Assembly (NCBI GenBank): GCA_030695925.1
Contig: JAUYOH010000158.1
Coordinates: 1 to 51,042 of the forward strand
Length of the DNA stretch: 51,042 nt
Reading direction: 5' to 3'
Source of the DNA: Candidatus Omnitrophota bacterium
GTDB lineage: Bacteria; Omnitrophota; Gorgyraeia; Pluralincolimonadales; Pluralincolimonadaceae
In this document: positions 1-51,042 of the stretch, piece after piece
How positions within the stretch are numbered: the first letter of the stretch is position 1
How the letters are laid out: each line of letters begins with the position of its first letter
Position numbers and translations under genes: made by a program
The notes under the pieces: model-generated
What the model was told of the DNA's origin: nothing
The model's database searches: none
The model's input: only the letters and a program-made list of their open reading frames with translations

Positions 1-2
1 GG

Positions 3-245
3 TTCATAGAGAAGGGGATGATAATCGCGCAGACCACAAGCGATATGTACGGAAAGACCCTTGCCTACGGGATGGTGACCATCTTCGCGGTGCATATAAT
101 AGTTAATATCGGTATGGTCTGCGGGCTTATGCCGGTAGTGGGGCTTCCGCTTCCTTTTATGTCCTACGGCGGTTCTTTCCTGATAATGGGCTTGGCATGT
201 GTGGGCCTCTTAGAGAACGTAAAGCACAAGCGCACGGTATTCTGA
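3..245 (+). CDS. rodA: RodA/FtsW (SEDS) glycosyltransferase, C-terminal fragment
   Basis: This is the last 80 codons of a SEDS-family integral membrane protein, open at the window's left edge. SEDS proteins polymerise lipid II into glycan strands for cell elongation (RodA) or division (FtsW). The fragment shows two hydrophobic segments and the family signature LPFMSYGGS near the C-terminus, followed by a short basic tail (ENVKHKRTVF). RodA is preferred over FtsW because the following genes match the usual context downstream of mrdA/rodA (radical SAM, DUF2344, rng, rplU), but the fragment alone cannot separate the two. Its TGA stop overlaps the ATG of the next gene, so the two are probably translationally coupled. 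Confidence 0.85.
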   Translation, partial: FIEKGMIIAQTTSDMYGKTLAYGMVTIFAVHIIVNIGMVCGLMPVVGLPLPFMSYGGSFLIMGLACVGLLENVKHKRTVF

Positions 246-1897
246 TGTTGACCGAAGAGATTTTATTGAAAGTTAAGAAGCCCGCCAGATATATAGGTGG
301 GGAGTGGAACAGTGTGGTTAAAGACCACAAAGACATCAAATGCAAAGTAGCCCTTGCTTTTCCCGATGTCTATGAAGTCGGGATGAGCCATCTCGGCTTA
401 AAGATACTTTATTCACTCCTCAATGACAGGCAGGATATCGCCTGCGAGCGCGTCTTCGCGCCGTGGTTCGATATGGAAGGGATAATGAGAGAGCGGAAGA
501 TCCCGCTCTTTAGTCTCGAGACGAAGAGCCCTCTCAAGGAATTCGATATAGTAGGTTTTTCGCTCCAATATGAACTAAGTTACACAAATGTCCTGAATAT
601 GCTTGACCTCTCCGGCATACCTCTTTTTTCCGTAGAGCGCGGCGATTCTCATCCGTTGATTATAGGCGGCGGCCCCTGCGCCTTTAACCCGGAACCGATG
701 GCGGATTTCTTCGATTGTTTTCTGATGGGCGACGGTGAGGAAGCGGTCGCGGAGATAGCGGATATATTTATCGAGAGCAGGAAGAAAGGCGATAAGAAAG
801 AGGGCCTATTAAAACGGCTTGCCGATGTAGAAGGGGTGTATGTCCCATCCCTGACTGCAGAGCAAGCAGGGATGATAAAGAAAGTAAAAAAACGATCAGT
901 CCTTAATCTGGACGAGGCGTATTATCCCGAGAGACCTGTAGTGCCGTATATAGAGGTAGTCCACGACAGGATACAGCTTGAGATAATGCGAGGCTGCCGG
1001 AGGCGGTGCAACTTCTGTCAGGCGGGGGTGATATACCGTCCAAACAGGCAGCGTTCCGCGGAAAAGATAGTCTCACTGGCCAAGAAAATCTATGAGAATA
1101 CCGGATACGACGAGATGTCGCTTGCATCTCTTTCTTCCGGCGACCATTCGCAGATCATGGATATCGCCGCTTCTCTTAAGAGATTATTTGAGGATAAAGG
1201 AGTCGGCATCTCATTGCCGTCATTGCGCGTCGAGGATCTAGTCAGCAGGTTCCCGCTTGAGATGGCCTCGGGCAAGCATACGGGACTGACTTTCGCTCCC
1301 GAGGTCGGCAGTGAGAAGATGAGGAAGGTGATAAATAAGGATATATCGCCGGCCACGCTTAAGGAATGCGCTCTTCAGGCGTTTAAGAACGGCTGGCGAA
1401 GGATAAAATTATATTTTATGATCGGCCTTCCCGAAGAGGACTATAGCGATCTGGACGCCATCGTAGAACTGGCAAAAGAAATATCGGAAGCTAAAAAGAA
1501 TGTCGACGGCAGGCCCGCTGAGATAAACGCTTCCGTATCCGTCTTCATCCCGAAACCTCATACAAAATTTGAGCGCGCCGCGATGCTGCCGATGGATGAG
1601 GCCGGGAAGAGGCAGAGATATATAAAAGAAAAAGCAGGGAAGACAAGAGTCAAATTCACTTTTCATGATGCGAGGATGAGTTATCTGGAGGCGGCCTTGA
1701 CGCGGGGAGACAGGAGTTTAAGCAAGGTCATTTATAACGCTTGGAAGAATGGCTGCAAATTTGACGGCTGGAGCGAATATTTTGATTTCGAAAAATGGCA
1801 GGAAGCGTTTAAGGATGCCGGGATCGACCCCGATCGTTACGCTTTAAGGCAGCGCGGAGAAGGCGAGGCACTGCCGTGGAGTTTCATAGATGTATAG
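245..1897 (+). CDS. B12-binding-type radical SAM protein, TIGR03960 family
   Basis: The 550-residue protein has a B12-binding-like N-terminal part (about residues 25-200, with FPDVYEVGMSHLG) and a radical SAM domain whose iron-sulfur cysteines are C251, C255 and C258 (CxxxCxxC in RGCRRRCNFCQAG). Further conserved stretches are LTFAPEVGSEKMR and the C-terminal FTFHDARMSYLEAAL region. The family is usually followed by, or fused to, DUF2344 (TIGR03936); here that partner is 16 kb downstream. The exact reaction is unknown. An earlier in-frame ATG at 197 lies inside rodA; the ATG at 245, overlapping the rodA stop (TGATG), is chosen because homology begins there. There is no clear Shine-Dalgarno, so translation probably depends on coupling. 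Confidence 0.88.
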   Translation: MLTEEILLKVKKPARYIGGEWNSVVKDHKDIKCKVALAFPDVYEVGMSHLGLKILYSLLNDRQDIACERVFAPWFDMEGIMRERKIPLFSLETKSPLKEFDIVGFSLQYELSYTNVLNMLDLSGIPLFSVERGDSHPLIIGGGPCAFNPEPMADFFDCFLMGDGEEAVAEIADIFIESRKKGDKKEGLLKRLADVEGVYVPSLTAEQAGMIKKVKKRSVLNLDEAYYPERPVVPYIEVVHDRIQLEIMRGCRRRCNFCQAGVIYRPNRQRSAEKIVSLAKKIYENTGYDEMSLASLSSGDHSQIMDIAASLKRLFEDKGVGISLPSLRVEDLVSRFPLEMASGKHTGLTFAPEVGSEKMRKVINKDISPATLKECALQAFKNGWRRIKLYFMIGLPEEDYSDLDAIVELAKEISEAKKNVDGRPAEINASVSVFIPKPHTKFERAAMLPMDEAGKRQRYIKEKAGKTRVKFTFHDARMSYLEAALTRGDRSLSKVIYNAWKNGCKFDGWSEYFDFEKWQEAFKDAGIDPDRYALRQRGEGEALPWSFIDV

Positions 1898-1908
1898 ATG
1901 AAAATTGC

Positions 1909-1938
1909 TTTACACTTTACACTATTTTGTTGTATACT
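1909..1938 (+). promoter_or_regulatory. Sigma70-type promoter for the GGDEF/pilus operon
   Basis: TTTACA (1909-1914) is followed after 18 bases by TATACT (1933-1938). It lies in the short gap after the radical SAM gene. The -35 region carries a direct repeat of TTTACAC. A start site about 7 bases downstream would give a leader of roughly 25 nt ending in a good ribosome binding site before 1971. It would drive the GGDEF-pilT-pilB-pilC run. Confidence 0.6.
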
Positions 1939-1970
1939 TTTTGTAATACTAGAGAAGGGAGATGATAAAG

Positions 1971-3410
1971 ATGGCAGGATTTTTTAAGAGACTGTCACTC
2001 GTTCCTACAGGCCTTCGTTATAAATTAACCATTGCTTTTGTCCTTATGTCAATGATCCCTATTTTTATCTGTTTCTATCTGGCCACGAATTATGTCATTC
2101 CGAAATTGAGTACATCATGGGACTTGACCGTTGTACTTGCGGACATATCCATTTTACTTATCATAACTACTTTCGTCGCGGCGCTAGGGTTCAAGATCGT
2201 TAGGGATTTTGTAGTGCCTATTGTGGATATGGCGATACAGGCCGAGGGCATAGCGAAAGGGGACTTAAACTGCTCCATAGAAGTTACGAGCGAAGACGAG
2301 ATCGGACAGTTGGGCAGCACTCTGAACGTGCTTACCCGTCGCATCCGCGAGAATATGGATGAACTCAGGTCCTACGGCGAAAGGACCAAGGAGATCAATG
2401 TCGAGATAAGCAAGAAGGTCCTCGTCCTCTCGGGTCTGCTGCAGATCGGAAACCTCATCTCTCAGGGTTCCTCGCTGGACCAGATATTAGACCTTATCAT
2501 CGAGAAGGTCTCACAGTTAGAGGACGAGAGCGCTATTTCCCTGCTGTTGACAGAGGATAAAGATACGTTGGTTACGAAGATTACTTATAATTTAAAGAAC
2601 GAGGGCTTAAAGACCCTAAAGTTAAAAGTCGGGACAGGCTTTCTCGGGCGTTGTGTCTCGGAAGGAAAGATCTTGGTCCTTGACAGGCGTTCAAAATTGA
2701 CCAAGGAATCCGGCGAGTTCCTGGATTCCTTTGGACTGAGGAATTGCGTCATAGCCCCGGTCACAATCCATGGGCAGGGTATCGGAGTCTTGTGTTTTGG
2801 GAACGCCGTCGCGGATTATGAATTTAAGAACGATGACGTCGAACTTCTGAAATTGTTTACCCGGCAGATCGCCATCGCTATAGAAAACGAGAAGCTGACA
2901 AAGAAGGCGAAAGAGCTTTCTATAAAAGACGAACTGACGGGGTTATATAATGAGAAATATATCACCGGCCGCCTTGATGAGGAGATAAAACGCGCCATCG
3001 TTTATCAAAGGCCGTGCTCGTTCGCGATATTGAATATAGATGATTTTATATTATATCGTCAGGAGAAAGGCGAATTGGTAGCGGAAGAGACGATAAAGAA
3101 GATCGGCAAGGTCATAGAGGTAAATATCACCGAGGTCGACAGAGTCGGCAGGTTAAGCGGAGACGAATTCGCCGTTGTGATGCCGGAAAAAAATAAGAAA
3201 CAGGCAAACGTCTTGGCCGAGGTATTGCGTCAGCGTGTGGAGGCCTTCGGGATAACCGCCGGCGGAAATTATCCGAGGAATGTTGTCACTGTAAGCGGCG
3301 GAGTAAGCGAGAACCCTTTGGACGGGGCGACATCCGATCAATTGATCAAGAAGGCCAGAGCGTCACTGGAAGATGCCAAGTCCCGCGGAAAGAACGTAGT
3401 GGTCTCATAA
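1971..3410 (+). CDS. Membrane HAMP-GAF-GGDEF protein, degenerate diguanylate cyclase
   Basis: The 479-residue protein has two membrane segments (about 19-42 and 52-73), a HAMP-like linker (74-128), a GAF domain (about 165-310) and a C-terminal GGDEF domain (about 316-478). The signature is SGDEF (396-400). The metal-binding Asp in NIDDF (355-359) is kept, but the usual substrate-contacting Asn is R363 and the Asp of the GHxxGD segment is E372; the RxxD inhibitory site is absent (T387). Weak or no cyclase activity is therefore likely, and it may act as a sensor. The ATG at 1971 is preferred over 1962 because AGAAGGGAG then lies at a proper distance. It heads the pilus operon, which fits c-di-GMP control of pili. 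Confidence 0.85.
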   Translation: MAGFFKRLSLVPTGLRYKLTIAFVLMSMIPIFICFYLATNYVIPKLSTSWDLTVVLADISILLIITTFVAALGFKIVRDFVVPIVDMAIQAEGIAKGDLNCSIEVTSEDEIGQLGSTLNVLTRRIRENMDELRSYGERTKEINVEISKKVLVLSGLLQIGNLISQGSSLDQILDLIIEKVSQLEDESAISLLLTEDKDTLVTKITYNLKNEGLKTLKLKVGTGFLGRCVSEGKILVLDRRSKLTKESGEFLDSFGLRNCVIAPVTIHGQGIGVLCFGNAVADYEFKNDDVELLKLFTRQIAIAIENEKLTKKAKELSIKDELTGLYNEKYITGRLDEEIKRAIVYQRPCSFAILNIDDFILYRQEKGELVAEETIKKIGKVIEVNITEVDRVGRLSGDEFAVVMPEKNKKQANVLAEVLRQRVEAFGITAGGNYPRNVVTVSGGVSENPLDGATSDQLIKKARASLEDAKSRGKNVVVS

Positions 3411-3423
3411 TTAAGGAGGAACC

Positions 3424-4491
3424 ATGGCTGCCCTACAGATCGAGACACTATTAAAGATGATGGTAGACAGGAACGCTTCGGACCTTCATATCCCGGCATT
3501 TTCTCCTCCGCAGTTGAGGATAGACGAAAAACTGGTCCCGACCGAATTTCCTCCGCTGACGCCCGATGACGCGAAGAAACTGGCCTACAGCATCCTGAAA
3601 CCGCAGCAGATAGAGAAATTCGAGCGCGAATTCGAGCTCGATGTCTCCTTCGGGATAGAAGCACTCGGCCGTTTCAGGGTAAACGTCTTCTTGCAGAGGG
3701 GGTATGTCGGCGCGGCGATAAGGCTGCTTCCCTTCGGCATTATGAGTTTCGCGGAATGCGGCCTGCCGGTAAACATAGTCGAGGAACTTTGCAAGAAACC
3801 GAAAGGGCTGGTGCTCATCACTGGTGCTACCGGAAGCGGAAAATCAACGACCCTAGCGTCTATGGTAGATAAGATAAATTCAGAGAGGAACTGCCATATC
3901 GTTATAATCGAGGACCCGATAGAGTATATCCATAAGAATAAGAAAGCGCTTGTGGACCAGAGGGAAGTGGAGTCCGACACCCATTCCTTCGCCCAAGCGT
4001 TAAAGCATGCCTTGAGGCAGGACCCGAATGTGATACTTATAGGCGAGATGCGCGATCTCGAGACCATAGAAGCCGCTCTTACCATAGCCGAGACCGGCCA
4101 TTTAGTCTTATCGACATTGCATACTTCGGACGCCGTCCAGACGGTAAACAGGATCGTTGATGTCTTTCCGTCGCATCAGCAGCAGCAGGTGAAGATCCAG
4201 CTTTCTTTTGTCCTGCTGGCCGTTTTATCGCAGCAGTTGATCCCCAAAGCGAGCGGCAGGGGCAGGGTCCTCGCTACTGAGGTAATGATGGCCAATTCCG
4301 CTGTCCGGAGCCTCATCCGTGATTCAAAGACGCATCAAATGCAGTCGATAATACAGACGTGCCAAAAAGAGGGCATGAAGACGATGAACCAATCGTTGTT
4401 CGAGTTGTATCAGCAAAAATTGATAACATACGAAGACGCGATCTCACGCAGCACCGATCCCGAAGACCTTGAAAGGTTATTCAAGAAATAA
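3424..4491 (+). CDS. pilT: PilT pilus retraction ATPase
   Basis: This 355-residue cytoplasmic hexameric ATPase depolymerises type IV pili. Visible motifs are Walker A GATGSGKS (134-141), the Asp box IIEDPIEY (161-168), Walker B RQDPNVILIGEMRD (198-211) and the His box TGHLVLSTLHT (224-234). The length matches PilT, it lacks the N-terminal MshEN domain and tetracysteine zinc motif of PilB, and the C-terminal half has PilT-type segments (LVLSTLHTSDAVQT and QQQVKIQLS). AAGGAGGAA lies just upstream of the ATG. It is followed 2 nt later by the free MshEN gene. Confidence 0.96.
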   Translation: MAALQIETLLKMMVDRNASDLHIPAFSPPQLRIDEKLVPTEFPPLTPDDAKKLAYSILKPQQIEKFEREFELDVSFGIEALGRFRVNVFLQRGYVGAAIRLLPFGIMSFAECGLPVNIVEELCKKPKGLVLITGATGSGKSTTLASMVDKINSERNCHIVIIEDPIEYIHKNKKALVDQREVESDTHSFAQALKHALRQDPNVILIGEMRDLETIEAALTIAETGHLVLSTLHTSDAVQTVNRIVDVFPSHQQQQVKIQLSFVLLAVLSQQLIPKASGRGRVLATEVMMANSAVRSLIRDSKTHQMQSIIQTCQKEGMKTMNQSLFELYQQKLITYEDAISRSTDPEDLERLFKK

Positions 4492-4493
4492 GT

Positions 4494-4940
4494 ATGCTAC
4501 CGCCACGGCGCGTAATAACTAAGACGATAGGTCAGTTGCTCTTGGAGAAGGGAGTCATAAAACAGGCGCAACTGGAGGAGGCCTTAAAGATACAGAAGGA
4601 GAAGGGCGGCTTATTGGGCCAGATCCTTGCCGGTCTGGGGTACGTCACGGAGGAGCAGATCGCTCAGGCGATCACCGTCCAATACGGCTTCCCATACCTT
4701 CCGCTCTCGAATTACGATACGGATGAGAACGCGATCAAACTGGTGCCGGAGAATGTCGCGCGCCAGTATTGCCTTATACCTATCGATAAGATCGGAAATA
4801 CGGTCACGATCGCGATGGCCGACCCTCTTAACACGCAGGCCATTGAAGATATAGAACTACTGACGAATTCCTCGGTCCAGATATTTGTATCTACGGCTAC
4901 GGATATCAAGCAGGCGATAGACAAGTCTTATAAAAAATAG
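4494..4940 (+). CDS. Free-standing MshEN (GspE/PilB N-terminal) domain protein
   Basis: The 148-residue protein matches only the N-terminal MshEN/T2SSE_N part of GspE-type ATPases and stops where the ATPase would begin. Two tandem MshEN-type motifs are readable: IGQLLLEKGVIKQAQLEEAL (18-37) and LGQILAGLGYVTEEQIAQAI (46-65), each followed closely by Gln. Next comes the conserved IPIDKIGNTVTIAMADPL segment. In MshE-like proteins this fold binds c-di-GMP. Lying between pilT and two pilB genes, it could be a diffusible c-di-GMP adaptor for one of these ATPases; that role is inference. The start follows pilT by 2 nt and the ribosome binding site is weak, suggesting coupling. Confidence 0.82.
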   Translation: MLPPRRVITKTIGQLLLEKGVIKQAQLEEALKIQKEKGGLLGQILAGLGYVTEEQIAQAITVQYGFPYLPLSNYDTDENAIKLVPENVARQYCLIPIDKIGNTVTIAMADPLNTQAIEDIELLTNSSVQIFVSTATDIKQAIDKSYKK

Positions 4941-4954
4941 GAGGGCATCAGAGT

Positions 4955-6658
4955 ATGCCTTCAGGTCTTAAGGAACGGCTAAGCGAGATCCTGATGAAAA
5001 AAAGGATCCTCACCGAGGAGAAGTTAAACGAAGCCCTTAAGATTCAAAAGGAGAAAGGCGGTTCGTTAGGCGATATCTTAGTTGCCTTAGGGGCCGTCAG
5101 CCAGAACGAACTGCTCGCCATCTTAAGCCAGGAATTAGGTATCCCTCCGATTTCACTCTCAAAATATAAGATCGACCCTAAGGTCATAAAAGTGATGCCG
5201 AAGAAGATCGCCGTCAATTATCAGATGATGCCTATCTCGCAGCTCGGAAACGTTCTTACCGTCGCCATGGCTGACCCCCTGAATGTCTTCGCGACAGATG
5301 ACTTAAAACAGGTCACCGGCATGGAGATAAATCCGATCATCACGACCAGGGATGATATAAGAGTGGCGATAGAGCAATATTACGGCAGCGCCGCGACGAG
5401 CGAGATCGAAAGCCTCGTCAGGGAGACTGTGGCAGGGCCCGCGGCGGCCAAGAAGGAAGAGGCGGAGACAGTAGATCTAAAAAGCCTGGCTTTGACCACA
5501 CCGGTCGTGAAACTCACCGACGCGATAGTCCTTGAGGCCACAAAGGCAAGGGCAAGCGATATATTGATAGAGCCGATGGAAGAGGAGGTCCGGATAAGGT
5601 ATAGAATAGATGGTGTCTTCAGGGAAGCCCAGACGCTGCCGAAATCTGTCCAGTCGAGTGTCGTCTCAAGGGTAAAGGTCATGTCTAATCTGAATATAGC
5701 CGAAAAACGCCTGCCGCAGGACGGCAGGTTTAAGGTCAAGATCCAGAACCGGGAAGTCGATTTCAGGGTCTCGACCATCCCGACCGCTTTCGGAGAGAAG
5801 GTGGCGCTCAGAGTCCTCGATAAATCGCAGGCCACGCTGGATCTGGAAAAATTGGGCTTTGAGGGCGAACCACTTCAGGAACTTAAAAAGGCGTCCAAGC
5901 GCCCACACGGGATGATCTTGGTATGCGGCCCGGCGGGCTCGGGCAAGACGACAACGCTATATTCGATATTGAAATACATCGATTCGCCTCAAAAGAATTT
6001 TGTTACGGTTGAAGATCCGGTAGAATTCCTTCTTCCGGGAATAAATCAGGTCAATGTAAATCCCAACATAGGCCTTACCTACGCGGCGACGCTGCGTTCT
6101 ATTTTACGGCAGGATCCCAATGTAATAATGGTCGGCGAGATAAGGGACCTTGAGACGGTCGATATTGCGATAAAAGCGGCGCTGACAGGACATTTGGTCT
6201 TAAGCACGCTTCATACCAATACAGCCACAGGCGTTATAATGAGATTGATGAATATGGGAGTCGAGCCGTTTCTTATAAGTTCATCGGTGATTTTAGTCGC
6301 GGCACAGAGGCTGGTCAGAAAGATTTGTCCACGCTGTAAAGAACAATACGAGGTGGCTAAAGGTATCCTCGAGAAATTGAAGATAAAATCGTCCGGCGAG
6401 GTGAAGTTCTATCGGGGAAAAGGATGCGGAAGTTGTCTCAAGACCGGCTTCAAGGGCAGAGTGGGTTTGATCGAGTCCTTGACCTTGAACGCTGAATTGA
6501 GAGAATTGATAGCCAAGCGGGCGCGTGAAAACGAAGTTTATGAGGCCGCGCGCAAGGCGGGGCTCATTACGCTAAGGGAATGCGGGATGAGGAAGGTCTT
6601 CGACGGCACCACAACTTTGGAAGAGGTCCTGCGCGTCACCTTAGGTGAACAGGATTAA
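4955..6658 (+). CDS. pilB: PilB-type pilus assembly ATPase, paralogue 1
   Basis: This 567-residue ATPase powers pilus extension. It has an N-terminal MshEN domain (about 5-145) with a poor first motif (RLSEIL, Gly replaced by Ser), then the ATPase. Walker A is GPAGSGKT (325-332; the usual Thr is Ala), Walker B VIMVGEIRD (390-398), His box TGHLVLSTLHT (411-421) and zinc tetracysteine C458, C461, C491, C494. The normally conserved His of SDIHIEP is Leu (SDILIEP), and TNDA after the His box is TNTA. It is followed 5 nt later by a second, clearly related ATPase. Start ATG with GGAGGG upstream. Confidence 0.93.
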   Translation: MPSGLKERLSEILMKKRILTEEKLNEALKIQKEKGGSLGDILVALGAVSQNELLAILSQELGIPPISLSKYKIDPKVIKVMPKKIAVNYQMMPISQLGNVLTVAMADPLNVFATDDLKQVTGMEINPIITTRDDIRVAIEQYYGSAATSEIESLVRETVAGPAAAKKEEAETVDLKSLALTTPVVKLTDAIVLEATKARASDILIEPMEEEVRIRYRIDGVFREAQTLPKSVQSSVVSRVKVMSNLNIAEKRLPQDGRFKVKIQNREVDFRVSTIPTAFGEKVALRVLDKSQATLDLEKLGFEGEPLQELKKASKRPHGMILVCGPAGSGKTTTLYSILKYIDSPQKNFVTVEDPVEFLLPGINQVNVNPNIGLTYAATLRSILRQDPNVIMVGEIRDLETVDIAIKAALTGHLVLSTLHTNTATGVIMRLMNMGVEPFLISSSVILVAAQRLVRKICPRCKEQYEVAKGILEKLKIKSSGEVKFYRGKGCGSCLKTGFKGRVGLIESLTLNAELRELIAKRARENEVYEAARKAGLITLRECGMRKVFDGTTTLEEVLRVTLGEQD

Positions 6659-6663
6659 AGGAT

Positions 6664-8376
6664 ATGCCTAAGAGTCTAAGAGAAAAGATCTCAGAGGTCC
6701 TGATCAGCAAGGGCTGGATCACCAAGGAAAAATTGGACGAAGCGATAAAAACACAGCATGAAAAAGGCGGCAACCTAAGTGAGATACTGCTCTCAAGCGG
6801 CCTGGTTAAAGAGAATGATCTACTGGTGATCTTTAGCCAGGAATTGAACATCCCTCCGATAAACCTCTCAAAATATAGCATCGACAAGGAACTAATATCA
6901 TTGGTGCCGGAAAAATTCGCGCGCATTTATCGGGTCATACCCGTATCCAAGATCGGAAACCGCATGACTGTCGCGATGGCCGATCCTCTTGATATATTCG
7001 CGTTAGACGACCTGAAGATCCTTACCAAGTACGAGATAGATCCCGTTATAGCGACCGCGAAAGATATAGCCGGCGCGATCGCGAATTATTACGGAGCAGA
7101 AGGGCTTTCAATAGAGAAGATAGTCGAAGACGTTAAGACGGAAGAAGCCGTAGAGGTCGTATCGACAGAGGCGGAAGAGAGATTTGACGTCTCGGCGCTT
7201 GCCATTGAGAGCAAGAAGGCGCCCATCTTGAAGATGGTCGATTTGGTCGTAAATGAAGCCCTGAAGAGGCGCGCCTCGGATATCCATATCGAGCCCGCCG
7301 AAAAAGATCTGAGGATCCGCTATCGTATAGACGGGGCGTTGAATGAATTTATGCATTTACCGAAATCGAATCAAAACGCGGTCCTGACAAGGATAAAGAT
7401 AATGTCCGGCATGGACATAACCGAATGGCGCCTGCCGCAGGACGGAAGATTTAAGGTCAAGATGGAAGAGAGGGAGATAGACTTTAGAGTTTCGACTCTT
7501 CCGATAACCTACGGCGAGAAGGTAGTCTTAAGAGTTTTGGATAAAGCGAGCATAAAAATAGGTCCGGAAAAATTAGGTTTTTTACCCAAGACGATTGAGG
7601 AGGTCAAAGAGGCGATAGCCAAACCTTACGGGATGTTTCTTGTGACGGGCCCGACCGGCAGTGGAAAAACTACGACACTTTATTCGATATTGAACGTCCT
7701 TAATACGCCGGAAAAAAATATAGTCACGATCGAAGACCCGATCGAATATGAACTCATGGGGATAACGCAGGTACAAGTTAAGCCCGAGATCGGCCTTACA
7801 TTCGCCAACGGGCTCCGCGCATTTTTGCGACAGGCACCTGATATAGTAATGGTCGGAGAGATCCGCGATTTCGAGACGGCGGACATAGCCATAAAAGCGT
7901 CCCTTACGGGACAGTTGCTTTTGTCCACCCTCCATACGAATGACGCGCCAAGCGCGATAACTAGGCTTATAGATATGGGAGTAGAGCCATTTTTGGTCGC
8001 TTCAAGTTTAGTCTTTGTATGCGCCCAACGGTTGATGCGGAGGGTTTGCGATAATTGCAAAGAGCCTGTCGATATTCCGAAAGATATGTTGGAAAAAATT
8101 GGATTCAAGATGAAAGATAAAGTCACTTTCCGTAAAGGAAAAGGCTGCGCTAAATGCAATGATACGGGTTACTACGGAAGGTTCGCTATCTTAGAGGACC
8201 TTATTATCGATGACGCGATAAAAGTGATGATACTTGACAGGGTCCATAGCGATAAAATAAAAGAGTATGCGGTCAGGGAAAAATCTATGCTGACGTTACG
8301 CGGCGCCGCGCTGGAACATTTATCGATGGGAAATACCACGATTGAAGAGGTATTAAGAGTAACCGCGGAGGAATAA
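6664..8376 (+). CDS. pilB: PilB-type pilus assembly ATPase, paralogue 2
   Basis: This 570-residue paralogue of the preceding gene has the same domain order. The MshEN motifs are degenerate (KISEVL and NLSEIL lack the glycine). Walker A GPTGSGKT (329-336) and SDIHIEP are canonical, Walker B is IVMVGEIRD (394-402), and the zinc cysteines are C462, C465, C495 and C498. The His-box histidine is Gln (TGQLLLSTLHT). Paralogue 1 has canonical His-box residues but an altered SDIHIEP, so the two deviate at different sites. That would fit a mixed hexamer or alternative motors. Its stop codon abuts the pilC start with no gap. Confidence 0.93.
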   Translation: MPKSLREKISEVLISKGWITKEKLDEAIKTQHEKGGNLSEILLSSGLVKENDLLVIFSQELNIPPINLSKYSIDKELISLVPEKFARIYRVIPVSKIGNRMTVAMADPLDIFALDDLKILTKYEIDPVIATAKDIAGAIANYYGAEGLSIEKIVEDVKTEEAVEVVSTEAEERFDVSALAIESKKAPILKMVDLVVNEALKRRASDIHIEPAEKDLRIRYRIDGALNEFMHLPKSNQNAVLTRIKIMSGMDITEWRLPQDGRFKVKMEEREIDFRVSTLPITYGEKVVLRVLDKASIKIGPEKLGFLPKTIEEVKEAIAKPYGMFLVTGPTGSGKTTTLYSILNVLNTPEKNIVTIEDPIEYELMGITQVQVKPEIGLTFANGLRAFLRQAPDIVMVGEIRDFETADIAIKASLTGQLLLSTLHTNDAPSAITRLIDMGVEPFLVASSLVFVCAQRLMRRVCDNCKEPVDIPKDMLEKIGFKMKDKVTFRKGKGCAKCNDTGYYGRFAILEDLIIDDAIKVMILDRVHSDKIKEYAVREKSMLTLRGAALEHLSMGNTTIEEVLRVTAEE

Positions 8377-9588
8377 ATGCCGGTATTTAAGTACATAGCT
8401 AAAGATAAAGACGGCAAGACCGTTAGCGGCTCTTCGGATGCGGCAAGCAGCAGGGCTCTGGTTGAGAGCCTGCGCCAACGTCAGCTTATAATAATTCAGA
8501 TCGAAGAGGAAAAAGAAAAAGGCAGGAAATCCGCCTTTAGCGGCGGCACAAAGATAAAGATGGATGACTTAGTCATATTCTCGAGGCAGCTGGCTACCAT
8601 GGTGGACGCCGGCATCCCTTTAGTCGGGGCGCTGGATGCCCTGCAGGACCAGATGGAGAGCAAAGGGTTTAAGAATGTCATCAAAAAAGTGCGTAATGAT
8701 GTTGAAGGAGGTTTAAGCCTCTCGGAAGCCCTAACCAAGCAACCCAATGTCTTTTCGGAGTTCTTTATAAATATGGTCAAGGCGGGCGAATCAAGCGGCC
8801 AGCTCGATGAGATATTGGATAGGGTAGCCGTCTATATGGAGAAGACGCTGGCCCTGATAAGAAAAGTCAAATCGAGCCTGATCTATCCGGCAGTCGTGGT
8901 TTTTATGGCCATTGCGATCACGACATTCCTGATAGTAAAAGTCGTGCCTACCTTTGAGAGCATTTTTGTCACTATCGGGGTCGACCTCCCGCTTCCGACA
9001 AAGATTTTAATAACTATTTCAAAGATACTCAGGCAGTGGCTTCCCCTCGTCGTGGTCGGTTTGGTGGTCGCTATTGTAGCGCTTGTCAGGATAATACGCA
9101 CGGATAAGGGTAAGCTCGTATTTGACACTCTTCTCTTAAAGTTACCGGTATTGGGGCCGCTCTTGAAGAAAGTCGCTATCGCCCGCTTCGCGCGCACCCT
9201 CTCGACCCTGCAGAAGAGCGGTGTCTCGATACTGACGGCTCTGGAGATAGTAGGAAAGACCTCCGGAAATAAAGTCATCGAGGCGGCAGTCTTTAAGACC
9301 AAGTCCAGCATAAAAGAGGGAGAGTCGATAGCGCAGCCCTTGACGGCAAGCGGGGTGTTCCCGCCTATGGTGACGAGGATGATCTCGGTCGGAGAGCAGA
9401 CCGGAAAACTCGAAGAGATGCTCGGTAAGGTCGCGGATTTTTACGAGAGCGAGGTTGACACGGCCGTCTCGGGCCTGACCAGCCTTATCGAGCCCTTGAT
9501 AATAGCCTTCCTGGGGATAGTCGTAGGCGGGATAGTCGTCTCTATGTTCCTGCCTATAGTCAAGCTTGTCCAGGTCGTCGGACAGTGA
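8377..9588 (+). CDS. pilC: PilC/GspF-type inner-membrane platform protein
   Basis: The 403-residue platform protein passes the force of PilB/PilT to the pilus base. It has the two T2SSF repeats, with the family hallmarks VIFSRQLATMVDAGIPL in the first and ARTLSTLQKSGVSIL in the second. Three hydrophobic segments are visible: one ending the first repeat (YPAVVVFMAIAITTFLIV), one in the middle (LPLVVVGLVVAIVALV) and one at the C-terminus (LIIAFLGIVVGGIVVSMF). The N-terminus (MPVFKYIAKDKDGK) is typical. It follows pilB paralogue 2 directly, so the ATPases and the platform are in one transcript. The next gene, the major pilin, has its own promoter. Confidence 0.95.
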   Translation: MPVFKYIAKDKDGKTVSGSSDAASSRALVESLRQRQLIIIQIEEEKEKGRKSAFSGGTKIKMDDLVIFSRQLATMVDAGIPLVGALDALQDQMESKGFKNVIKKVRNDVEGGLSLSEALTKQPNVFSEFFINMVKAGESSGQLDEILDRVAVYMEKTLALIRKVKSSLIYPAVVVFMAIAITTFLIVKVVPTFESIFVTIGVDLPLPTKILITISKILRQWLPLVVVGLVVAIVALVRIIRTDKGKLVFDTLLLKLPVLGPLLKKVAIARFARTLSTLQKSGVSILTALEIVGKTSGNKVIEAAVFKTKSSIKEGESIAQPLTASGVFPPMVTRMISVGEQTGKLEEMLGKVADFYESEVDTAVSGLTSLIEPLIIAFLGIVVGGIVVSMFLPIVKLVQVVGQ

Positions 9589-9594
9589 AATGAC

Positions 9595-9622
9595 TTGACA
9601 AAGGTCTCTTTAGTGATATACT
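9595..9622 (+). promoter_or_regulatory. Strong sigma70-type promoter for the major pilin
   Basis: A consensus TTGACA (9595-9600) is followed by 16 bases and TATACT (9617-9622), just after pilC. It leaves a leader of about 90 nt before the pilin ATG at 9721. A separate strong promoter fits the need for far more pilin than ATPase. Confidence 0.8.
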
Positions 9623-9720
9623 TTTAATGAGAGAAGCCGAAGGCGCGATATTATAATTTTCTCGCCAGAGCTTTGATCTTTGAGATATCCCAAGCGAGGA
9701 AGAAAGGAGGGGGAAAAAAG

Positions 9721-10152
9721 ATGAGAAGACTAGTAGGAAGAAAGGGTTTTACGCTCGTTGAGATCATGATCGTAGTTGCAATTATAGCTCTTTTAGCCGC
9801 AATAGCGATACCCAACTTGCTACGTGCTCGTCATAACGCTAATGAGGCTGCAGCTATCGGAGGAGTGCGTACGATAAGTACGGCTGCCGAGAGCTTCAGA
9901 GCTGCGCAGACACCTCCGACATACCCGGCTACCTTGGCTGCGTTAGGAGCGGCGGCACCACCGTATATTGATAATACCTTGGCTGCGGGAACAAAGCAGG
10001 GATACACCTTTGTTTACGCGCTTACCAACGCTAATCAGTATACTTGTACCGCTTCGCCTCAGCAGGTTGGAGTCACGGGTACGAGAGTGTTCTTCGTCGA
10101 CGAGACAGGCGTAATCAGATTAAACAACGCTGCTGGCGCGCCTATTCAGTAA
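9721..10152 (+). CDS. pilA: Major type IV pilin (PilA-like prepilin)
   Basis: The 143-residue prepilin has a short basic leader cut after Gly (RKG/FTLVE), Glu at +5 and a hydrophobic helix ending IAIPNLLRAR. The small Ala-, Thr- and Pro-rich globular domain ends in FFVDETGVIRLN. It is probably the main pilus subunit: it has its own strong promoter, a very good ribosome binding site (GGAGG about 10 nt before the ATG), and a strong terminator right after. An upstream in-frame start at 9673 was rejected because it lacks a comparable site and would give an unusually long leader. The C-terminal half is clearly related to the second pilin at 13.1 kb. Confidence 0.92.
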   Translation: MRRLVGRKGFTLVEIMIVVAIIALLAAIAIPNLLRARHNANEAAAIGGVRTISTAAESFRAAQTPPTYPATLAALGAAAPPYIDNTLAAGTKQGYTFVYALTNANQYTCTASPQQVGVTGTRVFFVDETGVIRLNNAAGAPIQ

Positions 10153-10181
10153 AGCGTCAGGTTGCGTAGAGCCCGTTTAAT

Positions 10182-10221
10182 AAAAGACGACGGCAGATTA
10201 AAAATTTGCCGTCGTCTTTTT
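10182..10221. terminator. Bidirectional rho-independent terminator
   Basis: A perfect 14-bp stem (AAAAGACGACGGCA, 10182-10195, with its complement at 10207-10220) encloses an 11-nt loop and has a T-run on the right and an A-run on the left. It ends the pilin transcript on + and the minor-pilin operon on -. The last codon of the reverse-strand gene lies at its edge. Confidence 0.92.
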
Positions 10222-10624
10222 AATATATAACCAATCCTCTTTCTTTTATCTCGCGCAGTTTTTTAGGAGTGGGATATTTCTTTTGGAGTTTTTCAGACTC
10301 CAGCGCTTTTGTCTGAGTGCCGGTCTGTTCCGTAGCGGTAAGTGCGGTTTCTTTTGTAGTCTTGGATTGTCTTTCTGCCTCGAGTTCAGTGATGGCTTTT
10401 TCCGGGATCAGCTCTTCTTTCATTGTTTCCACTTGGCCATATTCTTCCTCTGGTAATTCGAATCTTCCGGTCCCGGTCAGGCTTTGTTCTTCCGTTTGCA
10501 CCTCGTATTTAGGGACTATGGCTTTGGGCTTCGGGGGCTGCCGACTGCTCATCATGATGATAGCGATTATCAGCGCCAATCCAATAATGGTAATGACTAT
10601 TAGTTGTAATTTTGAGATTTTCAT
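10220..10624 (-). CDS. Unknown membrane-anchored protein in minor-pilin operon
   Basis: The 134-residue protein has one N-terminal hydrophobic helix (about 8-28, LQLIVITIIGLALIIAIIM), then a polar, Glu-, Lys- and Thr-rich low-complexity tail ending in KKYPTPKKLREIKERGLVIY. I do not recognise the family. The start at 10624 is preferred over 10636 because GGAGGGAG lies 2 nt before it and its ATG overlaps the stop of the preceding gene (ATGA). It is the last gene of the reverse-strand minor-pilin operon. The topology (N-terminal anchor, long soluble arm) could suit an accessory pilus factor; that is inference. Confidence 0.7.
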   Translation of the reverse strand: MKISKLQLIVITIIGLALIIAIIMMSSRQPPKPKAIVPKYEVQTEEQSLTGTGRFELPEEEYGQVETMKEELIPEKAITELEAERQSKTTKETALTATEQTGTQTKALESEKLQKKYPTPKKLREIKERGLVIY

Positions 10625-11886
10625 TGCTCCCTCCATGATAGACCGACATAATCACCTGTGGTAGGAAAGAACGGCGGCGGTATATTGCGCAGCCTTGGGT
10701 CATAGACATAATTTTTACTATAACCGCTTATTATAGTGCTGGTCGCGGGATTAAAGAGCCCTATTGGGCCTCTTGCGTCCTGTATAAGCCCCCCGTAGAT
10801 ATTCAGCTTTCCTTTTGGAGGCAATCCTGCCCAGTTTTCCACATAGAATGAATCGTCCAAGGCGAGTATGCTGGCCTGAATCGTCAGGTTTGAAGGGGCG
10901 TTCTGCGAAATGATAACATCTTTCTCGGCGATCAAACCCAGCATATCCGTAGAACTTGGGTTGGTTACGGGGTTGGTGTTATAGGTTATGTTGTTCGTGA
11001 TAACAAGGTCCCTGTTAGTCCCGACAGTCAGTTGTCCGTTAAGGGTCCCGGATATCCATAAGTTATCTCCGCCTTGTGCTCCGGTGACGAAGAGCGCGCC
11101 ATTAGCCGGAAGCGGCATATTTTGGTTGACCCAGTTTTCATGCGAGTTAGTTACATTCATCGTTCCGTCGGCGTTTAAGACGATAGTAGTGGGACCGGTA
11201 AGATGAAGCCCATCCTGTACCGCGGCCGTCCGTAAATCCAGAGCCTTCGAGGGCATCTCGATCTCAGGCGCCCCGAACTTTATGCCTTTTTGAAATGACG
11301 GGTTATCGTTCGGAGGGCCTCCGTGCATATAAGAAATCGCGTCGTCCACGGAACTGACCACGTCGGTAAATACGGGGTTGCCGGATATATGAAAATGACT
11401 GTTAGTATGAACAGGCCCGCTTAACTGGTCACCGGTGATAAACCAGACGGGGATAAATCTCAAGAAATGTTCCGTATCCGAGAGATAAGCGAACCTGGCG
11501 AAGGTATCCTCTTTTACTTCATACGTCGCGACCCTGGTCGTGTCTCCCGATTGGCCGGTTGAGATTATCTGGTATCTTTTGAGATAGGCGGTGGGGTTGG
11601 CATTATCAGGGTCAATTGTGACCGAGTAGGCCCCGGTCTCGATCGCCGGGCCCGCCGGAAGGTTAAAAGGTGCCGTGCCGCCCGGGGGATTTCCCTGCGA
11701 GCGCAGCCAGTCCAGGCCGTAATCGATACCTGCCTCAGCAGCGTAAAAAGCTGCGGTGGAATTCTTATCCCTTTCGGCGACCCGCCACTCGGCTATACTG
11801 CGGGCAACGAGGGCAGCTAATAAGACCGAAAGTACAGCTATCACCATATAGGCGAAAATCAGCAAAAATCCTTTCTTTTTGGCCAT
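10621..11886 (-). CDS. PilX-like minor pilin-type protein with DUF4900-like domain
   Basis: The 421-residue protein has a PilX-like N-terminus: basic KKKG, then a hydrophobic helix (about 7-28) without the Glu at +5, then FYAAEAGIDYGLDWL. The rest is a large exported domain with hallmarks of DUF4900 (GPVHTNSHFHISG about a third of the way in, DMLGLIAEKDVIIS later, and IYGGLIQDARGPIG near the end). Many Asn-, Gly- and Thr-rich turns suggest a beta-rich fold. Such proteins are found with pilus or pseudopilus genes; a tip or adhesin role is plausible but unproven. It starts 1 nt after the previous stop. Confidence 0.82.
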   Translation of the reverse strand: MAKKKGFLLIFAYMVIAVLSVLLAALVARSIAEWRVAERDKNSTAAFYAAEAGIDYGLDWLRSQGNPPGGTAPFNLPAGPAIETGAYSVTIDPDNANPTAYLKRYQIISTGQSGDTTRVATYEVKEDTFARFAYLSDTEHFLRFIPVWFITGDQLSGPVHTNSHFHISGNPVFTDVVSSVDDAISYMHGGPPNDNPSFQKGIKFGAPEIEMPSKALDLRTAAVQDGLHLTGPTTIVLNADGTMNVTNSHENWVNQNMPLPANGALFVTGAQGGDNLWISGTLNGQLTVGTNRDLVITNNITYNTNPVTNPSSTDMLGLIAEKDVIISQNAPSNLTIQASILALDDSFYVENWAGLPPKGKLNIYGGLIQDARGPIGLFNPATSTIISGYSKNYVYDPRLRNIPPPFFPTTGDYVGLSWREQ

Positions 11887-11887
11887 T

Positions 11888-12448
11888 TTAGTTCCTCATT
11901 TTTATGTTACAGGTGAATACTTCCGATGCCGTCCATCCCTGTGCTGCCTTATAAGCGGTCCATTTTTGCGTCCATAGCGCCACTTCCAATACATCGGGTG
12001 TGGCCGCCTGACGCCTGAAATAAACGTTCAGTAAGTTGTTACAGAGTATGCTATTGGTTCCCCCGCTCTGCCTTTGAATCTGCAACTGGGCGGTCGTAGA
12101 ATAAGAGACCGCGGTCCATTCGATATTCTCCAAGGCGTCGAGCACGTCACCATCGCCATCGGTATCCGCCGGTATATTGAAATTAAGCTGCGCGGCGCGC
12201 CAGATGCCGTCAGCAGGGCAATTTGCTATCACAGAAGAAGCGCTCTGCCTTACCTCCCTTATGACAGCAGACATCGCTCTCCGGCCTTCCTGTGTTGCCA
12301 CTATCTTGGCGTCGCTCATATACCACGCGCCCTCACCGCTCGATAATATATACGCTATGGCTTCGCCGATAAGGACGAATATGACAAGGACGATCATCAT
12401 CTCTATCAGCGTAAGACCATTATTTTTCTTACAATATTTTTTCGTCAT
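11888..12448 (-). CDS. Minor prepilin, PilW/GspJ-like
   Basis: The 186-residue prepilin has leader MTKKYCKKNNG and a methylation helix beginning LTLIEMMIVLVIFVLIGEA, with Glu at +5. The helix is followed by EGRRAMSAVIREVRQSAS, which resembles the GspJ/PilW pattern of an amphipathic segment after the helix. The C-terminal part is divergent. It lies between the GspI-like and PilX-like genes, matching the usual I-J-K order of minor pilins. The start overlaps the upstream stop by 4 nt (ATGA). Confidence 0.85.
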   Translation of the reverse strand: MTKKYCKKNNGLTLIEMMIVLVIFVLIGEAIAYILSSGEGAWYMSDAKIVATQEGRRAMSAVIREVRQSASSVIANCPADGIWRAAQLNFNIPADTDGDGDVLDALENIEWTAVSYSTTAQLQIQRQSGGTNSILCNNLLNVYFRRQAATPDVLEVALWTQKWTAYKAAQGWTASEVFTCNIKMRN

Positions 12449-12960
12449 CTATTTGCCATCAATGTCACTACTTGAACCGGCGAGTCCATTATATTATTAT
12501 TGTTGGCGTCTTCCGCTCCGTCAAGTATTCCATTTAACGGTATACCGCCGCCTTGGCCGTTATCCTCGCCGATTATCCTGCCGCCCTGCTGTCGCCAGCA
12601 CATAGTTACCGTTATCTTCAAAAGGTTGTCGTCCGAATTATCTACACTGACCGAACCCGCCGTGTCTAAATTCGGGGTAAAGACAATCTGTATGGGGTTG
12701 CCCGCTATAAGTGTGGCGTTATCTGCCCTGAACATGGTGTTGTTATAATCGTTAAAGATCAGGTTAAAATTATACCCACGTATTTCTTCCAGTTTCTGCT
12801 CAACGCTGTAGGTGGATATAGTTAGGTTTTTGGCTGTTTCGTTAAGATTGAAAGCTAAAAAATAACCGCCCAGCAGCGCGACTAAGACGACTATCAGGAT
12901 CATTGCCGCTAACATCAATTCAACTAATGTAAAACCTTTCTTTTTAAGGATAGCGGGCAT
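12445..12960 (-). CDS. Minor prepilin, PilV/GspI-like
   Basis: The 171-residue prepilin, first gene of the reverse-strand operon, has leader MPAILKKKG and helix FTLVELMLAAMILIVVLVAL, with Glu at +5. After the helix comes a segment ending SVEQKLEEIRGYNF, typical of PilV/GspI proteins. The C-terminal domain contains ITVTMCWRQQGG, the beta strand that often ends this group. AAGGAG lies upstream of the ATG and a plausible promoter is at 12983-13011. Confidence 0.87.
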   Translation of the reverse strand: MPAILKKKGFTLVELMLAAMILIVVLVALLGGYFLAFNLNETAKNLTISTYSVEQKLEEIRGYNFNLIFNDYNNTMFRADNATLIAGNPIQIVFTPNLDTAGSVSVDNSDDNLLKITVTMCWRQQGGRIIGEDNGQGGGIPLNGILDGAEDANNNNIMDSPVQVVTLMANR

Positions 12961-12982
12961 CGTTAAACTCCTTTTCTCTTAA

Positions 12983-13011
12983 AGTTTACTACATATTAAT
13001 ATGAATATCAA
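12983..13011 (-). promoter_or_regulatory. Candidate promoter of the minor-pilin operon
   Basis: Reading on the - strand, TTGATA (13011-13006) is followed by 17 bases and TAAACT (12988-12983). The spacer contains CATATTAATATG, a perfect palindrome that could bind a regulator. It lies 22 nt upstream of the first minor-pilin ATG. Confidence 0.55.
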
Positions 13012-13047
13012 GCGTTAACTCCGGTTGTTAAAAAGCAGCAATTTTTC

Positions 13048-13076
13048 TTGACTTTTTTGCGCGGAAAATATAGACT
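13048..13076 (+). promoter_or_regulatory. Candidate promoter of the pilin-2/pilMNOPQ operon
   Basis: TTGACT (13048-13053) is followed by 17 bases and TAGACT (13071-13076); an overlapping TATAGA at 13069 is an alternative -10. The expected start site would be only a few bases before the ATG at 13085, so the message would have almost no leader. Confidence 0.55.
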
Positions 13077-13084
13077 AGGACACA

Positions 13085-13543
13085 ATGGAAATAAAAAAGT
13101 TGCTTCATGCGGGATTTACTTTGGTAGAGATGATGGTAGTCATCGCTATCATATCTACGTTGGCGGCCATTTCCATCCCGGTCTTCCTAACATCCCGCAT
13201 AAACGCGAATGAAGCCTCGGCGATAGCTTCCTGTAAGGCCATCTCTACCTCCTGTCAGAGTTATTATATGAATGTCGATCCTCATACTTATCCGGCGCAA
13301 TTGGACGATCTGGTCGCGCCGGCTTCAGACCCGCCATATTTAGATACGGTTTTGGCGGTTGACAAGCGCAAGCAAGGATACAGGTTCGAATATACACTTA
13401 ATGGTGCGGAAAGTTTTACTCTGTACGCCGATCCGATAACCGTAGGAAGGACAGGCAACAGGTATTTTTTTGTAGATGAAACAGGGATTATCAGGGCTAA
13501 GACAGGAGGCAGGCCTGACGCGACAGACACGCCTATCGAATAA
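13085..13543 (+). CDS. Second type IV pilin-like prepilin
   Basis: The 152-residue prepilin has leader MEIKKLLHAG, cleavage before FTLVEMMVV (Glu at +5), helix to about residue 35 and a small globular domain. It shares the order PP(Y)xDTxLA..KQGY.F.Y.L, a TG(N/T)R step and FFVDETG(V/I)IR with the major pilin at 9.7 kb, so the two are paralogues. The N-terminal helix differs (IPVFLTSRINANEASAIASC) and there are two cysteines just after it. AGGA lies 4 nt before the ATG. It is the first gene of the pilMNOPQ operon, and may be an alternative or minor subunit. Confidence 0.88.
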   Translation: MEIKKLLHAGFTLVEMMVVIAIISTLAAISIPVFLTSRINANEASAIASCKAISTSCQSYYMNVDPHTYPAQLDDLVAPASDPPYLDTVLAVDKRKQGYRFEYTLNGAESFTLYADPITVGRTGNRYFFVDETGIIRAKTGGRPDATDTPIE

Positions 13544-13564
13544 TCTTCTAATGGAGATTAAAGC

Positions 13565-14506
13565 ATGACACGAATCTCCTTCCCGGCAATTAAAATTCCT
13601 TTTCTGGATTTAAATAAACCCAAGGGCAAGATCGGTTTGGATATCGGTACCTCTTCCGTAAAGGCGCTGATGCTGACCCCCCAAAAACAGGGCGGATATG
13701 AACTCACCTTTTTCGCCGTAGAGCCTATCGACGGTGAGCGCACGAAGGAGAAGGCTGTCCAGGCGATTAAACGGGCCGTAGGGGCTTCCGGCGCGAAAAC
13801 GCAAAGAGTCGTGATATCGGTCGCGGGACAAGCGGTCGTCGTGCGGCAGGTTTTATTTCCCAAGATGAGCAACGAAGAGCTGAAGTCGGCAATACAATAT
13901 GAAGCGGAAAAACACATCCCTTTTAATATAAATGAGGTATATCTTGACGCGCAAGTGATAGATGAAAAAGTTGAAGGCAACAAGATGAAAGTCATCATCG
14001 TAGCCGCGAAGAAGGAATTGGTGGACGAGCATCTGGCTTATATAAGTGAGGCGGGTTTTGAGGTGGACGCTATCGACTCGGATTCTATCGCCGTTGCCAA
14101 CGCTTTTATCTTTAGTAACCCCGGCTTAGGCAAAGAGAAGACTGCCGCCCTGATAAACATCGGGGCAAGCGTGACCAATATCTGTATATTAAAGAACGAG
14201 ATCCTGAATTTTGTCCGCGATATACCGATCGAGGCCAAAAATCTGGAAAACCTCGAGACGCAGATCCGCCTCTCTTTCGACTATTATGAGAATCAATTCG
14301 GAAAGGGTATAGACGGGATATACATCAGCGGAGGGGGGTCTAAAGAACAGGGGATAGCTGAGCGTCTGACGCAGGCGTTCGGGATAGAGATCCTGATCTG
14401 GGACCCGACCAAGAATCTGACCGTCTCCGCGAAGGTAAATAACCAAGCCCTTAAAGAAGTCTCAAGCCAGATGGCAGTCTGCATCGGGCTTGCTTTAAGG
14501 CGATAA
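13565..14506 (+). CDS. pilM: PilM, cytoplasmic actin-like alignment protein
   Basis: The 313-residue protein is actin/FtsA-like. It shows the ATPase phosphate-binding motif GLDIGTSSVKAL (about 20-31), LPF-type beta strands, NIGASVTNICI and the adenosine-binding stretch YISGGGS. PilM binds the cytoplasmic INLLP tail of PilN. It is shorter than the usual PilM (about 340-360 residues): after FVRDIPI, where family members carry an IGG-type turn and a helical segment, the sequence passes straight to LETQIRLSFDYYENQF. GGAG lies upstream of the ATG. It is followed by pilN, O, P and Q in canonical order. Confidence 0.93.
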   Translation: MTRISFPAIKIPFLDLNKPKGKIGLDIGTSSVKALMLTPQKQGGYELTFFAVEPIDGERTKEKAVQAIKRAVGASGAKTQRVVISVAGQAVVVRQVLFPKMSNEELKSAIQYEAEKHIPFNINEVYLDAQVIDEKVEGNKMKVIIVAAKKELVDEHLAYISEAGFEVDAIDSDSIAVANAFIFSNPGLGKEKTAALINIGASVTNICILKNEILNFVRDIPIEAKNLENLETQIRLSFDYYENQFGKGIDGIYISGGGSKEQGIAERLTQAFGIEILIWDPTKNLTVSAKVNNQALKEVSSQMAVCIGLALRR

Positions 14507-14515
14507 TAAGGCAAA

Positions 14516-15130
14516 ATGATAGAGATAAATCTTCTGCCCGAGAAACTGCGCGTAAAGAAAAAACAGGCATTGAACCTCCCTGCTTTGCCAATTATTCCCA
14601 TAGTCATCGCCGTAATCGGTTTTTTGGTCGTTATTCAACTGCTCTTGGTTGTTTTAGTCCAGGCGAAGAAAGTGGTCCTTAATTCGTTAAACGGGAAATA
14701 CTCCTCGATCTCGACCTCTTATCTGCAGGCGACGGCCCTGGAGAACGATTTGAAGGACCTCACGTATAAGATCGACACGGTTGAGAAGTTGTCAGGCTCC
14801 AGGTTCAAAGTAGCCAAGAAATTAAATGACCTGTCCGATTCACTGGTCCCGGGTGTCTGGCTTAAGAGCATAGATGTAGATAAAGAGGAATCTGTTGTGG
14901 AACCGGGCGCATTACGGGAGACACTTGTGATCGAGGGTTCGAGTATAGTCTCAGGGGAGAAGGAAGACGGTTATATCGGCAGGTTCGTGAATTCCCTGAA
15001 AGAGAACGCGTCGTTCTCCGAAGATTTTTCGGGGATCGAGCTGACCAAGGTGGAGAGAAAAAAGATCAGGAATACCGAAGTGTTGGATTTTATAGTAAGC
15101 TGCACTTTTAAGAAAGGAAGAGGGTTATAG
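14516..15130 (+). CDS. pilN: PilN, inner-membrane alignment protein
   Basis: The 204-residue bitopic protein opens with the PilM-binding motif MIEINLLPEKLR, then has one membrane helix (about 23-48), a coiled-coil segment and a periplasmic ferredoxin-like domain (about 90-204). This order and size are those of PilN. PilN and PilO form the inner-membrane ring that connects PilM to PilP and the secretin. It starts 9 nt after pilM and is followed 3 nt later by pilO. Confidence 0.94.
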   Translation: MIEINLLPEKLRVKKKQALNLPALPIIPIVIAVIGFLVVIQLLLVVLVQAKKVVLNSLNGKYSSISTSYLQATALENDLKDLTYKIDTVEKLSGSRFKVAKKLNDLSDSLVPGVWLKSIDVDKEESVVEPGALRETLVIEGSSIVSGEKEDGYIGRFVNSLKENASFSEDFSGIELTKVERKKIRNTEVLDFIVSCTFKKGRGL

Positions 15131-15133
15131 GGT

Positions 15134-15772
15134 ATGCCCGCTCTGCTGAAATTATCCAAAGCCGAGATGGAAAAGACACTATTAATGGGTATCGGCGTAT
15201 TTGTATTCGTGATCGCGCTGCTCCACTTTGTAACCGTTCCCTCGCTCCGTAAATTAGGAGAATTGAATACAGAGACAGTCAAACTCAGGGAAAATTTAAA
15301 GAAGTCGCAATCCCTGATCGCGAATAAATCCCAGATGGAGAGCCGGTTGGCCGTATTGCAGCAGAAATTAAAGGACCATAAAACGGCCTTACCCCCTTAT
15401 TCCGATATGCCCAACGTATTACAGAGCATATCCAATATCGCCTCCGGGGCCAAAGTCAAGATCATAAAGATCGAGCCGCTTAAGGTAGAGCAGCAACAGG
15501 GGGCGATTGCTCCCAGGAGTGCGGTTGTCAAGCCTCAGGCCAAGCTTGAAGCGGGTAAAGGGGGCCTTCTCTATACGGAGGTGCCGATAAAAATCGAGGC
15601 GAAGGGTGGATATCACGCTTTGGGAAAGTTCATAAACGATATAGAGGCCTCAAAAAATGTTATGGCTATAGGGGATTTGGAGATAGAAGCCAGTTCGGAC
15701 GATATGTTCAATCATAACGCCAGGTTATTGATCATCGCTTATGTCTTACGGGAGGAGACGCCGGCCAAGTGA
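15134..15772 (+). CDS. pilO: PilO, inner-membrane alignment protein
   Basis: The 212-residue protein has one membrane helix near the N-terminus (about 15-37), a coiled coil (about 45-90), and a periplasmic domain ending in a ferredoxin-like fold (GYHALGKFINDIEASKNVMA). It partners PilN. Its TGA stop overlaps the GTG start of the next gene (GTGA), indicating coupling. Confidence 0.93.
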   Translation: MPALLKLSKAEMEKTLLMGIGVFVFVIALLHFVTVPSLRKLGELNTETVKLRENLKKSQSLIANKSQMESRLAVLQQKLKDHKTALPPYSDMPNVLQSISNIASGAKVKIIKIEPLKVEQQQGAIAPRSAVVKPQAKLEAGKGGLLYTEVPIKIEAKGGYHALGKFINDIEASKNVMAIGDLEIEASSDDMFNHNARLLIIAYVLREETPAK

Positions 15773-16128
15773 AGATTAGAGTGGTTACCATCTTAGCCTT
15801 GATTTTTATTTTAGCGATATCGGTATCCTTTGGCGAGGTCGCGTTTAAGTACGATCCGAAAAATAAGCGGGACCCGTTCACGCCTTTAGTGGACAGAGAC
15901 GGCAATCTCCTTCCCGAATACCGTCCCACGACTACCGCCGTTACGCTGAATCTGGAAGGGATAGTCTGGTCAGAGAAGGGCGAGTCCTACGCTATAATAA
16001 GCGGCGCGGTCTTGCGGGAAGGTGAGATGATAGGGGATTATACAGTCAAGAAGATAGAGCGTTCGAGAGTTGTTCTCAGCAGAGGCGGAGAGATATCCAC
16101 GATAAATTTAGGCAGTGAGGAGGAATAA
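15769..16128 (+). CDS. pilP: PilP-like periplasmic alignment protein
   Basis: The 119-residue protein begins with a signal peptide-like helix (about 5-22) ending VSFGE. A family hallmark, the KRDPFTPLV segment, follows, then a small beta domain (LNLEGIVWSEKGESYAIISG, then VLREGEMIGDY.V..I) with the homology-region fold of PilP/GspC that contacts the secretin N0 domain. It lacks the lipoprotein cysteine seen in many PilP proteins. The GTG start overlaps the pilO stop and is preceded by GGAGGAG. Confidence 0.82.
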   Translation: MKIRVVTILALIFILAISVSFGEVAFKYDPKNKRDPFTPLVDRDGNLLPEYRPTTTAVTLNLEGIVWSEKGESYAIISGAVLREGEMIGDYTVKKIERSRVVLSRGGEISTINLGSEEE

Positions 16129-16129
16129 T

Positions 16130-17896
16130 ATGAGAAAGCGAAGCTTGATCGCGTTGATTATTGTATTATCAGGTTATTGCATAGGGGGCTTGCCTTGTTA
16201 TGCGCAGGAGACGGCGGCGTATGAAGGAACGCAACCTGCGGGCCATGGCATTCAGATCCCCGAGACCGAGGAACAGGCTCCTGCAGAAGAGGTTTTGCCT
16301 TCTTCGCAGGAACCTATGGCCGTTACGCCCGCGCCTTCGGAAGAAAAACAGGTTGCCGCTCAAAAAGAGGGCAATGTCACGCTGGATTTTAAAGATGCCG
16401 ATATGCAGAATGTGTTACGCGTCTTAGCTTACAAGAGCGGCGTAAACATCGTCGCCAGCAAAGAGGTCGCGGGGACCGTCACCATCCGGTTAGTAGATGT
16501 CCCGTGGGAACAGGCCTTGGCAGTCATACTTAGCACGTACGGCTTCGCTTATGAACGCGACGGGAATATAATAACCGTCTCGACGATGGAGGCATTAAAG
16601 ACCAGAAGAGAAAACCAGAAACAACTGGCTGATATAGAAGGCGTGACGAGCAAGGTATTTAATCTGCAATTTCTCGACGCGGCGGATGCGAAGAAGATGC
16701 TGGAACCTCAACTGTCTCCGCAAGGAAAAATATCCGTCTTAGAGATCACCGGACAAAAAGGTTGGGAATTCGGCGCGGCGAAAGCCGGGGAGAGTACCGA
16801 GGAAGAGGGTAAAGCCGCGAGGGAAAGACGGGCGGCGAGGTCGCGGGCACTGATAATCACGGACACGCCTACTTACCTTGACAGGATAGAAAAGGTCTTA
16901 AAGGAGATAGACGTAAAACCGAGTCAGGTCCTGATCGAGGCCCGGATTATGGAAGTAAACAGGGACACATTAAAGGATCTGGGAATTGAGTATGCGACCG
17001 GTTCAAGAGTGGAGTCCCATTCGCAGACCAGGACTAACCCGGACGATCTTGTCAATTTCGGAAGGACAGAATATAGACGCGCGGTAAATAGCCGCCTCTA
17101 TTCAGAGTCTGATACAGGCGTATTTACGCCGTCTAATTTCGTTCCAAAGGCAACGGGGCTTACTCCCATTAACGCCGGGATTGAAATACTGATTAAAAGG
17201 TTATTCAGAACAAACATGGAGGTTCTGATTCATGCTCTCGAGGAAGACGTCAGGACAAATACCCTCTCCGCGCCGAGGATATTGACCTTATCCGGGCAGG
17301 AAGCAGTGATACTGGTCGGACAAAAGTATCCCATAATCGAGTCAAGCGTCTCAGGGACATCCGGTACGGCTACCGTGACTTTGGCGTATTATCAGGATAT
17401 CGGTATCCAGCTGTATGTCGTCCCGCAGATTACCGGAGACGACAAATATATAAATATGATAGTCCATCCTGTCGTATCGGCTCGAGATGGCACCGCTACA
17501 GTCGGAGGCACAAACGCTTATCCGCTATTGGTTACCAGAGAGGCCGAGACACAGGTGCTTATGGAAGACGGCGAGACCATCGTAATAGGAGGACTCTTAA
17601 AAGACGTTAAATCGCAGGGCAAGATAGGTATCCCGATCTTAAGCGATATCCCCCTCATCGGCGGCCTTTTTACGAGGCGGACTACCGATGTTGAAAAGAT
17701 AGACCTTCTGATTTTTATTACGGCAAGGATAGTCAAACCGGGCGAACTTACCGAGCAGGAGATGGCTATGGTAAAGAAAGCGATGGATGCCGGCGAGCCG
17801 AATATCGTTCCCGAAAATGTGGAGGAAAAGAAGGATAAAACAAAACCGGAGGGGTATACCAAGGCTAAAAATAAAGGGTTCTTAAAGAAGAGATAA
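16130..17896 (+). CDS. pilQ: PilQ-type outer-membrane secretin
   Basis: The 588-residue protein has a signal peptide ending near CYAQE, a Glu- and Pro-rich linker, an STN/N0-type domain with VTLDFKDADMQNVLRVLA, an N1 domain (KVFNLQFLDAADAKKML), a charged insertion of about 30 residues (GESTEEEGKAARERRAARSR), and the secretin beta-barrel domain ending with IVIGGLLKD, IPILSDIPLIGGLF and a C-terminal basic tail. No AMIN domain is seen. It forms the outer-membrane pore for the pilus. The start at 16130 follows GAGGAGG; an upstream GTG at 16115 would lie on top of that site. It ends the operon. Confidence 0.94.
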   Translation: MRKRSLIALIIVLSGYCIGGLPCYAQETAAYEGTQPAGHGIQIPETEEQAPAEEVLPSSQEPMAVTPAPSEEKQVAAQKEGNVTLDFKDADMQNVLRVLAYKSGVNIVASKEVAGTVTIRLVDVPWEQALAVILSTYGFAYERDGNIITVSTMEALKTRRENQKQLADIEGVTSKVFNLQFLDAADAKKMLEPQLSPQGKISVLEITGQKGWEFGAAKAGESTEEEGKAARERRAARSRALIITDTPTYLDRIEKVLKEIDVKPSQVLIEARIMEVNRDTLKDLGIEYATGSRVESHSQTRTNPDDLVNFGRTEYRRAVNSRLYSESDTGVFTPSNFVPKATGLTPINAGIEILIKRLFRTNMEVLIHALEEDVRTNTLSAPRILTLSGQEAVILVGQKYPIIESSVSGTSGTATVTLAYYQDIGIQLYVVPQITGDDKYINMIVHPVVSARDGTATVGGTNAYPLLVTREAETQVLMEDGETIVIGGLLKDVKSQGKIGIPILSDIPLIGGLFTRRTTDVEKIDLLIFITARIVKPGELTEQEMAMVKKAMDAGEPNIVPENVEEKKDKTKPEGYTKAKNKGFLKKR

Positions 17897-17909
17897 CGCG
17901 TTTTTGTCA

Positions 17910-17948
17910 AAAAAGGCATAGCGTGTCGAAAAAGGCGAATGCCTTTTT
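17910..17948 (+). terminator. Terminator with two alternative stems, after pilQ
   Basis: AAAAAGGC (17929-17936) pairs with GCCTTTTT (17941-17948) around a GAAT loop, giving a compact terminator-like hairpin ending in T. The same right arm can instead pair as ATGCCTTTTT (17939-17948) with AAAAAGGCAT (17910-17919). The two left arms come from a short direct repeat. It lies 33 nt before the next gene, so some read-through is likely. Confidence 0.65.
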
Positions 17949-17980
17949 ATTTTCGCGCTTGCCGGAGAGAAGGAGAAGAG

Positions 17981-18280
17981 ATGAGAAAATATTTTTTGAT
18001 ATCGGTCGTGTCACTTCTATTTTTAATTTCGGTATCATCGATGACGCTTTTGGCCGTCACCGCGGATTTCGAAGGAGAGTTTGCTAATGCCACACAGATG
18101 ACGGGCAGGATGGCTTCAGGGGCGGTGAAGGACACGGATTATCTGGTCAAAGGCACGACAAGAGTCTTGCACGAAGAGAATATGGCGATACTCGCCCAGA
18201 TCGATAAATTGCATAAAGAGATAGCCGACCTCAAGAAGGAGATCGAGGACGTAAAGGATATAGTCGAAGGTGGAAACTGA
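17981..18280 (+). CDS. Small exported coiled-coil protein of unknown function
   Basis: The 99-residue protein has a signal-peptide-like N-terminus (about 3-26, LISVVSLLFLISVSSMTLLA), a short middle region (FEGEFANATQMTGRMASG) and a C-terminal coiled coil (about 62-98, with LHKEIADLKKEIEDVKDIV). I do not recognise the family. The ATG at 17981 follows GAAGGAGAAG; the longer reading frame from 17939 begins within the terminator and is rejected. The 3' end overlaps the next gene by 11 bases. As the last gene of the pilus block it may act in the periplasm with the secretin complex; that is inference only. Confidence 0.75.
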   Translation: MRKYFLISVVSLLFLISVSSMTLLAVTADFEGEFANATQMTGRMASGAVKDTDYLVKGTTRVLHEENMAILAQIDKLHKEIADLKKEIEDVKDIVEGGN

Positions 18281-18584
18281 CCGCCAAGTCTTTAAGGTCA
18301 TATTCGCTAAGAAAGGCCAGATGAAATACATATCCCACCTGGATTTATTGAGGCTCTTTGGGCGCGCGGCGCGCAGGGCCGGTATACCACTTATTTTATC
18401 GAAGGGATTCAGTCCCCGCCCTAAGATGAGCCTTAAGCGGGCATTGAAGTTAGGGCTGGAGAGCGAGGCGGAAGAGGGGATCTTTCAAGTCGCCGCGCCG
18501 ATGACGGCGGAGGATTTCAGGGACAGATTACAGGCACAATTGCCCGAGGGGATAACCATTAAAAATATAGAGGTCATAACTTAA
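18270..18584 (+). CDS. DUF2344 (TIGR03936) protein, half length
   Basis: The 104-residue protein matches the N-terminal half of DUF2344, a family usually about 200 residues long and linked to the TIGR03960 radical SAM protein. Hallmarks are KYISHLDLLRLF, RRAGIPLILSKGFSPRPKMS and the acidic LESEAEEGIFQV stretch. The GTG start at 18270 is chosen because homology begins before the first internal ATG; it overlaps the previous gene. The stop is directly followed by rng (TAAATG), so the missing C-terminal half is not hidden downstream. Its family partner lies at 245-1897, across the pilus block. Confidence 0.82.
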   Translation: METDRQVFKVIFAKKGQMKYISHLDLLRLFGRAARRAGIPLILSKGFSPRPKMSLKRALKLGLESEAEEGIFQVAAPMTAEDFRDRLQAQLPEGITIKNIEVIT

Positions 18585-20078
18585 ATGAATAAAGAGATTT
18601 TGATAAACGTCGAGCCGCAGGAGAAGCGGCTCGCGATAATCGAAAATAAGGCGCTTGAGGAATTTTCGGTCGAGAGGATCGGCGTAACGCGGCTGGTCGG
18701 GAATGTATATAAAGGAAGGGTCAGTTCCATCGTGCCCGCGGTAAAGGCGGCATTCGTGAATCTAGGGCTGGAGAAGAACGGCTATCTTTATATGGCAGAT
18801 ATCGTCGGACTGGGCATGGAATTTGATGCCCTCGAAAAAGAAGAACAAGACCTGCATCCTCCAAAGGGGATCCAGCCGCATCAATCCATCGAGCAGTTAT
18901 TAAAGAAAGGGCAGGAGGTCCTTATTCAGGTGACCAAGGAGCCTTTCGGGACAAAAGGCGCCCGCCTGACAACCCATATCTCTCTGCCGGGCAGGTATAT
19001 CGTCTTATTGCCGTATGACAGGCATCTGGGGATCTCGCGCCGTATCTCGGATGACAAGGAGCGCGTGCGCCTAAAGGATATCTTAAGACAGCTTGAGGTC
19101 CCGAGCGAGATGGGCGTCATCATAAGGACAGTTGGCATCGACAAGTCAAAGCGCGACCTCTCGAGAGATCTGAAGTATCTACTCGGCCTATGGCGAAAGA
19201 TAAAGATAAGCGCCTCGCGCAAGGCGGCACCGGCGCTTCTGCATGAGGAATACGATCTGGTATTGAGGATAGCAAGGGATTATTTAACCGAGGACGTGGA
19301 GAAACTTATAATAGACTCGAGGGATGAGTATAGGAAGATACAACATTTCTTGAGCGCCGTCTCCCCGCATCTAAGGTCAAAGGTGGAATTATATGAAGGC
19401 GATATACCGTTATTTGACAGGAAGGCGATAGAGAAGGAGATAGAGAAGATATTCGAGAGGAAGGTGCACCTGAGGTCCGGCGGTTATATCGTCATAGAGC
19501 CGACCGAGGGGCTTGTGGCCATAGACGTAAACAGCGGCAAATTTACCGAGAAGAAGAATCTCGAGGAGACCGCCTTCGCGATAAATACCGAGGCCGCCAG
19601 GGAGATCGCGCGCCAGATCCGGTTGCGGGACTTAGGCGGGATAATCGTCATAGATTTCATAGATATGATGCAGGCCGGGCACAGGCGCAAAGTCTTTGAG
19701 GCGCTTATAGGCGCGTTGAAACGCGACAAGGCGAAGACCGATGTCTCGCCGCTCTCGGAATTATGCCTTGTAGAGATGACGCGCCAGAGGATGAGAAGGA
19801 GTCTGGAGAGCGTATCTTTCAGGGAGTGTCCGTATTGCCAGGGCAAGGGCCTCATAAAGTCGGTGTCGACGATATCTATTCAGGCGTTAAGGAAAGTCAA
19901 GAAATACCTTAAAGAGACGAAGAAGAAACAGGTCGAACTTCACGTCCATCCTGAGGTCGCCTCGCGCCTCTTTAACGAGGACCGTCAGGCGATAGAGTCT
20001 ATAGAGCGGGGCTTCCGCGGCAAGATAATCGTCAAAGCCGACCCGATATTGCATGTGGAAGATATAAAGCTGATATAA
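18585..20078 (+). CDS. rng: Ribonuclease G/E family endoribonuclease
   Basis: The 497-residue protein is the catalytic core of RNase E/G, without the disordered C-terminal scaffold of E. coli RNase E. It shows an S1-like N-terminus (VYKGRVSSIVPAVKAAFV), the 5'-sensor and DNase I-like regions (VAIDVNSGKFTEKKNLEETA and GGIIVIDFIDM, carrying the metal-binding Asp residues) and the zinc-link CPYCQGKG. It cleaves single-stranded RNA in mRNA decay and rRNA maturation. It begins right after the DUF2344 stop. Confidence 0.95.
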   Translation: MNKEILINVEPQEKRLAIIENKALEEFSVERIGVTRLVGNVYKGRVSSIVPAVKAAFVNLGLEKNGYLYMADIVGLGMEFDALEKEEQDLHPPKGIQPHQSIEQLLKKGQEVLIQVTKEPFGTKGARLTTHISLPGRYIVLLPYDRHLGISRRISDDKERVRLKDILRQLEVPSEMGVIIRTVGIDKSKRDLSRDLKYLLGLWRKIKISASRKAAPALLHEEYDLVLRIARDYLTEDVEKLIIDSRDEYRKIQHFLSAVSPHLRSKVELYEGDIPLFDRKAIEKEIEKIFERKVHLRSGGYIVIEPTEGLVAIDVNSGKFTEKKNLEETAFAINTEAAREIARQIRLRDLGGIIVIDFIDMMQAGHRRKVFEALIGALKRDKAKTDVSPLSELCLVEMTRQRMRRSLESVSFRECPYCQGKGLIKSVSTISIQALRKVKKYLKETKKKQVELHVHPEVASRLFNEDRQAIESIERGFRGKIIVKADPILHVEDIKLI

Positions 20079-20082
20079 GTTA

Positions 20083-20111
20083 TTGACACTTCAGGCGATT
20101 TAGGGTATAAT
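20083..20111 (+). promoter_or_regulatory. Consensus sigma70 promoter of rplU-rpmA
   Basis: TTGACA (20083-20088), 17 bases, TATAAT (20106-20111): a perfect match to the sigma70 consensus at the optimal spacing. Transcription would start near 20118, giving a leader of about 17 nt with GGAGGAG before rplU. Confidence 0.93.
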
Positions 20112-20134
20112 CTCACGAAAAATGGAGGAGTTTC

Positions 20135-20449
20135 ATGTACGCGGTCATTCAAACAGGCGGAAAGCAATATAAGGTAACTAAAGGGGATGCGATAATCGTA
20201 GAGCGCTTAACTATCCCCGAAAAGGAGAAGGAAATCACCATAAAAGAGGTTCTTTTGATATCCGACGGCAAGGAAGTCAAGGTCGGTAAGCCCTTAATTA
20301 AGGATGCTAAGGTGGTCTGTGAAGTTATAGGCGACTTTAAGGACAAAAAAGTCATATCCTACAAGTACAGGAGAAGGAAAGACTCCAGATGGATGAAAGG
20401 CCACCGTCAGGTATTAACCAAACTTAAAGTAAAAGAGATAAAGGTATAA
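20135..20449 (+). CDS. rplU: 50S ribosomal protein L21
   Basis: The 104-residue protein starts [14 protein letters not shown] and ends in [19 protein letters not shown], with the basic loop KYRRRKD typical of L21. It binds 23S rRNA. It is transcribed from its own strong promoter and followed by rpmA. A strong ribosome binding site (GGAGGAG) precedes the ATG. The leader is too short for a folded autoregulatory structure. Confidence 0.98.
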
Positions 20450-20462
20450 AGGAGAGATAGAA

Positions 20463-20705
20463 ATGGCTCATCATAAAGGTCAAGGTTCAACCAGAAACGG
20501 CCGCGACAGCAATTCCCAGAGGCTGGGGATTAAAGCTTACGGCGGAGAGAAGGTCACGGCGGGAAGCATCATCGTCAGGCAGCGCGGGACTCCGTATAAA
20601 GCGGGGCTGAACGTCGGAAGAGGAAAAGACGACACCCTGTTCGCTTTAAAAGACGGCGTTGTAACTTTCACAAGGTCAAAATTAGTCAGCATCCTTCCAC
20701 AATAA
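20463..20705 (+). CDS. rpmA: 50S ribosomal protein L27
   Basis: The 80-residue protein starts [20 protein letters not shown] and contains [17 protein letters not shown], both standard L27 features. The N-terminal tail of L27 reaches the peptidyl transferase centre. There is no Firmicutes-type cleaved extension. It is co-transcribed with rplU (13-nt gap). Confidence 0.98.
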
Positions 20706-20720
20706 AAGCCAAAAACTAAA

Positions 20721-21695
20721 GTGTTCGTCGATACCGCGAAGATCCATGTCAAAGCAGGTGATGGCGGTAACGGTTGCCAGAGTCTTTATAAAGACAGGTA
20801 CTCCCGCTATCCGGTCCCCAATGGGGGGGGCGGCGGCAGGGGCGGCAATGTCGTAATAAAGGTCAACGAGAACATTCACACCCTTTTGGATTTTCAATAC
20901 CGGCAGCACTTCAAGGCAAAAAAAGGCGAAAACGGCTCTTCAAATAATAAAAAAGGTAAAGGCGGCGAGGATTGCGTTATAGAGGTCCCGCCCGGCACCA
21001 TCGTTAAGGATTTCACGGCAGGCATTACCTTAAGGGATCTGACAAGACCCGGCGAAGAAGTCCTCATCGCTAAGGGCGGAGAGGGCGGACGCGGCAACGC
21101 CTCAAAGAAGCCCGCGACAGAAGGAAAGCCCGGAGAAGAGAAGATATTACTCTTAGAGCTGAAACTCATCGCCGACTGCGGGATCATCGGTTTTCCGAAC
21201 GCCGGTAAGTCGACCCTTATCTCGAAGATCTCCAAGGCGAGGCCCAAGATAGCGTCGTATCCTTTTACGACAAAAGAGCCTGTCCTCGGCATAGTCGAGT
21301 ACAGGCCGGATCATTTATTTAAGGTAGCGGATATTCCGGGTTTGATAGAAGGCGCGCATCAGGGGAAGGGCCTCGGCGATAAATTCCTGCGCCACATAGA
21401 GCGGACAAGGCTTTTGATACACATCATAGATATGGCCGGAGTCGACGGCCGAGATCCAGTTTCGGATTACGAATCTTTGAATAATGAGTTGAAACAATAC
21501 GAACACCATCTGGATAAAAGGCACCAGATAATCGTTGCCAACAAGATGGACATAGACGGCGCAAGGGATAATTTAAAGGAATTTAAGGAGAAGATCAAAA
21601 AAGATATTTTCCCGATCTCGGCATTGACCGGAGAGGGATTGGAAGAATTGGTTGAGGCAGTCGCGAAGAAATTGGATAAATTAAATGAGAGATAA
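20721..21695 (+). CDS. obgE: GTPase ObgE/CgtA
   Basis: The 324-residue ribosome-assembly and stress GTPase has the glycine-rich Obg fold (1-155; [18 protein letters not shown]), then the G domain with G1 GFPNAGKST, the [16 protein letters not shown] switch, NKMD and SALTGEGL. The C-terminal OCT domain of some homologues is absent, a common state. The start is GTG with no obvious Shine-Dalgarno; coupling to rpmA is likely. The stop overlaps proB by 11 bases. Confidence 0.96.
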
Positions 21696-22482
21696 TTTCC
21701 TTTCGAATCTTAAATTGGTGGTCGTCAAGGTAGGGACGTCGACATTCACGTCGAGGTCCAATCCTATGGACAGGCGCGCCATAAAGAACATCTCCAGGCA
21801 GGTATGCGAGCTTCTGGATAAAGGGATCAAGGTCGTCCTCGTAAGCTCAGGCGCTATCGGCGCGGGCATGCACCTTCTGGGGCTCAAGTCGCGTCCCAGG
21901 ACGCTTGAACACCTTCAGGCCGCCGCGGCTATCGGACAGATCCAGCTGATGAAGGCGTATGATGAATATTTTAAGGAGCACCGCCGCAAGGTCGCGCAGG
22001 TCCTGTTGATACGCGATGATCTCGAGGAGAGGAAGAGGCGCGTCAACGTGAAGACCACGATCTTTACCATACTCGAATACGGCGCGGTCCCTATCATAAA
22101 CGAGAATGACACTGTCTCGGCAGATGAGATAAAGATCGGCGACAACGATACGCTCGCGAGCCTTGTGACGAAACTGCTCGGGGCCGATCTTCTTATAATA
22201 CTTTCCGATGTCGACGGCCTTTACAGCCACATGGGAAAGAAAGAAGTGGTCGATACGGTAAAGGAGATAGACAGGAAGATCGAAGAGCTTGCCCGCGGCA
22301 CTGATAAGGACGTATGTGTCGGCGGGATGTCGACAAAGATAAAGGCGGCCAAAGTTGTCACCGAAGCCGGAATTCCCATGGTCATAGCCAACGGCCAGAC
22401 AGAAGAGATCCTAACGAGGATCGTCAACAAGGAAAGAGTCGGGACTATCTTTATACCCCGGTCCAAAAGGAGTACGTCCTAA
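21685..22482 (+). CDS. proB: Glutamate 5-kinase
   Basis: The 265-residue protein is an amino-acid kinase that phosphorylates glutamate in the first step of proline synthesis. Motifs include VVKVGTSTFTS, VSSGAIGAGM, PIINENDTVS, FGDND-like IGDNDTLASLV, LSDVDGLY and GGMSTKIKAA. It lacks the C-terminal PUA domain of the E. coli enzyme, which ends the protein about 100 residues earlier. Its start overlaps obgE and it abuts proA, giving a proBA pair. Confidence 0.95.
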   Translation: MRDNFLSNLKLVVVKVGTSTFTSRSNPMDRRAIKNISRQVCELLDKGIKVVLVSSGAIGAGMHLLGLKSRPRTLEHLQAAAAIGQIQLMKAYDEYFKEHRRKVAQVLLIRDDLEERKRRVNVKTTIFTILEYGAVPIINENDTVSADEIKIGDNDTLASLVTKLLGADLLIILSDVDGLYSHMGKKEVVDTVKEIDRKIEELARGTDKDVCVGGMSTKIKAAKVVTEAGIPMVIANGQTEEILTRIVNKERVGTIFIPRSKRSTS

Positions 22483-23742
22483 ATGAGCGATTTGAAAAAG
22501 GACATAATCGCTATTGCCCGGGATGCGAAAAATGCGTCTTTCCTTATGGGGCATATATCATCAGCCGCCAAGGATAAGGCGCTTTTGGCGATGGCCGCCG
22601 GCCTCGAGAAGAATAAGGCGCGTATCCTTTCCGCGAATAAAAAAGACGTCCTTGCAGCCAAAAATAAAAAATTAAAGGCCGCTTTTATCGATAGGTTGAC
22701 CTTGAACGATAAGAGGATAAAGGCGATGTCGGATTCGCTGCGCCAGGTCGCGGCTATACACGACCCGATAGGCGAAATCATAAAGATATGGACAAGGCCC
22801 AACGGCCTCTGGATAGGAAAATTAAGAGTTCCGCTCGGTGTGATCGGAGTGATTTATGAATCGCGCCCGAACGTCACCGCCGACTGCATCGGCCTGTGCC
22901 TAAAATCCGGAAACAGCGCCATCCTGCGGGGCGGCAGTGAAGCGATAAATTCCAACATCGCTATCTATATTGTACTTAATGAAGCCGCAAGAAGATGCGG
23001 GATTCCCGACGGGGCGATCAATCTAATCAAGACAACCGACAGGAAGGCGGTCCATACTCTGCTTACTTTAAGCGATTACGTGGACCTCATCATACCCCGG
23101 GGCGGCGAGAGCCTGATAAAGGAAGTCGCCGGGCGTTCGCTGATACCCGTGCTCAAACATTACAAAGGCGTCTGCCATATCTACGTCGATGAAGACGCGG
23201 ACTTACATATGGCGGAGAAGATATGTTTTAACGCTAAAGTGCAGCGTCCATTTGTCTGCAACGCGATGGAGACACTGCTGGTCAGCAGGGATGTCGCGGC
23301 TCGTTTTCTGCCTTCGATGGTCAAGAAATATAAAGAAGCAGGAGTAGAGATAAGAGGCTGTCCCCTGACCAGAAAGATAGTCAAAGATATCAAGGCGGCG
23401 ACCGAGAAGGACTGGTCAACGGAATATCTGGATCTTATGCTTTCTATAAAGGTGGTCAAGGACCTCGAAGAGGCGATCGAGCATATAAATAAATACAGCA
23501 CAAAACTTTCGGATGCTATAGTGACCGAGAATTACCATAACTCTGTCGAGTTCCTGAAAAAGGTGGACTCGGCCGCTGTTTACGTCAATGCTTCCACGCG
23601 CTTTACCGACGGAGGAGAATTCGGTTTTGGGGCGGAGATAGGCATATCGACGGATAAATTCCACGCCCGCGGCCCGGTCGGCGCCGAGGAACTGACGAGT
23701 TATAAATACATTGTCTTCGGAAGCGGGCAGATAAGGGAATAA
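22483..23742 (+). CDS. proA: Gamma-glutamyl phosphate reductase
   Basis: The 419-residue NADPH-dependent reductase makes glutamate semialdehyde from the ProB product. It shows GVIGVIYESRPNVTAD, the catalytic Cys in KVQRPFVCNAMETLLV, and ASTRFTDGGEFGFGAEIGIS near the C-terminus. It starts directly after the proB stop. The length is usual for ProA. Confidence 0.97.
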   Translation: MSDLKKDIIAIARDAKNASFLMGHISSAAKDKALLAMAAGLEKNKARILSANKKDVLAAKNKKLKAAFIDRLTLNDKRIKAMSDSLRQVAAIHDPIGEIIKIWTRPNGLWIGKLRVPLGVIGVIYESRPNVTADCIGLCLKSGNSAILRGGSEAINSNIAIYIVLNEAARRCGIPDGAINLIKTTDRKAVHTLLTLSDYVDLIIPRGGESLIKEVAGRSLIPVLKHYKGVCHIYVDEDADLHMAEKICFNAKVQRPFVCNAMETLLVSRDVAARFLPSMVKKYKEAGVEIRGCPLTRKIVKDIKAATEKDWSTEYLDLMLSIKVVKDLEEAIEHINKYSTKLSDAIVTENYHNSVEFLKKVDSAAVYVNASTRFTDGGEFGFGAEIGISTDKFHARGPVGAEELTSYKYIVFGSGQIRE

Positions 23743-23748
23743 GAATAT

Positions 23749-24318
23749 ATGCGGATAGGGATACTGGGCGGCACGTTTGATCCGATACACGTCGGTCACC
23801 TTGTTCTGGCCGAAGAGGCGAAAGAGAAATTAAATCTCGATAAGGTCATCTTTGTCCCCGCTTACATATCGCCGCATAAGAAGGACGAGGAACTCGCGGA
23901 GCCGAACGACAGGTTCAAGATGGTGGAACTCGCTACGAGGGGCAACCCTTCATTTGATGTATCCGCTTTTGAGATAGACGCGAAGACCACCTCTTATTCG
24001 GTTGAGACATTAAAGGCGTTCAAAAAGAAGTACGGGGAGGACGCGAATCTTTTTTTTGTAACCGGCGCGGATTCTTTGGGAGAACTCTTCTCGTGGAAGG
24101 AGCTCGATCAGATATTTAAATTGTCCCACTTTATCGTGGCCAACCGCCCGGGATACACCATCGCGAACGTCCCGACGGGAGTTGACGTCGTAACCATTAC
24201 ATCTCTTGAGATATCGTCCTCCCTGATACGCAAGAAGATAAAAGAGGGCAAGTCCATAAGATATCTGGTGCCGGAGCCGGTCAGAGAGTACATCATAGCT
24301 AGAAGGTTATATAAATAA
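23749..24318 (+). CDS. nadD: Nicotinate-nucleotide adenylyltransferase
   Basis: The 189-residue NAD-synthesis enzyme transfers AMP to nicotinate mononucleotide. The nucleotidyltransferase motif GGTFDPIHVGH is at 6-16, and the C-terminal ISSSLIRKKIKEGKSIRYLV holds the SxSxxR signature (as EISSSLIR). Length is typical. It lies 6 nt after proA; nadD commonly sits near obgE and rsfS. Confidence 0.96.
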   Translation: MRIGILGGTFDPIHVGHLVLAEEAKEKLNLDKVIFVPAYISPHKKDEELAEPNDRFKMVELATRGNPSFDVSAFEIDAKTTSYSVETLKAFKKKYGEDANLFFVTGADSLGELFSWKELDQIFKLSHFIVANRPGYTIANVPTGVDVVTITSLEISSSLIRKKIKEGKSIRYLVPEPVREYIIARRLYK

Positions 24319-24332
24319 GTGAGGGCCTAACG

Positions 24333-25295
24333 ATGAGAAATTACCTATATACCGCGGAAGGAAAATTAAGGAAAGATATTCCCATAGCCGAGTTTCGACA
24401 GGCGCTCGCCTCGGAGAATGTGCTTCTGTGGATCGATATAGAGGAGATGGAGGACGGGGATATAGAGGTCTTAATGGATGTCTTCGGGATACATCCCCTG
24501 ACGGTCGAGGACTGTATAATGGTAAACGCACGTCCGAAGGTCGAGGATTTTCCGGGTTATCTTTTTCTTATAACGCAGGGCGTGAAATTCAACGCTAACG
24601 AGACAAAGATCGAGTCGTATGAGGTGGATTTTTGCATCGGAAAGAATTATCTCATAACCGTCCATACAGATCCAGTCGATGCCATTACCCTGAATCTGGA
24701 GAGAGTTGATAAGGGTTCGCCGATAATCACCCGCGGAAGCGATTTCCTCACTTGCTCTATCCTTGAATCATTAGCCGACGGCTATTATCCGATAGTGGAC
24801 AAATTCGATAAACGCGTAGACGAGATGGAAGCGGAATTATTTAAAGACCCGACTACAAAGACGTTCAATCAGATATACAGGCTGAAAAACGACACGATGT
24901 TCCTAAGAAGGACTATAGGCCCGCAGGTAGACGTCTTTTCCATACTGACGAGAGGGGATTTTTCCCTCATAAAGTCATCCAATTACGTCTACTTCAGGAA
25001 TGTATACGATCACCTGGTAAGGATAAACGATATCGTGGGGACTTCGCGCGACATAGTAACGGGCGCGTTGGAGGCGTATGTCTCCATAGTTTCCAACAGG
25101 CTTAACGAAGCCATGAAGGTCCTCACCATCATAGCGACTATCATGCTTCCTTTTGTAGTGATCCCGAGTATCTATGGTATGAACCTTAAGCTCCCATTTG
25201 CCGAACATCAGCTGGCATTTTGGATAGTGATGGGCCTGACCGTAGCCTTTACCGCTATCATATTTGGTTACCTTAAAAGAAAAAGATGGTTCTAA
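24333..25295 (+). CDS. corA: CorA-type magnesium transporter
   Basis: The 320-residue protein has a long cytoplasmic alpha/beta domain (1-255) and two C-terminal membrane helices. The GMN signature is in IPSIYGMNLKLPF, at the end of the first helix, and a basic tail (KRKRWF) follows the second. It forms pentameric Mg2+ channels. GAGGGC lies 7 nt before the ATG. Its stop overlaps the next start by 10 bases, pairing it with another cation-linked membrane protein. Confidence 0.95.
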   Translation: MRNYLYTAEGKLRKDIPIAEFRQALASENVLLWIDIEEMEDGDIEVLMDVFGIHPLTVEDCIMVNARPKVEDFPGYLFLITQGVKFNANETKIESYEVDFCIGKNYLITVHTDPVDAITLNLERVDKGSPIITRGSDFLTCSILESLADGYYPIVDKFDKRVDEMEAELFKDPTTKTFNQIYRLKNDTMFLRRTIGPQVDVFSILTRGDFSLIKSSNYVYFRNVYDHLVRINDIVGTSRDIVTGALEAYVSIVSNRLNEAMKVLTIIATIMLPFVVIPSIYGMNLKLPFAEHQLAFWIVMGLTVAFTAIIFGYLKRKRWF

Positions 25296-26308
25296 TAGAA
25301 AAACTTAAAGATTTCATTCCGCTTTTATTCTGGGTAGGCATCCTGCTCCTACTCTCCGCTTTCTTTTCGATGTCGGAGACCGCCCTTATATCGTTAAGTA
25401 AGATCCGGTTAAGGCATATGATGTCCAAAGGGACGAAGAACGCCAAACTGGTCCACAAGCTTGTCTCCAAGCCGGAGAGACTGATAACTTCTATTCTCGT
25501 TGGGAATAATCTGGTCAATACAGGCATCTCGGTAATCGGCGCCGGGATATTTATATATTTCCTGGGTGAGGAGATGGGGATGATATTTGCCACGATATGC
25601 GTTACGATTATACTTTTGATATTTGGCGATATACTTCCGAAGGTATTCGCGATCCAGCGTTCCGAGAAGGTGTCGCTTGCGGTTGCCTATCCCTTGAGTT
25701 TTATCTTGATAATCCTAAGTCCCTTTGCCAAGATATTCAATAAACTGGCAAATCTGATAATAAAGATCTTCGGCGGGGAAGTCAAGCACCGCTCTCCTTT
25801 GATTACCGAAGAGGAGATCCGTCTGATGATAGAATTTGGCAAGGAGGAAGGCGTCTTAGGCGATGAGGAACGCAGGATGCTCCACAGGATATTCGAGTTC
25901 GGCGATACCGTCGTAAGTGAAGTCATGGTCCCGAAGGACAAGATGGTGACGATAGATATCGAAGCCACCGACGAGGAATTGTTAAACCTGCTGGTCGAGG
26001 AGGGGCACGCGAGAATTCCCGTTTACAAGGGCTCGGCCGATAACATAGTCGGTTTGATCCATGCCCGCGATCTTTTATATATTTGGCAGAATAAAGGGCT
26101 GGTCATAATACCGGACCTGGTCCACCCCGCTTATTTCGTTCCCAAGAACAAACGCGTTAATGAATTGCTCAGGGATTTTCAGAAGATGCGCATACAGATG
26201 GCGATCGTCATAGATGAAGAGAAAAAGGCGGTAGGCTTGGTTACCCTTGAGGACTTAACAGAGGAGATAGTGGGGGAGATAGACGAGGAGCGTTCCCCGG
26301 TTGCTTAA
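25286..26308 (+). CDS. CNNM/DUF21-CBS domain transporter, without CorC_HlyC domain
   Basis: The 340-residue protein has a DUF21/CNNM membrane domain (about 1-190, with SAFFSMSETALISLS and GDILPKVFA) and a CBS pair (about 205-335, with VMVPKDKMV and IVIDEEKKAVGLVTLEDL). The usual C-terminal CorC_HlyC domain is absent: the protein ends just after the second CBS (EEIVGEIDEERSPVA). The family is linked to magnesium or cobalt efflux and was formerly called hemolysin-like. The overlap with corA points to a joint role in cation balance. Confidence 0.92.
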   Translation: MVLIEKLKDFIPLLFWVGILLLLSAFFSMSETALISLSKIRLRHMMSKGTKNAKLVHKLVSKPERLITSILVGNNLVNTGISVIGAGIFIYFLGEEMGMIFATICVTIILLIFGDILPKVFAIQRSEKVSLAVAYPLSFILIILSPFAKIFNKLANLIIKIFGGEVKHRSPLITEEEIRLMIEFGKEEGVLGDEERRMLHRIFEFGDTVVSEVMVPKDKMVTIDIEATDEELLNLLVEEGHARIPVYKGSADNIVGLIHARDLLYIWQNKGLVIIPDLVHPAYFVPKNKRVNELLRDFQKMRIQMAIVIDEEKKAVGLVTLEDLTEEIVGEIDEERSPVA

Positions 26309-26313
26309 ATAAA

Positions 26314-26343
26314 TTGACAAGGCATTTTTAGATATGGTAAACT
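26314..26343 (+). promoter_or_regulatory. Promoter of the small zinc-ribbon gene and rsfS
   Basis: TTGACA (26314-26319) is followed by 18 bases and TAAACT (26338-26343), starting right after the CNNM gene stop. It leaves a leader of about 38 nt before the ATG at 26388. Confidence 0.7.
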
Positions 26344-26387
26344 AAAAAATCAAATCCGTAATTTAAAATCCCGAGAGGAGGTGTGCA

Positions 26388-26528
26388 ATGGAAGGTTATT
26401 GCGTGAAGTGCAAAAAAAAGCAAGAAATGCAGGATGCGAAGAAAGAGACCATGAAGAATGGCCGTTCCGCGATGAAAGGTAAATGTCCCGCTTGCGGCAC
26501 GGGGATGTATAGGATACTCGGCAAGTAA
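26388..26528 (+). CDS. Small zinc-ribbon protein, DUF5679-like
   Basis: The 46-residue protein reads MEGYCVKCKKKQEM, a polar middle (KKETMKNGRSAMKG) and KCPACGTGMYRIL. The four cysteines, CVKC (5, 8) and CPAC (33, 36), form a treble-clef-like zinc ribbon and match DUF5679. Function is unknown in the family; nucleic acid or ribosome binding is possible. GAGGAGGTG lies about 5 nt before the ATG, and the gene has its own good promoter, so it is very likely expressed. rsfS follows 31 nt later. Confidence 0.85.
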   Translation: MEGYCVKCKKKQEMQDAKKETMKNGRSAMKGKCPACGTGMYRILGK

Positions 26529-26559
26529 AGCACGATAACGACTGAAGGGGGAATAGGTT

Positions 26560-26901
26560 ATAAATTCGAAGTCCAAGGCTAACCTCATAGCAGATATCGC
26601 GAAGGATAAGAAAGCCGAGGATATAGTGCTGATGGACATGAGGAGTGTCTCGGCGTACTACGACTATTTTATAGTGATGAGCGCGAACAACTCACGTCAG
26701 ATCAAAGCGGTATCGGATGAGATAGAAGGAAGACTGCAGGACGAAGGGGCAAGACTCTGGCACAGCGAAGGCGGCAGCGACGCAAAATGGGTCTTGCTGG
26801 ATTTTGGCGATTGTTTGGTGCACCTGTTTGAGCCGGATGCCCGAAGGTTCTATAATCTGGAAGGTCTGTGGGGCGATGTGCCTCAGGAAAAATTAGATTA
26901 A
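26560..26901 (+). CDS. rsfS: Ribosome silencing factor RsfS, apparent AUA start
   Basis: The protein binds ribosomal protein L14 and blocks subunit joining. It shows the family core KKAEDIVLMDMRS, YYDYFIVMSANNSRQ, LDFGDCLVHLF and YNLEGLW. No ATG, GTG or TTG exists early enough: the first is GTG at 26626, which would cut off the first helix and strand. The frame is open from 26557, and ATA at 26560 sits 7 nt after GGGGGA. An AUA start gives 113 residues, about the usual length (105-120). The N-terminal part (NSKSKANLIADIAKDKKAED) aligns with the family's first helix. Confidence 0.85.
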   Translation: MNSKSKANLIADIAKDKKAEDIVLMDMRSVSAYYDYFIVMSANNSRQIKAVSDEIEGRLQDEGARLWHSEGGSDAKWVLLDFGDCLVHLFEPDARRFYNLEGLWGDVPQEKLD

Positions 26902-26920
26902 GACGATAAGTATACCAGTC

Positions 26921-26958
26921 AGGCCATCCCGATAATCCGTCGGGATGGCCTTATCTTT
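26921..26958 (+). terminator. Rho-independent terminator after rsfS
   Basis: A perfect 12-bp GC-rich stem (AGGCCATCCCGA, 26921-26932, and its complement 26940-26951) encloses TAATCCG and is followed by TATCTTT. It separates rsfS from argS. Confidence 0.85.
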
Positions 26959-26966
26959 CAATATAC

Positions 26967-28631
26967 ATGATAGAAAATCAAATCTTGGAATTAGTGGATA
27001 AGACGCTAAGCGGCATAGGCAAGTTCAAAGGCCTATACAACAGGGAATTCCTCTATCTGGAGAACCCCAAAGATCCGGCGCACGGCGACCTGTCCACTAA
27101 TATCGCCTTCAGGATAGCCAAATCCCTTAAATCGGCGCCGAATGACATCGCCAAGGAGATCGCTACGGCGGTCAGGGATAATCTGAATTCATCCGGCCTT
27201 CGCGACAGTATCGATAATATAGAGGAGGTGAACGGCTTCATAAATTTTCATCTCTCGGCGAAATGCCTGCGGGAGATACTCGATGAGATATATTCCGGTA
27301 AGGAGAAATTCGGCTCTTCGCAGACAGGCAAGGGTAAAGATGTCCAGATAGAATTTGTCAGCGCAAACCCTACCGGGACATTAAGTGTGGCGCACGCGCG
27401 CCAGGCGGCATTCGGCGATTCGCTCGCGAATATATTAAGCGCTAACGGTTACGGCGTGACGCGGGAATATTACATAAATGACGAGGGCGTACAGATAACG
27501 ATACTCGGCCAGTCGATATACGCTAGATACAGGCAAGAGTTAGGCGATAATTATGAATTCCCCGAGAACGGATATAAGGGCGAATATATAAAGGAGATGG
27601 CCGAGGAATTCCGCAAGGAGCACGGCGACAAATATAAGGCCGAGACACCCGGGGACCTTAAAGTCTTTTCCACGTGGGGATGTGATTATCTATTAAACGA
27701 AATAAAGAAAGAGCTGCTTGATTTCGGCGTAAAATTCGACGTCTGGTTCAGCCAGAAGGCGCTCGGCGCGTCGGGAAAGATAGAGGAGGCGCTCGAGTTC
27801 CTGAAGAAGAAGGGATTATTGTATGAAGCCGAGGGTGCCCTCTGGTTCAAGTCTACGCAATTCGGCGATGACAAAGACAGAGTCTTAAAGAAAAGCGACG
27901 GCGCGTATACTTACGTAACGCCCGATATCGCCTATCACAAGGACAAATTCGAGCGCGGTTTTACGAAGGTCATCGATGTCCTCGGGCCGGACCATCACGG
28001 TTATATAAACAGGATAAAGGCAGCGGTTCAGGCGCTCGGTTATCCGGCCGACGCGGTAGCAATAATAATAATACAGCTCGCGACTTTATATAAGAACGGC
28101 CAACCGGTCAAGATGTCGACGAGGGCAGGCGAATATATAACATTAAGGGAAGTGCTCGATGAGGTGGGAAGAGACGCGGCGAGATTCTTCTTCCTTATGA
28201 GAAAAGCCAATGCCCATCTTGATTTTGATTTGGAGTTGGCGAAGAAGCAGGCTCCCGAGAATCCCGTATATTATGTCCAATATGCCCACGCCAGGATCTG
28301 CAGCATACTGGCTCAGGCTAAGGCGCCGGCCGCAAAGACAAGCAAGACAGATATGGACCTATTGAAGGCGCCGGAAGAATTGAGCCTCTTGAAGGAACTG
28401 CGGCAATTCCCGCTTGCTGTGCGCCTGAGCGCGCAGGAACTCGAGCCGTACAGGATCATTTTATATCTGCAGAGCTTAGCCGCTTCTTTCCATAAATTTT
28501 ATGAAGCAAACAAGGTCATCTCGGATGACGCGAGATTGACCGGCGCAAGGCTTTTCCTCGTTGACTGCGTAAGGCAAGTCCTCGCGAACGGGTTGTCTCT
28601 TCTCGGAGTCTCCTGTCCCGTAAAGATGTAA
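26967..28631 (+). CDS. argS: Arginyl-tRNA synthetase
   Basis: The 554-residue class I synthetase has an N-terminal additional domain (about 1-110), a catalytic domain and a C-terminal DALR anticodon-binding domain (from about 435, with YVQYAHARICSIL). The HIGH region reads PTGTLSVAHARQAAFGD: the first His is Ser and the second is kept. The KMSKS region reads VKMSTRAGEYITLREVLDEVG, as in many bacterial ArgRS. There is no clear Shine-Dalgarno before the ATG. The stop overlaps the next ATG (TAATG). Confidence 0.95.
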   Translation: MIENQILELVDKTLSGIGKFKGLYNREFLYLENPKDPAHGDLSTNIAFRIAKSLKSAPNDIAKEIATAVRDNLNSSGLRDSIDNIEEVNGFINFHLSAKCLREILDEIYSGKEKFGSSQTGKGKDVQIEFVSANPTGTLSVAHARQAAFGDSLANILSANGYGVTREYYINDEGVQITILGQSIYARYRQELGDNYEFPENGYKGEYIKEMAEEFRKEHGDKYKAETPGDLKVFSTWGCDYLLNEIKKELLDFGVKFDVWFSQKALGASGKIEEALEFLKKKGLLYEAEGALWFKSTQFGDDKDRVLKKSDGAYTYVTPDIAYHKDKFERGFTKVIDVLGPDHHGYINRIKAAVQALGYPADAVAIIIIQLATLYKNGQPVKMSTRAGEYITLREVLDEVGRDAARFFFLMRKANAHLDFDLELAKKQAPENPVYYVQYAHARICSILAQAKAPAAKTSKTDMDLLKAPEELSLLKELRQFPLAVRLSAQELEPYRIILYLQSLAASFHKFYEANKVISDDARLTGARLFLVDCVRQVLANGLSLLGVSCPVKM

Positions 28632-30535
28632 TGTTCGAATCCCTAAAACTTTATAAGGCAGAGGTGGTGGATTTAAACGAGATCCACGGCCGGTTGGTCG
28701 AGTTCGGATACAGGCGGCAGCCAAAGGTCGCCGAAGAGGGAGACTTCGCTCAAAGAGGCGGCATCCTTGATGTCTTTCCCGTTACCTTCGACGCCCCTGT
28801 CCGTCTCGAATTTGACGGCGATAAGGTCGCGCACATAAGGTCTTTCAATATCGCGACCGGCGAGGCGTTTCTCGACCATCAGATGGCGATAATCCTGCCC
28901 ATCAGGGGTATCCTGCCCAAAAAATTAAAGAGCCACAGAAGGCCGGTCATTTCCGAAGATATACCCATAAATAATTTCGTTGACATCTCTCCGGGGGATT
29001 ATGTCGTCCACGTCAAGCACGGGATAGGAAGATACCGCGGCATCGAAAGAGTAAAAGAAGGCGCGGAACTCTTGGATTATATAGTGCTTGAATACGCCGA
29101 AGGGGCGAAATTGTATGTGCCTATCTCCGATATAGACCTTATCCAGAAGTATATCGGTTTCGAGGGAAAACCGCCCAAGGTCTATAAACTCGGCACCAAG
29201 GCATGGGCCGCCGCGAAGGCGCGCGCGCAGAGGGGCATATATTCCCTCGCGATGGATTTTCTGGAGATGCAGGCAAAGCGCCAGTCATTACATGGCCACG
29301 CTTTCTCCAAAGATACGGATTGGCAGGTTGAACTTGAAAAGGCGTTTCCCTTCAGGGATACGCCGGCGCAGACAAGGGCAACGCTTGAGATAAAGCGCGA
29401 TATGGAAAGCACAAAACCGATGGACCGGCTGATCTGCGGTGACGTCGGTTACGGAAAGACAGAAGTGGCTCTCCGCGCCGCCTTCAAAGCGGTGATGGAC
29501 AACAAGCAGGCCGCTCTTCTCGTCCCGACGACGATTCTGGCCGCACAGCATTATGCCACTTTTAAATCAAGGATGAAAAATTACCCCGTAAATATCGAGA
29601 TGCTTTCACGTTTCAGGAACGACGCGCAACTCGCGAGGATATTGGACGGGTTGAAAGAGGGCGCGGTGGATATAATCATCGGTACCCACCGGCTGCTATC
29701 GCATGACGTCGGCTTTAAGGATTTAGGGCTTGCGATAATCGACGAGGAACAGAGATTCGGCGTCAGGCATAAAGAGAAACTCAAGAGGATGAGGCTTTTG
29801 GTCGACGTGCTTACCCTGACCGCCACTCCTATTCCGCGCACGCTGTATATGTCGCTTATGGGCATAAAGGATATGTCGGTCGTAGATACCCCTCCGGAGA
29901 CGAGAATACCCGTGATAACGAAGGTCACCGAATACGACGAAGACATAATAAAGGAAGGTATTAAACGCGAGATCAGGCGGGGTGGGCAGGTCTTTTTCGT
30001 CCATAACAGGGTTCAGGGGCTGGATAAGATAGCCTCGAGGCTCTCCACGTTCGTCCCTAAGGCCGTAGTAGAGGAGGCCCACGGACAGATGCCTCCGCAT
30101 CAGCTTGAGGATGTGATGATAAAATTCATCAAAGGCGAGATCGATGTCTTAGTCTCGACTGCCATAGTGCAGTCGGGAATCGACATACCTAACGCGAACA
30201 CCATATTTGTTAATCGGGCGGATATGTTCGGGCTGGCCGATCTCTATCAGCTTAGGGGCCGCGTAGGGAGGTATACGGTCCAGGCATACTCGTATTTCAT
30301 GTATCCGAAAGGCATCGTCCTGCCGAAAGATGCCGAGATGAGGCTTAAGGCGATAGAAGAGCATACGGAGCTGGGCTCCGGTTTCAAGATAGCGATGGAA
30401 GACCTCGAGCTGCGCGGTGCGGGAAACATGTTAGGGACCGAGCAACACGGCTTTATTGACGTAATCGGCTTCGACCTCTATTGCAGACTGCTCAGAAATA
30501 CCATCGCCGGACTGCGAAAGAACTTGCCTGCTTAA
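28631..30535 (+). CDS. mfd: Short Mfd-type transcription-coupled repair translocase
   Basis: The 634-residue protein covers only the centre of Mfd (normally about 1,050-1,150 residues). It opens with the UvrB-like strand region GDFAQRGGILDVFP (38-50), then a CarD-like RNA polymerase interaction domain (about 118-170, GDYVVHVKHGIGRYRGIE), then the RecG-like translocase with Walker A GDVGYGKT (270-277), DEEQ (371-374), LTATPIPRTL and QLRGRVGR. Most of domains 1-3, including the UvrA-binding domain 2, and the C-terminal autoinhibitory domain 7 are absent. Its ends are set by argS (TAATG overlap) and a stop at 30535, so this is not a window-edge truncation. Confidence 0.9.
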   Translation: MFESLKLYKAEVVDLNEIHGRLVEFGYRRQPKVAEEGDFAQRGGILDVFPVTFDAPVRLEFDGDKVAHIRSFNIATGEAFLDHQMAIILPIRGILPKKLKSHRRPVISEDIPINNFVDISPGDYVVHVKHGIGRYRGIERVKEGAELLDYIVLEYAEGAKLYVPISDIDLIQKYIGFEGKPPKVYKLGTKAWAAAKARAQRGIYSLAMDFLEMQAKRQSLHGHAFSKDTDWQVELEKAFPFRDTPAQTRATLEIKRDMESTKPMDRLICGDVGYGKTEVALRAAFKAVMDNKQAALLVPTTILAAQHYATFKSRMKNYPVNIEMLSRFRNDAQLARILDGLKEGAVDIIIGTHRLLSHDVGFKDLGLAIIDEEQRFGVRHKEKLKRMRLLVDVLTLTATPIPRTLYMSLMGIKDMSVVDTPPETRIPVITKVTEYDEDIIKEGIKREIRRGGQVFFVHNRVQGLDKIASRLSTFVPKAVVEEAHGQMPPHQLEDVMIKFIKGEIDVLVSTAIVQSGIDIPNANTIFVNRADMFGLADLYQLRGRVGRYTVQAYSYFMYPKGIVLPKDAEMRLKAIEEHTELGSGFKIAMEDLELRGAGNMLGTEQHGFIDVIGFDLYCRLLRNTIAGLRKNLPA

Positions 30536-30553
30536 CGGAATATGTGGTATATT
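30524..30553 (+). promoter_or_regulatory. Candidate promoter of the foldase genes
   Basis: TTGCCT (30524-30529), 18 bases, TATATT (30548-30553). It spans the end of mfd and lies 41 nt upstream of the lipoprotein ATG at 30595. The -35 is imperfect. Confidence 0.45.
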
Positions 30554-30594
30554 ATCTCAAGGGATTCCCCCAGACAAATCCCGGTAAATTAAAT

Positions 30595-31428
30595 ATGTGT
30601 AAATCGTATATACTTCTATCTTTAGTTATCATTTTTTCTATCCTTTCCGGTTGCGGCGATGCCAAATCACGGCCTCTGGCGACCGTTTACGGTAAGGTCA
30701 TAACCGTAGGGGATTTTGAGAAGAGACTGGCGAAACTTCCGCCTTATTATAAGGCGCTTGCGAGCCAGAGGAAGAAGGATTTTCTTGAGGATATGATAGC
30801 AGAACAGCTTTTATATAAAGAGGCCTTAAGGCACGGCCTCAGCAGAGACCCCGAAGTCAGAGAGTTGCTCAATGAGGCCCAGCGGAAGATCTTAGTCGCG
30901 AAGTTGATAGAGGTGGAAGGCAGTAAAAAGACCGGCGTCGATGAAGCGGAGGTAAAGGCGTTTTACGAAGCGCATAAAGGTGATTTTGTGACGCCGCTTA
31001 AGCTGCGCGCCAGCCATATGCAAGTCGATACCGAGGCCGAAGCTAAAGAGATATTGCAGAAATTAAAGGATGGTGCCGAGTTCGGCCAACTTGCCAGACA
31101 ATATTCAAAAGACCCCTCAAAGGAAAGAGGCGGAGATATCGGCTATTTCGCGAAAGGGCAATTAATGCCCGAGATAGAGGCGGCCTGTTTTAAATTAGAG
31201 GTGGGACAGGTCAGCGATATAATAAAGACCCAATTAGGTTATCATATAATGAAGCTTACGGACAAAAAGGAGCCCCACGCTGTGGAATTATCCGAAGTCA
31301 AGGGGACTATCGAAAAGGAATTGAAGGACAAGGCGCAGCAGGAGAGTTTTGACGCTCTGGTAAAAAGTTTAAAGTCAAAAGCGCGGGTAAAGATAAACGA
31401 GAAATTGTTGGAAGATGAGGTCAAATAG
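30595..31428 (+). CDS. PrsA/SurA-type peptidyl-prolyl isomerase lipoprotein
   Basis: The 277-residue exported foldase has a lipoprotein signal with lipobox LSGC (Cys at about 19), a SurA_N-like helical domain (about 27-125, with DFLEDMIAEQLLYKEALRHG) and a parvulin PPIase domain (about 140-240, with LKLRASHMQVDTEAEA, GGDIGYFAKGQLMPE and GYHIMKLTDKK). A longer frame from 30481 lies inside mfd and lacks the signal peptide at its start; 30595 is chosen for the lipobox. The next gene is a second parvulin, starting immediately after its stop. Confidence 0.9.
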   Translation: MCKSYILLSLVIIFSILSGCGDAKSRPLATVYGKVITVGDFEKRLAKLPPYYKALASQRKKDFLEDMIAEQLLYKEALRHGLSRDPEVRELLNEAQRKILVAKLIEVEGSKKTGVDEAEVKAFYEAHKGDFVTPLKLRASHMQVDTEAEAKEILQKLKDGAEFGQLARQYSKDPSKERGGDIGYFAKGQLMPEIEAACFKLEVGQVSDIIKTQLGYHIMKLTDKKEPHAVELSEVKGTIEKELKDKAQQESFDALVKSLKSKARVKINEKLLEDEVK

Positions 31429-32388
31429 ATGCGCGCGTATTTACGTATTTTGTCGGTCTTTATCATAGCCATAGGCTGCCTTGCCGTATGCGGACAGGCC
31501 TCGGGTTTCGGCAATAAGATCTTAGTGGTGGTCAACGATGAAGTGATAACACAGGTTGATCTGGACGTGGCGCTGACCCCGGTGACAAACGAATTAAAAA
31601 AAGAATTTTCCGGCGATGAGCTGAAAGCTAAGATAGAAGAGACACGCGACGAGATATTAAACCAGATGGTGGAAGATAAATTGATATTACAGGAAGCGAA
31701 GCGCCGCGGTGTGGTTGTCGATGAATCGGAGATAGACGAGCGGCTTAAGGATGTCGAGATGCGATTCCCCTCGACCGGTGATTTCAACGATGAGGTGGAA
31801 AAGATAGGGTTGACCATAACTATATTGAGGATCCGTTATAAAGAACAACTCATGATGGCCAAGCTCGTCACTCATGAGATAAAGGACAAAGTCGTTGTGA
31901 CTCCCGCCGAGATAAGCGATTATTATGATAAGCATCCGGAGGAGTTCGGGGCTCCCGAATCGGTCCATCTTAAGAACATAATGATCCGTTTTGACGAGGC
32001 CACTACCGAACTGCTCGCCAAACAGAAGGCCGACGATGTATACCGTCTCATAAAAGAGGGAAGGGATTTTTCAGATCTCGCCAAACAGTATTCGCAGGGA
32101 GCGAAAGCCGACGAGGGCGGCGATCTGGGTTTTATTCCAAAAGGCCAGATGCGGGAAGAGTTTGATAAGGTAATATTCGCGCTCAAAGCCGGAGAAGCCT
32201 CGCCTCCCATAAAGACGGACACGGGATACTATATATTTAAGGTCGAAGAGAAAAAGGACGCGTATTCGCAGCCGTTATCCGAGGTCCGCGACAACGTAGA
32301 GAATACTATATTTAGAGAGAAGGCCCAAAAAAGATATAAGGAATGGATAGCCAAATTAAAGCGCGATGCCTTCATACAGTTTAAATAG
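31429..32388 (+). CDS. surA: SurA-like periplasmic peptidyl-prolyl isomerase
   Basis: The 319-residue protein has a signal peptide ending GQASG, then SurA_N (VVVNDEVITQVDLDVAL, LNQMVEDKLILQEAKRRG) and one parvulin domain (about 185-285, VHLKNIMIRF, GGDLGFIPKGQMREEFD, GYYIFKVEEKK). SurA escorts outer-membrane proteins to the BAM complex; E. coli SurA has two parvulin domains and this one has one. The symbol is used in a broad sense. It starts directly after the lipoprotein foldase, giving a tandem pair that may serve PilQ and other outer-membrane proteins. Confidence 0.87.
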   Translation: MRAYLRILSVFIIAIGCLAVCGQASGFGNKILVVVNDEVITQVDLDVALTPVTNELKKEFSGDELKAKIEETRDEILNQMVEDKLILQEAKRRGVVVDESEIDERLKDVEMRFPSTGDFNDEVEKIGLTITILRIRYKEQLMMAKLVTHEIKDKVVVTPAEISDYYDKHPEEFGAPESVHLKNIMIRFDEATTELLAKQKADDVYRLIKEGRDFSDLAKQYSQGAKADEGGDLGFIPKGQMREEFDKVIFALKAGEASPPIKTDTGYYIFKVEEKKDAYSQPLSEVRDNVENTIFREKAQKRYKEWIAKLKRDAFIQFK

Positions 32389-33364
32389 GTCCCGGCGGTA
32401 CGCCGGGAGGGTCGCGATAACGATCGGAGACCCGTTCGGTATAGGCCCTGAGGTAGTCCTGAAAGCATTGGCAAGCCGTAAATTACGCGGGCTTGCCAAT
32501 TTTTTGATCATCGGTGACAGGTCCGTCCTTTACTCCTTACCGAAATTTCTCAACGCCGCCATAAGAACGAATCCGCATATCTCCATCGCCGATTTAAGAC
32601 TGATAAGCGAAGGCGCGATAAGATGGGGGCGGCGATCGGCTCTCTCAGGCAGGGCCTCCTTGGCGTACATAGACTACGCGCTTAAACTTATTAAAGATGA
32701 CCAAGCGGATTGCCTGGTCACGGCACCCGTAAGCAAAGAAGCGATATCCCGCACCGGGGTAGAGTTTTCAGGGCATACCGAATATATCGCGAAGGCGTTC
32801 AAGACGGATAAATTCGCTATGATGCTTATGGGCGGCCCGTTAAGGGTCACGCTCGTGACAAGACATCTTCCGTTAAAGGCCGTCGCGAAGGCCATAACAG
32901 AAGAAGAAATATCAGACTGCATAGAGTTAAGCCACGCGGCGCTTAAGAGATATTTTGGGATAAACCGCCCCAGGATCGGTGTGGCCAGCTTAAATCCACA
33001 CGGCGGCGAAGGCGGTTCGATAGGAAAAGAGGAAGAGCGCGTCATAAAGCCGGCGGTGGCGCGGGCGAAGAAGCGTTTTAAGGACATTACCGGGCCGGTT
33101 TCCTCCGAGGCGTTGTTTTACGAGGCGTTCCGCGGGAGGTTAGACTGCGTCATAGCGATGTATCACGATCAGGGGCTTACTCCGCTTAAGATGGTCGCGC
33201 GCGATAAGAGCGTCAACGTGACATTAGGACTTCCGTTTGTGCGCACCTCACCGGGACACGGCACAGCTTTCGATATCGCGGGGAAGGGTCTTGCGAATGC
33301 CGAGTCGATGATCGAAGCGGTAAATCTGGCGATAGAGATGCATAAAAAGGGAGGGCGGTCTTAG
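32366..33364 (+). CDS. pdxA: 4-hydroxythreonine-4-phosphate dehydrogenase
   Basis: The 332-residue enzyme acts in pyridoxal phosphate synthesis. It shows ITIGDPFGIGPEVVLKA (the cofactor and substrate loop), the metal His in FSGHTEYIAK, LNPHGGEGGSIGKEE and AMYHDQGLTPLKM. The ATG at 32366 overlaps surA by 23 bases and is the only canonical start before the conserved RVAITIGDP strand. A GC-rich hairpin lies in the first codons after the surA stop, followed by a Shine-Dalgarno-like GGGAGGG that has no ATG, GTG or TTG behind it in frame. Confidence 0.92.
   Translation: MPSYSLNRSRRYAGRVAITIGDPFGIGPEVVLKALASRKLRGLANFLIIGDRSVLYSLPKFLNAAIRTNPHISIADLRLISEGAIRWGRRSALSGRASLAYIDYALKLIKDDQADCLVTAPVSKEAISRTGVEFSGHTEYIAKAFKTDKFAMMLMGGPLRVTLVTRHLPLKAVAKAITEEEISDCIELSHAALKRYFGINRPRIGVASLNPHGGEGGSIGKEEERVIKPAVARAKKRFKDITGPVSSEALFYEAFRGRLDCVIAMYHDQGLTPLKMVARDKSVNVTLGLPFVRTSPGHGTAFDIAGKGLANAESMIEAVNLAIEMHKKGGRS
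32390..32408 (+). other. GC-rich hairpin in the 5' part of pdxA
   Basis: TCCCGGCG (32390-32397) pairs with CGCCGGGA (32401-32408) around GTA, directly after the surA stop. No T-run follows, so it is not a standard terminator. It could slow decay from the 3' side or adjust pdxA translation. Confidence 0.4.
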
Positions 33365-33366
33365 AA

Positions 33367-34218
33367 TTGCTGACCTCGGCGGAATTAAAAGCCGTCTTAG
33401 CGCGGTACGAGATAAGGCCCAAGAAATATTTGGGCCAGAATTTTTTAGTCGATCAGAAGGTAGCCGATGAGATAATCGGGACATGCCGGCTTGAGAACAC
33501 GGATTGGGTCCTGGAGATCGGCCCCGGCCTGGGTGCTTTGACCCGGGGGATCGCAGGCTCGGTCAAGAAAGTCATCGCGGTCGAAAAAGACAGAAGAGTC
33601 TGCGCTGCCCTGCTTGAATTAATGAAAGGATTCGGAAATATACAGATCATACGCGAAGATTTTCTGGAACTGGATTTAGCCCGTGCGCTCTCGGAATGCC
33701 CGCCCAAGATAAAGGCGATAGGAAACCTTCCGTATTATATAACGACACCGATAATAGAGAAACTGATAATAAACAAGGATAACTTCAGTTCCATATTTGT
33801 CACGGTCCAGAAGGAAGTGGGTGACAGGATACGCGCGAAGCCCGGTAGGAAGGATTATGGATCGTTTTCCTGCTTCGTGCAATTTCACGCGAGCCCGGTT
33901 GTCTTACTGGACATAGGCAAACGCGCCTTTTATCCCCAGCCCGCGGTGGATTCCGTATTCATGGAATTGTCAGTTCTACCTAAACCGCCGGTTCAGGTGG
34001 ATAATATCGAGAGGTTTTTCACGATCACAAGGGCTGCTTTCGGGAAAAGAAGGAAGACGATACTTAATTCGCTCTCTTACTGCGGATCCCTCGGTTTAGA
34101 TAAGAGCGGTGTGGCCGCTTTACTGGAGCGCGCCGGCATAAAACCCACCGCGAGGGCAGAAGAACTTTCACTTGATGATTTCGCCAGAATTTGCAATGCC
34201 GTCAATCTCGAGGTTTAG
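33367..34218 (+). CDS. rsmA: 16S rRNA dimethyladenosine transferase
   Basis: The 283-residue methyltransferase dimethylates two adjacent adenosines in helix 45 of 16S rRNA. Motifs: KKYLGQNFLVD (18-28), EIGPGLGALT (SAM motif I), REDFLELDL and the catalytic NLPYYITTPI (NxPY). The start is TTG at 33367, 3 nt after the pdxA stop, with GGGAGGG upstream. No ATG precedes the conserved LGQNF motif in this frame. Confidence 0.95.
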   Translation: MLTSAELKAVLARYEIRPKKYLGQNFLVDQKVADEIIGTCRLENTDWVLEIGPGLGALTRGIAGSVKKVIAVEKDRRVCAALLELMKGFGNIQIIREDFLELDLARALSECPPKIKAIGNLPYYITTPIIEKLIINKDNFSSIFVTVQKEVGDRIRAKPGRKDYGSFSCFVQFHASPVVLLDIGKRAFYPQPAVDSVFMELSVLPKPPVQVDNIERFFTITRAAFGKRRKTILNSLSYCGSLGLDKSGVAALLERAGIKPTARAEELSLDDFARICNAVNLEV

Positions 34219-34255
34219 CCGAGAGATTGACAATCTACGTAACTTATGATAATTT
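34201..34255 (+). promoter_or_regulatory. Inverted repeat and candidate promoter before gatC
   Basis: GTCAATCTC (34201-34209) and GAGATTGAC (34223-34231) form a perfect 9-bp inverted repeat across the rsmA stop. The right arm includes most of a TTGACA -35 (34227-34232). Possible -10 elements are GATAAT (34248-34253, 15-base spacing) or TAATTT (34250-34255, 17-base spacing). The repeat could mask or regulate the promoter. Confidence 0.5.
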
Positions 34256-34266
34256 AGAAGGTTAAG

Positions 34267-34560
34267 ATGAGTATAAAGGAAGACAAGGTAAGATATATCG
34301 CACGGCTCGCGAGGATCAAATTAAGCGAAAAAGAGGTAAAACTTTTCTCGCACCAGTTGGACGATATCCTTGCCTACGTGGAAAAATTGAATAAGCTCGA
34401 TATACAGAAAGAGACTCCGCCTATGAGTCATCCCCATCTTCCTTCTAATCCCTTGAGGGTGGATGAGGTTAAACCGTCTCTCTCAAGCGAAACGGCATTA
34501 AAGAATGCCCCCCAAAGGAGAGGCGATTTCTTCCAGGTCCCGAAGATCATAGAAGATTAA
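34267..34560 (+). CDS. gatC: Asp/Glu-tRNA amidotransferase subunit C
   Basis: The 97-residue subunit wraps around GatA and GatB. It has VRYIARLARIKLSEKEVKLF, a linker and the conserved LRVDEVKPSLSSE plus FFQVPKIIED at the C-terminus. It opens the gatCAB operon. Confidence 0.95.
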   Translation: MSIKEDKVRYIARLARIKLSEKEVKLFSHQLDDILAYVEKLNKLDIQKETPPMSHPHLPSNPLRVDEVKPSLSSETALKNAPQRRGDFFQVPKIIED

Positions 34561-34569
34561 TCTGACTTT

Positions 34570-36030
34570 ATGAATAATTTGTATTCATTAACAGCTCACC
34601 AGTTATTAGACCAACTACGGGCAAAGGGCGTCTCGTCCGAAGAGATCGTCGAATCCGTCTCTGAAAGAGCGGGGTCGGTAGACAAAAAAGTAAAGGCGTA
34701 TGTCGTTCTCGAGACAGAGCGCGCGATAAAGCAGGCAAAGGAATCGACCCTTAATAAATCAGACGGCAAATTAAAAGGGATCCCGGTTGCGATAAAAGAT
34801 AATATCTGCGTTGAGGGCGAACTTACCACCTGCGCATCGAAGATATTGAAGGGTTTCAGGCCGCCGTATAATGCCACAGTAATAGATAAATTATTAAATG
34901 CCGGTGCCATACTCATGGGCAAGACGAATATGGACGAGTTCGCGTTCGGTTCTTCGTGCGAGAGCTCGGCCTACTATCCGACATTAAACCCATGGGATCT
35001 GGAGCGGATCCCCGGCGGCTCAAGCGGCGGCTCAGCCGCGGCTGTGGCGGCCGATGAGGCAATAATGGCGCTCGGCTCTGATACCGGCGGCTCGATAAGG
35101 CAGCCGGCCGCCCTATGCGGTGTCGTCGGAATGAAGCCGACTTACGGGAGAGTTTCAAGATACGGTCTTATCGCGTTTGCGTCGAGCTTGGACCAGATAG
35201 GGCCCATTACAAAAGATGTCCGTGATGCGGCGCTTCTTTTAAGCGTTATTGCCGGATTTGATAATAAAGATTCCACGTCTGTATCGCCGAAGAAAGACGA
35301 GACGGATTATCTGAAGTTTTTGGAAAATGATGTTAAAGGCATAAAGATAGGCATACCGAAAGAGTATTTTGTACCGGGTATGGATAAAGAAGTCGAGCGC
35401 GCTGTCAGGGAAGCGGTAACCTTATTCAGGGATCTAGGGGCGGAGATCGTCGACATTTCTCTGCCGCACACGGAATACGCGGTCGCGGTTTATTACATCA
35501 TAGCGACTGCCGAGGCCTCATCGAATCTGGCCCGGTTTGACGGTGTTGAGTATGGTTACAGGTGCGGTAACCCGGAAAATATATTGGATATGTATGAGAG
35601 GACGCGCGGCGAGGGATTCGGGCCCGAGGCCAAGAGAAGGATAATGCTCGGCACTCATGTGCTCTCAAGCGGTTATTACGACGCTTATTATTTAAAAGCG
35701 CAAAAGGTAAGGCGTTTAATAAAAGATGATTTCGACCGCGTATTCGAAAGCGGGATCGATTGCATATTGACTCCGACCTCGCCCACAGCCGCCTTCAGGG
35801 TGGGTGAGAAGAGCGCCGATCCCTTATCGATGTATCTTTCCGATATCTTTACGATCTCGGTAAATCTGGCGGGTGTGCCCGCTATCTCCGTGCCGTGCGG
35901 TTTTACGAAAACCAATCTTCCGATCGGGATGCAGCTTATAGGTAATTTCTTCGAAGAGGGGAAATTGTTTAAAGCGGCATATACTTACGAACAAAACACC
36001 GATTGGCGCAAGAGGAAGCCGAAACTATAA
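34570..36030 (+). CDS. gatA: Asp/Glu-tRNA amidotransferase subunit A
   Basis: The 486-residue amidase releases ammonia from glutamine for GatB. The amidase-signature Ser-cisSer-Lys triad is visible: Lys in [11 protein letters not shown], the cis Ser in [13 protein letters not shown] and the nucleophile Ser just after it (SDTGGS), with the glycine-rich [15 protein letters not shown] stretch before. [10 protein letters not shown] is also present. Together with GatB and GatC it converts Glu-tRNA(Gln) or Asp-tRNA(Asn), implying that GlnRS or AsnRS may be missing in this organism. Confidence 0.97.
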
Positions 36031-36031
36031 T

Positions 36032-37468
36032 ATGTCATACGAACCGGTCATCGGTCTGGAGGTACACGTCCAGTTAAAGACCAGATCAAAGATGTTCTGC
36101 GGTTGCCCAACGGAATTCGGGGCGCCGCCGAACACACAGACCTGTCCCGTATGCTTAGGCTTTCCCGGCTCATTGCCGGTACTTAACGAGACGGCCTTAT
36201 TGAGCGCCCTTAAAGTCGCGCACGCGGTCGATTGCTCTATCTCGCAGCAGATGAAATTCCACAGAAAAAATTATTTTTATCCCGATCTGCCGAAGAATTA
36301 TCAGATCTCACAATACGATGAACCTATGTCGGAGCGCGGACACCTCAGTATAAAAGTAAATGGCGCGGAAAAGACCATAAGGATAAAACGGGTCCATCTG
36401 GAGGAAGACGCGGGAAAGCTTATTCATGAAGAAGGAGAAAACTCCAGCCTCGTGGATTTTAATCGTTCAGGCATGCCATTGCTTGAGATAGTAAGCGAAC
36501 CCGATATAAATTCGCCCGACGAGGCGCATGAATATTTAACCGCGTTGAAATTACTATTGAGATATCTGGATATCTCGGATTGCGACATGGAGAAAGGAAG
36601 CCTCCGCTGTGACGCCAATATCTCGGTCAGAAAAAAGGGAGAGACATCTTTAGGCGTTAAGGCAGAGATAAAGAACATGAATTCCTTCAAAGGGGTTCAG
36701 GCGGCCCTGGAATACGAATTCAAGCGCCAGGTAAAATGCATCGAAGACGGGGAGAGGATAATCCAGGAGACACGGCTTTGGGATCCCGATAAAGCCGTTA
36801 CGGTTTCTATGCGCTCGAAAGAAGAGGCTCATGATTATAGATATTTTCCCGAACCGGATCTCGTTCCTTTTACCCTGCCCAAGGATATGCAGGAGGCGGC
36901 CAAGAGGTCTCTTCCCGAATTTCCGGAGACCAGGAAGAGAAGATTTATCGATAAGTTAGGCCTGCCCGAATACGACGCAGAGGTGCTGATTCAGGACAAG
37001 GACCTCTCCGATTATTTTGAGGACTGCCTGAAATTTTATGATAAGCCCAAGACCGTATCGAACTGGATAATGGGAGGTATCTCGGCATTCTTAAACGCGA
37101 AGGCGTTGCGGATTAAAGATATCAAGTTAAAGGTAAAGCCGCAGGCGCTCGCCGGCCTCTTTAGAGAGATCGATTCAGGCAGGATAAGCGGCAAGATGGC
37201 CAAGGACGTTATCTTGGAGATGCTTGAGACGGGTAAGGACGCGAGCAAAATTATAGAAGAAAAAGGCCTCGCGCAGATATCGGACGGCGCCTCGCTTGAT
37301 AAAGTGGCGGATGAGGTCATTGCGGAGAATAAAAAGACGGCGGAGGATTTTCTTAAAGGAAAAGAAAACGCGCTTATGTTTCTGGTCGGGCAGGTCATGA
37401 AGAAGACAAAGGGCAGGGCCAATCCGGCCGTCATCAACGAGATTTTAAGACGTAAACTTTCAAAATAG
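36032..37468 (+). CDS. gatB: Asp/Glu-tRNA amidotransferase subunit B
   Basis: The 478-residue subunit activates the misacylated tRNA. It starts with YEPVIGLEVHVQLKT, contains the zinc-binding CGCPTEFG and CPVCLGFPG cysteines, KNYFYPDLPKNYQISQ, and the C-terminal YqeY-like tail domain (from about 340). It starts 1 nt after the gatA stop. Confidence 0.98.
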   Translation: MSYEPVIGLEVHVQLKTRSKMFCGCPTEFGAPPNTQTCPVCLGFPGSLPVLNETALLSALKVAHAVDCSISQQMKFHRKNYFYPDLPKNYQISQYDEPMSERGHLSIKVNGAEKTIRIKRVHLEEDAGKLIHEEGENSSLVDFNRSGMPLLEIVSEPDINSPDEAHEYLTALKLLLRYLDISDCDMEKGSLRCDANISVRKKGETSLGVKAEIKNMNSFKGVQAALEYEFKRQVKCIEDGERIIQETRLWDPDKAVTVSMRSKEEAHDYRYFPEPDLVPFTLPKDMQEAAKRSLPEFPETRKRRFIDKLGLPEYDAEVLIQDKDLSDYFEDCLKFYDKPKTVSNWIMGGISAFLNAKALRIKDIKLKVKPQALAGLFREIDSGRISGKMAKDVILEMLETGKDASKIIEEKGLAQISDGASLDKVADEVIAENKKTAEDFLKGKENALMFLVGQVMKKTKGRANPAVINEILRRKLSK

Positions 37469-37493
37469 GCATAACCAAGGGGAGGGAGTGAAT

Positions 37494-38768
37494 ATGCGCA
37501 GCAGAAGATTTGTTATCCTTGTCGTTATCTTAATTTTAGCGGTCTGTGGTTCGCTGACGTTTGCCGCGCCGGAAAAAGAAGAAGATATCTATAAGCACCT
37601 CGAGCTCTTCTCGGATGTGATTTCGATAGTCCGCGCCGAATATGTTGAGGACGTAAAATCAAAAGACCTCATCTACGGGGCGATGAAAGGTATGATACAG
37701 TCCCTCGACAAGTACAGCGAATTCATGGACCCCGAGACCTACACCGAGATGAAGGTCGAGACAGAGGGCGAGTTCGGCGGGATCGGGATAGAGATCGCCA
37801 TTAAAGACGATATGCTGACCGTCATCGCTCCTATAGAAGACACGCCGGCGTATAAAGCGGGATTGAAAGCCGGCGACCGGATCGTCAAGATAGATAAAGA
37901 CATCACCCGGGGAATCACGCTATTGGAAGCGGTCAAGAAACTTCGCGGCAAACCCGGCACGCAGATCCCACTGACGGCCTTAAGAGAAAGCGAAGGTAAG
38001 ATCCTGGAGTTTACGATAACAAGGGACATCATTAAAGTAAAATCGATAAGGAAAGCGGAGATATTAGAGGACAAGATCGGCTACATCAGGCTTAGTGTCT
38101 TTCAGGAGCGCTCCGCGAAAGATCTGGAAGACGCCCTTGTCGAATTAGAGAAGAAGGGCATGGACAGTTTGATATTAGATTTGAGGAATGATCCGGGTGG
38201 CCTCTTGAATGTCGCGGCCGACGTAACCGGTAAGTTTCTGCCGTCAGGAGAGATGATAGTTTATACCAAGGGTAGGGACAAGAGGCAGAATATGGAATTC
38301 AAGGCGAAAGACAAAAAGCCGCGTACCGAATACCCTCTTGTCGTCCTTGTCGATCAGGGTTCGGCGTCCGGTTCCGAGATAGTAGCCGGCGCTATACAGG
38401 ACCATAGGCGCGGTATAATAGTGGGTACTAAGACCTTCGGCAAAGGCTCTGTCCAGACCGTCATCCCGCTCCCCGACGGTTCGGCCCTGCGCCTTACGAC
38501 AAGTAAATACTATACGCCCGGCGGCCGCTCTATACATGGCGAGGGGATCGTCCCGGATATAGTCATTGAACGCGAAGAGAAGAGCAAAGAAGAATCGAAG
38601 GCGAAGCCGGAGGAGGTATTCGAGAAGCTGGAAGAAACGCCGCCGGTTGACAATAAAGAAGGCGCCAAGCCCTCCGTAAAGAAAGAGGAATACGATAATC
38701 AATTGCAGCGCGCGGTGGACGTCATAAAGACGATGAAGATATACAAGACATTCAGCATGAAGAAATGA
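37494..38768 (+). CDS. ctpA: C-terminal processing protease (S41, CtpA-like)
   Basis: The 424-residue exported serine protease has a signal peptide (about 1-25, ending LTFAAPE), a PDZ domain (about 95-175, GIGIEIAIKDDMLTVIAPI and AGLKAGDRIVKI) and the S41 catalytic domain with Ser in DQGSASGSEIVAGA and Lys in GTKTFGKGSVQT. A charged linker (about 365-400) precedes a short C-terminal helix. GGGGAGGGA lies 6-7 nt before the ATG at 37494; an in-frame GTG at 37488 overlaps that site and is rejected. Its end overlaps the next gene (ATGA). Confidence 0.94.
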   Translation: MRSRRFVILVVILILAVCGSLTFAAPEKEEDIYKHLELFSDVISIVRAEYVEDVKSKDLIYGAMKGMIQSLDKYSEFMDPETYTEMKVETEGEFGGIGIEIAIKDDMLTVIAPIEDTPAYKAGLKAGDRIVKIDKDITRGITLLEAVKKLRGKPGTQIPLTALRESEGKILEFTITRDIIKVKSIRKAEILEDKIGYIRLSVFQERSAKDLEDALVELEKKGMDSLILDLRNDPGGLLNVAADVTGKFLPSGEMIVYTKGRDKRQNMEFKAKDKKPRTEYPLVVLVDQGSASGSEIVAGAIQDHRRGIIVGTKTFGKGSVQTVIPLPDGSALRLTTSKYYTPGGRSIHGEGIVPDIVIEREEKSKEESKAKPEEVFEKLEETPPVDNKEGAKPSVKKEEYDNQLQRAVDVIKTMKIYKTFSMKK

Positions 38769-39883
38769 AAAGAAACGTCTTTTACAATTTAATAGTCATA
38801 CTTGCGGCGGTAATATGCCTTCTGGTCGGCTTTAACCTCGCTACGTCGGTTTTTCAGAACAAGGCGCTGGATAAGGTTGTGTCTTCAGAACTTGCCAGGA
38901 ATAAGATCTTCAAGAGGGACCTCGTCGGGAGAGTCAAGCATGTATATATCGAGAAGAGATACTGGGTATCGGATTCGTTCCCTTTCGAGGATTTCGGCAA
39001 AGCGCTGGAAAATTCGCTAGAGAAAGCGGGCTTCCATTTATTATCCGTCTCGAAATCGAGCAAGGTAAGCGTCGTTAGCGGAAAGAAGGAAGTAAGGGAA
39101 GAAATATCGTATTTGATATCGGAACGCGCGGCCAGCGTCCCCATATTCCGGCTGACCCTAATCCGCAAAGTTCCATATCGCCTTCCGCCTGTAACCAAAG
39201 TTCCTCCGAAGGAACCGGTAAAGGCGAAGCCGAAGGTCGCGATAGTCCTCGATGATTGGGGTTATAATATAAAGAACTTAAACGGCCTCTTAGAGATAGA
39301 TAAGCCCATGACTCTCTCTATCCTTCCGGGCCTGCCGTATTCGACTTTCGTCGCTAATAAAGCCAAAGAGCGTAATTTCGAGGTGATCCTGCATATGCCT
39401 ATGGAGCCGAAGGCCAAGATGAGGCTTGAGTTGAGCACTTTATATATCACCATGCGTGATGACGAGATCAGGTCGAATCTGGCTAAGGCGCTTGAGAGCG
39501 TTTTGTACGCGAAGGGGATATCCAATCACGAAGGGTCGAAGGCGACCGAGGATAGACGTTTGATGAGGGCGGTATTCGGGAAATTAAAGGAAGATAACCT
39601 GTTTTTTCTGGATAGCCTTGTGACGAATGATTCGGTATGCGAGCCGCTCGCCAGAGAAATGAAAGTGAGATTCGCGAAGAGGGATATTTTTTTAGACAAT
39701 GAAAGCAATCCCGCTTATATCAGGAAACAATTCGGGAAATTGATCGATCTGGCGGTCAAAAACGGCGAGGCCGTCGGGATAGGCCACGACAGGCCTAATA
39801 CGATCGCCGTATTAAAAGAGATGATACCGCGGATTGAAGAGAACGGCATAGAGTTGACTTATATATCTGAGCTGGCAAAGTAA
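38765..39883 (+). CDS. Divergent polysaccharide deacetylase (DUF610/YibQ-like)
   Basis: The 372-residue protein has an N-terminal membrane anchor (about 5-28), a variable region and a divergent deacetylase domain (about 155-370). Family motifs: VAIVLDDWGYN, LSILPGLPYS, LHMPMEPK, GISNHEGSKAT, FFLDSLVTNDS, RDIFLDNE and VGIGHDRPNT. The fold is that of NodB-type deacetylases; these proteins commonly neighbour CtpA or murein hydrolase genes, which suggests envelope work. The start overlaps the ctpA stop. Confidence 0.88.
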   Translation: MKRNVFYNLIVILAAVICLLVGFNLATSVFQNKALDKVVSSELARNKIFKRDLVGRVKHVYIEKRYWVSDSFPFEDFGKALENSLEKAGFHLLSVSKSSKVSVVSGKKEVREEISYLISERAASVPIFRLTLIRKVPYRLPPVTKVPPKEPVKAKPKVAIVLDDWGYNIKNLNGLLEIDKPMTLSILPGLPYSTFVANKAKERNFEVILHMPMEPKAKMRLELSTLYITMRDDEIRSNLAKALESVLYAKGISNHEGSKATEDRRLMRAVFGKLKEDNLFFLDSLVTNDSVCEPLAREMKVRFAKRDIFLDNESNPAYIRKQFGKLIDLAVKNGEAVGIGHDRPNTIAVLKEMIPRIEENGIELTYISELAK

Positions 39884-39884
39884 A

Positions 39885-39933
39885 CCCCTCACCTTAATCC
39901 TCTCCCCAAGGGGGAGAGGGAAGGGAGAGGGGG
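39885..39933. repeat. REP-like imperfect palindrome
   Basis: CCTCTCCCC (39899-39907) pairs with GGGGAGAGG (39911-39919), and the flanks add CCCCTC (39885-39890) with GAGGGG (39927-39932) and CCTT with AAGG. The sequence closely resembles a CCCTCACC..CTCTCCC palindrome that recurs in intergenic regions of many unrelated bacteria. It lies in the gap before tsaD and is the only copy seen here, apart from a partial AAGGGAGAGGGGG-like half at about 41650. Confidence 0.75.
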
Positions 39934-39957
39934 TATACAAGGATTAATTAAACCAAA

Positions 39958-40953
39958 ATGTTGACACTAGGTATCGAGACATCCTGCGATGAGACCGGAG
40001 CAAGCGTCGTCAAAGACGGTAGAGAGATCCTTTCCAATACGGTCGCCTCTTCGCTTGAATTCCACAAGAGATACGGCGGCGTAGTCCCTGAGATAGCCAC
40101 ACGCTACCACGTGGAAGTAATAGATTATGTGGTAAAAGATTCTTTAAAGAAAGCAGAGGCCAAATTGAAGGACATCGATTTAGTGGCCGTCACCCGCGGG
40201 CCGGGGTTGGTGGGGTCACTGTTGGTCGGCGTCTCTTTCGCCAAGGCCCTGAGCTATTCTTTGGATATCCCTTTGATAGGGGTAAACCATCTTTGGGCGC
40301 ATCTGTATTCGGGACTTATAGAGAAACCTGACATAAGATTTCCGTTCATCGGCCTTGTCGTCTCGGGCGGGCACACAAGCCTTGTATTTTGCGAAAATGC
40401 GGGTAAATTTAAATTATTAGGGCAGACAAAGGACGACGCCGCGGGTGAGGCGTTTGATAAGGTCGCGAAGGTCTTGGGATTGGGCTATCCCGGCGGACCG
40501 GCGATCGAGAGAGCGGCAAGGCAAGGCAACCCCTATGCGATAAAATTCGCGCCGGCATATTTAGGCGAAGATTCTTACGATTTTAGTTTCAGCGGAATAA
40601 AAACCGCTGTATTATATTACATAAAAGCCCACAGGTTGAACAGGAAGGTCATAGCGAATATCGCGGCGGGATTTCAGAAGGCGGTCGTTGATTGCCTCAT
40701 TGCCAAGGCGATAGACGCCTGTAAGGCTAAGGGTGTGGCGACGTTGGTCGTCGGCGGGGGTGTTGGCGCAAATATACTTTTAAGGCAGGACCTGACGCGG
40801 GAAGGGCGCGCTAACGGTATCGATGTCATATTTCCCTCTTTTGAACTTTCGCTCGATAACGCTGCGATGGTCGCGGCGATGGGTTACAGGTTGTTTAAGG
40901 GAAGAGTCAGGTCGAGATCAGGTCTCTCAGCGGAACCGAATTTGAGAATTTGA
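39958..40953 (+). CDS. tsaD: tRNA t6A37 threonylcarbamoyltransferase TsaD
   Basis: The 331-residue ASKHA-fold enzyme transfers threonylcarbamoyl to A37 of ANN-decoding tRNAs. Motifs: GIETSCDETGASVV, VTRGPGLVGSLLVG, the metal-binding HLWAH, VVSGGHTSLV, DDAAGEAFDKVAK and VGGGVGAN. Length matches the family. GGATTAATT with a weak AAGGA lies upstream of the ATG. Confidence 0.97.
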   Translation: MLTLGIETSCDETGASVVKDGREILSNTVASSLEFHKRYGGVVPEIATRYHVEVIDYVVKDSLKKAEAKLKDIDLVAVTRGPGLVGSLLVGVSFAKALSYSLDIPLIGVNHLWAHLYSGLIEKPDIRFPFIGLVVSGGHTSLVFCENAGKFKLLGQTKDDAAGEAFDKVAKVLGLGYPGGPAIERAARQGNPYAIKFAPAYLGEDSYDFSFSGIKTAVLYYIKAHRLNRKVIANIAAGFQKAVVDCLIAKAIDACKAKGVATLVVGGGVGANILLRQDLTREGRANGIDVIFPSFELSLDNAAMVAAMGYRLFKGRVRSRSGLSAEPNLRI

Positions 40954-40965
40954 TAGGAGAGAAAG

Positions 40966-41640
40966 ATGGTAAGCCAATACGAGATGATAGCAAGGCTGTT
41001 CTTGGCCGCTATATTAAGCGGTCTGGTCGGTTATGAACGTGAGATCCACGGCAGGCTCGCGGGCTTCAGGACGCATATCCTGGTCTGTGTCGGCTCGACA
41101 TTAATCATGTTGACGTCTATGTACATATTCGATATATACCAGGGCCGTGCCACACCCGATCCCGCGCGTATCGCCGCGCAGGTCGTAAGCGGAATAGGTT
41201 TTTTGGGTGCGGGCACCATAATAAGATTTAAGGCCTCTGTCCGCGGGCTTACCACCGCGGCGAGCCTCTGGACCATAGCCGGGATAGGCTTGGCGGTCGG
41301 AAGCGGGCTATACGTGCCGGCCACCGTTACGACGGTCATAGTGCTTGCGACACTGTTTTTCCTGAATATATTCGAGAAATCACTGATAAGGAAGGATTGG
41401 TATAAATTGATCGCGGTCGAGACCAAGGCGGGTGCTTCGCAACTTGAAGAAATACGCTCGGTCTTGGGCGAATACGAGGTAGAGATAAAAGATTTCGAGG
41501 TCCAGAAATCGGCTTCACCGGACAATCTGGTCCTGAAGATAAGCCTTAAATTATTGACGTCCGAATATGACGAAGAGATCATCTCCAGGATACGCCAGCT
41601 CGACGGAATAAAGAAGGTAAACTGGATGGCTGTTCCGTAA
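40966..41640 (+). CDS. MgtC/SapB family membrane protein
   Basis: The 224-residue protein has an N-terminal MgtC membrane domain with four predicted helices (about 5-135), with GYEREIHGRLAGFRTHILVC, GIGFLGAGTIIR and VRGLTTAASLWTIAGIGLA, then a small ACT-like cytoplasmic domain (about 145-224). The family includes Mg2+-linked virulence factors, but function differs between members. GAGAGAAAG lies before the ATG. It is the second gene in the window tied to magnesium besides corA. Confidence 0.92.
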   Translation: MVSQYEMIARLFLAAILSGLVGYEREIHGRLAGFRTHILVCVGSTLIMLTSMYIFDIYQGRATPDPARIAAQVVSGIGFLGAGTIIRFKASVRGLTTAASLWTIAGIGLAVGSGLYVPATVTTVIVLATLFFLNIFEKSLIRKDWYKLIAVETKAGASQLEEIRSVLGEYEVEIKDFEVQKSASPDNLVLKISLKLLTSEYDEEIISRIRQLDGIKKVNWMAVP

Positions 41641-41670
41641 CAATACGGAAAGGGAGAGGGGGTGTTTTAA

Positions 41671-42204
41671 ATGTTAGGCAAGGCCAAGAAGGTCGAGGAA
41701 AAAATCTTAGATGTGGATGCGACCATGCAAGGGACGATGTCGTTTAAGGACCCGGTCAATCTCCACATTAACGGCAGATTTGAGGGGACGCTCGATACGA
41801 GGGGTACTCTGACTATCGGGGAAAAAGCCTTTGTCAGCGCTAACATCATCGGAGATGAGATCACGATTGCAGGCAGGGTGACGGGGGAGATCGTCGCAAA
41901 GAAGTCCATCAGGCTGATCTCGCCTGCCCGTGTGGACGGAAACATAAAGACGCCGCTGCTTGAGATCGATAAGGGGGCCGTATTGAACGGCAATTGCCAG
42001 ATGACCGGCAGCGTAAAGGTCTTGAGCGCGGCATCCACGGAAATAATGGATGCGGATGAAGTGGCGAGGTATCTGGAGATAGAGGCTTCTCTGGTTAATG
42101 AATGGGCTAACAGCGGTAAGTTGCCGGCGATCAGGGACGGCGGGGTATTTCATTTTGACAAGGCCAAGATAGATGAGTGGATTGCATCGGAGCGAGTTAA
42201 ATAA
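41671..42204 (+). CDS. Bactofilin with C-terminal helix-turn-helix domain
   Basis: The 177-residue protein has a bactofilin domain (about 16-115; a repeated beta-helix reading INGRFEGTLDTRGTLTIGEK..V.A.I.GDEITIAGRVTGEI) and then a HTH_17/excisionase-like domain (about 126-173, MDADEVARYLEIEASLVNEW and FDKAKIDEWI). Bactofilins form cytoskeletal filaments tied to cell shape; an HTH at the end is unusual. No membrane segment is seen. The following gene also has an HTH_17 domain. Its 3' end overlaps that gene by 32 bases. Confidence 0.85.
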   Translation: MLGKAKKVEEKILDVDATMQGTMSFKDPVNLHINGRFEGTLDTRGTLTIGEKAFVSANIIGDEITIAGRVTGEIVAKKSIRLISPARVDGNIKTPLLEIDKGAVLNGNCQMTGSVKVLSAASTEIMDADEVARYLEIEASLVNEWANSGKLPAIRDGGVFHFDKAKIDEWIASERVK

Positions 42205-42568
42205 GATATTAAGCGTGCCGGACACAAAAGAGGGTCTGCTTAATTTAAAGGAGGCCGCGGCCTTACTCGGCCTTACTGAAGAAGAGGTAAGATATTTTGT
42301 CTCTTGCGGCAAGATCCCGGCTTATAAGATAGGCGGCGAGTTTTTAAGGTTTAAGAGAGACCAAGTTGAGGCCCTGCGCGGCAGGATAAAGATATTAAAG
42401 CATCAATCCGTCCCCATCGAGAAGATAGTTCCGGCTGAGGAGACCGAGAGGAAGGTCAAATATTCCGTGCGGGACAAGATCAGGGATTTTCTGTATTTCA
42501 ACGATTTTTACTTCCTTGCCGCGGTCTTGATCGCGCTCTTGATTTTCGTGATCTTAAAGAAGAGATAA
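42173..42568 (+). CDS. Membrane-anchored HTH_17-type protein
   Basis: The 131-residue protein has an excisionase/MerR-like HTH (about 22-70, LNLKEAAALLGLTEEEVRYF and GEFLRFKRDQVEAL), a linker, and one C-terminal membrane helix (about 112-128, DFYFLAAVLIALLIFVIL) with a KKR end, so the HTH lies in the cytoplasm. It parallels the HTH of the bactofilin fusion: both have GK(L/I)PA and an F.F(D/K)-type turn. The ATG at 42173 has no clear ribosome binding site; TTG at 42182 or GTG at 42215 are other options. Function is unknown. Confidence 0.78.
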   Translation: MSGLHRSELNKILSVPDTKEGLLNLKEAAALLGLTEEEVRYFVSCGKIPAYKIGGEFLRFKRDQVEALRGRIKILKHQSVPIEKIVPAEETERKVKYSVRDKIRDFLYFNDFYFLAAVLIALLIFVILKKR

Positions 42569-42570
42569 AA

Positions 42571-43320
42571 GTGGATTATTCCAAGCATTCCATTAAAAAA
42601 GTGCTTTCGCATCTAAAGAAGGGGAAGATATCGCAGGCCTCCGCTTTTAAGAGGCTGGAGCATTTCCCGTTCCAGGATATAGGTTTTGCCAAGATAGATT
42701 TTCACCGCGCCGTAAGAAAAGGATTTCCCGAAGTCATATTCGCCCCGGGTAAGAGGAATTTCGAGGTCGCGGAGATATCAAAGAGGATCCTCGCGAGCGG
42801 GAACACTCTCCTCATCACCAAGGCAACACCGGTCCTGTATGAATATCTGGCGAGGATAATCCCTCAGGTCAGATTTGAAGAGCCCGCGAAGATGATATAT
42901 TATCAAAGAAGGCGGCCCGCGAAGAAGAGAAACCCCGTCCTCGTCATTACGGCGGGGACATCGGATATACCTGTCGCGGAAGAGGCGTCATTGACTTTGG
43001 ATATTCTGGGCAACAGAGTGCAAAAATTATATGACGTCGGAGTAGCCGGCATCCATCGGCTGGTAGATAAGATGGATCTGATAAAGAAGGCGAAGGTGAT
43101 AATCGTCGTGGCCGGGATGGAGGGGGCGCTGGCTTCGATAGTCGGCGGCTTGACTTCGAGTCCCGTTATCGCGGTGCCGACCTCCGTCGGATACGGCGCT
43201 TCATTCGGCGGGCTGTCCTCGCTTTTGACGATGTTAAATTCCTGTTCGCCGGGCGTATGCGTCATGAACATAGATAACGGCTTCGGCGCGGGTTACTTCG
43301 CGAATTTGATAAACAAATGA
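42571..43320 (+). CDS. larB: LarB, pyridinium-3,5-biscarboxylate mononucleotide synthase
   Basis: The 249-residue protein carboxylates nicotinate adenine dinucleotide in the synthesis of the nickel-pincer nucleotide. It has a PurE-like C-terminal half with ITAGTSDIPVAEEA, VIIVVAGMEGALASIVGGL, PVIAVPTSVGYGASFGGLS and MNIDNGFGAGYFA. The start is GTG at 42571, 2 nt after the previous stop. The stop overlaps larC (ATGA). Confidence 0.93.
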   Translation: MDYSKHSIKKVLSHLKKGKISQASAFKRLEHFPFQDIGFAKIDFHRAVRKGFPEVIFAPGKRNFEVAEISKRILASGNTLLITKATPVLYEYLARIIPQVRFEEPAKMIYYQRRRPAKKRNPVLVITAGTSDIPVAEEASLTLDILGNRVQKLYDVGVAGIHRLVDKMDLIKKAKVIIVVAGMEGALASIVGGLTSSPVIAVPTSVGYGASFGGLSSLLTMLNSCSPGVCVMNIDNGFGAGYFANLINK

Positions 43321-44471
43321 GTAAAATTCTATATTTGGATTGTCCAAGCGGGATAAGCGGGGATATGTTTTTGGGTTCGCTTATCCATTGCGGGCTGAAG
43401 ATCGATTATTTGACTTCCGAACTGCGCAAGGCTAAAATAAACGGTTATAAACTTAAGGCGCGGAAGGTAAATCGCGGCGGGATCGTCGGCGTAAAATTCG
43501 ACGTGATTTATGACAAACGCCCCAGCCGTGAACATACGGAAGAAAAGACCTTTAAGGGAATAGTCAAATTGATAAACAATTCCGGGCTCCCGAGAGCCGT
43601 GAAATGCCGGGCTATGGAGATCTTCACCAATCTCGCGGATGCCGAAAGCGCGGCGCACGGTGTGCCCAGAGAGAAAGTCCACTTTCATGAGGTGGCAGAC
43701 ATAGATTCTATCGTGGATATATTAGGCGCCGCTATAGCCGTAGAAAAGTTGGGAATAGAGGCGGTCTATTCTTCCGTCGTCACATTGGCGAATCCGGCCC
43801 CAGCCACGGCGTATCTTCTGGAGGGCATTAAAGTGGTTTTTTCCGGCATTCAGCATGAACTTGTCACGCCGACTGGCGCGGCGATATTAAAGACTTTCTC
43901 TAAGGGCTTCGGCGGCGCCCCGCCTATGAAAATCCTTAAAGTCGGCTATGGCGCCGGAAGCGCCGATATTCAAGGCCATCCAAATTTGCTGCGGGCGATG
44001 ATCGGCGAGAAGACAGATGCATTTGAGACCGATACGGTCACCGTCCTCGAGACGAATATAGATGACATGAGTCCTCAGGCCTATGAATATTTGATGGAGA
44101 GGGTATTGGAAGCGGGAGCGCTGGATATCTACCTGACCGGTATCATTATGAAAAAGTCGCGCCCCGGCTGTCTCGTCACGGTCTTAACGGAACCTTCAAA
44201 GGCCGACGCTATCGCCGCGATCATTTTCGAGGAGACCCCCACGTTCGGCGTCAGGCGCTATCAGGCGACAAGACAAAAATTACATCGTAAAATCATTGAA
44301 GTAGCGACAAAATATGGTAAGATAAGTGTTAAATTAGGTTACCTCGCGGACAGGTTAAAGATCGCGGCACCCGAATATGATGATTGCAAAAAAATAGCGA
44401 AGGAACGAAAAGTTTCATTTCGGCAGGTATGGAGAGAGGCTGAAAGAGCCGCATGGAAAGACACAGACTAA
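43317..44471 (+). CDS. larC: LarC, nickel insertion protein of the pincer cofactor
   Basis: The 384-residue CTP-dependent nickel insertase completes the Ni-pincer nucleotide. Motifs: LYLDCPSGISGDMFLGSL, HFHEVADIDSIVDILGAA, GIQHELVTPTGAAIL, ETNIDDMSPQ and TPTFGVRRY. It is one continuous frame, whereas Lactobacillus makes LarC by a frameshift between two frames. LarE (sulfur donor) and LarA-like enzymes are not in the window. The stop lies 19 bases inside the next ATPase gene. Confidence 0.94.
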   Translation: MSKILYLDCPSGISGDMFLGSLIHCGLKIDYLTSELRKAKINGYKLKARKVNRGGIVGVKFDVIYDKRPSREHTEEKTFKGIVKLINNSGLPRAVKCRAMEIFTNLADAESAAHGVPREKVHFHEVADIDSIVDILGAAIAVEKLGIEAVYSSVVTLANPAPATAYLLEGIKVVFSGIQHELVTPTGAAILKTFSKGFGGAPPMKILKVGYGAGSADIQGHPNLLRAMIGEKTDAFETDTVTVLETNIDDMSPQAYEYLMERVLEAGALDIYLTGIIMKKSRPGCLVTVLTEPSKADAIAAIIFEETPTFGVRRYQATRQKLHRKIIEVATKYGKISVKLGYLADRLKIAAPEYDDCKKIAKERKVSFRQVWREAERAAWKDTD

Positions 44472-46153
44472 TAGCCGAATATTTAAAATCTATAGGGATA
44501 TTAAGCGAGTCCCAGATAAGGAACGTCCTTAAGTCGCAGGCGGGTTCCGGCAGCCGCCTCGTGGACCTTCTGACCGGGATGGGTTTTACGCAGATAGAGC
44601 AGTTGAGAGACCTCATCGTTTCGCAATTTACGCTTATCAGTTTACCGACTTTTGATCTGGAGATTCCCTTTGACGTCTTACAAAAGATCCAGCCGGAGAT
44701 AGCCTATCGCCATAGGCTGCTTCCTATAAAATTCGAGAACGATGTATTGACCATTGCCACGGACGACCCAATTAATCTGCTTGCGCAGGAGAACCTTGAG
44801 GCGCTAACCAAGCATAAATTTGATTTCATATTGACTCCCGAGGCTCATATGAACATTGCCTTGGAGAAACATTACGGCGGCAGCAAGAACATCCTTGAAG
44901 CCATGATGTCAAAAAAGGAGACTGAATTTGAGGTCGCCTTTAAGGGGATCGCGGCCGAGACGATCAAGCAGGATGAACGGGAAGAAGCCCCCATAATCAA
45001 ACTGGTAACGCAGATTATCTCGGAAGCGGTCAAGCATCGCGCCTCGGATATCCATGTCGAGCCGCTGGAAGACAAGTTCAGGATAAGATACAGGATAGAT
45101 GGTGTTTTGCATGAAGTGCCCGGCCCGCCGAAGCAATTGCAATCGTCGGTGATAAGCAGATTGAAGATCATGGCGGGGATGAATATCGCCGAGAAGAGGC
45201 TGCCGCAGGACGGCAGGATAAGGATCCAGAGCATGGGTAAAGACTTTGACCTGCGTGTCTCGACCCTGCCGGCGCTTTACGGCGAGAGTGTTGTCATGAG
45301 GATCCTCGATAAATCCAGCTTTATGCTTGGGTTAAAAGAATTAGGATTTATGCGCGAGGACGCGGAGAGATTTGAGAGGCTTATCCATCTGCCGTATGGG
45401 ATGCTCCTGATTACCGGCCCGACCGGAAGCGGCAAGACCACGACACTTTATGCTTCGCTTAGTTATATAAATAAGCCGAACAGGAAATTGATCACCGTCG
45501 AGGAACCCGTCGAATATCAGTTGTCTGGTATAAATCAGGTGCAGGTCAAGCCGTCGATCGGACTTACCTTCGCCTCGGGCTTAAGGACTATGTTGAGGCA
45601 GGCGCCGGATGTGATAATGGTCGGCGAGATCCGCGATTTCGAGACGGCGTCCATCGCCATCCAGGCGGCCTTGACGGGGCATCTTTTATTCAGCACCCTT
45701 CATACCAACGATGCCGCCGGAGCGGTGACCCGTTTGATAGATATGGGCATAAAACCGTATCTCGTGAGTTCTACCGTTCAGGCGATAATGGCGCAGAGGC
45801 TGGTCCGCAAGATTTGCGAAAATTGCAAAGAGCCCTACACTCCCACAAAGGAAGAATTATCGGCAATGGAGTTAAAACCGGAAGAGGCCAGGACCGCGAA
45901 ACTCTTCCGCGGCCGCGGCTGCAAAGAGTGTCTCCACACCGGTTATAAAGGCAGGATAGGGATATTCGAACTTCTGATGAATAACGACGAGATACGGGAG
46001 ATGATAGTCAAGAAGACCCCTTCCACCGAGATAAGGGAAGCGGCGCGGCGCGCGGGAATGAAATTACTCCGCGAAGACGGAATAATAAAGGCCTTGGAGG
46101 GTATTACGACATTAGCCGAGGTCGTGCGTATTACCCATGGTTATGAGGAGTAG
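44453..46153 (+). CDS. gspE: GspE/PilB-type secretion ATPase, paralogue 1
   Basis: The 566-residue ATPase has a degenerate N-terminal MshEN domain (about 1-150) and the GspE ATPase. Walker A GPTGSGKT (322-329), Walker B VIMVGEIRD (387-395), SDIHVEP, His box TGHLLFSTLHT and a zinc tetracysteine starting C455, C458 are present. The Asp box reads VEEPVEY instead of the usual EDPVEY. Followed by a second GspE and by GspF, it powers pseudopilus assembly. The ATG overlaps larC by 19 bases, so translation of the two is linked. Confidence 0.93.
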   Translation: MERHRLIAEYLKSIGILSESQIRNVLKSQAGSGSRLVDLLTGMGFTQIEQLRDLIVSQFTLISLPTFDLEIPFDVLQKIQPEIAYRHRLLPIKFENDVLTIATDDPINLLAQENLEALTKHKFDFILTPEAHMNIALEKHYGGSKNILEAMMSKKETEFEVAFKGIAAETIKQDEREEAPIIKLVTQIISEAVKHRASDIHVEPLEDKFRIRYRIDGVLHEVPGPPKQLQSSVISRLKIMAGMNIAEKRLPQDGRIRIQSMGKDFDLRVSTLPALYGESVVMRILDKSSFMLGLKELGFMREDAERFERLIHLPYGMLLITGPTGSGKTTTLYASLSYINKPNRKLITVEEPVEYQLSGINQVQVKPSIGLTFASGLRTMLRQAPDVIMVGEIRDFETASIAIQAALTGHLLFSTLHTNDAAGAVTRLIDMGIKPYLVSSTVQAIMAQRLVRKICENCKEPYTPTKEELSAMELKPEEARTAKLFRGRGCKECLHTGYKGRIGIFELLMNNDEIREMIVKKTPSTEIREAARRAGMKLLREDGIIKALEGITTLAEVVRITHGYEE

Positions 46154-46155
46154 AG

Positions 46156-47889
46156 ATGCCAGTTGAACGCGAACATCCTAAGCAAGAGCGCTACAAGAGA
46201 ATAGGCCAGTTATTATTGGAGAAGGGCCTGATAAACGAACACCAGCTTGAGCAGGCCCTTGAGGAACAGACACTGACCGGCAAGTTATTGGGACGCATCC
46301 TCGTCGATATGGGCCTAGTGAAAGAAGACGATATATTGCAGGTACTTGGGTCGAGAGCGGGATTGTCCGTCGTTAAATTAAAGGATATTGATATACCCAA
46401 AAATGTCGTAGATAAAGTCCCCGCTTCTATCGCTAAGATATATACGATAATGCCTATCGCTTATGAGGCGAATCTATTGACGGTCGCGATCGCCGATCCC
46501 ATGAACGTGGCGGCTTTCGATGACCTGAGATTTACCCTCGGGATAAATATCAAGGGAGCTGTCGCCAGCGAGGATGACATAACGGAAGCCATAGGTAAAT
46601 ATTACGGAGTCGAAGGCGAGACGATACAGGACGTATTGGGCATCTTCGGCGAGAAGATGGAGATAATATCCTCAGAAAAGGAACCGACGGACATAGCCAC
46701 TTTGCAGGAGCTGGCTTCGCGCGCCCCGGTTATCAAACTGCTTAATATGATTTTATTACAGGCCGTCAAAGAAAAGTCCTCAGACATACACTTCGAACCA
46801 TTCGAACAGGATTATAGGATCAGATACAGAGTAGACGGCGTATTATATGAGGTCGCCCGTCCGCCGAAGAATTTAAGTTTAGGCCTCTCCTCAAGGATCA
46901 AGGTCATGGCCAATCTCGATATCGCAGAGCGCAGGCTCCCGCAGGACGGCAGGATCATGATCACGATCGAAGGAAAAGGCGTCGACTTAAGGATCTCGAC
47001 CTTGCCCACGATATTCGGCGAAAGTGTGGTTATGAGAGTCCTTGACAGAACCACGGTCAGCCTATCTCTGGACGAGGTAGGGATGCTGGATGATATGAAG
47101 AAAAAACTGCGTTTTATAATTCAAAAACCGAACGGTATTATACTCGCCACAGGTCCCACCGGTTGCGGCAAGACGACGACGTTATACGCAGGCTTAAGAG
47201 AGATAAATAAGATAGAATACAAGGTCATTACAACTGAGGATCCTGTCGAATATGATATCAAAGGGATCATTCAAGTCCCGATAAACGCGAAGATAGGCCT
47301 TACATTCGCAACCTCGTTACGCCACATCTTAAGACAGGACCCCGACATAATCATGGTCGGAGAGATAAGGGACGCCGAGACCGCCCAGATCGCTATTCAG
47401 GCCTCACTGACAGGGCATCTAGTATTTTCCACTTTACATACAAACGATGCCGCCGGTACGATAACAAGACTTATCGATATGGGTGTCGAGCCGTTTTTGG
47501 TCACCTCGACTGTAGAGGCGGTGTTAGCTCAGCGTCTCATAAGGAAGATATGCCAGAACTGCAGGGAAGAATACATACCGGAGCCCGAGATCCTTGAGGA
47601 TATGGGCATAAGCGCGGAAGTAGCAAAGACGAAGAAGTTCTACCGGGGCGCTGGTTGCGTCAAATGCAATAATTCGGGATACAAAGGCAGGACAGGGATC
47701 TTCGAGCTTCTTGTCTTAAACGATGAGATACGCTCATTGATAATAGATAAAGCCCACACGGCGTTACTTAAGAACGCAGCCGTAGAGAGCGGAATGAAGA
47801 CGCTGTTAGAAGATGGCATGGAGAAAGTTTATAGCGGCGTTACGACGCTGGAAGAAGTGCTGAAAGAAGCGCAGACAGCGATCTTATAA
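46156..47889 (+). CDS. gspE: GspE/PilB-type secretion ATPase, paralogue 2
   Basis: The 577-residue ATPase has the best-preserved MshEN domain among the window's ATPases: RIGQLLLEKGLINEHQLEQA (15-34) is followed by EQ and a second LLGRIL motif (44-49), so it may bind c-di-GMP. Walker A is GPTGCGKT (333-340, Cys instead of Ser), Walker B IIMVGEIRD (398-406), SDIHFEP and TGHLVFSTLHTND are canonical, and the zinc cysteines start at C466 and C469. It lies 2 nt after paralogue 1. The pair mirrors the pilB pair at 5-8.4 kb. Confidence 0.93.
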   Translation: MPVEREHPKQERYKRIGQLLLEKGLINEHQLEQALEEQTLTGKLLGRILVDMGLVKEDDILQVLGSRAGLSVVKLKDIDIPKNVVDKVPASIAKIYTIMPIAYEANLLTVAIADPMNVAAFDDLRFTLGINIKGAVASEDDITEAIGKYYGVEGETIQDVLGIFGEKMEIISSEKEPTDIATLQELASRAPVIKLLNMILLQAVKEKSSDIHFEPFEQDYRIRYRVDGVLYEVARPPKNLSLGLSSRIKVMANLDIAERRLPQDGRIMITIEGKGVDLRISTLPTIFGESVVMRVLDRTTVSLSLDEVGMLDDMKKKLRFIIQKPNGIILATGPTGCGKTTTLYAGLREINKIEYKVITTEDPVEYDIKGIIQVPINAKIGLTFATSLRHILRQDPDIIMVGEIRDAETAQIAIQASLTGHLVFSTLHTNDAAGTITRLIDMGVEPFLVTSTVEAVLAQRLIRKICQNCREEYIPEPEILEDMGISAEVAKTKKFYRGAGCVKCNNSGYKGRTGIFELLVLNDEIRSLIIDKAHTALLKNAAVESGMKTLLEDGMEKVYSGVTTLEEVLKEAQTAIL

Positions 47890-47906
47890 ATATAGAAAGG
47901 GCGTAA

Positions 47907-49181
47907 ATGCCTATGTCAATCTTTAACTACATCGCGATCGACAAAGAGGGCAAAGAAGTAAAAGGCAGGCTTGAGGTAAACAATAATCAGGAAGCGATAG
48001 ATAATATCCGCCATAAAGGTTTTTATCCCGTCAGCATCATGGAGGAAAAAACCAAAGTCGAAAAGCCCATCGTCGGTAAAGAACTGGCGAAAGCCGGGGC
48101 CCCGTCTTCCAAGCCCTTCCTTTCTATCGCTATAGGCAGGATAGGCCCCAAGCAAGTCACGGTGTTTACAAGGCAGCTTTCCACGCTTATCGGCGCGGGA
48201 CTGCCCCTCGTGAGGTCATTATATGTGCTGGAACGACAGGAAAAACCGGGGTTACTGAAGACGACGATACGCGGGTTAGCCGAGCAGGTGGAGGGAGGAA
48301 GCTCTTTTTCGGAAGCCCTCGCTAAATATCCGAAGGCCTTCCCGCCTTTATACGTCAATACGGTAAAGGCCGGTGAGACAGGAGGAGTCCTCGAGCTCGT
48401 CTTGACACGTCTGGCTGATTTCGCGGAAAAATCCCAGAAGTTAAACAGCAGAATAAAAGCGGCGCTTATCTACCCCGCATTAGTCCTGACGATGGCAGTT
48501 TCGGTGCTATTTTTCCTCGTCACTTTCATCGTCCCTAAATTTATGCAGATCTTTAAGGAGATGAATGTCCCTCTGCCTCTGATAACGCAGATACTCCTTG
48601 TCATAAGCGACTTCGCCAAGAACAGGTGGTTTATAGGCCTCGCGATAATAATCGTTCTTATAATACTCTATAAGGTTCTATATGGGCTTACCGCGACGAG
48701 ATTGATCTTAGACAGGATTAAATTGGATATGCCGGTAATGGGGCAGTTGCTTCGCAAGATAGCCATTGCGCGTTTCTCAAGGACGTTAGGCACCTTGCTC
48801 TCAAGCGGCGTGCCCATCTTACAGGCACTTATGGTCGCCAAGGATACGACAGGAAACGAAGTGATGGCGCGTTCGATAATACGCGTGCATGATAGTGTCC
48901 GCGAAGGAGAGACAGTCGCCAAACCCTTATTGAAGGCGGGCCTCTTTCCCGCGATGGCTGTCAATATGATCTCGGTCGGAGAAGAAACCGGCGCCCTCGA
49001 CCAGATGCTGCTTAAGATAGCCGATGTATACGACGAAGAGGTGGATGTGACGGTCACCGGCCTTATGTCGTTATTGGAGCCGTTCTTGATCATAGGTATG
49101 GGTTTGGTAGTCGGTTTCATCGTCATCGCGATGTTCCTGCCGCTATTCTCGCTCGTCACGGCGCTCGGAGGAGGGGGTTAA
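47907..49181 (+). CDS. gspF: GspF-type inner-membrane platform protein
   Basis: The 424-residue protein has the two T2SSF repeats (VFTRQLSTLIGAGLPL and SRTLGTLLSSGVPIL), hydrophobic segments around 195-215, 250-270 and 390-418, and the usual N-terminus FNYIAIDKEGKEVKG. It anchors the ATPase pair to the pseudopilus. It is related to PilC at 8.4 kb. A weak GAAAGGG precedes the ATG at 47907; a second in-frame ATG at 47913 is possible. Confidence 0.94.
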   Translation: MPMSIFNYIAIDKEGKEVKGRLEVNNNQEAIDNIRHKGFYPVSIMEEKTKVEKPIVGKELAKAGAPSSKPFLSIAIGRIGPKQVTVFTRQLSTLIGAGLPLVRSLYVLERQEKPGLLKTTIRGLAEQVEGGSSFSEALAKYPKAFPPLYVNTVKAGETGGVLELVLTRLADFAEKSQKLNSRIKAALIYPALVLTMAVSVLFFLVTFIVPKFMQIFKEMNVPLPLITQILLVISDFAKNRWFIGLAIIIVLIILYKVLYGLTATRLILDRIKLDMPVMGQLLRKIAIARFSRTLGTLLSSGVPILQALMVAKDTTGNEVMARSIIRVHDSVREGETVAKPLLKAGLFPAMAVNMISVGEETGALDQMLLKIADVYDEEVDVTVTGLMSLLEPFLIIGMGLVVGFIVIAMFLPLFSLVTALGGGG

Positions 49182-49182
49182 T

Positions 49183-49692
49183 ATGAGGAATATAAAGAGA
49201 GGGTTTACCGTTATAGAACTGTTAGTCGTTCTGGCTATTATCGGGATCTTGGCAGGTTTGATACTGGGCGCCTCCGGAGAGGCAAGGAAACGTGCTTTGA
49301 TAACGAAAGCCAGAGCATCTATCTCCTCTGTGGAGACCGCGCTTGGGATGTTTCAGTCGGACCTTGGGGGCTATCCCAGCAGCGGGAACGCTAATTTAAT
49401 CAATGCCCTGTCTGAAAATTCCGGCACGTATGTCATCGGAACACAGAGCTACGCGCTTCCGACGACAGACTGGAGCGGTCCGTATATGAATTTTCAGACC
49501 AATGAGATCTCCGGTGGTCAGTTCATCGACCCGTGGAACAATCCTTATGGATATACTAATCCGGGAACCAATCATGGAATAGGCGCGGATTACGGCAAGT
49601 ATGTTGATATCTGGTCGACCGGGCCGAACGCCATAGATGAACATACGTCTTCGCCAAAGCCCGGCGACGATGTCACTAACTGGAGAAGATAA
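49183..49692 (+). CDS. gspG: GspG major pseudopilin
   Basis: The 169-residue prepilin has leader MRNIKRG, helix FTVIELLVVLAIIGILAGLI with Glu at +5, and the GspG C-terminal signature FIDPWNNPYGY...DIWSTGPN and GDDVTNW, matching the calcium-binding loop of major pseudopilins. GGAGGGGG lies just before the ATG. Confidence 0.95.
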   Translation: MRNIKRGFTVIELLVVLAIIGILAGLILGASGEARKRALITKARASISSVETALGMFQSDLGGYPSSGNANLINALSENSGTYVIGTQSYALPTTDWSGPYMNFQTNEISGGQFIDPWNNPYGYTNPGTNHGIGADYGKYVDIWSTGPNAIDEHTSSPKPGDDVTNWRR

Positions 49693-50052
49693 TTGAAAAA
49701 GGGGTTTACGTTAATAGAGATAGTGATCTCGATGGCGATTCTGGCTATCGGGCTGGTAGGGATCCTCTCGCTTTTCCCTGTCGGCTTCGACTCCGCGAGT
49801 CGTTCAATTAATTTAACGCAGGCATCGCTCTACGCGCAGGAGAAATTAACGCAGATAAAGAAAGATGGTTTCCCGGATGTCGGGACGACCAACGGCACAT
49901 TTACAAATTCAAAGTATTCCTGGACAGCGGATGTGACCGATGAGATGCCGACCGGTTATTTGCGCAAGATCGTACTTACCGTTAAGTGGAATTATAAGAA
50001 CAGGGAACATCAAGAGATATTTACTACCTATGTGGCAAAATATGCGCCTTAA
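49693..50052 (+). CDS. gspI: GspI/PilV-like minor pseudopilin
   Basis: The 119-residue prepilin starts at a TTG directly after the gspG stop, preceded by GGAGAAG. Leader is only MKKG, then FTLIEIVISMAILAIGLVGI with Glu at +5, then SLYAQEKLTQIKKDGFP, the usual segment of GspI/PilV. It ends with an LTVKWNYKNREHQEIF strand. The 3' end overlaps the next gene by 11 bases. Confidence 0.87.
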   Translation: MKKGFTLIEIVISMAILAIGLVGILSLFPVGFDSASRSINLTQASLYAQEKLTQIKKDGFPDVGTTNGTFTNSKYSWTADVTDEMPTGYLRKIVLTVKWNYKNREHQEIFTTYVAKYAP

Positions 50053-50779
50053 TAATAGAGGCCTTACGCTGACAGAGATCTTAGTTGTAGTCTTCATCTT
50101 CTCGATACTCTCCACTATTATGTTTACCGTCTTCAGGGGAGGGCTTGATTCATGGCGCAAATCCGAGAATATCCTCACGATGTATGAGGAGGCGAGGGCA
50201 GCGTTGGACCTGATATCGAGGGAATTGCAGTCCGCGTTTTTGTATCAGAGTTCAGGCGATCAAAATCAATGGACGAAGTTCGTTGGTATAGATGAGACCG
50301 GCACAAGGTTAAAGACCAACTCAACGAAAGACGAACTCTTCTTCGTGGCGCCTATCGCCTTAAGGACCGGTGAGGCGTTAAGGATGGATTTATGCGAGAT
50401 AGGTTATTGGCTGGACGGGAAAGGGACAGCGGGTACTTCAGACGATGTCCTTATGAGGCATTTTGAGTCATTTAATGCGCTGCCGGTTAAGTATGACTTT
50501 ACGACTCCTGCTACGGGCGCAGATAACATGGCAGCTAAAAATGTAACGGATTTACAATTTACTTATTATTATAGGAATGCTGCCGGAGCCGCGCCCACAG
50601 CTACTACGACTAACTGGGATTCTGGATCTGATAATCTCACGAACTACGACGCTAACGGGAATTTAAAGAAGCCGGACGGATTGCCTGACGCGGTAGGGAT
50701 TTCATTGACTGTCAGGAGCCGCGACGGCAGCCAGACGAAGACTTTTACAACTATGGTACTTATCTCTGGAGCGAAATGA
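50042..50779 (+). CDS. gspJ: GspJ/PilW-like minor pseudopilin
   Basis: The 245-residue prepilin has leader MRLNNRG, cleaved before Leu rather than the usual Phe (G/LTLTE, Glu at +5), then a hydrophobic helix and EARAALDLISRELQSAFLY, typical of GspJ. The large C-terminal domain ends with ISLTVRSRDGSQTKTFTTMV. Starts further upstream (50030 or 49940) are possible, but 50042 gives a leader of proper length. The stop overlaps the next gene (ATGA). Confidence 0.86.
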   Translation: MRLNNRGLTLTEILVVVFIFSILSTIMFTVFRGGLDSWRKSENILTMYEEARAALDLISRELQSAFLYQSSGDQNQWTKFVGIDETGTRLKTNSTKDELFFVAPIALRTGEALRMDLCEIGYWLDGKGTAGTSDDVLMRHFESFNALPVKYDFTTPATGADNMAAKNVTDLQFTYYYRNAAGAAPTATTTNWDSGSDNLTNYDANGNLKKPDGLPDAVGISLTVRSRDGSQTKTFTTMVLISGAK

Positions 50780-51042
50780 GGAAGCGAAGCGTAAATACTA
50801 AAGAAAGAAAAGGCGGGGTCGCGCTTATAATCTCCGTCGGGATACTGGCGCTTCTGGCGATGATAGCGACGAGCTTCGCGATAAATATGCAACTGGAATA
50901 CAAGGCAGCCGTAAACCAGTTAAATTATACTAAAGCCACTGTCCTCGCGGAAGCAGGTATCGAAAAAGTAATGGCCGATATCCGCTACAAAGCCAAAACC
51001 TCCGCCTACAGTGAGGTGATTACTACTTTTCCTGACGACTAT
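50776..51042 (+). CDS. gspK: GspK/PilX-like minor pseudopilin, N-terminal fragment
   Basis: The first 89 codons run off the window's right edge. The leader is MRKRSVNTKERKG, then GVALIISVGILALLAMIATSF without Glu at +5, as in GspK and PilX, then a coil ending VLAEAGIEKVMADIRYKA, the usual AEAG segment of the group. It completes the E-E-F-G-I-J-K order; no GspH was seen. Confidence 0.85.
   Translation, partial: MRKRSVNTKERKGGVALIISVGILALLAMIATSFAINMQLEYKAAVNQLNYTKATVLAEAGIEKVMADIRYKAKTSAYSEVITTFPDDY

Follow-up and report, generated by a model that had tools for sequence, protein, structure and literature searches.

A winged-helix membrane protein encoded beside a bactofilin across the phylum Omnitrophota

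Overlapping genes for a bactofilin and a membrane protein

The window, a 51,042-nucleotide stretch of DNA from a Candidatus Omnitrophota assembly (contig JAUYOH010000158.1), contains two overlapping genes whose products we call BAC, a bactofilin-HTH protein, and HTM, a membrane protein with a winged helix (Table 1). The assembly has a completeness of 94.6% and a contamination of 7.4%, and many of the genomes used for comparison are also drafts. The HTM open reading frame has 131 codons and an ATG start. Two relatives (L007 and L010) have no other ATG, GTG or TTG in the N-terminal stretch, and the overlap with BAC is present in 9/9 members of the window's own family that were compared; both observations make the start credible. 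HTM of other families mostly starts about 15–18 residues later, and the genes are there usually parted by a small gap. Conservation across relatives and across the phylum makes HTM more than a chance ORF, and the gene is confirmed as real.

Table 1. Genes and predicted features of the locus (window positions, forward strand +)
Feature	Position	Strand	Remark
gatA, gatB, S41 peptidase, polysaccharide deacetylase, tsaD, mgtC	34570..41640	+	Conserved upstream context, outside the system
BAC, bactofilin with C-terminal HTH_17, 177 aa	41671..42204	+	Partner gene
BAC bactofilin domain, residues 12-110, beta-helix	41704..42000	+	Pfam, structure model
BAC HTH_17 domain, residues 126-174	42046..42192	+	Acidic recognition helix
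BAC/HTM overlap, 32 bases	42173..42204	+	Typical of the window's own family; median gap elsewhere +15
HTM gene	42173..42568	+	131-aa winged-helix protein, one C-terminal membrane helix
HTM HTH_17 winged helix, residues 22-68	42236..42376	+	Acidic recognition helix; basic wing, Arg59
HTM linker, about residues 73-98	42389..42466	+	Variable, low confidence
HTM juxtamembrane helix and motif D-F-L-Y-F-N-D-F-Y, residues 99-113 (motif 105-113)	42467..42511	+	Most conserved stretch
HTM predicted transmembrane helix, residues 111-130	42503..42562	+	AlphaFold2 and hydropathy
AIRC-family (LarB-like) and nickel-insertion (LarC-like) genes	42571..44471	+	Variable downstream context

The HTH_17 domain of HTM (PF12728) was detected by Pfam at 34.4 bits (E 2.7e-8; gathering cut-off 27), and HTH_17 and MerR_1 were the only matches at E up to 1, with no HTH_25. 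A single hydrophobic segment extends from about residue 110 to 130 (best 19-residue Kyte-Doolittle mean 2.44), and hydropathy finds a C-terminal transmembrane (TM) segment in 207 of 209 HTM homologues. The AlphaFold2 model, built from 126 aligned sequences, consists of a confident winged helix at about 22–72, a low-confidence linker, a helix at 99-109, a break at N110 and a final helix with a block pLDDT above 95 for most of its length. The HTH_17 domain and the single C-terminal membrane helix proposed by the first-pass annotation thus agree with Pfam, hydropathy and the structure model, and the 32-base overlap that it described is indeed seen.

In BAC, the bactofilin domain (PF04519) is matched at E 3.3e-24 and PDB bactofilins are recovered as sequence matches, while the HTH_17 domain scores 35.3 bits (E 1.4e-8) against the same cut-off of 27. 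Its AlphaFold2 model shows beta-helix strands over residues 12-111, a low-confidence hinge at about 112–124 and a C-terminal winged helix. Bactofilins bind the membrane through a short N-terminal peptide with the consensus MFSKKKK, and client membrane proteins help in their retention (PMC12448750). The N-terminus of the window's BAC, MLGKAKK, is basic and partly hydrophobic, a character shared by most BACs. No hydrophobic residue is found at position 2 in 157 of 197 Omnitrophota BACs, and 48 of the 197 have none in positions 2-5, a few start codons being uncertain. Because many BACs keep a hydrophobic residue at position 3, HTM may reinforce rather than replace this membrane peptide. A second bactofilin in the same genome (G000:C64:38282-38581; L092, 1723-2121, minus strand) has no HTH, has a canonical MFKKN N-terminus and is located close to a T2SSE/T2SSF-type secretion gene.

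Distribution and neighborhood of the pair

We called HTM present at a profile E <1e-14, which places it in about 253 of 285 Omnitrophota genomes; 274 are tallied at 1e-4, and the weak matches behind this higher number are probably solo HTH_17 proteins. HTM and a bactofilin occur together in 238 genomes, HTM alone in 15, a bactofilin alone in one and neither in 31 (Fisher p 5e-29, uncorrected for kinship and for joint gaps in draft genomes). Given the relatedness of the genomes and the joint loss of neighboring genes in drafts, the asymmetry of these counts tells more than the p value. The sole genome with a bactofilin and no HTM (G013) has a weak, interrupted bactofilin match. In every one of the 195 pairs inspected, BAC and HTM lie side by side on the same strand, with a median gap of 15 bases. 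Among 59 relatives, a whole-protein search found HTM homologues in 52, most with the same layout and a few weak ones HTH-only, and the BAC query had matches in 54, some merely via HTH-only proteins. A scan of about 85,000 GTDB species representatives, using short exact peptides that distant relatives in other phyla could escape, yielded 54 loci with HTM, of which 52 are titled Omnitrophota, Omnitrophica or Candidatus Aadella, one "bacterium" and one Pacebacteria. The HTM/BAC pairing is real and phylum-wide in Omnitrophota, and HTM is an undescribed and apparently phylum-specific family. In the literature searched, nothing joined "bactofilin" and "Omnitrophota", and a deep-phylogeny review recovered with "Omnitrophica" names bactofilin once.

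The locus titled Candidatus Pacebacteria (L050) has the Omnitrophota gene order, with an HTM and neighborhood like those of an Omnitrophica contig (L051); it is probably mislabeled or misbinned. Family f17 (G025, G056, G211, G242, G257, G265, G282 and G288) is without both BAC and HTM, and a RodZ-type HTH_25 protein was also not found in G025 and G056, the two of its genomes tested. At L233, a gene with a peptidoglycan-binding domain fills the slot after tsaD.

In the window's class the pair closes a fixed run, gatC-gatA-gatB-S41 peptidase-polysaccharide deacetylase-tsaD-mgtC-BAC-HTM, whereas in another class it adjoins ACPS, YdjC and SurE genes instead. The pair is kept where the flanking genes differ, so the conserved unit is the pair and not the neighborhood. 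The gene order of window positions 34570-42568, from gatA to HTM, is kept across most of the class. Downstream, LarB occurs in 32 of 54 contig loci, with other genes in the rest, and secretion genes are an even less constant neighbor. The first-pass annotation had described an undescribed two-part system set before Lar and secretion genes, to be abandoned if the genes did not co-occur in other genomes. The survey contradicts that refutation, and a conserved two-gene unit of one scaffold and one membrane part bears out the undescribed system. "Two-part" has to be qualified, as HTM also occurs without any bactofilin, and the special tie to Lar and secretion genes is not supported, given the LarB count and the entirely different neighborhood of the other class.

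The absence of any bactofilin was confirmed at the locus level in 9 of the 15 HTM-only genomes, those inspected, and several bactofilin-less HTM genomes are 96-99% complete. In eight of them (G015, G017, G038, G049, G076, G120, G228 and G274) HTM lies directly 3' of mgtC or tsaD, a clean loss of the bactofilin gene alone. HTM is thus kept without bactofilin, which indicates that it has a bactofilin-independent job, and a bactofilin is essentially never found without HTM, so that the dependence seems to be that of bactofilin on HTM. Of the two, HTM is the more fundamental. In older bactofilin-less lineages the winged helix of HTM drifts and the juxtamembrane motif stays (p 0.04-0.08, a weak trend from few independent events), as would be expected if the winged helix faces bactofilin; in one bactofilin-less family both are fully kept. 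In the ninth, genome G035 (L087, 4741-5103), HTM has moved beside three T2SSE/T2SSF-type secretion genes with no bactofilin, and its winged helix is strongly diverged with the juxtamembrane/TM part kept, a lead on the bactofilin-independent role.

The HTH domains and the juxtamembrane motif

The structural neighbors of the HTM winged helix are, best first, RacA-DNA (5i44), Xis and BldC-DNA, with the CbpM-CbpA J-domain complex (3ucs) also found: three DNA binders and one protein binder. Profile searches gave 4j2n, 6amk and 6ama as sequence matches. As controls for the two HTH domains we took 23 solo HTH_17 proteins, almost all of them encoded in the genomes that also supplied HTM and BAC. The recognition helix has a net charge of +2.3 in the solo proteins versus −2.1 in HTM and −2.8 in BAC (p <1e-12), and the whole BAC HTH domain has a net charge of −2.5. 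Arg30 of BldC contacts bases, and RacA binds DNA with the equivalent Arg (PMC5859096); 57% of HTM and 85% of BAC have an acidic residue there. At the wing position of BldC Arg48, all HTM carry Arg59 (100%) and 63% of BAC carry K or R; the HTM wing is basic. Acidic recognition helices beside basic ones in the solo controls make DNA binding unlikely, and the HTH domains of HTM and BAC, judged by their residues, have probably lost it. The charge data are compatible with weak DNA binding through the HTM wing and disfavor sequence-specific binding. Small solo HTH_17 proteins of about 60-90 aa are numerous in Omnitrophota genomes, and the recognition helix of many of them is a near-constant KKQTIYNWL-like sequence (L213-L231).

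In the tree the BAC HTH falls among the solo HTH_17 proteins with a bootstrap of 99, so that the HTM and BAC domains, by sequence, belong to the same family and are not closest relatives; this grouping does not support a recent duplication. Of the earlier proposal that two related HTH domains might link the envelope to DNA, the shared family therefore stands and a close relationship does not, and the link to DNA is opposed by the acidic recognition helices of both.

The hallmark of the HTM family is not the HTH but, from the alignment, the juxtamembrane motif D-F-x-Y-F-N-D-F-Y. Loci L031-L084 were found partly by the peptide FLYFNDFY, which makes motif conservation among them circular, and we therefore used loci found otherwise; alignment A2 leaves out all loci found through the peptide. 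In A2 conservation reaches 100% for Arg59, 99% for Tyr113, 97% for Leu32, 96% for Phe106 and 95% for Phe112, and position 105 is Asp or Glu in 99%. Of 155 homologues identified independently of the motif, 143 carry its relaxed form, [DE]F.[YRHK][FYHLC][NYK][DN][FL][YF]; no other ORF of the loci examined matches a stricter form. In another class the motif reads DFWRFNNFYI. The model predicts that the motif sits at the membrane interface, with a helix break at N110 separating the interfacial helix from the TM helix, which D111 opens.

Proposed roles and comparison with known systems

We give an even chance to HTM being a tail-anchored adaptor that docks the bactofilin scaffold at the membrane via its cytoplasmic winged helix; for this protein we infer a direct contact with BAC, a membrane-anchoring role and a second partner. 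The C-terminal helix would lie in the inner membrane, preceded by the interfacial motif helix, with the winged helix in the cytoplasm. BAC would polymerize through its beta-helix, and its C-terminal winged helices would hang from the flexible hinge along the filament. HTM would concentrate the filament and hold it at the membrane, its winged helix most likely binding that of BAC, or another face of the filament, in analogy with RodZ HTH-MreB and PbpC-BacA (and not by homology to RodZ). The juxtamembrane/TM part would have a second, bactofilin-independent membrane partner, and the pair would link the scaffold to that envelope component. Overproduced PbpC can substitute for the BacA membrane-targeting sequence (PMC12448750), a precedent for a membrane client holding a bactofilin. 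RodZ, whose HTH binds MreB and not DNA (PMC6946637), and CbpM, a MerR-like fold without DNA-binding residues that binds the J-domain of CbpA (PMC4063869), are precedents for HTH adaptors that do not bind DNA.

Several observations weaken the docking model. Among 195 HTM-BAC pairs, neither mean-field DCA nor phylogeny-aware co-change enriched HTH-HTH above HTH-bactofilin pairs (1.52% versus 1.59% with Z >2.5), and charge correlation between HTM and BAC gave no HTH-HTH signal, each test being of low power. No natural BAC-HTM fusion was seen, the basic BAC N-terminus could bind membrane itself, 15 genomes retain HTM but no bactofilin, and Arg59 with the basic wing resembles a DNA-binding wing. 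A BldC-like head-to-tail heterodimer formed by charge swap (BAC Glu136/HTM Arg26), which column averages had suggested, was rejected, as the sites do not covary (0 joint changes).

The persistence of HTM in bactofilin-less genomes, with its motif kept and its winged helix intact in one family, would also follow if HTM and BAC were co-transcribed and served the same envelope process without contact. HTM would then engage another membrane protein via the juxtamembrane motif, and its winged helix would bind the cytoplasmic part of that partner or regulate HTM itself. The motif is the most conserved part of HTM and HTM has no coevolution signal with BAC, in agreement with this explanation; we nevertheless judge it unlikely, as the pair is still adjacent where all other neighbors change, essentially no bactofilin occurs without HTM, and BAC gained its own HTH of the same family. 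It is improbable that BAC filaments and HTM winged helices fasten the nucleoid to the membrane, like RacA-DivIVA or BacNOP-PadC-ParABS. HTH_17 is normally a DNA-binding family, DNA complexes lead the structural matches, the wing of HTM is basic with an invariant Arg59, and bactofilin-chromosome links are known (PMC5703909), but the acidic recognition helices, the acidic residues at the BldC Arg30 position and the negative BAC HTH domain all speak against a DNA tether. An HTH with a single TM helix, encoded inside a long operon, could also be a membrane-bound transcription regulator of that operon whose TM segment senses the envelope state. We regard this as very improbable, because HTM has no sensor domain (the motif tyrosine is followed by only about 17 residues, which the TM helix takes up entirely), its recognition helix is acidic, and the neighboring genes vary between classes, leaving no constant target.

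A broader form of the docking model is possible, and we put it forward tentatively. HTM would be the founder of a group of phylum-specific tail-anchored hubs, its motif engaging an envelope machine and its winged helix clipping on bactofilin, as a second, independent RodZ-like coupler. The winged helix of HTM would have been converted from DNA to protein binding, and the BAC HTH separately recruited from a DNA-binding protein. If HTM is an adaptor for BAC, the uncultured Omnitrophota would gain a defined, near-universal scaffold-membrane module, and HTH folds would have been repurposed as cytoskeleton connectors in a family other than RodZ. The juxtamembrane motif, being near-invariant, offers a clear starting point in the search for the envelope process that HTM serves, and the pair is testable in Escherichia coli, with no need to grow the source organism.

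Among known systems, BldC and the solo HTH_17 excisionase-like proteins share the winged-helix family of HTM but are soluble DNA binders with no membrane helix, the solo proteins having a basic recognition helix. CbpM is a coiled-coil dimer with a chaperone partner and, unlike HTM, has no membrane helix; RacA also has no TM helix. The likeness of CbpM to HTM lies in the structural match and in a MerR-type fold, which in CbpM serves protein binding and is without DNA-contact residues (PMC4063869). RacA, the chromosome-pole anchor of Bacillus subtilis, is the top structural match but binds DNA through the Arg that corresponds to BldC Arg30 (PMC5859096), where HTM and BAC mostly have an acidic residue. 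RodZ resembles HTM in being bitopic with a cytoplasmic HTH at its N-terminus, and the RodZ HTH binds a filament and not DNA (PMC6946637), as proposed for HTM, but RodZ belongs to the HTH_25/XRE family, has a large periplasmic domain and has MreB as its partner. An HTH_25 protein is found in 54 of 59 relatives and MreB in 59 of 59; HTM as a RodZ replacement is ruled out, since RodZ-type proteins and MreB are already present. BacA-PbpC of Caulobacter likewise combines a bactofilin with a bitopic membrane protein, which in that system binds it by a cytoplasmic N-terminal part (PMC12448750). PbpC, a cell-wall synthase, contacts its bactofilin through a short conserved peptide, whereas HTM has a folded winged helix and no enzyme domain, and no HTH is described for BacA, whereas BAC carries a C-terminal HTH_17.
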